Virus record (IMG/VR): IMGVR_UViG_3300042455_000971
Span: 1 to 39,172 of that record
Origin: a virus
Direction: 5' to 3' (one strand)
DNA length: 39,172 bases
Part shown: in pieces, positions 1 through 39,172 of the stretch
How the letters are laid out: each line of letters begins with the position of its first letter
How positions within the stretch are numbered: position 1 is the stretch's first letter
The notes under the pieces: generated by a model
Database searches by the model: none
What the model was told of the DNA's origin: nothing
What the model saw: only the letters and a program-made list of their open reading frames with translations
Program-made: the position numbers and the translations under genes

Positions 1-44
1 ACTTCGGGAATGAAAGAACATAACCACGATTGCGGGGTCTTCGG

Positions 45-1670
45 ATGACTACCATTCTCATCAAGCGCAGCTTTGCGGCTGGCGTCGAACCCAGCAGCCT
101 TTCTCCTGGTGAACTTGCAGTAAACGTCGCTGACCGGAAGGTCTGGATCGGTGACGCGGCTTCTGTTCCCGTCCTCATCAACGACAAGTCCGAGTTCGCT
201 GATTACCTCCCTCTGGCTGGCGGCACCATGACGGGTGCCATCGTCGGCCCCGTGGATGCTGACACCCTCCGCTGGGAGGAAGGCCCCCTCAATGCGAGCG
301 TCTCGTCTGATGGCACGAAAGTCGTGCTGTCCGTCAACGACGGCGATGCGAGCTTTGCTATCCAAGTGGACAAGTTCATCGCCTCGCGGCCCATCGAACT
401 GCCCGTCCATGCTCTTGAAGACAACCACGCGGCGCGCGTCGATTACGTGAACCAGCGTATCGCGGCCCTTGGCGTTCCCACGCCCCAAGTAGACAAGCTG
501 GGCGGCGTGTTCGCGGCAGAAGCCGAACCCGGCTTCGCGCAGTACGGTATCAGCACCAGCGGCGCTCCGATCTTCAAGGACATTGCGGTGCCGCCCGCCA
601 AGAACAACAAGCTGGGCGGCGTCTACGCGAACGTCCCGACCGTCAACCCCGAAAACGAGTTCGTGAAGGGCGTGCAGGAAGACGGGCAGCTTGTCTTTGG
701 CAATGTCGTGTTCCCGCCCGCCACGTCCTACACGCTCCCCACGGCCTCCGCGACGGTTCTGGGTGGCGTGAAGGTGGGTGCGAACCTGTCCATCGACGCC
801 AATGGCGTCCTGTCGTCTTCGGGCGGCGCTACCGGAGCCTTCCTCCCGCTGGCTGGCGGCACCATGACGGGTACGATCATCGTTCCTGACAGCATCAACG
901 CCATCCAGACGGCTTCCGGCTTCAACATCATCGGAAACGTGGGGGGCATGTATGTCCGCAGCGGCACCACGAACCTGTGGGCGTACGGTGTCAGCGCCCT
1001 GACGGCCTACAAGCCCATCGCCCTCCCGGCTGATCCGACCGCGGCACTTCACGCGGCGACGAAGGCCTACGTGGACGCCAAGGTCACGGCTCCCTACACG
1101 CTGCCCGCTGCCTCTGCGACAGTTCTGGGCGGCGTGAAGGTCGGCACGGGCCTCGCTATCGACGCGGGCGGTGTTCTCTCGACTTCTGGCACGGTGACGG
1201 GCTTCCTCCCGCTCGCTGGCGGCACGATGACGGGTACGATCAACGTCCCGGCGTCCAAGGACGCCATTCGCACCGCGAACGGTTTCAGTATCTACGACAA
1301 CAACGTCTCCATCCTCATCCGCAAGGATGACGTGACGATTTCCGCCTTCCAAAGCACGCTCCACACATCGACGGTGCCTGTCAAGCTCCCGGCTGACCCG
1401 ACCGACCCGCTTCACGCGGCGACGAAGGCCTACGTGGACAGCAAGTCCTCGACCTACACGCTGCCCACGGCCTCTGCGACGGTACTGGGCGGCATCAAGA
1501 TCGGTGCGGGCCTCGCCATCGACGCAGGCGGCGTTGTCTCGGCCAGCAGCAGCGTCACCAACCCTGTCGCGGGTTCGCAGGCGGGCCTGATCTTCTGGGT
1601 CGGCACCCAGGCGGCGTACGACGCGATTGCGACCAAAGATTCGCGGACAATTTACAACATCACGGCATGA
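45..1670 (+). CDS. modular tail fibre / receptor-binding structural protein
   Basis: About 541 residues, probably a trimeric fibre-type virion protein that contacts the host surface. The sequence is built from repeated modules: LPLAGGTMTG occurs three times, and a TLPTASATVLGG-type module starting with the codons at 729, 1095 and 1455 recurs with 366 and 360 bp spacing. The linker LHAATKAYVD occurs twice. Such Gly/Ala/Thr-rich repeats with AATKAYVD linkers are typical of phage fibre shafts. The ATG at 45 is chosen; a TTG at 30 is in frame but has no better ribosome site. The next gene starts 3 bp after the stop, so the genes are probably co-translated. No enzymatic domain is seen. Receptor specificity cannot be told from the sequence. 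Confidence 0.75.
   Translation: MTTILIKRSFAAGVEPSSLSPGELAVNVADRKVWIGDAASVPVLINDKSEFADYLPLAGGTMTGAIVGPVDADTLRWEEGPLNASVSSDGTKVVLSVNDGDASFAIQVDKFIASRPIELPVHALEDNHAARVDYVNQRIAALGVPTPQVDKLGGVFAAEAEPGFAQYGISTSGAPIFKDIAVPPAKNNKLGGVYANVPTVNPENEFVKGVQEDGQLVFGNVVFPPATSYTLPTASATVLGGVKVGANLSIDANGVLSSSGGATGAFLPLAGGTMTGTIIVPDSINAIQTASGFNIIGNVGGMYVRSGTTNLWAYGVSALTAYKPIALPADPTAALHAATKAYVDAKVTAPYTLPAASATVLGGVKVGTGLAIDAGGVLSTSGTVTGFLPLAGGTMTGTINVPASKDAIRTANGFSIYDNNVSILIRKDDVTISAFQSTLHTSTVPVKLPADPTDPLHAATKAYVDSKSSTYTLPTASATVLGGIKIGAGLAIDAGGVVSASSSVTNPVAGSQAGLIFWVGTQAAYDAIATKDSRTIYNITA
729..1560 (+). repeat. three tandem ~360 bp coding repeats in the tail-fibre gene
   Basis: Units begin at 729, 1095 and 1455 with near-identical DNA (tacacgct followed by a cgacggttctgggcgg-type stretch). 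Another long shared block (cttcacgcggcgacgaagg...) occurs near 1048 and 1409. DNA-level identity suggests recent duplication or recombination between units, a usual source of fibre length and host-range variation. Confidence 0.8.
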
Positions 1671-1673
1671 CCC

Positions 1674-2642
1674 ATGAGTGACCTCACCATCGGCGGCGCG
1701 CAGCTTATCTCTCGCAGGTTCGGAACTACCGAGATCAAGAAGGTCATGGTGGGCGAGGAGCAGATTTGGCCTGTGGTCAAGCTCGTAACGTATGACACTT
1801 CGCTGATCTACACCACATCGACAGGCGCGTTCCCGACGCACAAAGCGGGTGACGTTCTGGTCGTTGTTGCGGTTGCGGCTGGAAACACGCCGCCCGCCCT
1901 GCCTGCGGGGTTCACGTCGGCATACACATCGCCTTCGTCGGAGTTTTCAATGGCGGTTCGCGTTGGCTGGCGGGTCGCCACGGCTGCGAACACGTCCAAC
2001 GGAACTTGGAGCGGCGCAAGCTGGCTCAGCACCTATGTCTTCCGCAATGCTGACACCGCCGCGCCGATTGGCGCGATTGCGAGCCTGAACACCGCCTCGA
2101 ACACCATCGGACGGGCTCCGGGGCTGACCCTTGTCAATTCCAAGGGGCAGTCGGCTGTCGTGGCAAACTTCATCAATAACGGAACGAGCGGCAGCTTCGG
2201 GGCGACCGCGCAGCCTGTTGGCTGGCAGATGCGGAACCGCAACTCGCGTGTCGTGAACAACGAGAAGATCGACACGCGGTTTGCCGAGGCGACATCCGAG
2301 ACGCTGGTGGGCGGAGGTTCCGTGAACTGGCGCGGGACCGCTTTCGAGGTTCTTCCCGCCAATCCGAACCCCGCCTACCTCTACAACTGCACCAGTGTCA
2401 GCAGCGCGGGCTACGTCGTGGACTTCACTGTCCTCGACGGCTGGCCGGAAGGCGACATCAACGAAGCCTACATGTTCCGTTGCTCGACCCTCACGGGCTT
2501 CGACGGATACGTGGGCCGCAAGTTCCAGAAGACATTCCGCGCCTCGGGCTACTCGACATACGACTGCACGCTTGAGGACTTGTCGAACATCCCCGGCAAG
2601 GAGCGGAAGACAATCTCATTCACTTGTTCACCGAGGGCATAA
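1674..2642 (+). CDS. putative tail-fibre-associated virion protein
   Basis: 322 residues, function not recognised by a catalytic motif. The N-terminal ~45 residues end in EEQIWPV and look like a short attachment segment. Residues ~50-230 form a beta-rich stretch (HKAGDVLVVVAVAAG, then GWRVATAAN) with a layout common in virion surface proteins of alphaproteobacterial phages. A C-terminal part contains four Cys-flanked strands (YNCTSV, FRCSTL, YDCTLE, FTCSP). The protein encoded at 5262-6038 has a similar central layout (RYIVVAVQTRR, then YAGYVPTG), so the two may be distant paralogues. Its place between fibre genes supports a receptor-binding or adaptor role, by inference. Confidence 0.55.
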   Translation: MSDLTIGGAQLISRRFGTTEIKKVMVGEEQIWPVVKLVTYDTSLIYTTSTGAFPTHKAGDVLVVVAVAAGNTPPALPAGFTSAYTSPSSEFSMAVRVGWRVATAANTSNGTWSGASWLSTYVFRNADTAAPIGAIASLNTASNTIGRAPGLTLVNSKGQSAVVANFINNGTSGSFGATAQPVGWQMRNRNSRVVNNEKIDTRFAEATSETLVGGGSVNWRGTAFEVLPANPNPAYLYNCTSVSSAGYVVDFTVLDGWPEGDINEAYMFRCSTLTGFDGYVGRKFQKTFRASGYSTYDCTLEDLSNIPGKERKTISFTCSPRA

Positions 2643-2644
2643 CC

Positions 2645-2932
2645 ATGAGCAGGGCCACAGAGCGCGCATACGACATTCGGGTACGGGGCGACGAGAAGCT
2701 CGTCGCTGACCGCCTCGACCAGATCAACATTGGTGACACGCTGGTGCCTGACATGGCGCTCGTCACCAACGGTAACGGCACACTCAAGCTGGTGCCGACA
2801 TCGAGCTTCGGGGGCGATGGCACGCCGGGAACAACGCTTCCCACGCCACCCCTCGGTCAGAACGACGCGCTGACGGCTGATCCGGCGGGCGTTGTGCAGT
2901 GGGGCGGAACGATTTCCGCCGGATCGTTTTAA
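2645..2932 (+). CDS. small structural protein of the fibre cluster
   Basis: 95 residues from the ATG at 2645, which follows the previous stop by 2 bp. The first ~45 residues are charged and helix-like (DEKLVADRLDQINIGD). The rest is Gly/Pro/Thr-rich and ends in GGTISAGSF, close to the ending IDGGTFA of the next gene. This suggests a shared short C-terminal motif among the fibre-cluster proteins. No known domain recognised; a role in fibre assembly is inferred from position only. Confidence 0.6.
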   Translation: MSRATERAYDIRVRGDEKLVADRLDQINIGDTLVPDMALVTNGNGTLKLVPTSSFGGDGTPGTTLPTPPLGQNDALTADPAGVVQWGGTISAGSF

Positions 2933-2947
2933 TCAGGAGAAAAGAAA

Positions 2948-3955
2948 ATGGCTACGAAACTGCAAATCCTCCGTAACGTCGGCGCGACTGCCGTTGCGGT
3001 TCCCACCCTTCTCGAGGGTGAGTTGGCATTCGCCAAAGGAGGATTCGTCGGTGGCGCTGCCGCCAACGGCCTCGTCGTCGGTGACGGCGCTGCCGCCCAG
3101 GTTCTCGTCGGTTCGAACCGTCAGGTCGAACTCACGGGCAACCAGACCATCGCTTCCGGCACGAAGACCTTCGCTGCTGGTGCGAAGCTCGCCATCGCGG
3201 TTGCCGACCTCACGGTTTCTGGCGGCGCGGCTGGCAATACCCTCATCACGGACGGCTCTGGCAACCTTTCGTGGGGCGTCGGTGGCAGCACGATCTCGGT
3301 GGACGGCACGACGATTGTCGATAACAACGGCGTTCTGTCCGTCGCTCCCGGCTACGCGGCGAGCATCGCTGACGGCGTCACCATCGTCGCTGACGCCAAT
3401 GGCAAGCTGACTGTCTCGAAGGCTGTTACCGCCGACGTGGCTGCTGGCACCGCCAACAAGTTCGTCGATACGGCTCTTCTCAAGACCGACGTTCTGGGCG
3501 GCACTCTCGCCAGCCTGAGCACGACGGCCAAGACGCTCGTCCCGGCCATCAACGAAATCTACACGGGCATGGCCGCCATGTCCGGTGGCGTGATCTTCGC
3601 TGGTACGCTCGACGCTACCACGGGTGACATTACCGCTGCTTCGGGCGTTGCGAACGTCCCGGCGAACATCGCGGATGTCGATCCGGCGCTCTGTAAAAAT
3701 TATTTCTGGATCGTCACCGTTCCCGGCTCCGTCGTCGGCACGGGCAACACCGTCGCTGCCAGCAGGCAGGATTGGGTTGCCTCTGACGGCACGAAGCTCG
3801 TCACCCTCAACTACGGCATGCCGAGCGTGGCCGCTGCGAACGTCTCCTTCGACGGCGCTGGCAACACCTACGCCATCGGCGCGAACGTGCAGGATGCCAT
3901 CGACCAGCTCGACGCGGCTCTCAAGGGTCCGATCGACGGCGGCACCTTCGCCTAA
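2948..3955 (+). CDS. putative tail fibre / virion surface protein
   Basis: 335 residues rich in Ala, Gly, Val and Thr with short beta-strand repeats, as in fibre shafts. The start MATKLQILRNVGATAVAVP followed by LLEGELAFAKGG resembles the N-terminus seen in many phage fibre and neck proteins, where GELAFN/GELAVN-like words occur; the first gene of the window carries SPGELAVNVAD in the same place. A strong ribosome site (aggag at 2935-2939, 8 bp before ATG) precedes it. The TSNVQDAIDQLDAA-type ending (ANVQDAIDQLDAALKG) is a coiled-coil-like trimerisation motif common in phage fibres. A hairpin terminator follows directly. Confidence 0.65.
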   Translation: MATKLQILRNVGATAVAVPTLLEGELAFAKGGFVGGAAANGLVVGDGAAAQVLVGSNRQVELTGNQTIASGTKTFAAGAKLAIAVADLTVSGGAAGNTLITDGSGNLSWGVGGSTISVDGTTIVDNNGVLSVAPGYAASIADGVTIVADANGKLTVSKAVTADVAAGTANKFVDTALLKTDVLGGTLASLSTTAKTLVPAINEIYTGMAAMSGGVIFAGTLDATTGDITAASGVANVPANIADVDPALCKNYFWIVTVPGSVVGTGNTVAASRQDWVASDGTKLVTLNYGMPSVAAANVSFDGAGNTYAIGANVQDAIDQLDAALKGPIDGGTFA

Positions 3956-3962
3956 GCAAGCA

Positions 3963-3986
3963 GGGGGAGACATCCGTGTCTCCCCC
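3963..3986 (+). terminator. 10 bp perfect hairpin with TCCG loop, probable terminator
   Basis: GGGGGAGACA and TGTCTCCCCC pair perfectly around a TCCG loop, a UNCG-type tetraloop known to be very stable. It lies 8 bp after a stop codon. The downstream run is only moderately T-rich (cacccttcgttag), so termination may be partial, lowering expression of the following fibre genes relative to the preceding ones. Confidence 0.65.
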
Positions 3987-4020
3987 ACCCTTCGTTAGAT
4001 AACGATTTAGGAGTGGGCAG

Positions 4021-5262
4021 ATGACCCAAGTTCAGATTTCCCGTTCAAGCGTTCCCGGCGCTCGCCCCACAGTTGGCTCGCAGCCCACGGGTTCGCTCTA
4101 TGTCAATTTTGCCGACCAGAAGCTTGGCTACATCGACCCGGCTGGCACGCCGATTGATCTTCCCACTGGCGGCGATGCACCTGTCACCAGCGTGAACACC
4201 AAGGTTGGCGATGTCGTTCTGACGGCGGCAGATGTTGGAGCGGCGGATGCGACCCACACTCACCCGCTTCTCTCTGCTGATGCTGACAACTATTCTCGTC
4301 TTGGCGCTGACGGCCTGATCTACACGCCGACCCCGGCGGCAACGACCGCCCCCGTGACGAGCGTGAACGCCAAGACGGGCGATGTGGTGCTGACAGCAGC
4401 CGATGTTGGCGCGGCCCCCGCCGCCCACAATCATGTCATTTCTGACGTGACGGGCCTACAGCCCGCCCTCGACAGCAAGGTTCCGACCGCTACTAACGGC
4501 GATTGGGTCACAAAGGGCGTCGGTAGCTATGTTGTCGGTGAACTCGGTTGGAAGGCTTTCGGCAACGGCCATTCGATCATCGACGCCTCTGGTGGTACGG
4601 CCCCCACTGGTGCCGCCATTGATACAACCAACTCTGCTTCCGCGTGGTCGGGTGGATATCCGAACCTCATGGGCTGGAATGGTTCTTCGACCTATGGCCT
4701 TCGCGTAGATAGCGCCCGTCAGTCCGACTATTGCACCAATGCGGTCGCCAAGTGGGGCGACACCATGTCGGGTGATCTGCAAATCCAGAAAACGCTGCCC
4801 AAGCTCTCGCTTCACTACCCCGGAAGCCTGCTTTGGGACTTCTATATCAACACAGGTGACGGCGGCGTCCAGAACAGCTCTGGCCGCTGGATTTGGTACT
4901 CCAACAACTTGGACTTCTTCGTTCCCGGCAACCTCGTTTCCTATTGGTCTGACGCGCGGCTCAAGGAGGCGGTGCGCGACCTCGACGGTTACGAAGAGCG
5001 CATAATGGGCCTTCGCCCTGTCTCCTTCGCTTGGAACAAGAAGGGCCGCGAACTCACGAACCGGAAGTACCGCGAGCGGGAAATCGGCTTCATCGCGCAA
5101 GAGGCTCAGTCCGTTTCCGATCAGTACGTGGCCGAAAACCCTGTTGCTAAGTCCGACGAAGGCGATGCGTACCTGACCGTCCAGAAGGACGAGATGATCG
5201 CTGACCTCGTTGCGATGGTGCAGCAACTCAACCGCCGCATTGCGAAGCTGGAGGGCGCGTAA
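4021..5262 (+). CDS. tail fibre with C-terminal S74 chaperone (autoprocessing) domain
   Basis: 413 residues. Two N-terminal repeats read PVTSVN(T/A)K(V/T)GDVVLTAADVGA and are followed by THTHP and HNH, His-rich turns typical of fibre shafts. The C-terminal ~104 residues are a peptidase S74 domain: the cleavage motif SDARLK begins at Ser310, followed by RPVSFAWN, EIGFIAQE and a C-terminal coiled coil (MVQQLNRRIAKLEG). In this family the domain drives trimer folding of the fibre and then cuts itself off before the Ser, using a Ser-Lys pair; both residues are present here. Ribosome site aggag lies 7-8 bp before the ATG. The downstream gene overlaps by 1 bp (TAATG). Confidence 0.9.
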   Translation: MTQVQISRSSVPGARPTVGSQPTGSLYVNFADQKLGYIDPAGTPIDLPTGGDAPVTSVNTKVGDVVLTAADVGAADATHTHPLLSADADNYSRLGADGLIYTPTPAATTAPVTSVNAKTGDVVLTAADVGAAPAAHNHVISDVTGLQPALDSKVPTATNGDWVTKGVGSYVVGELGWKAFGNGHSIIDASGGTAPTGAAIDTTNSASAWSGGYPNLMGWNGSSTYGLRVDSARQSDYCTNAVAKWGDTMSGDLQIQKTLPKLSLHYPGSLLWDFYINTGDGGVQNSSGRWIWYSNNLDFFVPGNLVSYWSDARLKEAVRDLDGYEERIMGLRPVSFAWNKKGRELTNRKYREREIGFIAQEAQSVSDQYVAENPVAKSDEGDAYLTVQKDEMIADLVAMVQQLNRRIAKLEGA

Positions 5263-6038
5263 TGACCCTTCCTTGGTCTGGGCAGCTTGCTATGAGCATG
5301 GTCAACAGCGAGTTTGGCTGGGGCCTCGACATGGGTGCCTACGCTGGCAGGCAGTGGTGGACTGACGACAATCAGACGGGGTACTTCAGCACCAGCACCT
5401 TTGGCATGTATGAGTTTTACGGCAAGCGGGCGACGCCTCCCATCGTTCCCGGTGTTCGCGTGTTCGAATATACGGGCGTTTGGTCGGGCCTTAACACGTC
5501 AGTCAATCTCGGCGCTGAAGACCCGAAACGCTACATCGTCGTGGCGGTTCAGACGCGAAGAACGGCCACTACCGCTGTGACGCACACAGGCTGCACCGTC
5601 AACGGCGTGGTTATGTCACAGGTCACTACTCACGGAAACAGCGACGTAGCAGACGGTGAATACAATCGTGCCTCGTTGTACGCTGGGTACGTTCCGACAG
5701 GCACAGTAGTCAACTCTACCGTCACCTCGTCGCACACAGGCAGTAGCGTCCAAGGCATCTTCAGACTTGTTGGCGACAGGGTTCAGGTCTTGCAAACAGC
5801 GATTTCTGGGCCATCGCCTAGTGTGTTCAATGTTGTTCCCAATAGCTGCATCATAGCGTCAGCAGGTTCCTCTGACCAATCTGGCCCAATATCAATTACG
5901 AACCTGACCCGCCACTACGACATCAACGGTTCGGGCTACACGCAGTCTGCTCTTTCTAGGTACGACTATACGGCTGCCGCCCACAGCTTGGACCGCAATC
6001 GCGGCCTCTTCTGTGCTGCATCGTTCTATTCACCATAG
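5262..6038 (+). CDS. putative tail-fibre-associated virion protein
   Basis: 258 residues, translationally coupled to the S74 fibre through TAATG. The beginning (GQLAMSMVNSEFGW, GAYAG) resembles short N-terminal segments seen in fibre-cluster proteins, followed by a beta-rich domain (RYIVVAVQTRR, YAGYVPTGTVVNSTV) similar in layout to residues 50-200 of the protein at 1674-2642. The third-position GC is lower than in its neighbours (many tca, aca and aat codons after 5600), hinting at a different origin. Function unknown; a surface or receptor-contact role is inferred from position. Confidence 0.6.
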   Translation: MTLPWSGQLAMSMVNSEFGWGLDMGAYAGRQWWTDDNQTGYFSTSTFGMYEFYGKRATPPIVPGVRVFEYTGVWSGLNTSVNLGAEDPKRYIVVAVQTRRTATTAVTHTGCTVNGVVMSQVTTHGNSDVADGEYNRASLYAGYVPTGTVVNSTVTSSHTGSSVQGIFRLVGDRVQVLQTAISGPSPSVFNVVPNSCIIASAGSSDQSGPISITNLTRHYDINGSGYTQSALSRYDYTAAAHSLDRNRGLFCAASFYSP

Positions 6039-6093
6039 GAGGCGTGAGCGGCTCTCTGGGGTCCGTAACAACTAACTTTTAAGGAAAATGGAA

Positions 6094-6486
6094 ATGGAAA
6101 ACGACAAGCTCTTTACCGACACTCTCGGCAACGCTGGTTTCACTGCGGAAGAAGTCACGTTCATTCTTGAAGCAGTGGTGGATCACGCGAACAAGGTGAA
6201 TGGCAACGCCTATTACCTCGACAACCAGATCGCCATCATGACGGCCCAGCGTGAGGCTCTGAACGACGATCTTACCGCTCTTGCGTCCTTCTCCGCGAAG
6301 ATGGGCATGGTGTTCGCCAAGTTCCCCGCGCCGTACACGCCGCCTATGGCAGTGCCGCCGCAGGCCGCTCCGACGACTGACGGTTCGACCACGACGACTG
6401 ACGGTTCGACCACGACGACCGAAGCCCCAGCCGAGGCCCCCGCCGAGGCCCCCGCCGAGGCCCCCGCCGAAACCCCGGCCACTTAA
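6094..6486 (+). CDS. small protein with acidic Thr/Pro/Ala-rich repeat tail
   Basis: 130 residues from the ATG at 6094. An in-frame ATG at 6088 is only 2 bp from the aagga ribosome site (6081-6085), whereas 6094 has an 8 bp spacing, so 6094 is preferred. Residues 1-75 look helical (LFTDTLGNAGFTAEEVTFILEAV, with a glutamine-rich coil). The tail repeats TDGSTTT twice, encoded by a 21 bp tandem repeat near 6374-6415, then (EAPA)n encoded by 12 bp repeats. It directly precedes the lysozyme gene. Function not recognised; it could be a late structural or lysis-accessory protein. Confidence 0.6.
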   Translation: MENDKLFTDTLGNAGFTAEEVTFILEAVVDHANKVNGNAYYLDNQIAIMTAQREALNDDLTALASFSAKMGMVFAKFPAPYTPPMAVPPQAAPTTDGSTTTTDGSTTTTEAPAEAPAEAPAEAPAETPAT

Positions 6487-6512
6487 TTGAAGACTAGACA
6501 GGAGAAGTACCC

Positions 6513-6962
6513 ATGAAGACGAACAAGGCTGGCCTTGACCTTCTCAAGTCCTTCGAAGGACTGAGGCTCAAGACCTACAAGTGCAGTGCTGGCGTTGACA
6601 CCATCGGCTACGGCCACACGTCGATGGCTGGCGAGCCGAAGGTCACTCCCGGCATGACCATCACCGAAAAGGAAGCCGAGGAGATCCTGGCGCGCGACAT
6701 CGAGAAGTATGAGGCCGCCGTGGACAAGGCCATCACCGTGTCGATGACGGGCAACCAGAACGCGGCGATGACGAGCCTCTGCTACAACATCGGCCCCGCG
6801 AACTTCGCCAAGTCATCCGTGGTGCGCCATCACAACGAGGGCCATCACGACAAGGCCGCAGACGCCTTCCTCATGTGGAACAAGGCCGCTGGCAAGGTGC
6901 TGGCTGGGCTGACCCGCCGTCGCGAAGCCGAGAAGAAACTCTACCTCACGAAGGACGCCTGA
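6513..6962 (+). CDS. endolysin, GH24 lysozyme
   Basis: 149 residues, the usual length of T4/P22-type lysozymes, which cleave the MurNAc-GlcNAc bond of peptidoglycan at the end of infection. The catalytic region reads SFEGLRLKTYKCSAGVDTIG: Glu15, Cys24 and Thr30 keep the E-8-D/C-5-T spacing of the family, with Cys in place of the more common Asp. GYGHT, CYNIGP and the C-terminal GLTRRREAEKKLY are further family signatures. There is no N-terminal signal or anchor, so release should depend on a holin, consistent with the membrane protein at 7213-7857. The ribosome site aggag lies 7 bp before the ATG. Confidence 0.95.
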   Translation: MKTNKAGLDLLKSFEGLRLKTYKCSAGVDTIGYGHTSMAGEPKVTPGMTITEKEAEEILARDIEKYEAAVDKAITVSMTGNQNAAMTSLCYNIGPANFAKSSVVRHHNEGHHDKAADAFLMWNKAAGKVLAGLTRRREAEKKLYLTKDA

Positions 6963-6964
6963 CC

Positions 6965-7210
6965 ATGAGCGACGAGAGCCTCATTTCGCAGATCGCGGAC
7001 ACCATCGGTGACGTGATCGCTGACGGCAAGATCGACAACAGCGACATCGCGCGGGTACTGGCGCGGTTCGTTGTAGGTGCGCCGGAAGTAGCACTCCCAA
7101 TGGCCGCTGCCGTCATTCCCGGTGGCAGCGTGGCGCTGGAAGCCGCATCCAAGGCTGGGCTCGACCCGGCGAAGCTCATTGGCCGTCTCAAGGCCCTGAA
7201 AAAGGACTGA
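6965..7210 (+). CDS. small protein of the lysis region
   Basis: 81 residues starting at the ATG 2 bp after the lysozyme stop. An acidic N-terminus (SLISQIADTIGDVIADGK) is followed by one moderately hydrophobic stretch (residues ~37-62, with ALPMAAAVIPGG) and a basic end (RLKALKKD). It could be a single-span lysis accessory such as an antiholin-like partner, but the hydrophobic segment is weak, so this is only a guess from position. Confidence 0.6.
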   Translation: MSDESLISQIADTIGDVIADGKIDNSDIARVLARFVVGAPEVALPMAAAVIPGGSVALEAASKAGLDPAKLIGRLKALKKD

Positions 7211-7212
7211 AC

Positions 7213-7857
7213 ATGGCCGAGGGTGATGTTCCCGAGGACAAGCCAGCCAGTGGCGCTTCCGGCGTCACTGGCACGGCCATGTCCGTGCTTCAATACGTTG
7301 ACAGCCCCTTCAAGCTGATTGTCGTGATCCTTCTCGGCATCCTCGCTTTCAGCGGGTACTTCATCCACAAGAACTTCGACCTGTTCTTCAACGTGTGGCA
7401 GAAGCAGCAAGAGCTTCCGACCATGAACGCAGACCGTTTCGACCAAGTGGCGGCTACGACGATGGCTGACTTGCAGGCTGACGTTCTGCTGATCTTCAAG
7501 GTTGATCCCATCCTGAACACGCGCATCTCCGAGCGCGCATACTTGCGCGAGGGTGGCCGCGCGCCCGAAGTCGAAGGGCTTGATGTCGGACTGTTCACGA
7601 ACAACCCGTCGAACAACAGCGACGTGATTGCGCTCATTGCGAGCGAAGTTCCCTGCGGCACGTACACCCGCCCGCAGAGCGAGATTGGGCTTTGGTACAT
7701 CCGGCAGGGCGTGACCTTCACTTGCCGTGTCAGCGTGCCGCCCGAGATCAACCAGTTCATCGGCCAGATCACCGTTGGCTGGAAAGTTGCACCGACTGAC
7801 CTGAACTATGTGCGCGACATCATGCAGGTCGCCGCGCGCTCCATTTCGAGGAATTGA
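7213..7857 (+). CDS. probable holin, T4 T-like
   Basis: 214 residues with one strong membrane segment at ~34-51 (LIVVILLGILAFSGYF) after a soluble N-terminus, then a ~160-residue domain that would lie in the periplasm. This is the architecture of the T4 holin T (218 residues, one span near residue 40, periplasmic domain with two Cys). Recalled T4 motifs match in order: a VVILLF-like span, an FF near residue 58, a single Cys before a beta-strand (Cys171), IxGxITxxW, and a C-terminal QVAARSISR resembling QAARILGR of T. Cys148 and Cys171 could form a disulfide. Its place beside the lysozyme supports the call. The next gene overlaps by 1 bp (TGATG). Confidence 0.65.
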   Translation: MAEGDVPEDKPASGASGVTGTAMSVLQYVDSPFKLIVVILLGILAFSGYFIHKNFDLFFNVWQKQQELPTMNADRFDQVAATTMADLQADVLLIFKVDPILNTRISERAYLREGGRAPEVEGLDVGLFTNNPSNNSDVIALIASEVPCGTYTRPQSEIGLWYIRQGVTFTCRVSVPPEINQFIGQITVGWKVAPTDLNYVRDIMQVAARSISRN

Positions 7858-9425
7858 TGACCGAAGACGAGCGCCTCAAGAGTCTCCTGCTTCGCAAGAA
7901 GAAGATCATCTCTTCGCGGGATGATCTCATCACGTTTGCCGAGTACCTCAGCCCTGATGCCAATGATCCCGACAATGTAGGCAAGTCAGCCTACCAGGCG
8001 CAGAGGTATCACAAGGTGATCGCGGCTGCCCTCGAGCAGGTTGAGAAGGGGCTCATGCAGCGTCTGATCATCACTGTTCCGCCTCGGCACGGAAAGACGC
8101 ACCTGGCTTCCCATACCTTCATTCCCTGGTACATGGGCCGAAATCCCGGCAACCATGTCATGGTTGCTACGTATTCGAGCCAATTTGCGTGGGATTTCGG
8201 TCGCAAGATTCGAGACACCTTGCGCGAGCCGCTCTACAAGCATGTGTTCCCGAATATCGAGGTGAAGGCCGGTGCGGCTGCCGTCGATCGCGTCGAGCTG
8301 GAAAGCGGGGGTAGGGCCTTCTTCCTCGGGCGCGGCTCCGCGGCCACCGGGCGAGGTGCGAATTTACTCCTAATTGATGACCCACTGAAGTCGCGCGAAG
8401 AGGCGGATTCGAAGGTCATCCGCGAGAAGCTCTGGTCCTGGTACACCCAGGTGATGAGTACCCGCCTCCAGAGCCGGGACGGGCGCATAGTGCTGATTCA
8501 AACTAGATGGCATGAATCGGACCTCATTGGCTGTCTGACGGATCCTGCGAACCCCTTCTACAACGAGAAGGAAGCTGCGAAGTGGCATATGGTGGACCTT
8601 CCGGCCCTTGCCGAGGACAACGACATCCTGGGCCGGAAGCCCGGCGAGGCGCTCTGGCCTGAACGCTTCGATAGTGCATACCTTGAATCCCAGAAGCGCA
8701 CGGATCCCCGCGGCTTCATGGCTCTCTACCAGGGCCGCCCGGCGCCTGAAGATGGCATCTTCTTTCGTGCTGACATGCTGTCCGAGTACCACTCGCCGAA
8801 CGCCAGGCCGAAGGACGAGGAGCTGCGCTTCTACTGTGCGTCGGATCATGCCGTTTCGACCCAGCAGGATCGCGATCGCACCTGCCTCCTGGCCTTCGGC
8901 GTGGATAAGAATGACGACATCTGGATCATGCCCGATTCAGTGTGGGCCAGGATCCCCACCGATCGGGCCGTCGAGCAGATGTGCAACCTCATCAGAAAGT
9001 ATAAGCCGATCTTCTGGTTTGCCGAGAAGGGGCACATCTCCAAGTCGATCGGCCCCTTCCTGCGCAAGCGCATGGTGGAGACGAAGTCCTATGCGGCGAT
9101 CGACGAGATCACGCCCATTGGCGACAAGCAGAGCCGCGCTCAGTCCGTCCTGGGCCGCATGTCGTCTGGCAAGATCTACTTCCCGGCATTCGCCTCCTGG
9201 TGGCCGGAAGCCCGCTCCGAGATCCTGAAGTTCCCGGCGGCGAGCCACGATGACTTCGTGGACGCCCTCTCGATGATGGGCCTCGGCCTCTTGAAGCAGA
9301 TGCGGCCCAGGTCGAAGCAGGTGCAGGCGCCGGAAACCTCTTTCGGCACTGGCGCCTGGCTGCATGAAATGGCAAAACGCGAGAAACGCAAAACTGAATT
9401 CAGTCGCGCTAGAGCAGGATGGTGA
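7857..9425 (+). CDS. terL: terminase large subunit
   Basis: 522 residues. This motor pumps DNA into the prohead and cuts the concatemer. The ATPase domain shows Walker A PPRHGKT (residues 75-81) and Walker B LLLIDDP (170-176), followed by the coupling motif region IVLIQTRWHE. The C-terminal RNase H-fold nuclease has Asp330 (CASDH), Glu390 (FAEKG) and SHDDFVDALS (463-472), the expected metal ligands. The ATG at 7857 overlaps the holin-like stop. No small terminase gene is seen just upstream, unlike the usual arrangement. Confidence 0.95.
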   Translation: MTEDERLKSLLLRKKKIISSRDDLITFAEYLSPDANDPDNVGKSAYQAQRYHKVIAAALEQVEKGLMQRLIITVPPRHGKTHLASHTFIPWYMGRNPGNHVMVATYSSQFAWDFGRKIRDTLREPLYKHVFPNIEVKAGAAAVDRVELESGGRAFFLGRGSAATGRGANLLLIDDPLKSREEADSKVIREKLWSWYTQVMSTRLQSRDGRIVLIQTRWHESDLIGCLTDPANPFYNEKEAAKWHMVDLPALAEDNDILGRKPGEALWPERFDSAYLESQKRTDPRGFMALYQGRPAPEDGIFFRADMLSEYHSPNARPKDEELRFYCASDHAVSTQQDRDRTCLLAFGVDKNDDIWIMPDSVWARIPTDRAVEQMCNLIRKYKPIFWFAEKGHISKSIGPFLRKRMVETKSYAAIDEITPIGDKQSRAQSVLGRMSSGKIYFPAFASWWPEARSEILKFPAASHDDFVDALSMMGLGLLKQMRPRSKQVQAPETSFGTGAWLHEMAKREKRKTEFSRARAGW

Positions 9426-9426
9426 C

Positions 9427-11676
9427 ATGAGCCTCGGTATCCCCCCGGTAGACCCCAACGCGCCCCTCGATCCCATGGCTGGAGCGATGATGGAGAATTC
9501 CCCCACCGGCAATGCCCTCGCCGGTCTGATGGATCCTGAAGGCAAGGTCCTCGAGCGCGAGGCACCGGAGATGAGCCCGTCGCGCGAGGCTTTGGTGCGC
9601 GCTTGGACGGCCAACGTGAAGAAGGGCAAGGAGCGGTGGAAGAAGGACTTCGACCGGATGCGCTCCGACCAGGAGTTTGCCCTCGGCAAGCAGTGGCCCG
9701 GCACCGGCCAGGACAACAATTATGTGGTCAACATAACCCTGCGCCACATCCAGCAGCGAGTGGCGGCCCTCTACGCAAAGAACCCCAAGGCCGTCGCCCG
9801 GCGCCGCCAGCGGCTCCTGGGAACGGTCTGGGATGGCTCCAATACGGCACTGAAGGCTGCCATGGATGCCGTGGCCATGGCCCAGCAGTCGATGATGCCG
9901 CAGGTGGATCCGATGACCGGCATGCAGATGCCGCCGCCGCCCCCCGATCCGATGGTGATGCAGGCTGCCCAGATCGCCCAGGCTGTGATTGAGGACGCCG
10001 CCCAGGTGCGCGATCAGATCGAGCAGGTTGAGCGTATCGGCAAGACCCTTGAGGTGGTCTACGAATACAACATTCAGGAACAGGTCCATCCCTTCAAGAC
10101 GATGATGAAGCTGATGGTCCGCCGGGCCGTCACGACCGGCGTGGGCTACGTGAAGCTGGGCTTCCAGCGCCTCATGCAGGTGCGCCCCGAGATCGAGGCC
10201 AGGATTGCCGACATTTCCAACCAGCTCGCCACCATGGAGCAGCTCTCGGCTGACATCGCTGACGGCATCACCCAGCAGGATGCCGCGGAGATCGAGCGTC
10301 TCCGGTTGATCGTGCAGGACCTCCAGGCCCAGCAGGACCAGGTGGTGCGTGAAGGTCTGATCTTCGATTACCCGACATCGATGTCGATCATCCCCGACCC
10401 GAAGTGTGTCCACTTGCGAGAGTTCCTGGGCGCCGATTGGGTTGCGCAGGAGTACATGCTGTCCGTCGATGAGGTTAAGCGGATCTACCGAATCGATGTG
10501 GGCAAGGGTTACAACGCCTACAAGAGGTCCGACACCGGCCAGGATGTGGTCACGCTCGCGCGGCACTTCATGCAGGACGGCAAGTCCGATGATGCGGCTA
10601 CCCAGGACGTGGCCTGCGTCTGGGAGGTCTACTCCAAGACGGATGGCCTCGTTTACATCCTCTGCGATGGCTACAAGGACTTCCTGCGGGAGCCTGCCGC
10701 TCCCGAGGTTTACATGGAGCGGTTCTATCCCTGGTTCGCCCTGGTGATGAACGAGAGCGATTCAGAGAAGACGATTTTCCCGCCGTCCGACGTCACGCTC
10801 ATCCGGCACCCCCAGATGGAGATCAACCGCGCCCGCGAGGGCCTGCGTGAGCATCGTATTGCCAACCGGCCCCTGACGGCCACGGCTCAGGGCATGCTCG
10901 ACGAGGAGGATCTCGCCAAGCTGCAGAACCGCCCGGCGAATGCCGTCGTGGAGCTGAATGCCCTCCAGCCGGGCCAGAAGGTGGACGACCTCCTGCAGGT
11001 GGTCCGCGGCCCCGGCATTGACCCGAATATGTATGAGACAGAGCAGACCTTCACGGACATCCTCCGTTCTGTCGGCACCCAGGAGGCCAACCTTGGCGGC
11101 ACGTCGAATGCCACGGCCACTGAATCGAGCATTGCGCAGTCATCGATGACTTCGGCCCTGGGCTCGAGCATCGACGACCTGAACGACATCCTGACGCAGC
11201 TTGCCCGCGCCGCGGGACAGGTGCTTCTGCTGAACACCAGCAAGGAGACGGTGCTGCAGATCGCCGGTCCTGGCGCCGTCTGGCCAGAGATGACGGCTCA
11301 GGAGGTCGCGCAGGAGGTCTTCCTCGAGATCGAGGCGGATTCCATGGGCCGCCCGAACCAGGCGCAGGAAGTTGCCAACATGGAGAGGCTGATGCCTCTC
11401 ATGCTGCAGATCCCTGGGATGAACCCCCAGTGGGCTCTCGAGCAGCTTATCCAGGCCATGGGCAGCCGGATCGACATCACCGAGGCCTTCGTGTCCGATC
11501 TGCCGTCGATCGTCGCCATGAATGCGATGAAGGGCATCAGCAACCCAGGAGGGGGCATGATGCCCGGCGCAGCCATGCAGGGGCCGGAAGGGGCGGGTAA
11601 TGCTCCCCAGGCGCCCGGCATGGACAGCCAGGCTCCCAGGGCGCCCTCTGGGGCTCCTGACATGCCTCTGAATTGA
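9427..11676 (+). CDS. portal protein (P22-like)
   Basis: 749 residues, in the range of the large portals of P22-type podophages. It forms the dodecameric ring at the capsid vertex through which DNA passes. Recognisable features are the N-terminal WKKDFDRMRSDQEFALG, HIQQRVAALYAKNPK (conserved stem-entry helix), a long coiled coil at ~240-310, and the C-terminal crown/barrel region rich in Met, Gly and Pro. The ATG at 9427 follows the terminase stop by 1 bp; an upstream in-frame ATG at 9364 lies inside the terminase gene and would add 21 atypical residues. Identification rests on position between terminase and scaffold as well as on the motifs. Confidence 0.88.
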   Translation: MSLGIPPVDPNAPLDPMAGAMMENSPTGNALAGLMDPEGKVLEREAPEMSPSREALVRAWTANVKKGKERWKKDFDRMRSDQEFALGKQWPGTGQDNNYVVNITLRHIQQRVAALYAKNPKAVARRRQRLLGTVWDGSNTALKAAMDAVAMAQQSMMPQVDPMTGMQMPPPPPDPMVMQAAQIAQAVIEDAAQVRDQIEQVERIGKTLEVVYEYNIQEQVHPFKTMMKLMVRRAVTTGVGYVKLGFQRLMQVRPEIEARIADISNQLATMEQLSADIADGITQQDAAEIERLRLIVQDLQAQQDQVVREGLIFDYPTSMSIIPDPKCVHLREFLGADWVAQEYMLSVDEVKRIYRIDVGKGYNAYKRSDTGQDVVTLARHFMQDGKSDDAATQDVACVWEVYSKTDGLVYILCDGYKDFLREPAAPEVYMERFYPWFALVMNESDSEKTIFPPSDVTLIRHPQMEINRAREGLREHRIANRPLTATAQGMLDEEDLAKLQNRPANAVVELNALQPGQKVDDLLQVVRGPGIDPNMYETEQTFTDILRSVGTQEANLGGTSNATATESSIAQSSMTSALGSSIDDLNDILTQLARAAGQVLLLNTSKETVLQIAGPGAVWPEMTAQEVAQEVFLEIEADSMGRPNQAQEVANMERLMPLMLQIPGMNPQWALEQLIQAMGSRIDITEAFVSDLPSIVAMNAMKGISNPGGGMMPGAAMQGPEGAGNAPQAPGMDSQAPRAPSGAPDMPLN

Positions 11677-11701
11677 TGTGGGGTATGTCGGCACCCAAAA
11701 G

Positions 11702-11730
11702 TAGACACGTTATTCCCATTCGGGTATAAC
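11702..11730 (+). promoter_or_regulatory. candidate sigma-70 promoter for scaffold and capsid genes
   Basis: TAGACA (11702-11707), 17 bp, TATAAC (11725-11730): five of six matches to each consensus hexamer. The spacer is occupied by a near-perfect inverted repeat, CGTTATTCCC at 11708-11717 against GGGTATAACG at 11722-11731, one mismatch, which could serve as an operator or form a hairpin in read-through RNA. A dedicated promoter here would raise scaffold and coat production over terminase and portal. Confidence 0.55.
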
Positions 11731-11734
11731 GCCT

Positions 11735-11758
11735 GGCCAGCTAACCAAGGAGCTGGCC
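11735..11758 (+). promoter_or_regulatory. RNA hairpin masking the scaffold ribosome-binding site
   Basis: GGCCAGCT (11735-11742) pairs perfectly with AGCTGGCC (11751-11758) around an 8-base loop. The Shine-Dalgarno AAGGAG (11747-11752) sits in the loop and first bases of the right arm. A transcript coming from the portal gene could fold and hide the site. A transcript starting from the promoter above, at about 11737, would lack the first two bases of the stem and be freer for translation. Confidence 0.5.
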
Positions 11759-11761
11759 CGT

Positions 11762-12832
11762 ATGTCGATAGATGGAAACTTAGACGTTCAAAATCCCACC
11801 ACCTCGTCGCCGGTGGAACCATCAACATCTCAGCCATCTCCTAGCCATGACGCTCCTGCGGCTTCGTCACCCGCCTCCGACGCTCCTGCGGCCTCGTCTC
11901 CCGCTTCCGACGCTAACCCGGCTTCGTCACCCGGAGAAACCGACCCCAAGGCTGGTTTGCTTGCAGCCGTCAAGAAGGCCATCGAGCCGAAGACGGAAGC
12001 AGCGCCCACCGATGGATCGGTGCAGGCTCGATCCGAGCAGGATGCTCAGAAGGCTCCGAACCAGGACGCGCCGCAGGACTTTTCGCCTGAAGAGATCAAG
12101 ACCTACACGCCCTCGACCCAGCAGCGGATCAAGTCCCTCCTTTCGGAGCGGAACAGCTACCGGGACCAGGTCAGGGAGGTCGAGCCCTTCAGGGCATACA
12201 TGCAGGAGAATGAGCTGTCCGCTGAGGACCTCGCATTCGGACTGCAGGCTCTCGCGACCCTCCGCAAGGGGGATTACGAGACGTTCCTCGAGCAGTTGTC
12301 TCCCTTCGTCCAATTGGCGATGGAGTACACGGGACGAGCCCTTCCCCCTGATCTTCAAGAGCAGGTAAGGCAGGGCAGGGTGGCACCGGACGTTGCTGTC
12401 GGCATCACGAAGCAGCGTTACGACCTCGGCCACGCCCAGCAGCGCCTCGAGCGCCAGGCTGAGGCGGAGGCCTCCCAGCAAGAGGAAAATGCCCGTCAAG
12501 CGAACCGTTCGGCAGTTGCTGCCTGGGAACAGACCGTCAGACAGTCCGACCCGGATTATGCCCGCAAACTGGATGTCGCGAAGGCATATGTCGCGAGCAT
12601 CAGGGCGGAATACGGTGACCCTCAGTCGCCGCAGGATTGTGTGGCAGTTGCCCAGGAGGCCTATCGCAGGGCTGACGCGGCTGTCAGGGCATCCAGGCCG
12701 TCCCGCGCTCCAACGCAGATGAACCCTTCAGGGATCCAGAGGCCCAGCAACCCGAGCGCAGTCGCCGCTCCGAAGAGCCTCATGGAAGCAGCAATGCAGG
12801 GGCTCGATCGGGCGAGGCATCGCTCTCCTTGA
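11762..12832 (+). CDS. putative scaffolding protein
   Basis: 356 residues between portal and coat, the scaffold position in P22-like phages. The N-terminal ~60 residues are low complexity with (S/D)APAASSPASD repeats. The central and C-terminal parts are charged, Gln/Glu/Arg-rich and predicted helical (RIKSLLSERNSYRDQVREVE, QRLERQAEAEASQQEENA), as expected for a protein that fills the prohead and is later removed. A basic C-terminal end (LDRARHRSP) could contact the coat, as in P22. No protease motif is seen. ATG at 11762 has AAGGAG 9 bp upstream. Confidence 0.7.
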   Translation: MSIDGNLDVQNPTTSSPVEPSTSQPSPSHDAPAASSPASDAPAASSPASDANPASSPGETDPKAGLLAAVKKAIEPKTEAAPTDGSVQARSEQDAQKAPNQDAPQDFSPEEIKTYTPSTQQRIKSLLSERNSYRDQVREVEPFRAYMQENELSAEDLAFGLQALATLRKGDYETFLEQLSPFVQLAMEYTGRALPPDLQEQVRQGRVAPDVAVGITKQRYDLGHAQQRLERQAEAEASQQEENARQANRSAVAAWEQTVRQSDPDYARKLDVAKAYVASIRAEYGDPQSPQDCVAVAQEAYRRADAAVRASRPSRAPTQMNPSGIQRPSNPSAVAAPKSLMEAAMQGLDRARHRSP

Positions 12833-12871
12833 TCAGAGTGTCGTTAATTCCGGCACTCAATGGAGCTACAA

Positions 12872-13930
12872 ATGGCTTTTACAACTCAAGAAATCACCAA
12901 TATCTCGAATGCGGCTTTCGACTATTTCTTCTCGAAGCCGGAATTCTATTCCCAGACCATCCAGAACAAGCCGCTGGTGAAGCTGCTTGAGGGCAAGAAG
13001 AAGTCCTTCCCCGGTGGCAAGGGTGACATCTCGATCGCTCTCCAGGGCGTGTACGGCAACGGCGGCGTGAACGATTCCCTCAAGGGCTTTACGCACAACG
13101 ACACCGTGAGCTTCTACAACCCGGCGAACATCGTTCGGGCGAACTTCCCCTGGCGGGAAATGCACATAGGTATGAGCATTACTGGGACGGAATTAAAAAT
13201 AGACGGCCTCTCTGTCACCGACGAAATGGGCATCGAAACGTCGAACCATTCGCAGCGCGATATGACCGTGCTTGTGAACCTCCTCGACAACAAGCTCGCT
13301 GACCTGTCCGAGCAGACCGCTCGTTCGCTCAACGGCCTGTTCTGGGGCGACGGCACCGCGGACCCGAAGGCGATGGCTGGCATTCGCTCGCTCATCACCG
13401 ACACCCCGGATGCTGACACTGTCGGCGGCATCGACCGCTCGCTGGCGGCTAACGCCTGGTGGCGCAACTACTCCAACGTCGCGGCTCCGGTTACGTCGCT
13501 GCCGACGATGGGTGGCACGCTCTGCAACTACATCCAGGGCCTCTATCGTCAGCTCACCCGCTTCGGTGGTCGCCCGACGCACGCCTTCTGCGGCTCCGAT
13601 TTCCTCGGCGCTCTGGAGATCGAACTGCGTGCGAACGGCAACTACTCGCAGGTTGGTTTCAGCGGCGGCAAGGATATGTCTGTTGGCTCGATCAACCACA
13701 TGGGTCTTGAGTTCCAGTACGACCCGTCGCTGGATGACATGGGCTACAGCAAGCGTTGCTACATGATCGACAGCGCGAGCGTCTTCTTGATGGCCATGGA
13801 TTCGGAGTGGCGCCATCGCCACAACCCGGCTCGCCCCGAGAACGCCTTTGTCTATTACACCAGCTTGACCTTCACCGGCCAGACGGTGGCGAAGCAGCTC
13901 AACAGCTCGGCAGTAATCGCGATCGCCTAA
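12872..13930 (+). CDS. major capsid protein
   Basis: 352 residues from the ATG at 12872, which has GGAG 6 bp upstream; the in-frame ATG at 12860 has no site. MAFTTQEITNISNAAFDYFF starts a typical HK97-fold coat of the type found in podophages with this gene order. Further family-like parts are an E-loop-like region after GGKGDISIALQG, a Gly-rich turn FWGDGTADPKAMAGIRSL in the capsomer domain, and a C-terminal strand FVYYTSLTFTGQTVAKQLNSS. Codon use is the most biased of the window (nearly all C or G at third positions), as expected for the most abundant protein. A large hairpin follows the stop. Confidence 0.88.
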   Translation: MAFTTQEITNISNAAFDYFFSKPEFYSQTIQNKPLVKLLEGKKKSFPGGKGDISIALQGVYGNGGVNDSLKGFTHNDTVSFYNPANIVRANFPWREMHIGMSITGTELKIDGLSVTDEMGIETSNHSQRDMTVLVNLLDNKLADLSEQTARSLNGLFWGDGTADPKAMAGIRSLITDTPDADTVGGIDRSLAANAWWRNYSNVAAPVTSLPTMGGTLCNYIQGLYRQLTRFGGRPTHAFCGSDFLGALEIELRANGNYSQVGFSGGKDMSVGSINHMGLEFQYDPSLDDMGYSKRCYMIDSASVFLMAMDSEWRHRHNPARPENAFVYYTSLTFTGQTVAKQLNSSAVIAIA

Positions 13931-13932
13931 CG

Positions 13933-13989
13933 GCGAGTGCGACTAGGGGCGGCAGGCTTCCTTGGTGCCCTGCCGCCCCGACCACTCGC
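13933..13989 (+). terminator. large two-tier hairpin after the coat gene
   Basis: Inner arms GGGGCGGCAGG (13946-13956) and CCTGCCGCCCC (13969-13979) pair over 11 bp, and outer arms GCGAGTG (13933-13939) and CACTCGC (13983-13989) add 7 bp. There is no T-run after it, so rather than a strong intrinsic terminator it may be a partial attenuator or an mRNA 3'-end stabiliser that keeps coat mRNA abundant relative to downstream genes. Confidence 0.5.
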
Positions 13990-14012
13990 ACCAAGGAACC
14001 AAGGAGAAATAC

Positions 14013-14408
14013 GTGGCAGAACTTGATTGGGTTACCGTGAAGATCGCCATCGGTGGCGATGTTCGTAACATCATCTACAGGGGTGAGTTTAACCCCGTGA
14101 CTGTTCCTGAGTTGGAAATCCTCGCACACCTGCATGGTGACGGCGCGGTGCGTGACGTTCAGTTCCTGAAGACCACGCAGTCGAATTTCGCGGAGGAGAA
14201 GCTGCGCCTCCTGTCGAAGTATTCCGAGAATACCGTCAACGCGATCTTCCCAGGCCGCAATCCCAACATGGGAATGGTTCTGGCGGATCGGCCTGGCAAG
14301 GACGTGGAAGTGCCTGCGAAGAAGCAGCGGCCATCCACGAAGACGACAGCAGCCCAGGCATTCGTGCCGCCTACAGACGAGCCCGCCCAAGTCGGCGAGG
14401 AATTCTAA
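14013..14408 (+). CDS. small head protein, function unknown
   Basis: 131 residues if translated from the GTG at 14013, which has AAGGAG at 14001-14006, 6 bp upstream. Residues 1-75 form a compact alpha/beta segment (ELDWVTVKIAIGGDVRNIIYRGEFNPVTVPE in part) resembling the small proteins that follow coat genes. The C-terminus is basic then Pro/Thr-rich. Its location between coat and adaptor suggests head completion or capsid decoration; there is no motif that decides. Confidence 0.7.
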   Translation: MAELDWVTVKIAIGGDVRNIIYRGEFNPVTVPELEILAHLHGDGAVRDVQFLKTTQSNFAEEKLRLLSKYSENTVNAIFPGRNPNMGMVLADRPGKDVEVPAKKQRPSTKTTAAQAFVPPTDEPAQVGEEF

Positions 14409-14420
14409 GGAGAACTGACG

Positions 14421-15140
14421 ATGGCAACGGGTGTTACGCTTTCCAGGTTGGTGAAAGACCTCCGCGCAGAATGCGGGCACTCGCTTGCCGTCGCTCAGGG
14501 GCAGGCCAGCGAAGAGACTCTTCGATACCTGCTGAACCGCACACAGGAAGAGCTTTATGTCGGTTATGAGTGGCCCTTCCTGAAGACGCACCGAACGATC
14601 ATCCCCCAGGCCGGTGAGCGTTACTACGATTACCCGGCTGACATTCCCTTCGACCGCGTGACGCACATCTGGTGCCATACGCAGAACAGCGCAGATTGGC
14701 GCCCCCTCGAGAAGGGGATCAATCCTGGCCTTTTCACATCATCTGACAGTGACCAGGGCGCAACCTCCTGGCCGGTGCAGAGGTGGGATCACGACGCCGA
14801 TCGCCAGCAGATCGAATTGTGGCCGATCCCGAGCCAATCCACCGGCGAACTGTACGTGTACGGCATGAAGCCCCTCGATCCCCTGGTGGACAATGAAGAC
14901 GTCTGCACGCTCGACGGCACCCTCATCGTGCTGTTCACGGCAGTGGAGGTTGTGGGGCGCACGGCGCCGCAGGAAGCCGACCTCAAGAACCAGAAGGCAC
15001 AGCGCCACCTGCAGCGTGTCCTGGGCTCCCAGGGCTCGCGCAAGCGTGCCTGGACGTCTCTTTCCGGCAGTGGCCGCGCCGCGCCGGTCATTGGCCTGGA
15101 CTACATCCCGAGTGGTTACCGCTATCCTGGGCAGAACTGA
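14421..15140 (+). CDS. head-tail adaptor (P22 gp4 / T7 gp11 position)
   Basis: 239 residues. MATGVTLSRLVKDLRAECG and LRYLLNRTQEELYVGYEWPFL give the helical start of podophage adaptors, followed by a beta domain (ERYYDYPADIPFDRV, RQQIELWPIP) seen in tail tubular A-type proteins. These form a dodecamer that extends the portal and anchors the tail nozzle. The ATG has GGAG 9 bp upstream. The next gene overlaps by 1 bp (TGATG). Assignment combines fold-like features with position. Confidence 0.72.
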   Translation: MATGVTLSRLVKDLRAECGHSLAVAQGQASEETLRYLLNRTQEELYVGYEWPFLKTHRTIIPQAGERYYDYPADIPFDRVTHIWCHTQNSADWRPLEKGINPGLFTSSDSDQGATSWPVQRWDHDADRQQIELWPIPSQSTGELYVYGMKPLDPLVDNEDVCTLDGTLIVLFTAVEVVGRTAPQEADLKNQKAQRHLQRVLGSQGSRKRAWTSLSGSGRAAPVIGLDYIPSGYRYPGQN

Positions 15141-16591
15141 TGGCCTACTTCGTTATTGAAGATTTCCGCAGCGGGCTCGACCTTCGCAGGCCGGGCATCG
15201 TTGCACCGGCGGGAACCCTCAGCAAGCTGGTGAATGCTCACCTGACGGCTGGTGGCGACATCGAGAAGCGGTACGCCTTTGTGAAGGCTGCCTCGGTTGA
15301 CCCTGGCACGATCGGGTTGGCTGGTATCGGCTCCTCGCTCTACGTGTTCCAGCAGGGCGGCGCGCGGGAAGCCCCCAAGCCTGTCACGCTGCAGTCCCGT
15401 GCCCAGCCGGTGACCGTCTCCACGATTATGGTCCCTATGCCTGCCGGAACGACGGCAGAGCGGCTCATGGATTGGGAGCTTTACAACGGCATAATCTATT
15501 ATGTGATCAGGGATACCGCCGGTAACTTCCATCATTTCTATGGCGAAACCTATGTCGCCGATGTGGCGAAGGTACACAATCCCGCGCCGCATCATGTGAA
15601 GGTCTTCAACAACAAGATCTACGGCATCACGCAGGATAAGATCTGCTTCTCGGCTCTCGACAATCCGCTCGTCTGGGATCCCGAAAACCCAGACACGACG
15701 GCGATCGGGCAGGGGTTCATCCTGGCGTCGAACCAGAACGGCGCGGCTGACTTCCTGGTTGGCCTGGAGATATACTACGACCAGCTCGCGGTGGCCACGC
15801 GATACGCCACCCAGATCTGGGAGGTGGACGCCGATCCTGACAACAACAACCTTCGGCAGACGCTCCGCAGCGCGGGCACAGTTGCGCCCAATTCCATGCT
15901 GCAATACGGATCCGGTGACGTGCTGTACCTTCACGATTCAGGGATCCGGTCCCTTCGTGCGAAGGACAGCTCCAACGCCGCCGCGGTTTCCGACATCGGC
16001 TCGCCGATCGATCCTGAGATGCAGAGCATCATCAAGTCCCGGCCTGACGATACCTACATCACCAGGTGCTTCTCCCTGGTGGAGCCGAACACCGGGCGCT
16101 TCTGGATGTGCTTCAACAACCGGATCTTCGTGCTGTCCTATTACCCTGGCCCGAAGGTGACGGCCTGGAGCGAGTACATCCCTGAATTCCCGGTCGATTA
16201 TGGCGTCGTCGCCCAGAGCCAGGTGGTCTTCCGCAGCGGCGATGACCTGTATGTCTACGGCGGCGTGGATGGCATCACGTATGACGGCTGCGAGGTTTCC
16301 GTCGAGGTGCCGCCCCTTGCCGCCGGTAAGCCCGCCACCATGAAAATGTTCACCGGCATCGACCTTGCGGCCTGGGGTGAGTGGTCGGTTTACGCTGGAT
16401 TTGACCCCAACGTGCCGTCTGCGAAGGATCCGGTGGCAATCAATCTTCAGCCTACGGTGGGTCTTCTCGGGGCTGTGGCATTGCAGGGTGCTTCAACCCA
16501 CATCAGCCTCACTCTGAGCAACAAGGCGGAAGGTTCTGCGCTCTTGAGTTCGATCGTAATCCATTATCAAACCAATGGGAAAGCCGATTGA
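15140..16591 (+). CDS. tail nozzle / DNA-stabilisation protein (P22 gp10-like)
   Basis: 483 residues, close to P22 gp10 (about 470) and shorter than T7 gp12. It begins YFVIEDFRSGLDLRRPG, similar to the common start of podophage nozzle proteins, then TLSKLVNAHLTAGGDIEKR. Repeated strand-turn units (VKVFNNKIYGITQD, LEIYYDQLAVATRYATQIWEV, VLYLHDSGIRSLRAKD) fit a beta-propeller, the known fold of this family, which plugs and stabilises packaged DNA. Follows the adaptor directly, as in P22. Confidence 0.78.
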   Translation: MAYFVIEDFRSGLDLRRPGIVAPAGTLSKLVNAHLTAGGDIEKRYAFVKAASVDPGTIGLAGIGSSLYVFQQGGAREAPKPVTLQSRAQPVTVSTIMVPMPAGTTAERLMDWELYNGIIYYVIRDTAGNFHHFYGETYVADVAKVHNPAPHHVKVFNNKIYGITQDKICFSALDNPLVWDPENPDTTAIGQGFILASNQNGAADFLVGLEIYYDQLAVATRYATQIWEVDADPDNNNLRQTLRSAGTVAPNSMLQYGSGDVLYLHDSGIRSLRAKDSSNAAAVSDIGSPIDPEMQSIIKSRPDDTYITRCFSLVEPNTGRFWMCFNNRIFVLSYYPGPKVTAWSEYIPEFPVDYGVVAQSQVVFRSGDDLYVYGGVDGITYDGCEVSVEVPPLAAGKPATMKMFTGIDLAAWGEWSVYAGFDPNVPSAKDPVAINLQPTVGLLGAVALQGASTHISLTLSNKAEGSALLSSIVIHYQTNGKAD

Positions 16592-16617
16592 TCGTCCTGG
16601 CCTTCATATGCTATAGC
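16588..16617 (+). promoter_or_regulatory. weak candidate promoter before the ejection-protein block
   Basis: TTGATC (16588-16593), 18 bp, TATAGC (16612-16617), at the end of the nozzle gene and ~65 bp before the next start. The 90 bp gap 16592-16681 is the only sizeable spacer in the 14.4-24.3 kb stretch, which is why a promoter is considered. The matches are moderate. Confidence 0.3.
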
Positions 16618-16681
16618 CATCTTGTTTGTCGGATCATTGGCCTCGGCAGCCGCGTGGATTAGCCCATCACGCAGGCGATAA

Positions 16682-17260
16682 ATGACCGAAACTGCCACTG
16701 ACAACGTGAACTCCCTTCCGGCGTCGTCACTCCGACCGCCTCGCGCTTTGCCGTCCTTTGTGATCCGGCAAGCTGGGCCGATGGATCTTGTGCCGCTGAT
16801 GGTCCTCACCGAGGAGTTCTTCAACGAAAGTGGCTGGAAGGAATTCACCTCATTCAACGAGGAGGGGATGCGCATCTATTACGATCGCGTCCTCAATGAG
16901 CCATTTCATGAAACCGGGCAGATGATTTACATCTGCGACACGCTCCCGACGCCTGACGGCACCGGCGGCGAGACGCCCCAGCTTCCGATCGGATTCATCA
17001 AGTTCGGCGTCCAGGTCTGCTCCACGACGGATCCCGTGGGCGTCCTCGATGGCGTCTATGTGCATCACACCTTCCGCCTCTCGCAGGCGGGTAGGCTCCT
17101 TTTCACGGCAGCGGAGAACCGGCTGCGCGCTCTCGGCGCGTGCGTCTTCTTCGCGTCTCCTGGCGCCAAGATGGGCGGCGTTGATAGGTCCATGGCGAAC
17201 ATGCTGACGAAGCTGGGCTTCGATGTCCCGGTGATCAACGGCGTCAAGGTTCTGAGGTAG
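16682..17260 (+). CDS. GNAT-fold protein of the virion module
   Basis: 192 residues. FVIRQAGPMDLVPLMVLTEEFF is a typical GNAT first strand-helix, VGVLDGVYVHHTFRLSQAG the central strand and acetyl-CoA loop, and AENRLRALGACVFFASPG the following helix. The R/QxxGxG/A loop is degenerate (RLSQAG), so acetyltransferase activity is doubtful. It lies between nozzle and internal-virion genes, the position of T7 gene 13, a GNAT-like protein needed for internal-virion assembly, so an assembly role is as likely as catalysis. Weak ribosome site; start chosen as the first ATG after a stop. Confidence 0.75.
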   Translation: MTETATDNVNSLPASSLRPPRALPSFVIRQAGPMDLVPLMVLTEEFFNESGWKEFTSFNEEGMRIYYDRVLNEPFHETGQMIYICDTLPTPDGTGGETPQLPIGFIKFGVQVCSTTDPVGVLDGVYVHHTFRLSQAGRLLFTAAENRLRALGACVFFASPGAKMGGVDRSMANMLTKLGFDVPVINGVKVLR

Positions 17261-17263
17261 GTC

Positions 17264-17908
17264 ATGGCGGGTGGTGGTAAAGGGTCCGACAACAGCGGCA
17301 AGAAGATGCTTCAGTGGGAGAAGCAGCAAGTCAAGGCGGCTGAGAAGAAGGAAGCAGAACGCCAGGCTCGTCTGGCCACCGGCAAGACCAACATCGATGG
17401 CAAGTTCGCCGCCATCGGTGACCCGTTCTATAAAACCTATCAAGATAATTATTTGAATTATTACATGCCGCAGGTGCAGGACCAGTATAAGAACGCCAAG
17501 GATGACCTCAACTTTGGTTATGGCCGCGCTGGTACACTGAAGTCTTCGATGGCCGCCAAGGGCACCGCTGACCTCTATAAGAGGAAGCTCGACCAGGACG
17601 CAATGGTGCGCTCGCAGGGAGACGCAGCCACCGGGCAGCTCCGCAGTAGCGTCCTTGATGCCAAGAATTCGGCCATCTCGCAGCTCTACGCGACGGAAGA
17701 CCCGACTTTGGCAACGAACCTGGCCACGAATTCGATCAAGAACCTCCAGGGCCAGCAGCCCAAGTATGACCCGCTTGGTGAGCTGTTCAATACAGCCGCG
17801 GTGGGTGCTGCGGGCTTCATCAATGCAAACTCGCAGCGTGCTTCCAGCCCTGGTGGTAGTTACTTAGGGTCGCCCGGCAGCCGCAGCAAAATATCTTCGG
17901 TGGGTTGA
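17264..17908 (+). CDS. putative internal virion (ejection) protein
   Basis: 214 residues, no catalytic motif. A Lys/Gln/Glu-rich helix at 15-45 (EKQQVKAAEKKEAERQARL in part) is followed by Tyr-rich YQDNYLNYYMPQVQDQY and long helical, Ala/Asn/Gln-rich stretches. This composition is like P22 gp7/gp20 and T7 gp14, proteins ejected with the DNA to form a channel across the cell envelope. Starts 3 bp after the GNAT gene. Confidence 0.6.
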   Translation: MAGGGKGSDNSGKKMLQWEKQQVKAAEKKEAERQARLATGKTNIDGKFAAIGDPFYKTYQDNYLNYYMPQVQDQYKNAKDDLNFGYGRAGTLKSSMAAKGTADLYKRKLDQDAMVRSQGDAATGQLRSSVLDAKNSAISQLYATEDPTLATNLATNSIKNLQGQQPKYDPLGELFNTAAVGAAGFINANSQRASSPGGSYLGSPGSRSKISSVG

Positions 17909-17910
17909 TC

Positions 17911-18579
17911 ATGGTTGCAGCAGCTCCTCTACTCGGACTTGCGCTGACGGCGGGTGGCGCCGCGATGCAGTATTCGGCTGCGTCGGCGGCCAATAATGCG
18001 CGCGAGAATGCGACCAAGCAGTGGCTTTCGTACCAGAAGCAGAAGGCCCGCATTCAGAACGCGAAGGACGAGCAGAACCGCTCCAAGGCGCAGGCTGCGC
18101 AGGAAGAATCCCTCAACAAGCTCGGCGATATGCCTGGCACGGTTGGCGAGGAGACGCAGCGTCTCACGACTGATCTGAACACCGGCAACCCTGACATGGG
18201 CGCTCCCTTGGCGACGAGCGATGCGCTTCTGTCTGGTCAGGGAGATAATCCCAGCTTCAAGGAATACGCCGCGAAGCAGTTGAACAAGGCCGCTAAGGAC
18301 GCCCGCAACAAGACGGCGGCCCTGGCCGCGATGCAGGCCTACACTGGCTCTCAGTTCGGCATGCAGAACATGACCAACCAGGCCCTCCAGCAGGGCAACC
18401 AGATGATTGACCTCTATAACAACAATCGCAGGGGCGACCTGGCAGTCTACGGCCTCGCGAAGGGCATCCAGCCGCTTCAGGTGGGCGAGGCTTCGGGTGG
18501 CATCGGAAATGCGCTCGCCCAGCTTGGTGGAGCGATCGGCGGCATGGGCGGCGGCGGCAGCCTGTCGTCGATTTTCTAG
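17911..18579 (+). CDS. putative internal virion (ejection) protein
   Basis: 222 residues from the ATG at 17911. A hydrophobic N-terminus (APLLGLALTAGGAAMQ) is followed by an amphipathic Lys/Gln/Arg helix (YQKQKARIQNAKDEQNRSK), then Ala/Gln/Asn-rich helices and a Gly-rich hydrophobic end (LAQLGGAIGGMGGGGS). The same pattern, one hydrophobic segment and long helices, is found in small ejection proteins such as T7 gp14, whose hydrophobic part inserts in the outer membrane. Stop precedes the next start by 9 bp. Confidence 0.6.
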   Translation: MVAAAPLLGLALTAGGAAMQYSAASAANNARENATKQWLSYQKQKARIQNAKDEQNRSKAQAAQEESLNKLGDMPGTVGEETQRLTTDLNTGNPDMGAPLATSDALLSGQGDNPSFKEYAAKQLNKAAKDARNKTAALAAMQAYTGSQFGMQNMTNQALQQGNQMIDLYNNNRRGDLAVYGLAKGIQPLQVGEASGGIGNALAQLGGAIGGMGGGGSLSSIF

Positions 18580-18588
18580 GAGATACGG

Positions 18589-20049
18589 ATGCCCATTCGC
18601 CTTCAGGATAGCGCCTGGTCTTCGGCAATCGGCACTCTCGCCGAGGCCATCACCCAGGCCCCGATGAACCGCGCGAAGGTGCGTGAGATGGAGCTGCGCC
18701 AGACGCAGGCCGCGGCTGAGGACGCACGCGCCCAGGCCATGCTTGAGATCCAGCAGGCCCAGGAGGCCCGCGCGGCGGCGCTGCAGCCTTTCGAGCTTCA
18801 GAAGCTTCAGGGCGAGATCGCATCCAAGAGCCTGGCTGACGAGTTCGCCATTAAGAAGCAACCCTTTGAGCTTGGTAAGCTTGAATCCGAATTTAACTCC
18901 CAGCGCCTGAAGGCGGGCCTCGAGGCCGAGCGGTTCCAATCCATGCCCGGCACCGAGGAGGCCGTGACCGAGGCTGTCTTCCAGAACGTCCAGCAGAAGA
19001 TGCCGGAATGGAACCTTCTCAACAGCCTGTCGAAGCCGGTGCCACCGCCGCCGCCCGAGGGTTACCTGCCCGGCGTCGAGGATGCTGGTGCAAACTATTC
19101 CTCCGAGGGCATGGATGCGCTGGCGCAGCGTGATGCGTACCGCACCCAGATCTATGACCAGATCGGCACGATGGCTCATGGCGCCGTGCTGGATGAAAAC
19201 TTCGATGCCGGTAAGTTCATCACCGACACGACGAAGGCCCTCACGACCGGCAGTGGAGGCTATCGCCCGGCCACGCCCGCGGAGAAGGCTGCCTTTGGCG
19301 TCCCGTCGAATGCACCCTTGATGATGACGCCTGACGGTAAGCCTGACATGATCTCGGGCACCCAGAACAATGTGAGCGTCGGCACGATCCCGCCGGGCAT
19401 GCGCCTGGTAACGGATCCGCAAACCAACTCCATGCGCTTCGAGCCGATCCCCGGCAGCAAGGCTGAGATGGATGCTGCGGCTCTCGCTGAAAAGAAAGAC
19501 GCCCAGACCCAGCAGAGGATGCAGTCTGCAGACATCGTGTCCCAGGACATCGATCGGTCGCTCAAGATTCTAGACAATGACACCTGGTACAACCCCGCAA
19601 CGGGCTTTGGTTCTGGGTTGGCTGCTAACTGGTCTGGCACGAATTCGTCCGATCTTCGCGGCTTGTCGGATACGATTGGTGCATCGATCAGCTTCGATAC
19701 TCTCCAGCAGCTCCGCGAGGCATCGCCCACCGGCGGCGCCCTTGGCGCTGTGTCCGATCGTGAAATTCTGATGCTTCGCGCGGCGAAGGGTAACATCGAG
19801 AATAGCCAGAGCGAGGAGCAGCTCCGCTACAACCTCAACCGCCTCTGGAACCTTTATCAGGATACCATTCACGGGCCTGGAATGGGGCCGCCGAGAAGGC
19901 CCCTTGACGGAAGCAGGGGGCAGGGTCCGGGCCGAATTAAGCCTGAAGACATTGATCTCCTGAAGCAGGATCCTTCGCCGGATGCGATTACTGAATTCAA
20001 CTATCACTATGGCGACGGCGCAGCCGAACAGATTCTCGGAGGCAACTGA
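18589..20049 (+). CDS. putative internal virion (ejection) protein, helical
   Basis: 486 residues. Residues ~25-115 are a long, Gln/Glu/Ala/Arg-rich coiled coil (RQTQAAAEDARAQAMLEIQQ). The middle and C-terminal parts are mixed. DSAWSSAIGTLAEAITQAPMN near the start and a late segment FDTLQQLREASPTGGALGAV, ILMLRAAKGNIE and LRYNLNRLWNLYQD look like conserved blocks shared with many phage injection proteins of similar size. TAGGAG overlaps the preceding stop 6-7 bp before the ATG. The next gene overlaps by 1 bp. Confidence 0.65.
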   Translation: MPIRLQDSAWSSAIGTLAEAITQAPMNRAKVREMELRQTQAAAEDARAQAMLEIQQAQEARAAALQPFELQKLQGEIASKSLADEFAIKKQPFELGKLESEFNSQRLKAGLEAERFQSMPGTEEAVTEAVFQNVQQKMPEWNLLNSLSKPVPPPPPEGYLPGVEDAGANYSSEGMDALAQRDAYRTQIYDQIGTMAHGAVLDENFDAGKFITDTTKALTTGSGGYRPATPAEKAAFGVPSNAPLMMTPDGKPDMISGTQNNVSVGTIPPGMRLVTDPQTNSMRFEPIPGSKAEMDAAALAEKKDAQTQQRMQSADIVSQDIDRSLKILDNDTWYNPATGFGSGLAANWSGTNSSDLRGLSDTIGASISFDTLQQLREASPTGGALGAVSDREILMLRAAKGNIENSQSEEQLRYNLNRLWNLYQDTIHGPGMGPPRRPLDGSRGQGPGRIKPEDIDLLKQDPSPDAITEFNYHYGDGAAEQILGGN

Positions 20050-21866
20050 TGGCAAACCGATTCCAGGGGCCTGCCACCAACCGCTTTGCAGGGCCGTCTC
20101 AGGACCCCGTCGAGGCTTATAATGAGCTGCCTTGGTATGCCCAGGCAGGCCAGGCGGCTGATGATACAGTTCGGTTCCTTGCGAATGGCATGACTTTCGG
20201 CATGGCCGATCGCTTTGCGGGCATGATGAATGGCGAAGGCACGGATGCCGAGCGTGCCAGGACCGAGGAAGCAATGGCTCGCGCTGGCACGGCTGGCACG
20301 GCTGCGAATATCGTTGGCGGCGTCATGACCGGCAGCGCGCTTCCGTCGATTGGCAGGGGCCTATCGGGTAGCGTGGGCACAGGCGCGCTTTATGGTGGCA
20401 TCGATGGAGCCCTGCGAGATTCAGATTCATGGGGCGAGTGGGCAGGTAACACGATCGGCGGTGCCGGTATGGGTGCTGGCTTCGGTGCTGGTGCCCATGG
20501 TGTAGTCAGCGGCATCGGCAAGGCTGGTGAGGTTTGGCGTGGCTATAAGCAGTCACCCGAGAACCGCGCCATTATGCAAATCGGTAAGGCTGCCGACGAC
20601 AGGTTCGGCGCCTACAACGCGCATACGATGGATCATCGGGTGAATAACCTCGGCCCCGAGGCAGCCCGCGTAGATGCGCTGGGTGAGCGCGGCTATGGGA
20701 TGGCCCGGCAATCGGCGAATATCAACCCCGAGGCTCGGGAAACCATCACGGACTTCGCGGTGAACCGCAGGGCCGACCAAAACGTCCGACTGACGCGCGA
20801 CGTGCAGTTCGCTGGTGGGACTTCGGGCTCCACCGCAAGCGTTGATCAGATGCGCCGCGCAGCATACGAACAGGCTCGCCCAGCAATCGGTGCCGCCTAC
20901 AATGAAGCCCGTGTCATGGGATCTGAGATCCCGTTCAGTGCCTTCGATGACATACTGACCCATCCGGCGGTCACGGATGCGTTGGATAAAGCAAGGGAGA
21001 ACGTGGCTTATCGCGAGCGTATGGGCCAACCAGGCGGGAACCTGGCGGTCCTCGATGAAACGAAGCGACTTCTCGATTCTCACGCCAGCAACTACTCTGA
21101 CCCTAACCGCGGCATCTACGCGGAGCTTGCCGAAGGTCTGAGGACCCGCACCGATCAGCTCCTGATGGGGCCAGAGTATGCTACTGCTCGAGGTCTTCGC
21201 GAGGATGCGTTCCGCGCAGATGAGTCGTTCGACCTGGGCGCCCGGTTGGGGCAGCGCAATGTGCCGATCGAGGTCCCGGCGGCGGCTGGCAACGTCAGGC
21301 CTCATCACCAGCAGAACATGGCAGCGGCCTACGCGCAGACCAAGGCCGGGAGGCTGCTGAACAACAATAACACGGCAGGTGCGCTCACTGAATTTGTGAC
21401 GCCACAGGGGCGAAGAGCTTCAGCGGCAGCTCTCGGGCCTCGCGGGCCGGGCTTCAACCAGGCTGTTGACCGCGAGGCAATCTACGGCAGGCTGAACAAT
21501 GCCCTCGGCAACTCCACCACGGCTCGTCAGCTCATAGAGGCCGGTGACATGGGGCAGGGCGCGGGTGCGCTTAGTTACGGCATAGGCATGGATCCCGTCA
21601 CTGCCGTGGGCATTGGCGGCATCACGCAACTAGCGCAGAAGTTCGGCCCGATGCTCTCTAAGGCCATCGCCACCAAGCGCCAGAAGGAAACCGCGGAGCC
21701 GCTCGCTGATCTGCTTATTGGTCGCGGCTCGCTCCCTAGCCTCAATCCGTTACGGAAAAACAGGATTGAGAACTTTGCAGAGGGGCTCGATCCCATGACT
21801 GCCGCGAAGGCACTCGTTCTCGGCCTGGGACCGGACACCAACCAGACCTACGGAGGCCCTCGATAA
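20049..21866 (+). CDS. putative internal virion (ejection) protein with Gly/Ala-rich hydrophobic region
   Basis: 605 residues. Residues 30-165 contain short hydrophobic, glycine-zipper-like stretches (NIVGGVMTGSALPSIG, GAGMGAGFGAGAHGVVSGIG), as expected for a channel-forming segment. The rest is helical and polar. LPWYAQAGQAADDTVRFLANGMTFGMADR at the start resembles the N-terminal block of large DNA-injection proteins of tailed phages. Coupled to both neighbours through 1 bp overlaps, so the proteins are probably made in fixed ratio. Confidence 0.65.
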   Translation: MANRFQGPATNRFAGPSQDPVEAYNELPWYAQAGQAADDTVRFLANGMTFGMADRFAGMMNGEGTDAERARTEEAMARAGTAGTAANIVGGVMTGSALPSIGRGLSGSVGTGALYGGIDGALRDSDSWGEWAGNTIGGAGMGAGFGAGAHGVVSGIGKAGEVWRGYKQSPENRAIMQIGKAADDRFGAYNAHTMDHRVNNLGPEAARVDALGERGYGMARQSANINPEARETITDFAVNRRADQNVRLTRDVQFAGGTSGSTASVDQMRRAAYEQARPAIGAAYNEARVMGSEIPFSAFDDILTHPAVTDALDKARENVAYRERMGQPGGNLAVLDETKRLLDSHASNYSDPNRGIYAELAEGLRTRTDQLLMGPEYATARGLREDAFRADESFDLGARLGQRNVPIEVPAAAGNVRPHHQQNMAAAYAQTKAGRLLNNNNTAGALTEFVTPQGRRASAAALGPRGPGFNQAVDREAIYGRLNNALGNSTTARQLIEAGDMGQGAGALSYGIGMDPVTAVGIGGITQLAQKFGPMLSKAIATKRQKETAEPLADLLIGRGSLPSLNPLRKNRIENFAEGLDPMTAAKALVLGLGPDTNQTYGGPR

Positions 21867-24274
21867 TGCCCGCACCTCGTCCCGCGAAGATCGATCCCCG
21901 GAAGGCCGCGCAGTCACTGTCAGGGCGCAAGAAGCTCGCAGCCGATGATCCTTACTACAAGGTGCCCGGCCATGAGGGCACGCAGACGCCGCGGCAGCCT
22001 GAGCCTGACGATCGCATCTGGCAGGAGAAGTTGCGCGACACCGGCAACGAGTGGGCCAACTACCTGGCTGGACCGCACCTCCCGTCCGTCGAGGGCATGG
22101 CGCAGTTCAGCGATGCGGCAGATATTCAAGATGCTGCAGATAACAACCTGGAACTCAGCCGCGCTGTGAGCGATGGCCGGTGGTGGGATGCCGCGAAGGC
22201 CGCCCCCTGGGCTGGCATCTCGAGTGCCATGGCAGTCCTCCCTGGATCCCTCGGCCCGCTCGACAACGCTGCAAAGGATGCCGTGCAGGGCACCGATTCG
22301 ATCGCCGAGGCGACCGTGAAGCCGAAGAAGGGCGCCAAGGCACCGGCGAAGGCCCCCACCAGGATGACGCAGCTCCCGAACCTGCGCGAACTGCCGGTCG
22401 ATAAGGCCGTCAAGATCGCGCGCAAGGAGCCGCACCTGATTCCTTCTCCTGACCGCAGCGAGGGCATGTTCGTGGGTGGCCCGCGCGCTATGCAGGACCG
22501 CAAGGACCTCCTCAAGATGCGCCGCGAACTCGACAAGACCGTCGAGCGCGATCCCCGCGGCGGCAATTGGTACGACCGTTATCGCGACGGCATCACTGAG
22601 GTCACCGGCGGCGATCCGCAGTCGAATGAATGGATGGCCAACAAAGAGGGGCAGTATAGCGCCGGTGTGGACCCCGGCTCGGAGCTGCACTTCTCGATCA
22701 AGGACACGAATTCGGCGATTGCCACCGGCACGCCGGTGAAGTCCGCTCGCCCGGCCCAGCAGCAAGCTACGATGCGCGCCATCGAGGCGAAGGACCCGAA
22801 GAAGTTCCAGCTCGGCAAGAAGACCGGCGAATATGCCCGCCGCGTGAACCCCGACCAGCCTGGACCGGCGACGGCCACTGGCGTGAATGACTTCCGCCAC
22901 GCGCGAAACCTTGGCTACACGGAGCCGGATGGCACGCCGCAGCGCAACGCCCTCGGCGGCGCCGCCCACACGTTCTCGGATTATGAGACGGCCCTGGCCG
23001 TTGATCGCGCGAACAAGAAGGCCCTCGATGGGCGCACCAACTGGACCGGCGAGCAGCTCCAGGCGGCTCCCTGGGTGGTGCAGAAGGCCGACGACCTCTT
23101 CAGCCGTCAGTCCGCCGGTTACCGCAAGCGCGCCCTCGCGGACCTCATCGCCAAGGGCAGCAATGGCAGCCCCGACGAGGTCGAGAACCTGGCGCGCGAG
23201 TATGCCTTCCAAGACGCCAACCGCACGATTGCGGACTTCTTCCCGAAGCACACGGCGCAGGCCACCTATGAGGCCCAGCCTGGTGCGATGACGGGCCACC
23301 TTCCTGGCTCCGTGGGTGCGCCGCGCTCTGAGCGTGATGCCTATGCAGCGGATCCGCGCAGCTCCTGGGCGACGGCTCCTGGTGGCCGCGATGCCATCTA
23401 TTCGGGTTTCGGCATCCCCAACACCGGCGAGAACATGCGAGTGCGTCCGACGATCGACGCGCAGGGCGTCTACACGCCGCCGAATGGCCCGACTGAGTAC
23501 AATCCCGGCAACGTGGCGCGGCCCCTGGTGACCTTCGATTCCGGCAAGTCGGTGAAGAACATCACGTCGCACGATCGCGCGCTCCTCGACGGCGCCGAGG
23601 CCACTCGAGCCTATGTCGATGCGCAGGGTGCTGGTGCCTGGCACAAGCCCTGGACCGGCGGCGCCCCTGGGCAGTCGAACAGTCTGATGCTCACGAAGAA
23701 CAGCGCGGGCCGGATGGATCCGGCTGAGATTCAGCGCCTGCAGGGCGTCGGCAAGAAGTATGGCATTGGCGATGTCGTGGACACCGGCGACGGCGTCACG
23801 ATGACGAACTTCCTGAATGCCCCCGGCAAGCGGTCCACCAAGAATCAGAAGGCACTCATGGCCGATGTCGGCCAGGGCGGCCAGTACCGCGGCATCGATC
23901 GTGCGAAGGTCGATTCAGGTTACATCGGCTATGAGGACCAGTGGCAACAGCCGCAGGGTTCTGGTGCCGTCACGACCGAGTTTCTCAAGACGCTCGAGGG
24001 CCTCCCGCAGCCGGTTCAGGATGCCCTGGACCGCAATCCCGATATTGCCATGGCCGCCCTCGCGCGCCTGGAGCGTGATCAGGATTGGGCGGCGAAGTGG
24101 GGCGCACCGCGCGAAGACATTCAGAACGCGCGGCGCATCATGTCCCAAGGCCCCGGCTGGCGTCAGAGGCTGCAGGAAGGTGTGATGCGCCGCGAGATCC
24201 TGCCTGCGACGGCAATAGCCATCATGGGCTCTTCGATGGCGATGCAACAGATGGGTGGCCAGAATGAGCAATGA
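21866..24274 (+). CDS. large putative internal virion protein
   Basis: 802 residues, the largest protein of the window. A basic N-terminal 30 residues is followed by a helical part with one hydrophobic stretch (AAPWAGISSAMAVLPGSLGP, residues ~109-130). In the middle, VNDFRHARNLGYTEPDG followed by HTFSDYETALAVDRANK forms a compact, conserved-looking domain that I have no firm name for. A second hydrophobic stretch near the end (LPATAIAIMGSSMAMQQM) could insert in membranes. Position and membrane-like ends suggest the largest ejection protein, equivalent in place to P22 gp16 or T7 gp16. The opposite-strand gene at 24222-24536 overlaps its last 53 bp. Confidence 0.62.
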   Translation: MPAPRPAKIDPRKAAQSLSGRKKLAADDPYYKVPGHEGTQTPRQPEPDDRIWQEKLRDTGNEWANYLAGPHLPSVEGMAQFSDAADIQDAADNNLELSRAVSDGRWWDAAKAAPWAGISSAMAVLPGSLGPLDNAAKDAVQGTDSIAEATVKPKKGAKAPAKAPTRMTQLPNLRELPVDKAVKIARKEPHLIPSPDRSEGMFVGGPRAMQDRKDLLKMRRELDKTVERDPRGGNWYDRYRDGITEVTGGDPQSNEWMANKEGQYSAGVDPGSELHFSIKDTNSAIATGTPVKSARPAQQQATMRAIEAKDPKKFQLGKKTGEYARRVNPDQPGPATATGVNDFRHARNLGYTEPDGTPQRNALGGAAHTFSDYETALAVDRANKKALDGRTNWTGEQLQAAPWVVQKADDLFSRQSAGYRKRALADLIAKGSNGSPDEVENLAREYAFQDANRTIADFFPKHTAQATYEAQPGAMTGHLPGSVGAPRSERDAYAADPRSSWATAPGGRDAIYSGFGIPNTGENMRVRPTIDAQGVYTPPNGPTEYNPGNVARPLVTFDSGKSVKNITSHDRALLDGAEATRAYVDAQGAGAWHKPWTGGAPGQSNSLMLTKNSAGRMDPAEIQRLQGVGKKYGIGDVVDTGDGVTMTNFLNAPGKRSTKNQKALMADVGQGGQYRGIDRAKVDSGYIGYEDQWQQPQGSGAVTTEFLKTLEGLPQPVQDALDRNPDIAMAALARLERDQDWAAKWGAPREDIQNARRIMSQGPGWRQRLQEGVMRREILPATAIAIMGSSMAMQQMGGQNEQ

Positions 24275-24536
24275 GCGCATCAACATCCACCCTGAAGGGC
24301 GTGATGTGGTACGGCGGCCCGATGCTGATTTCATGCGTGCCCGTCGCGAAGACATCATGCCTTTCGGCATACGCGCGAAGGAACTGCCGCAGGCCTCCAG
24401 CGCGGATCCGCATGCCCATGTGGCCATTGCCGGAATACGAGCCCGTCTGGCGCTCCCAGTTTTCCACCAGGTCGTCGATGAACTTCGCCGCACTGCGCTT
24501 AAGCTGACGGCGTTTGGGCGTGAGAAGGTTGGGCAT
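24222..24536 (-). CDS. small opposite-strand gene inside the late operon
   Basis: 104 residues, function not recognised. On the minus strand the ATG at 24536 is preceded by AGGAG at 6 bp spacing, and third codon positions are about three-quarters G or C, matching the other genes. A rightward reading of the same DNA (24264-24656) has no ribosome site, lower third-position GC and an Arg-rich, low-information product. The N-terminus is basic and helical (PNLLTPKRRQLKRSAAKF), followed by a Gly/His/Tyr-containing core (SYSGNGHMGMRIRAGG; HEISIGPPYHITPF). A possible leftward promoter lies upstream (TTGCCG, 18 bp, TATTTT). It may be a moron-type gene expressed from its own promoter. Confidence is limited because both strands are open. 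Confidence 0.5.
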   Translation of the reverse strand: MPNLLTPKRRQLKRSAAKFIDDLVENWERQTGSYSGNGHMGMRIRAGGLRQFLRAYAERHDVFATGTHEISIGPPYHITPFRVDVDALIAHSGHPSVASPSKSP

Positions 24537-24652
24537 TTGAAGCTCCTGTTTAGCAAGTTCGCGCGGGATGCGCAGGCCGCAAGTGGGAAGAAATCGCCTG
24601 AGCGGGAAAATAACACGACCAGGCCCTATTCGGCAAGTGAGAGGCACGATCA

Positions 24653-25264
24653 ATGAGCTTTCGCGATGACTTCAATTCCAGGTCTGGCACCAGCTCGAGC
24701 TACCGCGGCGGCGCTGGCGGCTACTCCAATGGCGGCGTGGGCGGTGGCGGCAATGGCGCTGCCAACCGCACCGGCCTGACGACCGGAAGCACCTGGCGGG
24801 GCAACACCTATGTCGGCAGGCCGGGCGGCGTGGGCATGTCACTTGCGGATATGTTTTCGGTTCCCAGGGCTCAGGGCGTCAGGCAGGCAGGCGCACCCCC
24901 GACGATTGTCCCGGTGGGCGCTCCGCCGCCTGCCGCACCGCTGCCGACTTCAGCTTGGATGAAGGCTTACAGCAACATCAACACCCCCATCGCGACGGGC
25001 TGGGCTTACAGCCCCGGAGACATGACCGGCGCGCGACCGATGCAGGACTATCCGCGATACCAGAGCCAGCCTCAGAGGCTCGCCCCCGGCCAGCCTAAGT
25101 ATCAGGACCGGTTGCCGGGCAATGTCGGGCCGGGTGATTGGAGGGGTCAGGCCAGCAACCCCCGAGCCATCAGCGGCCAGAACTGGGGCAACCCAGGCTC
25201 CGGGTCGCTGGGGCTTGGTTCGTCCGGTGGTGGCCGCGGTGGCGGCGGTGGCGGCGGCTTCTAG
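24653..25264 (+). CDS. Gly-rich structural protein of the ejection block
   Basis: 203 residues with Gly/Ser-rich ends (SSSYRGGAGGYSNGGVGGGG in the first 40 residues, SSGGGRGGGGGGGF at the end) and a Pro-rich middle (GAPPPAAPLPTSAWMKAY). Such sequences are flexible; no domain seen. The muramidase gene follows 12 bp after the stop. A role as a linker or accessory of the injection apparatus is inferred from position. The ribosome site is weak, so the start is the first ATG that retains the Gly-rich part. Confidence 0.6.
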   Translation: MSFRDDFNSRSGTSSSYRGGAGGYSNGGVGGGGNGAANRTGLTTGSTWRGNTYVGRPGGVGMSLADMFSVPRAQGVRQAGAPPTIVPVGAPPPAAPLPTSAWMKAYSNINTPIATGWAYSPGDMTGARPMQDYPRYQSQPQRLAPGQPKYQDRLPGNVGPGDWRGQASNPRAISGQNWGNPGSGSLGLGSSGGGRGGGGGGGF

Positions 25265-25276
25265 GAGACACGGGAC

Positions 25277-26341
25277 ATGTTGCCAGATGTTGGAACAATG
25301 GAGTCATACATCCGCCGCGCAGCCCTCGCTCGCGGCATCGATCCTGACACGGCGGTGCGCGTGGCCCGCTCCGAGGGTCTGGCGCCCGGCGTGTGGCAGG
25401 CGAACGGGATGCTCTCCTACGGGCGCGAGCGGTCATATGGTCCCTTCCAGCTTCATGTGGACCCGCGGCCAGGGCGTGCTGGCATGGGCAATGATTTCAT
25501 GCGCGCCACCGGCCTCGATCCCGCGGATCCGGCCAACTGGCAGGCGGGCATCGACTTCGCTCTGAATCATGCTTCGAAGCGCGGCTGGGGTGCCTGGTAC
25601 GGCCCGCAGAAGCTGCCCCAGCCCATCACCGGCATGATGGGCATCAATGGCGGTCGATCGCTCCCTGTGTCGGCGCCGCAGACCCAGGCCGCGGCCTACA
25701 GCGCCGGTGCATATGTGCCGGAATTCCAGTACCAGGCGCCCGTCGCCGGTGGCATGAACGTCATGCCTGCTGACGACCCTGCCGGTGCGGCTGGCGGTGC
25801 CCAGCAGCGCAGGAATTCCTACACGGACATGATGACGAGGGCGATCGAGAAGGGCAGCCCGGCAAATGAGGCTCGCCAGCAGATCGGCGCCATGGAGGCC
25901 GCCCAGGGCACCGGCGGCGGCTTCAAGATCCCCGGCCTGAGTGCCCTGGCGGGCGGCAAGGGTGGAGCGGGTGGCAAGGGCGGCGGTGGTGGTGCCAATG
26001 TCCAGCCGACGTCGGCGCCGATCCCCGGCGGTGACGTCGATCCCCAGGAGGCCGCCGCAGCTCTGGCGCCTCCCAAGCCGCGGGTGCGCCCCCAGACACA
26101 GAACATGAACCTACCCCCGGTGCAGGGGCCAACCGCGCCCTATTGGGGTGTCCATGCGGGCGATGCGGAACAGGCGCAAGATAACGCGATGGATTTCGGC
26201 GCGGCGTTCCTCGACGATACGGGCAAACTTCCCACCCCCGGCGTTACCGATGGTCTGGGACCGCGCCCTTACGACCGCTCGAAATCCCCGACTTGGGACA
26301 TCAACCGCAAACGCTTCATGCCGCCGACCCGGCCTCGCTAA
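25277..26341 (+). CDS. virion-associated muramidase / lytic transglycosylase-like protein
   Basis: 354 residues. Residues 1-125 look like a lysozyme-fold enzyme: IRRAALARGIDPDTAVRVARSEG supplies a catalytic-type Glu, and ERSYGPFQLHV is the beta-strand with the G-x-x-Q-type substrate motif, followed by GLDPADPANWQAGIDFALNHASKRGW and GAWYGP. Such domains sit on injected phage proteins and open a hole in peptidoglycan during DNA entry, as the N-terminal domain of T7 gp16 does. The rest is Gly/Ala/Pro-rich linker (KGGAGGKGGGGG) with a basic C-terminus. The ribosome site AGGAGA is 8 bp from the ATG. Different in type and place from the lysis enzyme at 6513. Confidence 0.75.
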   Translation: MLPDVGTMESYIRRAALARGIDPDTAVRVARSEGLAPGVWQANGMLSYGRERSYGPFQLHVDPRPGRAGMGNDFMRATGLDPADPANWQAGIDFALNHASKRGWGAWYGPQKLPQPITGMMGINGGRSLPVSAPQTQAAAYSAGAYVPEFQYQAPVAGGMNVMPADDPAGAAGGAQQRRNSYTDMMTRAIEKGSPANEARQQIGAMEAAQGTGGGFKIPGLSALAGGKGGAGGKGGGGGANVQPTSAPIPGGDVDPQEAAAALAPPKPRVRPQTQNMNLPPVQGPTAPYWGVHAGDAEQAQDNAMDFGAAFLDDTGKLPTPGVTDGLGPRPYDRSKSPTWDINRKRFMPPTRPR

Positions 26342-26353
26342 GGAGACAGAGAC

Positions 26354-26815
26354 ATGCCTGACACCCCTCCGACCACACCCCCGGCCAAGAAGCCGCACAT
26401 GATGCGCGACATGGCGCAAAGGGCGAACCACGCCTTCAAGACGCACGGCCCGATAGGCGGGAAGGCGGCGTTCGCGGGCATGCCGTTCTTTCAGCGCGGG
26501 AAGGGGGTCATCAACCCCAAGGCCGAGTATGAGCAGTTCCAGATGCTTGAGGACTATCGGGCGCGCATGAAGGCCCAGGAGGCCCCCCAGCCCCAGATCG
26601 AGAACCCGCCCCTGCCGCCCTTGGACCCAGCGCCGCCGCCCGCAGCGGCCCCGGCACCGGCACCGGCGGCGGCGCCTTCCATTGCTGATGCCGTCGTGCC
26701 GAAGCGCGGCAAGTCCACCTTCAGCAGCTTTGGTGTTGGCGGGAACAGTTCGACGCGCCGCGTCGGGCAGAAAACCAAGCCCCCAGGCGGCGCATTCGGC
26801 GGGGGCATGTTCTAA
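26354..26815 (+). CDS. Pro/Ala-rich protein, function unknown
   Basis: 153 residues. A short basic N-terminal helix (MMRDMAQRANHAFKTHG), a PFFQRGKGVINP segment, then a Pro/Ala tract (PAPAPAAAP) and a Gly-rich, basic C-terminus ending GGAFGGGMF. The similar F-rich glycine ending to the gene at 24653 (GGGGGF) hints that both proteins dock in the same structure. No domain recognised. Confidence 0.55.
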   Translation: MPDTPPTTPPAKKPHMMRDMAQRANHAFKTHGPIGGKAAFAGMPFFQRGKGVINPKAEYEQFQMLEDYRARMKAQEAPQPQIENPPLPPLDPAPPPAAAPAPAPAAAPSIADAVVPKRGKSTFSSFGVGGNSSTRRVGQKTKPPGGAFGGGMF

Positions 26816-27012
26816 TGAGCAGGATCCCGTTCTCGACGCCCAACAGCTCGATTTCGGCACGCAGCCCGCACTACCAGGCAGAGCGTGCCAGGCGCGGCAA
26901 GAGCATATCCGAGGGGATGCGCCGGGCCGCCGAGGAGCGTGAGCGCCTGGCCGGTTTGAGCGATCGGGAGAGCGCCGCGGAGGATCTCGCCGAGGCTGTT
27001 ACTCGAAGATGA
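26815..27012 (+). CDS. small charged protein at the end of the late operon
   Basis: 65 residues, start overlapping the previous stop by 1 bp (TAATG). The first 20 residues are polar (IPFSTPNSSISARSPHY), the rest is a highly charged helix (ERARRGKS, GMRRAAEERERLAGL, ESAAEDLAEAV). Probably the last gene of the rightward structural operon. Function unknown. Confidence 0.55.
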   Translation: MSRIPFSTPNSSISARSPHYQAERARRGKSISEGMRRAAEERERLAGLSDRESAAEDLAEAVTRR

Positions 27013-27330
27013 GTAGTGCCTGATTACGTGGGGTCAGGTGCTGAAATCCAGCAGTGCCGACGCCCTGAAGACAGGAAAAACCCAAGGCCTAACCCACTGA
27101 ATTGAAAGCTTTTAAACTCCGGGGTTAAGGCCTTGGGTGTCCAGAATCGGATACTTCATCTGGTGTTATCGCCGATTTGGGTAAACCCAAACGAATCGGC
27201 ACCCAATGAAGAAAATCGGCGATTTTGACCGATCGTGAGTGTTTGTAGGCCGACAAAACCGATGCCGATTCGCGGCACTTTCGGCCCTAGTGCGGAGTTT
27301 AGTGCTGAACTCAGCAGCCCGATTTGGGTG
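27013..27330. other. 318 bp non-coding region rich in CCGATT words and palindromes
   Basis: No credible gene. It holds a terminator-like repeat at 27076-27138 (separate entry); GCCGATT at 27171 paired with AATCGGC at 27194, with TTGGGT/ACCCAA inside, making a near-perfect 30 bp palindrome; a perfect AAAATCG-G-CGATTTT palindrome at 27212-27226; and further CCGATT words at 27145 (minus), 27265 (plus) and 27321 (plus). This clustering on both strands suggests protein-binding sites or an origin-like region rather than mere spacer. Confidence 0.55.
27076..27138 (-). terminator. intrinsic terminator for the leftward RHH-HTH unit
   Basis: Arms ACCCAAGGCCTAACCC (27080-27095) and GGGTTAAGGCCTTGGGT (27122-27138) pair over 16 bp with one bulged base. 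Read leftward the stem is followed directly by TTTTT (27080-27076, sharing the end of the stem), a canonical U-run. Read rightward there is no T-run, though the stem may still slow transcription from the late operon. The loop is long, 26 bases, and contains a small AAAGCTTT palindrome. Confidence 0.7.
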
Positions 27331-27639
27331 TCAGCCGTTGCGCTTGATGATGGTGTGAACGCGCTGCCTGGAGATGCCGAAACGGTCGGCAATCTTGATC
27401 ATGCTCCAGCCCTCAGCATGCAGCTCGACGACCTTGCGATCGCGTTCCGTGATGGCAGCAATTTCCTGGGACGTGCGAGCCCCCTGGTGGCGCCTGGGGA
27501 TGTTATAGCGCGCCATGTAGCGCACCACCGAGGGCATCGATACGCCGAGCGCAACTGCCGTCTCCTCGAGCGTGAGGCCCTGCTTCACGTAGGCGCGCTT
27601 GAGGTCTGTTTTGGTGATGAGTTCAGTCTTCCGAGGCAA
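27331..27639 (-). CDS. double helix-turn-helix DNA-binding protein
   Basis: About 102 residues from a TTG at 27639, which has GGAG 7 bp upstream; an earlier TTG at 27657 would add six basic residues. Two HTH-like units are visible: LTLEETAVALGVSMPSVVRY and, in the second half, WSMIKIADRFGISRQRVHTI, the latter resembling sigma region 4 or resolvase-type HTH. A basic linker (PRRHQGARTSQE) lies between. The gene overlaps the 3' end of the RHH gene, so they are one leftward unit. It may bind the palindromes just downstream at 27144-27330. A small-terminase role was considered, as those also carry HTH motifs, but strand and place argue against it. Confidence 0.7.
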   Translation of the reverse strand: MPRKTELITKTDLKRAYVKQGLTLEETAVALGVSMPSVVRYMARYNIPRRHQGARTSQEIAAITERDRKVVELHAEGWSMIKIADRFGISRQRVHTIIKRNG

Positions 27640-27811
27640 TCTTCGTCTCCGTTTCAACAGCGGCCTTCACCGCACTGCGAATGTAATCCGACATCGTCGC
27701 AAAGCCCCCGCGAATAGTGGCCTTACGCACCTGCTCGATTTCCGATTCAGTCAGCATGATGTGCAGCTTGTGTGCGCGCTTGTGAGCCTTTGGTAGTGGC
27801 GGTCTTCCCAT
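27623..27811 (-). CDS. ribbon-helix-helix regulator
   Basis: 62 residues. HKLHIMLTESEIEQVRKATI is a typical RHH strand-helix and ATMSDYIRSAVKAAVE the second helix, as in Arc/MetJ/CopG-type and MobC-like proteins, which bind operators as dimers through a two-stranded sheet. The ATG at 27811 is chosen because AAGGAG lies 6 bp upstream. The divergent promoter region contains two identical-spacing inverted repeats (27849-27872 and 27890-27913) that are natural candidates for its operators, so it may repress both itself and the HNH unit. No toxin-like partner is seen, so an antitoxin role is not favoured. Confidence 0.75.
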   Translation of the reverse strand: MGRPPLPKAHKRAHKLHIMLTESEIEQVRKATIRGGFATMSDYIRSAVKAAVETETKIASED

Positions 27812-27833
27812 CGCGATCTCCTTGGATGTCAGC

Positions 27834-27861
27834 AAAATATAGGTCCACGGATAGAAATCAA
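27834..27861 (-). promoter_or_regulatory. candidate leftward promoter of the RHH gene
   Basis: Read leftward: TTGATT (27861-27856), 16 bp, TATTTT (27839-27834). Its -35 region is inside the first GGATA-N14-TATCC repeat, which fits autoregulation. Confidence 0.45.
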
Positions 27862-27872
27862 CATTTTTATCC
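27849..27872. promoter_or_regulatory. operator-like repeat 1, GGATA-N14-TATCC
   Basis: GGATA at 27849-27853 and TATCC at 27868-27872; including one more base, CGGATA and TATCCG are exact inverses. It overlaps the -35 of the leftward promoter. Confidence 0.55.
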
Positions 27873-27881
27873 GGCGGGGTA

Positions 27882-27908
27882 TTGACTTTGGATAGGAAGC
27901 CGCATAAC
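27882..27908 (+). promoter_or_regulatory. candidate rightward promoter of the HNH unit
   Basis: TTGACT (27882-27887) followed after 15 bp by CATAAC (27903-27908), or by an overlapping TAACTA at 17 bp. The -35 match is good, the -10 moderate. The second operator-like repeat covers the spacer and -10, so binding there should block it. Confidence 0.45.
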
Positions 27909-27913
27909 TATCC
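27890..27913. promoter_or_regulatory. operator-like repeat 2, GGATA-N14-TATCC
   Basis: GGATA at 27890-27894 and TATCC at 27909-27913, the same 14 bp spacing as repeat 1 and 41 bp (about four helical turns) from it. The right arm continues as CTATCCACA, which is also one base from a DnaA box, so DnaA binding is an alternative reading. Confidence 0.55.
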
Positions 27914-27931
27914 ACACATCAAGGAGCCGAC

Positions 27932-28387
27932 ATGAAGACCAAGGGACGGATCAATCGGGTGAATGTGGTGGACGGTAGCGTGATCAAGCGCCCGGCCAAC
28001 CAGCAGCGCAATCCCGAGAACTGGGCAGATCTTCGCGAACAGCGCCGCGCGCTTCAGACCGCCGATGGCAAGGTCTATTGCGGCACCTGCGCTGAGGTTG
28101 AGGGTGGCCCGTTCCGTTTCGAGCTGCATCACCGGCTCTACAATCAATTCGGCCAGGAGCGCATCGAGGACGTGATCCTCCTCTGCGAGCCCTGCCATGA
28201 TGCCATCACCTCGCGGATCCGCACGAAGCGGTATGCCGCCGGTGACATGAGCATCACTGTAGAATTCTCGACCGCTGAAGAAGCGCCGAGATATGTGCCG
28301 CAGGCGCGGCGCATCGAGGTGAAAGTGGAGCAGAAGACTGAGCCAGCAAGACCAGCCTTCCGCCCCACCTCACGTAAACACGGCTAA
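27932..28387 (+). CDS. HNH endonuclease-like protein
   Basis: 151 residues. The HNH core is clear: Cys50-x2-Cys53, then ELHHRLYNQFGQERIEDVILL with His66/His67, and Cys85-x2-Cys88-His89 (LCEPCHDAI). The four Cys bind structural zinc, while His67 and His89 would hold the catalytic metal. HNH proteins nick or cut DNA in phage packaging, recombination or homing; no intron is seen, so a recombination or defence role is possible. The C-terminal third is basic and Pro-rich. AAGGAG lies 7 bp before the ATG. It is the first gene of a rightward unit that continues with the RAMP-like gene and the repeat array. Confidence 0.82.
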   Translation: MKTKGRINRVNVVDGSVIKRPANQQRNPENWADLREQRRALQTADGKVYCGTCAEVEGGPFRFELHHRLYNQFGQERIEDVILLCEPCHDAITSRIRTKRYAAGDMSITVEFSTAEEAPRYVPQARRIEVKVEQKTEPARPAFRPTSRKHG

Positions 28388-28405
28388 CGCAAGGAGCAAT
28401 CAGCC

Positions 28406-29011
28406 ATGAGCATGAAGCAGTACACCATCAGCATCCACATCGACAAGTTCCTCTCGCACAACGCGCGGTCTGCGGATCCGCTGGACCCTTATGCGAAGGC
28501 GATGAAGGAGATCTCATCGAAGCGGAAGAAGACCGACGCTGACCATGAGCAGCTCGCCCTCATCGAGTATGAGGCAGGCCTCTACCTCGACAGCAAGAAG
28601 CAGGTGATTATCCCTGGCCGCATTTTCGAGGCTGCCATCGCCGAGGGTGCAAAGATCGCGAAGGAGGGCAAGCAGTGCCTCAGCTCGGTGATCGTCGAGG
28701 ATGACGCTATCATCACGTATGACGGCGGCCCGCTGTCCCTCGATGAGCTGAAGGTCAGCGACGACCACCGGCTGGTTGTGCCGGTTCGCGTCGGCCAGGC
28801 GCGCATCATGCGTACCCGCCCGATGTTCTCGAACGTCGAGGCTAAGTTCACCGTGAGCCTGGCCACCGAGATCGCGAACCCCGCGCAGCTCAAGCGTTGG
28901 ATCGAGGACTGCCTCAACCTGAAGGGCCTCGGCGATTGGCGCCCGCGCTATGGCCGCGGCTACCTTCTGTCCTTCGAAGAGATGAAGGCGCCGGTCGCTA
29001 AGGCGGCCTGA
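28406..29011 (+). CDS. protein with RAMP/Cas7-like motifs, function unknown
   Basis: 201 residues. I do not recognise it with certainty. Three features recall RAMP (RRM-fold, Cas7-like) proteins: a first strand ending in an exposed loop (YTISIHIDKFLSHN), IIPGRIFEAAIAEGAK at residues ~68-83, similar in place to the IPGSSLKGALR segment, and a late Gly-rich loop, LKGLGDWRPRYGRGYL, similar to the C-terminal G-x-G-R-x-G-x-G loop that contacts RNA. There are no other CRISPR genes. It follows the HNH gene by 18 bp with its own AAGGAG site and is followed at once by a hairpin and the GGYNN repeat array, so it may bind the array RNA; this is inference. Confidence 0.6.
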   Translation: MSMKQYTISIHIDKFLSHNARSADPLDPYAKAMKEISSKRKKTDADHEQLALIEYEAGLYLDSKKQVIIPGRIFEAAIAEGAKIAKEGKQCLSSVIVEDDAIITYDGGPLSLDELKVSDDHRLVVPVRVGQARIMRTRPMFSNVEAKFTVSLATEIANPAQLKRWIEDCLNLKGLGDWRPRYGRGYLLSFEEMKAPVAKAA

Positions 29012-29019
29012 CGATGCAG

Positions 29020-29045
29020 CCGGTGGCGGGATCCCCTGCCACCGG
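29020..29045 (+). repeat. hairpin at the 5' edge of the repeat array
   Basis: CCGGTGGC (29020-29027) and GCCACCGG (29038-29045) pair perfectly around GGGATCCCCT, which itself contains a GGGATCCC palindrome. It starts 8 bp after the RAMP-like gene and ends 6 bp before the first array unit. Confidence 0.6.
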
Positions 29046-29051
29046 CGCCAT

Positions 29052-29464
29052 GGGTTTCGTGGCCTGGCAAGGCGTGGCTAGGCTCGGCAAGGTGCGGCAT
29101 GGCAAGGCGAGGCATGGGTTTCGCGGCCCGGCAAGGCAAGGCAAGGCGAGGCGTGGTATGGCGAGGCCTGGCATGGGTTTCGTGGTTTGGCGCGGTTAGG
29201 CCAGGCACGGCGAGGCGTGGTATGGCGAGGCATGGGTTTCGCGGCGCGGTGAGGCGTGGCGAGGCAAGGCTAGGCGCGGCCTGGCATGGCGAGGGTTTCA
29301 AGGCGAGGCATGGCAAGGCACGGCATGGCTAGGCAAGGCATGGCACGGCGTGGGTTTCACGGCGCGGTTAGGCTGGGCTAGGTAGGGCGTGGCAAGGCGC
29401 GGCAAGGGCATCCCGGCGGGGCATGGCGGGGCGCGGCCTGGCATGGCAAGGCGCGGCGGGGAAC
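29052..29464 (+). repeat. higher-order GGYNN array: seven units of ~59 bp
   Basis: The DNA is a run of GGC(or GGT)-N-N pentamers. Every 59 bp a 9-base block GGGTTTCNN interrupts it, at 29052, 29116, 29175, 29234, 29293 and 29352 (spacings 64, 59, 59, 59, 59). Each unit is 9 bases plus ten pentamers; the first has eleven. A seventh, decayed unit starts at 29411 with TCCCGGCGG in place of GGGTTTCNN and runs to the terminator. The NN pairs vary from pentamer to pentamer while GG(C/T) is constant. The G-rich strand satisfies a two-quartet G-quadruplex pattern (GG with 3-base loops) throughout. Rightward frames are closed by TAG codons, so it is not coding on that strand. Confidence 0.9.
29052..29464 (+). 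ncRNA. possible structured RNA from the GGYNN array
   Basis: The array lies downstream of the HNH and RAMP-like genes in the same direction, with a hairpin at its start and an intrinsic terminator exactly at its end, so a transcript from the promoter at 27882 would carry it as a ~410-base 3' segment. Whether it acts as RNA, as DNA sites or as both cannot be read from the sequence. Confidence 0.3.
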
Positions 29465-29499
29465 GAAAACGGCGGCGGGGTAACCTGGCCGCCGTTTTC
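29465..29499. terminator. bidirectional intrinsic terminator between array and integrase
   Basis: GAAAACGGCGGC (29465-29476) and GCCGCCGTTTTC (29488-29499) are exact inverses, giving a 12 bp stem. It has TTTT at the end in both directions, so it can end the rightward array transcript and the leftward integrase transcript, whose stop codon is at 29520-29522. Confidence 0.85.
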
Positions 29500-29519
29500 T
29501 ATTGCCCTGGTGCGCTCCC

Positions 29520-30536
29520 CTATTCGAAGCGCCGGTCGATGACGCCACGCAGATGGTCGGGAGCATGATGCCCATAAACCGCGGCGACGAGCTGCGGGCT
29601 GTTCCCCAGGACACCGGCGACCTCCCAGATCGTTGACCCGGCGCGGAGGTTGAGGGTGGCCCAGGTGTGACGGAGGCTGTGGGGGTTCATTCCTTCGAAG
29701 CCGCGCGAGGCGACGAAGGCATCGTATTGCGCATGAATCTCGCGATTCGTGAACAGCACGAAGTCGCTCTCACGCTCCCGGTAGGCCCGCTCGAGGAGTG
29801 GCCGCAGGCGCCGGGAGATCGGCACGATGGATTGCCGCTTGTTCGCAGCACCCTTGCCGAGCCGGAAGTCGATGATGCCCGATTCGAGGTCCACCTTGCT
29901 CCAAGTGAGATTCAGGATCGCGTTCTTGCGCTGGCCGGTGTCGAGGGCAATGCAGGTGAACAGCGTGACGCGGTTCAGGCGGTCGCGGCCCATCGAGAAG
30001 CCCAGGGCGAGAGCGTAGAGCTGCGCCTCCTCGTCCTCGTTCAGCCACTTGTCGCGGGGAGGGGCTGCCGGTGGCCGCTCGACATAGGGCACGTCCTCGG
30101 CCTTCACCAGGCGGGCCTTCACGGCATATGCCTGCACGGCGCGGATGGTCGAGATCGCGCGCCTGGCGGTTCCCTGAGCCCATTCCTGGCGCTCGATGTA
30201 GTCGGCCAGGACGGGCTCCGTCAGCTCCTTCACTGACAGGCTGCCGATGCCGCGATCGAGCTGCCGCAGAAAATAGATGAGCTTATCGCCGACGGGGCGG
30301 CGCCGGAACTTGTCGCGTTGCATGTATGCCTGGATCAGGTCGCCGAAGAGGGCGCCCTCGGCGCGCGTGGCCGCCTGGAGAAGCTCTACCTCGAAAGCTT
30401 TCTGCCAGCGTTCAGCCTCGCTGCGATCCGTCTGGCGTGTGCTGATGGACCGGGACCTGTAGGTGCCATTGGGGAGCTTTTCGCTGTAGCGGACTTCCCA
30501 TCTGCCGGTGCGGGAGAGTTCGAGTTTCGTCTGCAT
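29520..30536 (-). CDS. int: tyrosine recombinase, phage integrase
   Basis: 338 residues. It joins phage and host attachment sites by strand exchange. The N-terminal ~55 residues form an arm-binding-type strand domain (GRWEVRYSEKLPNGTYRSR), residues 60-155 the core-binding helices, and 165-338 the catalytic domain with Arg203 (DTGQRKNAI), a Lys near 228-233, His286 and Arg289 (HSLRH), and the nucleophile Tyr321 (VAAVYGHH). Position 312, usually His or Trp (LGH), is Asn (LGN). The ATG at 30536 is chosen because GAGGAA lies 5 bp upstream; longer reading adds atypical residues. It overlaps the excisionase-like gene by ~150 bp. Confidence 0.93.
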   Translation of the reverse strand: MQTKLELSRTGRWEVRYSEKLPNGTYRSRSISTRQTDRSEAERWQKAFEVELLQAATRAEGALFGDLIQAYMQRDKFRRRPVGDKLIYFLRQLDRGIGSLSVKELTEPVLADYIERQEWAQGTARRAISTIRAVQAYAVKARLVKAEDVPYVERPPAAPPRDKWLNEDEEAQLYALALGFSMGRDRLNRVTLFTCIALDTGQRKNAILNLTWSKVDLESGIIDFRLGKGAANKRQSIVPISRRLRPLLERAYRERESDFVLFTNREIHAQYDAFVASRGFEGMNPHSLRHTWATLNLRAGSTIWEVAGVLGNSPQLVAAVYGHHAPDHLRGVIDRRFE

Positions 30537-30700
30537 TTGAGTTCCTCGATAAAATCCAAAAGGTCCGTGAGATGGATCAGGCAGGGCCGACCAGGGATGA
30601 ACCGGATCCGCCCCTCGCGGCGCCACCTTGCGATCGTTTCCGATGATCGCCGGAGGAGGGCGCCAGCTTCGGCGTCAGTCAATAAGGTAGGGCTGTGCAT
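30386..30700 (-). CDS. excisionase-like MerR-type HTH protein
   Basis: About 104 residues from the ATG at 30700; no clear ribosome site, probably coupled to the upstream gene it overlaps. LLTDAEAGALLRRSSETIAR and RWRREGRIRFIPGRPCL form a winged HTH as in small phage excisionases and HTH_17 proteins, followed by IHLTDLLDFIEEL. The domain ends near residue 55; the remaining ~50 residues are Ser/Pro/Ala/Arg-rich and encoded in a second frame over the integrase 5' end, so they may be little constrained. It is expected to direct the integrase to excision and may also repress. Confidence 0.7.
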   Translation of the reverse strand: MHSPTLLTDAEAGALLRRSSETIARWRREGRIRFIPGRPCLIHLTDLLDFIEELKCRRNSNSPAPADGKSATAKSSPMAPTGPGPSAHARRIAARLNAGRKLSR

Positions 30701-30929
30701 TCGTGTCGTCGGCTGCTTGGAGTGATAGATCAACGAGTTCGCGTATTAGGCCCAACGAAGTGCCATCAGAGGCGCATGCCAGGCAGGAGTAGATGAGGAG
30801 GCCGGTATTGAAGCTCTCGGTGCTTATTCCCGCAGCTTCGGCCACTTCGTTGAAGGCTGGCCCAAGTGCGTTTTCGATCAGCTCAAGAGTGTCGGAGATT
30901 TCCCCTCCCGACCGGAAAGCAGTAGTCAT
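30675..30929 (-). CDS. small acidic protein of the lysogeny module
   Basis: 84 residues, not recognised. Predicted helical, with ISDTLELIENALGPAFNEVA and LGLIRELVDLSLQAAD. Net negative. An AAGGAG lies ~12 bp before the ATG at 30929. It sits between the XRE repressor and the excisionase-like gene in a leftward run; a short acidic helical protein here could be a regulator partner, but that is a guess. Confidence 0.6.
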   Translation of the reverse strand: MTTAFRSGGEISDTLELIENALGPAFNEVAEAAGISTESFNTGLLIYSCLACASDGTSLGLIRELVDLSLQAADDTNAQPYLID

Positions 30930-30953
30930 GACGTTCCCATCTCTCCTTGGGGG

Positions 30954-31409
30954 TCAATGCCCCTTTTCTAGTTTTGCCAGGATCGAGCCGATCTCCATGG
31001 CGACCAACAACGGAACCAGCATATCCACCCGCAGATGAACCCGGTCGGGATGCCCGGAGGCCATCGTGATGGCGATCTCTGGGTTCTCACGATCGACGGC
31101 TGCCGCTGTAATGTCAGGCGCCAGCTCTTCAACCGTCATCCCCAGGGCGTCAGCGATTCGCTTCAGCGTGCGGGGCTCGGGGTAGGTTCGACCGGAGATG
31201 TAGGCCGAGATTCGATCTCGTCCCTTGGCGCCGGGGTAGCCGTCTTTGCTCGTCTCGACGCCGAAGGCCTTCCGAGCCAGGTCTGACTGGCTCATGTTTC
31301 TTTCGACGATCAGCTCATGCAGGCGGCGCCCGAATTGCTGAATTGCGTGCTTCTGTATTGGCGTACGCCCTGCGGTAGGAGGCAATAGCCTGCGGGGAGC
31401 TTTGCTCAT
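30954..31409 (-). CDS. XRE-family repressor, probable lysogeny regulator
   Basis: 151 residues from the ATG at 31409; an ATG at 31427 is also in frame. FGRRLHELIVERNMSQSDLA begins an XRE HTH at ~26, continued by GRDRISAYISGRTYPEPRTL (recognition region) and LKRIADALGMTVEELAP. The insert between helices (FGVETSKDGYPGAKG) is longer than usual. There is no LexA-type peptidase domain, so it should not be cleaved by RecA. It faces the Cro-like gene across a 250 bp control region with a symmetric operator. The C-terminal ~45 residues (VHLRVDMLVPLLVAMEIGS) probably mediate dimerisation. Confidence 0.8.
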   Translation of the reverse strand: MSKAPRRLLPPTAGRTPIQKHAIQQFGRRLHELIVERNMSQSDLARKAFGVETSKDGYPGAKGRDRISAYISGRTYPEPRTLKRIADALGMTVEELAPDITAAAVDRENPEIAITMASGHPDRVHLRVDMLVPLLVAMEIGSILAKLEKGH

Positions 31410-31465
31410 GAATTCAAACCTCAGCATTCTTCTAGATTTGAGATTGTCCTGACGTAAACAATCTT

Positions 31466-31492
31466 GTCGCAGTTTGCATATTTTGTTGCGAC
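31466..31492. promoter_or_regulatory. operator-like inverted repeat GTCGCA-N15-TGCGAC
   Basis: GTCGCA at 31466-31471 and TGCGAC at 31487-31492 form a 27 bp dyad that overlaps the -35 and spacer of the rightward promoter at 31474-31502, the usual arrangement for a lysogeny repressor site. Confidence 0.5.
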
Positions 31493-31502
31493 TTGCTAGA
31501 AA
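31474..31502 (+). promoter_or_regulatory. candidate rightward early promoter
   Basis: TTGCAT (31474-31479), 17 bp, TAGAAA (31497-31502). It would give a ~150-base leader before the Cro-like gene and drive the early operon. Confidence 0.45.
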
Positions 31503-31660
31503 TACGTAGACGCAAAAACCCGAAATAGCAAGGGGTAAACTGGCGAGATCGCCCAACTGCGGGCATTTAGGCATGGGTTGTTTCTTTTTGCGCTTGACCA
31601 TTCCGGTTTCGTTCTGCAATTTGGGGCGATTGTTGATTCTGTAGAAAACCCAAACGAATC

Positions 31661-31900
31661 ATGATTAATACAACTCCGATCGACTACGCCCACCTCATCG
31701 ACATGATGGGCGGCCCTGAAGTCGTCGCCGGTGCCATGGGTGCCGAGGATCTCAAGGCCCGCACCGTCTACTTCTGGGTGAGGCGCAATTCCGTCCCTGG
31801 CCGCTACGCCGCGGCCCTCATCGACCTGGCCATCAAGCGCCGCGTCATCCCATCCATAGACGCCCTGCCGCGCCTCGATCCCTTCGCGCCGGTGGCCTGA
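31661..31900 (+). CDS. Cro-like small HTH regulator
   Basis: 79 residues. IDYAHLIDMMGGPEVVAGAM and ARTVYFWVRRNSVPGRYAAAL form a short HTH of the Cro/YdaS type found as the first rightward gene opposite phage repressors. The recognition-helix part VYFWVRRNSVPG is typical. Expected to oppose the XRE repressor and favour lytic growth. The ATG abuts an AAACCCAAACGAATC box and lacks a ribosome site. The next gene overlaps by 1 bp (TGATG). Confidence 0.75.
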   Translation: MINTTPIDYAHLIDMMGGPEVVAGAMGAEDLKARTVYFWVRRNSVPGRYAAALIDLAIKRRVIPSIDALPRLDPFAPVA

Positions 31901-32259
31901 TGAGCGAAGGCATCAAGCACGACGGCGGCAAGGACCCTTGGCATCTCGCGCCATGGGATAGCTTCCGCGCCATCGTCGCAGTCCTCGACTTCGGCTCGAG
32001 AAAATATGCCCCCAGGAACTGGGAAAACGGCATGGCATGGAGCCGCTGCTACTCGGCTCTGATGCGCCACATGACGGCCTGGTGGGAAGGCGAGAGCAAA
32101 GACCCTGAGACGGGCTTCTCGCACCTCGCTCATGCGGGCTGCTGTGCTTGCTTCCTTCTGGCTTACGAAATTCGCGGGATCGGGACCGACGACCGCCCAG
32201 CGTCTCATCATGTCGGAAATGTCACCAATACTGAAACCCAAGGAGAAAACACACCGTGA
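31900..32259 (+). CDS. DUF5664-type nucleotide pyrophosphohydrolase
   Basis: 119 residues. KHDGGKDPWHLAPWDSF, LDFGSRKYAPRNWENG and ALMRHMTAWWEGESKDPETG followed by SHLAHAGCCACFLL are signatures of the dATP/dGTP diphosphohydrolase family (MazG-like all-alpha fold) common in phages. These hydrolyse dNTPs to monophosphates and shape the nucleotide pool. Relatives accompany PurZ in phages with 2-aminoadenine DNA, but no PurZ-like gene is in this window. The C-terminal ~25 residues are polar and variable. Confidence 0.75.
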   Translation: MSEGIKHDGGKDPWHLAPWDSFRAIVAVLDFGSRKYAPRNWENGMAWSRCYSALMRHMTAWWEGESKDPETGFSHLAHAGCCACFLLAYEIRGIGTDDRPASHHVGNVTNTETQGENTP

Positions 32260-32459
32260 CCACCATTACCGCATTCGCCGACAAGCTCGACCAGATGCAA
32301 CAGGGCATCCTCGATCGCGCCGCCCGCATCCAGATCTTTAAGGAAGACGCCGAAGCGAGGCGCCAGGCCTTGGTCGATGGCGTCAATGCCTGCTACGCCG
32401 ACGTGCAGGCGGCCCTCGACGCCGAGCTGGCTGCGCTGCGCGGGCTCATCGGTGAGTGA
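32256..32459 (+). CDS. small coiled-coil protein
   Basis: 67 residues starting at a GTG that overlaps the previous stop (GTGA). Almost entirely helical, heptad-like (FADKLDQMQQGILDRAARIQ; VQAALDAELAALRGLIG). One Cys. Function unknown. It overlaps the GcrA-like gene by 8 bp, so its translation may feed that gene. Confidence 0.6.
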   Translation: MTTITAFADKLDQMQQGILDRAARIQIFKEDAEARRQALVDGVNACYADVQAALDAELAALRGLIGE

Positions 32460-32898
32460 TACCCCCAGCCAACGCGATGCGATCCTGGCACTGTGGGCCG
32501 AAGGGTTCACATCCGGCCAGGTAGCGCAGAAGCTTGGAGTTTCCCGCAGTGTCGTGATGGGGGCCATCTACAGGGCTCGCCAGCACGGCACCGCCGTGGA
32601 TCCCGAGGGCAGGCACGTCGTGTCCAAGCGCGCCGCTCCCCCGCCCCAGCCGCTCCTGGTGAAGCTTACGCCGGTGGCGAAGCTCAATGACAGGTCCAGC
32701 GGTGAGAAGGGCGTGCGCCTCATCCGTCTCCGCGCAACCGGCTGCCGGTTTCCTGTCGGCACCAACAGGAAGGGCGAACACCTCTTCTGCAACAGCCACC
32801 AGCAGGAGGGCTCCTCCTACTGCCAGCGCCATCACCAGGTGACGCACGTAAAACCCACACCACAAGTCAAAAGGAAGATCATCACATGGCGAATGTAG
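32452..32898 (+). CDS. GcrA-like cell-cycle regulator
   Basis: 148 residues from a GTG at 32452. QRDAILALWAEGFTSGQVAQ and LGVSRSVVMGAIYRARQHG (residues 7-46) match the N-terminal HTH of GcrA, which reads LKxLWxEGLSASQIAxxLG..TRNAVIGKxHR. The C-terminal GCRFPVG (Cys98), FCNS (Cys113) and SYCQRHH (Cys124, His127/128) match the GcrA C-terminal block CxWPxG...FCG...YCxxH. In Alphaproteobacteria GcrA binds sigma-70 RNA polymerase and activates promoters bearing m6A in GANTC. A phage copy may redirect this to phage promoters or alter host timing. It overlaps the RuvC start by 13 bp. Confidence 0.85.
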   Translation: MSDTPSQRDAILALWAEGFTSGQVAQKLGVSRSVVMGAIYRARQHGTAVDPEGRHVVSKRAAPPPQPLLVKLTPVAKLNDRSSGEKGVRLIRLRATGCRFPVGTNRKGEHLFCNSHQQEGSSYCQRHHQVTHVKPTPQVKRKIITWRM

Positions 32899-33371
32899 TG
32901 CTTGGCATCGATCCCGGCTTGTCCGGCGCCATTGCTGCCGTCCACATGGATTCCGGCAAGCTGATTAGCGTCTACGATATGCCGGTCTTCTCCAAGAAGG
33001 GCTCCAAGAAGACAGTCCGAGAGATCAATGATCAAGAGCTGACGAACCTCATCGTGGCCATGGCGCCATCCTTCGGCGTCATCGAGGCCGTGTCCGCGAT
33101 GCCAGGGCAGGGAGTAACTAGCGTCTTTAGACTTGGCGCTGCTTTCGGCACTGCGAAGGGCGTCATGGCTGGCCTCGGCATTCCCTTCGTGGCCGTCCAC
33201 CCGGCGACCTGGAAGAAGGGCATGAAGCTCTCGGGCGACAAGGCACTCTCGCGCCAGATGGCCACGCGCCAGTGGCCCGATATGTCGAAGAGCTTCGCCC
33301 GCGTGAAAGACGACGGACGCGCCGAAGCCGCGCTCCTGGCTCTGTGGTTTCAGCGTGGAGGTCATCGATGA
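32886..33371 (+). CDS. RuvC-like Holliday junction resolvase
   Basis: 161 residues. LGIDPGLSGAIA gives catalytic Asp9, GVIEAVSAMPGQG Glu67, and KDDGRAEAALLALW the late acidic pair (Asp142/143 with Glu147 in the place of the usual Asp). GVTSVFRLGAAFGTAKGVM and PATWKKGMK are further family blocks. Phage RuvC enzymes cut branched DNA before packaging or during recombination. AAGGA lies ~10 bp before the ATG. Its stop overlaps the next small gene. Confidence 0.87.
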   Translation: MANVVLGIDPGLSGAIAAVHMDSGKLISVYDMPVFSKKGSKKTVREINDQELTNLIVAMAPSFGVIEAVSAMPGQGVTSVFRLGAAFGTAKGVMAGLGIPFVAVHPATWKKGMKLSGDKALSRQMATRQWPDMSKSFARVKDDGRAEAALLALWFQRGGHR

Positions 33372-33472
33372 GCCCCTTCCGCGCATATCACATCATCTCC
33401 CTGGGCCTGGCGTTCGCGATCGGCGCCGTGGCTGGAATCCTCCTTTGCGCAAGCACAACATGGATGATCTGA
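33368..33472 (+). CDS. 34-residue single-span membrane peptide
   Basis: ATG overlaps the RuvC stop (ATGA). The product is a short N-terminal head (MSPFRAYHI) and one hydrophobic span, ISLGLAFAIGAVAGILLCAS, ending TTWMI. It fills the gap between RuvC and the next gene exactly, supporting that it is real. Role unknown; similar short membrane peptides in early phage regions often affect host envelope or superinfection. Confidence 0.55.
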   Translation: MSPFRAYHIISLGLAFAIGAVAGILLCASTTWMI

Positions 33473-33475
33473 AAA

Positions 33476-33907
33476 ATGTATAGCATTACCATCAACGCCA
33501 AGACCGCCCAAGAACTGGAAAACTTGTCTGCCCTTCTCGCAGGCCACGGTGTCAACAAGACCCCCGAGAAGACCCTCGCTGACTTCGGCCTGCAGGAGAT
33601 CACGGACTTCCTGGCCGAGCATCACCGTCTGCATGTCGTCGAGGCCCAGCCCCAGGCTGCAGCCCCCAAGGCGAAGAAGAAGGAGAAGCCCGTCGAGGAG
33701 CCGAACCTCGATCCCGCCGGTCTGAAGGCTGACGCCATGTCGATGCTTAATGGCGTCTACGCGCAGCCCGAAGGCAAGAAGATCGCCATGGCCATCCTGA
33801 AGGAATTCAGTGTACGGAATTTCAACTCGATCCCTGACCACCTGGGCGATGAATTCCACCGCCGCACCCTCGAGATGCTCGACGCCGCCGGGCTGGTGGG
33901 TGCCTGA
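33476..33907 (+). CDS. early protein of unknown function
   Basis: 143 residues: an N-terminal strand-helix part (YSITINAKTAQELENLSALL), a central Ala/Lys/Pro linker (PKAKKKEKPVEEP) and a C-terminal helical part (LLNGVYAQPEGKK-like; AILKEFSVRNFNSIPDHLG; EMLDAAGLVG). Two-domain layout with a charged linker fits a protein that bridges partners. It is coupled (1 bp overlap) to the nuclease gene, so a role in recombination or DNA end handling is possible. Confidence 0.65.
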   Translation: MYSITINAKTAQELENLSALLAGHGVNKTPEKTLADFGLQEITDFLAEHHRLHVVEAQPQAAAPKAKKKEKPVEEPNLDPAGLKADAMSMLNGVYAQPEGKKIAMAILKEFSVRNFNSIPDHLGDEFHRRTLEMLDAAGLVGA

Positions 33908-35052
33908 TGAGCAAGATCCACGCAGCACTGGGGGCCAGCTCCTCCAACATCTGGATGAACTGCCCAGAGGCTGGCCGCAACATGCGCCACGCTCCCAGGC
34001 AGCCCACCAGCTTCGCCGCAGCCGAGGGCACGGTTGCTCACGACATCGCCGAGCAGGCACTCATCTTCGGCCTGCAGCAAGTCTGGCCCCTCGTTGGTAG
34101 CGTCATCGAATGCGAGGGCCAGGAGATCACCGTTACCGATGAGATGATCGAAGCTGCCGGTAAATACTGCAGCTTCGTGGACCTCATGACGTCTCCAGGC
34201 GATACCCGCCTGACCGAACAGATGGTCAGCCTGGATGCTGCCGTCTACGGGGAAGGTAAGCCCGCACCCGAGCCTCTCTTTGGCACGACGGATGCCGTCA
34301 TCATCAGCGAAGACGGCACCACCGTCACGTCTCTTGATTTCAAGTATGGATCGCTGCCGGTGGATGTAACCACCCTGCAGCTCCTCTACTACGGCGCCGC
34401 CGTGATCTACACGCTGGCGCCCGAGGCGAAGAAGCTCAACGTGGCAATCGTCCAGCCGCGGGCCGACCACAAGGACGGTCGGACGCGCATCATGACCTAC
34501 AGCCGCGATGAGGTTGATACCTTCGTCGATCGTGTGCGTGACGTCGTCATGGGCATCACCAGCGGCGCCGGTGGCCACAACCCCGGAACATGGTGCCACT
34601 GGTGCCCGCTTTCAGGATCCTGCCCGGCCCTGGCCGAGCGCAACATGGCGGTCGTGGGTGACGTGAAGACGCTCAAGTCACCGGCTGTTCTGACGCCCGA
34701 AACACTCGCAAAGGTCCTCTCACATGCTGCGCCCATCCGCCGGTGGCTTGATGCCGTCGAGGAGGAGGGGATCCGTCGCCTGGAGAAGGATGAGCCCGTG
34801 CCAGGCTTCCGCCTGGTGCCGAAGAGGGCCATGCGCAAGTGGGTCGATAAGGACTCGCGTGCCGTCTATGCGCGCATCGCTCAGGTCCTCACCGGCGAGA
34901 AGGCAGCGCAGCTCCTCGACTACAACGTCCTCTCGCCCACGAAGGCAGAGAGCGTCCTCAGCAAGGATGAATACCAGCGCCTTGTGGACCAGGGCCTCAT
35001 CGCCGCCGTGTCTTCAGGCATGACCATCGCAGCGGAGAAAGGCAGCAAGTGA
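33907..35052 (+). CDS. DUF2800 RecB/Cas4-type PD-(D/E)XK nuclease
   Basis: 381 residues. SFAAAEGTVAHDIAEQAL supplies Glu40 and His45, FGTTDAVII Asp129, and TSLDFKYG Asp144-x-Lys146, the PD-(D/E)XK core. Cys19 (WMNCPEA) plus Cys230-x2-Cys233-x5-Cys239 (CHWCPLSGSC) reproduce the one-plus-three cysteine pattern that holds a 4Fe-4S cluster in Cas4 and AddB. Such nucleases resect DNA ends; together with the SSB at 37049 this suggests a recombination/replication module. The following gene starts at a GTG overlapping the stop. Confidence 0.82.
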   Translation: MSKIHAALGASSSNIWMNCPEAGRNMRHAPRQPTSFAAAEGTVAHDIAEQALIFGLQQVWPLVGSVIECEGQEITVTDEMIEAAGKYCSFVDLMTSPGDTRLTEQMVSLDAAVYGEGKPAPEPLFGTTDAVIISEDGTTVTSLDFKYGSLPVDVTTLQLLYYGAAVIYTLAPEAKKLNVAIVQPRADHKDGRTRIMTYSRDEVDTFVDRVRDVVMGITSGAGGHNPGTWCHWCPLSGSCPALAERNMAVVGDVKTLKSPAVLTPETLAKVLSHAAPIRRWLDAVEEEGIRRLEKDEPVPGFRLVPKRAMRKWVDKDSRAVYARIAQVLTGEKAAQLLDYNVLSPTKAESVLSKDEYQRLVDQGLIAAVSSGMTIAAEKGSK

Positions 35053-35264
35053 AAGCCCCAGCGAAGAAGGCTGCCAAGAAGGCAGCGAAGAAGCCGGTGA
35101 AGGTAGACAAGGTCGTCACCATGACCGTGAACCTGCACAAGGTCGTCCGCAACGAAGAAGAGCAGGAGGCCGCAATGCCTGCCTTCAGGCAGCTTAGTGC
35201 GATCGCTAAGGCACTCGACCTCGAGATCAGCCCCATCATTCTATTTCAGGGGGAAGTCGAGTGA
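35049..35264 (+). CDS. small Lys/Ala-rich protein
   Basis: 71 residues from a GTG overlapping the nuclease stop. The N-terminus is KAPAKKAAKKAAKKPVKV, histone-like and likely to touch DNA; the remainder forms a small alpha/beta segment (TMTVNLHKVVRNEEEQEAAM, LEISPIILFQG). Function unknown. Confidence 0.6.
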   Translation: MKAPAKKAAKKAAKKPVKVDKVVTMTVNLHKVVRNEEEQEAAMPAFRQLSAIAKALDLEISPIILFQGEVE

Positions 35265-35503
35265 TTAACCCTGAACAGATACCGGACGAGGTGGTGGAGG
35301 CGGCTGCGAGGGAGTTTTGCCTCGCGCAAGGTTACGATTGGGGGCGGCATCCTGATTTTCATCCGGCATGGCGCAAGGAAGCCCGCGCCGCCATCGCCGC
35401 AGGGCTCGCGGCGTGGCCGGAAGCCTTTGAAGAATACATGAACGTGGACGAAGGCAGGGCCGTGCCTTGTATTGTTTTGCCGAAGGAGGCCAGTGATGAC
35501 TGA
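35261..35503 (+). CDS. small phage protein, function unknown
   Basis: 80 residues, GTG start coupled to the previous stop. DEVVEAAAREFCLAQGYDW and HPAWRKEARAAIAAGLAAW form two helices around a variable loop, a pattern (D-x-V-x-x-A-A ... W-x-x-x-A-R-A-A-I-A-A) seen in many small phage proteins of no known role. Confidence 0.65.
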   Translation: MINPEQIPDEVVEAAAREFCLAQGYDWGRHPDFHPAWRKEARAAIAAGLAAWPEAFEEYMNVDEGRAVPCIVLPKEASDD

Positions 35504-35690
35504 CATTGTGGAGAGGCTGCGGGACAAGCATTGCTGTGACAATGGCTGTCACTGCGACGAAGCCGCCGCCGAGATCGAGCGGCTGCGGGCGGCGCTGGAG
35601 GAGATTGAGCAGGTGGCATTGAGCTACGTCCACATGAAGTACGCGAAGCTTGCCCGCGCCGCTCTCACACAGGAGAAGCCCAATGACTGA
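35496..35690 (+). CDS. small MTDIVERLR-type protein, copy 1
   Basis: 64 residues from the ATG at 35496 with GAAGGAGG 6-7 bp upstream. MTDIVERLR, a Cys cluster (HCCDNGCHCDE), then EAAAEIERLRAALEE. The first 9 and a later 14 residues are repeated in the next gene. The Cys cluster could bind a metal. Proteins beginning MTDIVERLR with an AAxEIERLR helix are frequent in phages of Alphaproteobacteria; role unknown. Confidence 0.7.
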   Translation: MTDIVERLRDKHCCDNGCHCDEAAAEIERLRAALEEIEQVALSYVHMKYAKLARAALTQEKPND

Positions 35691-36126
35691 CATTGTGGAA
35701 AGGCTACGCAGCTATGCCAGCGATGACCATGAGCGCCTGTGCCAAGGTCGATACTATAACTGTTCTTGCGGATACGATGATAAGCGCGACCCGCTTATGA
35801 CTGAGGCCGCCGCCGAGATTGAACGGCTGAGGGCGGCGCTGGAGCCTAAGCCGCTCGACGAAAACGCGCCGAAGGACCGCATGCTGATCGGCCTCGAGCG
35901 CCCGCCTTGCGAGGACAAAACATACTACAGCATGGTGCAGTGGCGAGAGGATACGCAACAGTGGATGATGGAAGCTGGCGTTGATTGGAGCGTTTCACCG
36001 GGCAGGTGTGTGTGGGCTTACTGCGGGGTGAGCCACTACCTCGATCCGCTGGATCTGCCCGGCTTGCCGTACTGGGATGGGAAGGATGAGGAGGATGAGG
36101 AGGATGAGGAGGATGGCGAGAAGTGA
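35683..36126 (+). CDS. MTDIVERLR-type protein, copy 2, with extra domain
   Basis: 147 residues from the ATG at 35683, with AGGAGA 6-7 bp upstream. It shares MTDIVERLR and EAAAEIERLRAALE with the previous gene, including DNA identity at the start, so one arose from the other. The Cys part is CQGRYYNCSCGYDD. The added C-terminal domain (DRMLIGLERPP, MVQWREDTQQWMMEAGVDW, VWAYCGVSHYLDPLDLP) looks like the short all-beta DUF551-type domain found in phages, which reads as a W-rich display. The tail is acidic, DEEDEEDEEDGE, encoded by GAGGATGAG repeats. Confidence 0.7.
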   Translation: MTDIVERLRSYASDDHERLCQGRYYNCSCGYDDKRDPLMTEAAAEIERLRAALEPKPLDENAPKDRMLIGLERPPCEDKTYYSMVQWREDTQQWMMEAGVDWSVSPGRCVWAYCGVSHYLDPLDLPGLPYWDGKDEEDEEDEEDGEK

Positions 36127-36374
36127 TCAGCTCCGAGATCCTCATAGCACTCCTGTTGGCGATCCGGTGCGAGACTGTCGTGATGCCGGATCCGTTCCTG
36201 AATGCAACAGTGGCCGTCAACACCTGCCAGCGGGACAATGACGTCGGCAAGGCAATCCTCGCCGCATGGACACCCCCAAAGCCCGAATCGGTGGTGCCCA
36301 AGACCCCCCAGAAGAAGAAGGTCGTCAAGACGACCAAGAAGAAAAAAATCTACCGCAAGAAGCGCCGCAGGTAG
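36123..36374 (+). CDS. small basic-tailed protein with signal-like start
   Basis: 83 residues, GTG start overlapping the previous stop. The N-terminus is hydrophobic (SSEILIALLLAIRC) and could be a signal peptide or anchor ending near Cys16. Two further Cys-containing stretches follow, and the last 25 residues are almost all Lys, Arg, Thr and Val (KKKVVKTTKKKKIYRKKRRR). Such a tail would bind nucleic acid or acidic surfaces. No family recognised. Confidence 0.55.
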   Translation: MISSEILIALLLAIRCETVVMPDPFLNATVAVNTCQRDNDVGKAILAAWTPPKPESVVPKTPQKKKVVKTTKKKKIYRKKRRR

Positions 36375-36572
36375 TTGACGAACAAGAAACAAGAGATCAG
36401 TTTGGGTTGACTTGCGGCGCACAGAACCGCCAGTCAATAACACGCTTTCCGGCATTGTGCCGGTAACCGGCGCCACGGCGGACCCGCGGCATTCCTCCAC
36501 CAAGGAAAGACCACACGGCCCGGCTGACCAATGTCCCCCGACACAGCCGGGCCACCCTGGTTACTACACCCC
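36375..36572 (+). other. 198 bp spacer with two hairpins before the DnaA-like gene
   Basis: No gene seen. It has CCGGCA-TTG-TGCCGG (36449-36463), and a perfect 10 bp inverted repeat GGCCCGGCTG (36517-36526) / CAGCCGGGCC (36544-36553) whose 17-base loop contains an in-frame ATG at 36531. TTGACT (36407-36412 region) resembles a -35 but has no good -10. The structure may control start choice or expression of the DnaA-like gene. Confidence 0.45.
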
Positions 36573-36992
36573 ATGAATGCACAGCAAACTGAAGACTTCA
36601 TTCGCACCCAGCTCGACGCCATGCTTACCGCGCCAGGCCTCCGCGAAACACCGAAGAAGATCTCGGCGCCGTCAACTGAGCGCAAGATGCCGCCCAGGCC
36701 GACGCGCACCTTGCGGTACGACACCGAGCTGGTCCTGGCCGCAGTAGGTATCGCACACGACATCAAGGTCGATGAGATGCGCTCCAAGGCCCGCTTCAAG
36801 GCCATCGGATTCGCCAGGCAGCATGCCTACTGGACCCTGCGCACGAAGGCCAAGATGACCCTCGATGGCATCGCAAAGGCCCTGAACCGCAGCGATCACG
36901 GAACGATCGTTCATGGCGTCAAGACCTTCGAAGCCCGCAAGCACATCCACCAGGATCTCATATTCACTGTCGAGAAGCTCCTCGATAACTGA
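36573..36992 (+). CDS. free-standing DnaA domain IV-like protein
   Basis: 139 residues from the ATG at 36573; an ATG at 36531 in the loop of a hairpin would add 14. Residues 53-125 match the DnaA C-terminal DNA-binding domain: VGIAHDIKVDEMRSKARFKA, then GFARQHAYWTLRTKAKMTLD, then IAKALNRSDHGTIVHGVKTF. The signature R-S-D-H-G-T-I-V-H corresponds to GGRDHTTVLHA of DnaA, which contacts the DnaA box. The ATPase domain is absent; the first 50 residues are a polar linker. It could bind phage or host DnaA boxes to recruit or to block initiation. Confidence 0.85.
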   Translation: MNAQQTEDFIRTQLDAMLTAPGLRETPKKISAPSTERKMPPRPTRTLRYDTELVLAAVGIAHDIKVDEMRSKARFKAIGFARQHAYWTLRTKAKMTLDGIAKALNRSDHGTIVHGVKTFEARKHIHQDLIFTVEKLLDN

Positions 36993-37048
36993 ACCCGGCG
37001 CATCAGCGGCACTGACGCAAAACCCGAAACGTAAAAGCGAGAAAACGA

Positions 37049-37663
37049 ATGAGCGATAACACTGAAACCCGCATGAGCCTCGAGGCCCGCATGGCCTACG
37101 TGCATCTCGAGAAGCCGCGCAAGGCTTCCGAGGGCGCCAAGGAGAAGTATTCCGTCACGGCTCTCATCCCGAAGGATTCGCCGGTGCTGGCGCAGATCAA
37201 GGCCGCCACCACTGCCGCAAAGACCAAGAAGTTCGGCCCCAAGCCGCCCAGCGGGCTGAAGGCTTGCGTGCGCGATGGTGACGAGAAGGACGCCGAAACC
37301 GGCGAATTCCTGCGCAAGGGTGACGAGTTCCGTGGACACTTCTACATCACCTGCAGTTCCGACAAGCCAGTGCCCGTCGTCACAGGCAAGGACCGCACGC
37401 CCGCCAAGCCCGAGCATATGTGCTCTGGCTACTATGGCGTCATTTCCCTGAATTTTTATGGATACGACGTGTCGGGCTCAAAGGGCGTGGCTGCTGGCCT
37501 CAATGCCGTGTGGATCACGCGCAAGGGCGAGCTTCTTGGCAATGGTGATGCCACTGAGGCCTTCGCAGGCATGAAGGTTGCCGTCGATGACTTCACCGCA
37601 AGTGCAAGCGCCGGTGCTGATCCCTTTGCCGGTGGCGCAGCTTCTGAAGAAGATCCGTTCTGA
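37049..37663 (+). CDS. DUF2815 single-stranded DNA-binding protein
   Basis: 204 residues. RMAYVHLEKPRKASEGAKEKYSVTALIPK in parts, GDEFRGHFYITCSSDKPVPVV, and GYYGVISLNFYGYDVSGSKGVAAGLNAV match the phage DUF2815 family, OB-fold proteins related in role to T7 gp2.5. The tail EEDPF resembles the acidic DDIPF tip by which SSBs recruit partner enzymes. It probably coats single strands during replication and recombination, working with the DUF2800 nuclease. A GACGCAAAACCCGAAA box lies 20 bp before the ATG; the ribosome site is weak. Confidence 0.85.
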   Translation: MSDNTETRMSLEARMAYVHLEKPRKASEGAKEKYSVTALIPKDSPVLAQIKAATTAAKTKKFGPKPPSGLKACVRDGDEKDAETGEFLRKGDEFRGHFYITCSSDKPVPVVTGKDRTPAKPEHMCSGYYGVISLNFYGYDVSGSKGVAAGLNAVWITRKGELLGNGDATEAFAGMKVAVDDFTASASAGADPFAGGAASEEDPF

Positions 37664-37674
37664 GGAGAATGAAC

Positions 37675-37983
37675 ATGGGAACGAATGACGGAGACGAAAC
37701 CGACCAGATCGAGGCTTACGTTGACATCCCCGACGAGCCGAACAAGGTGCCCACCATCGAATTGTTCGTGAGAGCAATCAAGGGCCTGGAAGACGACAAG
37801 GCACAAATCGCCGAAGCCGTCGCTACCCTCTACGGCACCGCCAAGGAATACGGCTTCAATACGAAGCTGATACGCAAGAGCGTGGCCCTCCTTCACAAGG
37901 GCGAGGATGAGCGCACGGCAGAAGTCGATCTTCTCGATACGGCCATGAGCCTCGTCGCAGACGTCGAAGACGACGAAGCCTGA
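37675..37983 (+). CDS. GapR-like nucleoid protein (DUF2312)
   Basis: 102 residues from the ATG at 37675, which has GAGGAG 7 bp upstream; an ATG at 37669 is too close to that site. LFVRAIKGLEDDKAQIAEAV, LYGTAKEYGFNTKLIRKSVA and GEDERTAEVDLLDTAMSL follow the GapR pattern (IERIERLEEEKxxIxxDIxDVYAEAKGxGFDxKxxRxxIRLRK...). GapR in Caulobacter clamps overtwisted DNA ahead of replication and transcription. A longer acidic N-terminus (GDETDQIEAYVDIPDEP) and a tail EDDEA are extra. Several basic residues in the last helix of the host protein are replaced here (ALLHKGED), so binding may differ. Confidence 0.82.
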   Translation: MGTNDGDETDQIEAYVDIPDEPNKVPTIELFVRAIKGLEDDKAQIAEAVATLYGTAKEYGFNTKLIRKSVALLHKGEDERTAEVDLLDTAMSLVADVEDDEA

Positions 37984-37997
37984 CGAACCCCAATGCT

Positions 37998-38018
37998 GCG
38001 GGATCACGCCGGTCCCGC
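37998..38018 (+). terminator. weak hairpin after the GapR-like gene
   Basis: GCGGGA (37998-38003) and TCCCGC (38013-38018) with a 9-base loop; there is no T-run. It lies in a 65 bp gap and may be a partial terminator or simple spacer structure. Confidence 0.3.
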
Positions 38019-38048
38019 GGCACCTTTGTCGGCAATACGGAGCCCCAC

Positions 38049-38684
38049 ATGAATAACACCCCAGCACAAACCGAAGGAGACTTCCGCGTCGAAGTCCGCG
38101 TCAGGAATGCGCGCATCCTTCGCGCCATGAAAGCACGCGGCATCAAGACGTTTCGTGAGCTTGCATCCCTCGCAATGGTGAGCCCCTCCAGGTTGGGAGC
38201 AATCCTATCCTTCAAGGAAAAACCTACTTCCAATGGCGAGTGGAACAATGCTGCATTCGGCATCTCGGCGGCTCTACACGTCGAGCCCGAAGATCTGTGG
38301 CCGGAGCATATGAAGCACCTCCTGGCCAACAAGAGCTTCGTGTCATACGATACTGATGATCCGTCGATATCGCAGGCATCGATCGCGAGCTACGTGCCGC
38401 CTGACCTCCAGATCGATCTGAATAATTGGGTGATGGATGCCATCCCGAAGCTCTCACCCAGAGAGGCGATGGTGATTGGTTATCGTTTCGCTGATGGCGA
38501 GCGCACCTGCGCGGAGATCGGCGAAGAGATGGGCGTGGGCAAGGCGACGATCCACCTTCTCGAGAAGAGGGCAATCCGAAAACTGAAGCACCCAAGCCGC
38601 ATGAGGAGGGCGCCCACTCCTGCCGAATGGGATGACTTTCAGGAGGAGCTTAGGAAGCTTCGGGAGGATGCCGCACATGAATAA
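38049..38684 (+). CDS. XRE HTH / sigma-region-4 fusion regulator
   Basis: 211 residues. Residues ~15-85 are an XRE-type unit (ARILRAMKARGIKTFRELAS, LAMVSPSRLGAILSFKEKP, ISAALHVEPEDLWP). Residues 130-182 are a sigma-70 region 4-like HTH: KLSPREAMVIGYRFADGE, RTCAEIGEEMGVGKATIHLL, EKRAIRKLKHPS. Region 4 contacts the -35 element and the polymerase beta flap, and the fused XRE part could add sequence specificity. This suggests an activator for middle or late phage genes. The product ends eight bases after the methyltransferase start, so they are translationally coupled. Confidence 0.8.
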   Translation: MNNTPAQTEGDFRVEVRVRNARILRAMKARGIKTFRELASLAMVSPSRLGAILSFKEKPTSNGEWNNAAFGISAALHVEPEDLWPEHMKHLLANKSFVSYDTDDPSISQASIASYVPPDLQIDLNNWVMDAIPKLSPREAMVIGYRFADGERTCAEIGEEMGVGKATIHLLEKRAIRKLKHPSRMRRAPTPAEWDDFQEELRKLREDAAHE

Positions 38685-39172
38685 CATCAGCCACCTTAAC
38701 ACCGGCGGATCCCATCGCCATGGCGCCCTCGAGCAGTATGAGCGCAGCTCGAGCGACCTCTACACCACTCCAGCCGATGCCGTGCTGCGCCTCTACAAGG
38801 CAAGGCCGCACCTCAAGGCGATGACGGTGTGGGATTCATCGGCAGGCCTGGGTCACATCGTGAGTGCCGTCGTCACCGCCGGGGGATCCTGCATCGGCAC
38901 TGAGCTTCACGACCACCCGCATCCCAGGGTGGCCGGGATCCAGACGGGCTTCGATCTCCTCAAGACGCAGCATCCCTTCTCCAACATGGCCGTCGTGAAC
39001 CCGCCATATAACCAGGCCGACAAGCACATCAGGCACATGCTCAACCTGGGCTGCGATGTGTGGGCGATCCTGCGCTTCAACTGGATCACGGCAAAGGGCA
39101 GGGCGCATCTCATGCCGCACCTCGAGGAGATCCTCATGGTGGGCCGCGTTGGCATGCTTCCTCCTGGTGTCG
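38677..39172 (+). CDS. adenine-specific DNA methyltransferase, 5' part
   Basis: 165 codons before the window ends; the 3' part is missing. WDSSAGLGH (residues 52-60) is in the place of motif I, the S-adenosylmethionine pocket, and VVNPPYNQAD (107-114) is motif IV, NPPY, the catalytic site of N6-adenine (or N4-cytosine) methyltransferases. YTTPADAVLRLY near residue 30 and LRFNWITAKGR near 132 are further blocks of the phage N6-adenine type. Its target cannot be read. It may protect phage DNA or create m6A marks; a link to the GcrA-like protein, which reads m6A, is attractive but unproved. Confidence 0.82.
   Translation, partial: MNNISHLNTGGSHRHGALEQYERSSSDLYTTPADAVLRLYKARPHLKAMTVWDSSAGLGHIVSAVVTAGGSCIGTELHDHPHPRVAGIQTGFDLLKTQHPFSNMAVVNPPYNQADKHIRHMLNLGCDVWAILRFNWITAKGRAHLMPHLEEILMVGRVGMLPPGV

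Follow-up and report, generated by a model that had tools for sequence, protein, structure and literature searches.

The analysed window, the whole 39,172 bases of IMG/VR record IMGVR_UViG_3300042455_000971, is assigned to a virus by IMG/VR and listed there without a completeness value. As the final gene is truncated at the right end (39172), the record represents a fragment. Genes of the same strand encode, in this order, a GcrA-domain protein, a RuvC-like protein, an exonuclease, several unknowns, a protein with a DnaA C-terminal domain (DnaA_C, DnaA domain IV), a single-stranded DNA-binding protein (SSB), a GapR-domain protein, a regulator with sigma-70 region 4, and a cut gene. The features of this region are:

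32449..32898, plus strand: GcrA-domain protein, with a longer open reading frame from 32377 (PF07750, 2e-16)
32886..33371, plus strand: RuvC-like Holliday junction resolvase (phrog_1770, 1e-31; Pfam RuvC under cut-off)
33907..35052, plus strand: exonuclease, DUF2800/PD-(D/E)XK (PF10926, 3.8e-55; PF12705, 6.1e-10; phrog_69, 5e-63)
36375..36572, plus strand: 198-nt gap upstream of the DnaA_C gene with many inverted repeats (36407-36437, 36448-36482, 36517-36553; inverted-repeat search)
36573..36992, plus strand: free-standing DnaA domain IV protein, 139 aa (PF08299, 1.3e-11; AlphaFold2 model; Foldseek)
36579..36626, plus strand: predicted N-terminal helix, residues 3-18, ahead of a low-confidence linker (AlphaFold2 model)
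36726..36923, plus strand: Bac_DnaA_C domain (six-frame Pfam match)
37049..37663, plus strand: Enc34/Gp2.5-like ssDNA-binding/annealing protein (PF10991, 5.8e-33; phrog_112, 3.4e-39)
37669..37983, plus strand: GapR-domain protein (PF10073, 5.1e-9)
38049..38684, plus strand: regulator with sigma-70 region 4 (PF04545, 1.5e-12)

The initial annotation had placed the DnaA_C gene in an early operon, and the run of same-strand genes from the RuvC-like gene at 32886 through 38684 lends fair support to this setting. The gene at 38632, which is cut by the record end, has no Pfam match. An integrase and a repressor-like gene are encoded on the other strand, which makes a temperate phage probable. Degenerate repeats of the GGCAWGGCGWGG type extend over about 500 bp (29012-29519) from a phrog_4652 gene to the integrase, with a 20-mer present 11 times at ≥76%. 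A structured leader in the gap 36375-36572 was considered and rejected: the chosen stretch 36380-36600 gave a fold z of -5.4, yet 36360-36559 ranked just 9th among 250 unselected stretches scanned on the plus strand of the window from 24000 on. The strongest RNA fold of that scan was found at 27060-27259 (z -5.2), in an apparently intergenic region (27000-27260) with repeated CGATT motifs. Neither Rfam families (gathering scores) nor tRNAs were detected in the window.

Bac_DnaA_C (PF08299) is the sole Pfam match of the 139-aa protein (E 1.3e-11; 44.8 bits, above the curated cut-off of 31.5), covering residues 52-117 and profile positions 2-67 of 69, and the only match to this family in the six-frame Pfam search of the entire record. 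Pfam revealed no AAA+ domain in the protein, and against TIGR00362, the equivalog of full-length DnaA, it scored 43 bits versus the 343.9 required. An alternative in-frame ATG at 36531 would extend it to 153 aa. In the AlphaFold2 model, built from a 73-sequence alignment, the blocks within residues 51-138 reach mean pLDDT values of 93-98, while the linker is weak; the helical N-terminal segment is a candidate for protein contacts. Foldseek searches of the PDB with this model returned DnaA chains at all ranks from 1 to 12, two of them at E ≤ 0.001, including 3pvp_B (DnaA-DBD with DNA; 7.4e-5), and for 1j1v_A (domain IV with a DnaA box) gave a TM score of 0.81 by target length and an rmsd of 2.2. 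The 139-aa protein is predicted to adopt the DnaA domain IV fold, and the earlier claim of a free-standing DnaA domain IV, lacking the AAA+ domain, at 36573-36992 is borne out by Pfam, AlphaFold2 and Foldseek. It shares with bacterial DnaA domain IV (PF08299; 1j1v, 3pvp) the fold of the model, the helix-turn-helix and six of seven compared DNA-reading residues, but lacks domains I-III and carries a Gly at the position of T435. Without AAA+, such a protein should not itself form an ATP-DnaA filament or melt DNA.

A tblastn search of 50,697 phage records found nothing similar to the 139-aa protein at 1e-3, and as single query it had no match in IMG/VR. A profile-type scan seeded with six proteins, the window protein included, retrieved at least 77 viral loci; among the matches listed, these loci and the seeds comprise 73 distinct proteins of 81-303 aa. 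All 73 match Bac_DnaA_C at E ≤ 1e-3 and no AAA+ family, with the qualification that three of them (L019, L033, L039) run off the contig start and may belong to longer proteins. At E ≤ 1e-3, 16 of the 73 match phrog_16091 (unknown function), 12 match phrog_27829 ('DnaA-like replication initiation protein') and three match phrog_30669 ('replication initiation protein'), families which likewise contain free-standing DnaA_C phage proteins. The 139-aa protein itself matches none of the three at 1e-3; phrog_16091 alone appears, at 0.027, and the PHROG 27829 profile is absent at E ≤ 0.1. Two relatives used as queries led to named phages with a DnaA-like annotation, and also to records that look like bacterial DnaA (e.g. 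0.5-Mb Salmonella entries). Pfam places Bac_DnaA_C over the cut-off, with no AAA+, in five of five named phages, Rhizobium phage RHph_N28_2, Aurantimonas phage AmM-1 and the pelagiphages HTVC034P, Skadi-3 and Skadi-4, where the gene lies near recombination, primase or methylase genes. The three pelagiphages carry a nuclease, an annealing protein and the DnaA-like protein together, and AmM-1 combines a methyltransferase, DnaA_C and a primase. Among the annotated products of HTVC034P, which are mostly hypothetical, there is no polymerase, primase or helicase. The PHROGs names and the annotated isolates establish that free-standing DnaA_C phage proteins are already a known kind, and the 139-aa protein is confirmed as a real member of it, encoded in a phage recombination/replication region. 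The literature matches listed contain no functional study of a free-standing phage DnaA domain IV protein.

Related viruses show similar surroundings. PF08299 is matched in seven of eight viral contigs with an SSB relative (E ≤ 5e-7; one over the cut-off, and six of the seven from a single lineage), the exception being L009. The DnaA_C gene adjoins the SSB gene in L002, and in L003-L008 it lies 2.2-2.4 kb upstream of it, with GapR, RuvC and exonuclease genes in between. The window portal protein matches only a Microcystis and a Rhizobium phage among the phage records at 1e-5. No PF08299 match was found in the three diverged portal relatives with records >40 kb, namely L101 (a 41-kb contig with a portal 43% related to that of the window), RHph_N65 and Mae-Yong1326-1, so that the gene belongs to an exchangeable early module and not to the core of the phage group. 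The closest siblings of the window are contigs with a 100% identical portal; the one that carries GcrA ends at window position 33261, short of the DnaA_C gene, and its missing match is therefore uninformative. Searches of genome contigs for a prophage relative gave no match with the DnaA_C protein as query and one weak match with the SSB.

In the phmmer alignment to 1j1v, from whose chain the E. coli numbering was derived, residues R74, R82, D108, H109, T111 and H114 correspond to E. coli R399, R407, D433, H434, T436 and H439, and G110 occupies the position of T435. We take R407, D433, H434, T436 and H439 to be DnaA-box contact residues. Among the 73 listed proteins, the R407 column holds Arg in every one, the window protein included, and the R399 column Arg in 63 and Lys in seven; both columns lie outside the search pattern. 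The D, H, T and H columns were part of this pattern and their invariance is therefore uninformative, and at T435, where only T, G or S were permitted, the listed proteins have T (47), S (24) or G (2). A review on DnaA reports that R399 reads the 5′ part of the box via the minor groove and the helix from residue 434 its 3′ part, with defective box binding by the R399A and T435M variants (PMC5742627). Since T435M is defective and the 139-aa protein has Gly at this position, affinity for a canonical box should not be assumed.

The near-DnaA-box CTATCCACA at 27908-27916 had been put forward as a possible target. The motif is indeed present, but its reading as a DnaA site is not supported and was rejected: one-mismatch matches to TTATNCACA are not in excess in the window (11 versus 9.6 after shuffling, sd 3.3), and the near-box forms an arm of a palindrome that occurs twice. 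A perfect TTATNCACA does not occur in the 39,172 bases. The two palindromes are:

27849..27872, no strand assigned: palindrome 1, GGATAG-N12-TTATCC, probable repressor operator
27890..27913, no strand assigned: palindrome 2, GGATAG-N12-CTATCC, probable repressor operator, the right arm of which starts the near-DnaA-box

Both 24-bp elements (GGATAG-N12-YTATCC, spaced 41 bp) lie between divergent genes, a leftward one at 27835 with weak similarity to MobC/NikA and a rightward one at 27932 with weak similarity to HNH proteins, both under the cut-offs. YTATCC occurs 16 times on the two strands of the window, four times here (27849, 27867, 27890, 27908). Four matches within 70 bp are shown by 41 of 987 comparable motifs, and by a post hoc count YTATCC has the fewest total occurrences of the 27 that fall outside the 29-kb repeat region. 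A simple sigma-70 scan found no promoter near the palindromes. Judged by their layout, they are probably operators of a dimeric repressor.

DnaA itself acts as a transcription factor, and the 139-aa protein could likewise be a phage transcription regulator, with a DnaA_C helix-turn-helix that has come to recognise a new operator by drift and governs early genes. The inverted-repeat-rich gap before the DnaA_C gene would fit such a role, as would the TnpA-REP proteins of subclass 2.1.2, in which Bac_DnaA_C is also detached from DnaA, there C-terminal to a HuH nuclease domain, and whose flanking repeats are described as unlike DnaA boxes (PMC6006769). We nevertheless consider a regulator of this type unlikely: the base-reading positions, T435 excepted, are kept and not drifted, and at 27849-27913 the obvious operators, which adjoin the gene with weak similarity to MobC/NikA, are palindromic and not 9-bp asymmetric sites.

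Clusters of DnaA boxes in DnaA_C phages were also rejected. In 71 loci with free-standing DnaA_C (832,493 bases, window excluded), TTATNCACA was counted 23 times versus 18.0 (sd 4.1) after shuffling and TTWTNCACA 45 times versus 49.5 (sd 5.5); TTATCCACA exceeded the shuffles (10 versus 4.2, sd 1.8; largest of 50 shuffles 8) but its sites are scattered. For alphaproteobacterial phages, DnaA sites were likewise reported to lack positional asymmetry (PMC9437464).

Repeats of another type are found in relatives of the L106 lineage. In 10 of the 11 contigs listed, a VapE-like helicase gene is followed by GAYAG-core repeats beside an AT-rich stretch; the remaining contig, L007, stops short of the array region. 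Nine distinct arrays, each with 4-11 copies of a 9-bp repeat, were identified in L104-L113. Two named phages also carry arrays, which are absent from their listed annotated features and likely represent phage origins. The positions of the arrays are:

L106, 10058-10278, and likewise L112, L111, L113, L107, L109, L104, L105 and L110: iteron arrays after the VapE-like helicase gene
L114, 10311-10609 (record 44310-44608): AmM-1 array, about ten GGGAGGCWA repeats directly after the primase gene
L017, 34935-35133: RHph_N65 array, GGCGGAGAT repeats directly downstream of the helicase gene

The repeat of the L106-type array is TGCAGATAG. At one position of the repeat, C, T, A or G is found depending on the phage; within most arrays this base hardly varies, that of L113 being mixed. 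Other repeats were seen in further contigs: GCCGTAGCC forms mostly 12-bp spaced runs in L043, L047, L066 and L081, all with DnaA_C, and L079 has seven copies of CAAAGCTCG (≤1 mismatch) at 192-327 with a spacing of about 21 bp.

The arrays of L104-L113 and AmM-1 are what would be expected if DnaA_C were an iteron-binding phage initiator like lambda O, bound to 9-bp repeats at the phage origin. DnaA_C is moreover the most diverged protein of the L106-lineage module (mean identity 0.63 versus 0.79-0.95 for the other eight), which suggested that it reads the iteron repeat. Covariation in this lineage argues against it. With nine taxa, 24 helicase columns fitted the iteron type versus 4.5 expected (0 of 500 permutations), where L111 is the only phage with one of the iteron types and six of the eight helicase columns listed do no more than separate it; with seven taxa, 16 DnaA_C columns fitted versus 14.5 (21% of permutations). 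For these counts the mixed L113 array was scored as type T and its twin L108 was dropped. The helicase is thus favoured as iteron binder in the L106 lineage, with the caveat that its gene lies beside the array and linkage may explain the signal. In addition, RHph_N65 has an array and no DnaA_C (Pfam and a purpose-built HMM), and near the DnaA_C gene of the window, where the record ends downstream at 39172, no array was found. DnaA_C as iteron binder is not supported, and for the 139-aa protein we regard the role of an iteron-binding initiator as very improbable.

In the window, GcrA- and GapR-domain genes lie on either side of the DnaA_C gene within about 5.5 kb. Both matches are at the level of the domain and far under the NCBIfam equivalog cut-offs. 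In 14 control genomes GapR was found in Caulobacter only, and GcrA in Caulobacter as well as, unexpectedly, in Sulfolobus; from this pattern we infer that the host is probably an alphaproteobacterium. Phage GcrA is already published for phiCbK-like phages (PMC9437464). Among 46 DnaA_C records ≥15 kb (50 searched minus four without DnaA_C; five L056/L086 near-copies had been left out earlier), GapR was over the cut-off in 11, GcrA in five and both in none. In 45 GapR records, all those ≥30 kb among 80 of 386 loci, DnaA_C was over the cut-off in eight, GcrA in six and both in one (1.1 expected); at E ≤ 1e-3 the numbers were nine, eight and three (1.6 expected; Fisher p 0.19). One other GapR record, the L189 contig (GapR detected by tblastn), exceeds the Pfam cut-offs for both DnaA_C and GcrA. 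GapR and GcrA partners often lie 0.35-8.7 kb from DnaA_C, and are closer to it than if they were placed uniformly (GapR, Fisher's combined p 6e-5; GcrA, 0.001), although related records were counted separately here and early genes cluster anyway. A linked system of GcrA, GapR and DnaA_C was rejected, as co-occurrence is not above chance among the 45 GapR records; the trio of the window is unusual and not a demonstrated system. That the three proteins (32.4-38.0 kb) would, as a small set of pared-down host chromosome-cycle factors, jointly steer replication and transcription of an alphaproteobacterial host towards phage DNA, with the DnaA piece as dominant-negative at boxes, appears to us quite unlikely.

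The initial annotation had suggested that the domain marks a phage origin, titrates host DnaA boxes or blocks host initiation, and each of these is a possible role. A simpler host-directed role would be that of a competitor which occupies DnaA boxes at the host oriC or at DnaA-controlled promoters, acts as dominant-negative and delays host initiation. The DNA-reading positions are kept, whereas clusters of boxes are absent from the DNA of the phage itself, and the GcrA- and GapR-domain proteins encoded in the same window are compatible with this. Precedents may be seen in YfdR of a cryptic prophage and in lambda P, which are reported to interfere with DnaA but are described as binding the DnaA protein and not as DnaA domains themselves (PMC4776307). 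The placement of the gene among replication/recombination genes, the replacement of T435 by Gly, and the linkage of the DnaA domain with GcrA at no more than chance in the 45 GapR records speak against it, and we rate this competitor as possible but somewhat doubtful.

We propose, as the most likely reading but at slightly less than even probability, that the 139-aa protein is a DNA-binding accessory of phage replication/recombination. Observed are the domain, the missing AAA+, the genes around it and their counterparts in comparable settings of other phages, along with the predicted fold. The proposal follows from domain and fold, from the place of the gene, downstream of those for RuvC and the exonuclease and immediately ahead of SSB, from the similar neighbourhoods in SSB relatives and named isolates, from the Arg at the R407 and R399 columns, and from the PHROGs names. 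Against it stand that no site was found on phage DNA, that the iteron type tracks the helicase, that the gene is not fixed, and that G110 replaces T435. As an accessory, DnaA domain IV with a short N-terminal helix and a linker would act as sequence-specific binder of double-stranded DNA and, in the early phase, may occupy DnaA-box-like sites. The N-terminal segment, or clustering of the protein, could then recruit the host replisome, or the recombination/replication proteins encoded nearby, to the bound DNA.

The L106-lineage arrays are good material for studying initiator specificity. A lone near-DnaA-box should not be taken as a target, as the example in the window turned out to be half a palindrome. 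Free-standing DnaA domain IV proteins occur at at least 77 viral loci, and for some of them the label 'replication initiator' is based solely on homology. Should these proteins act on the host oriC, they would represent a compact natural dominant-negative of DnaA.
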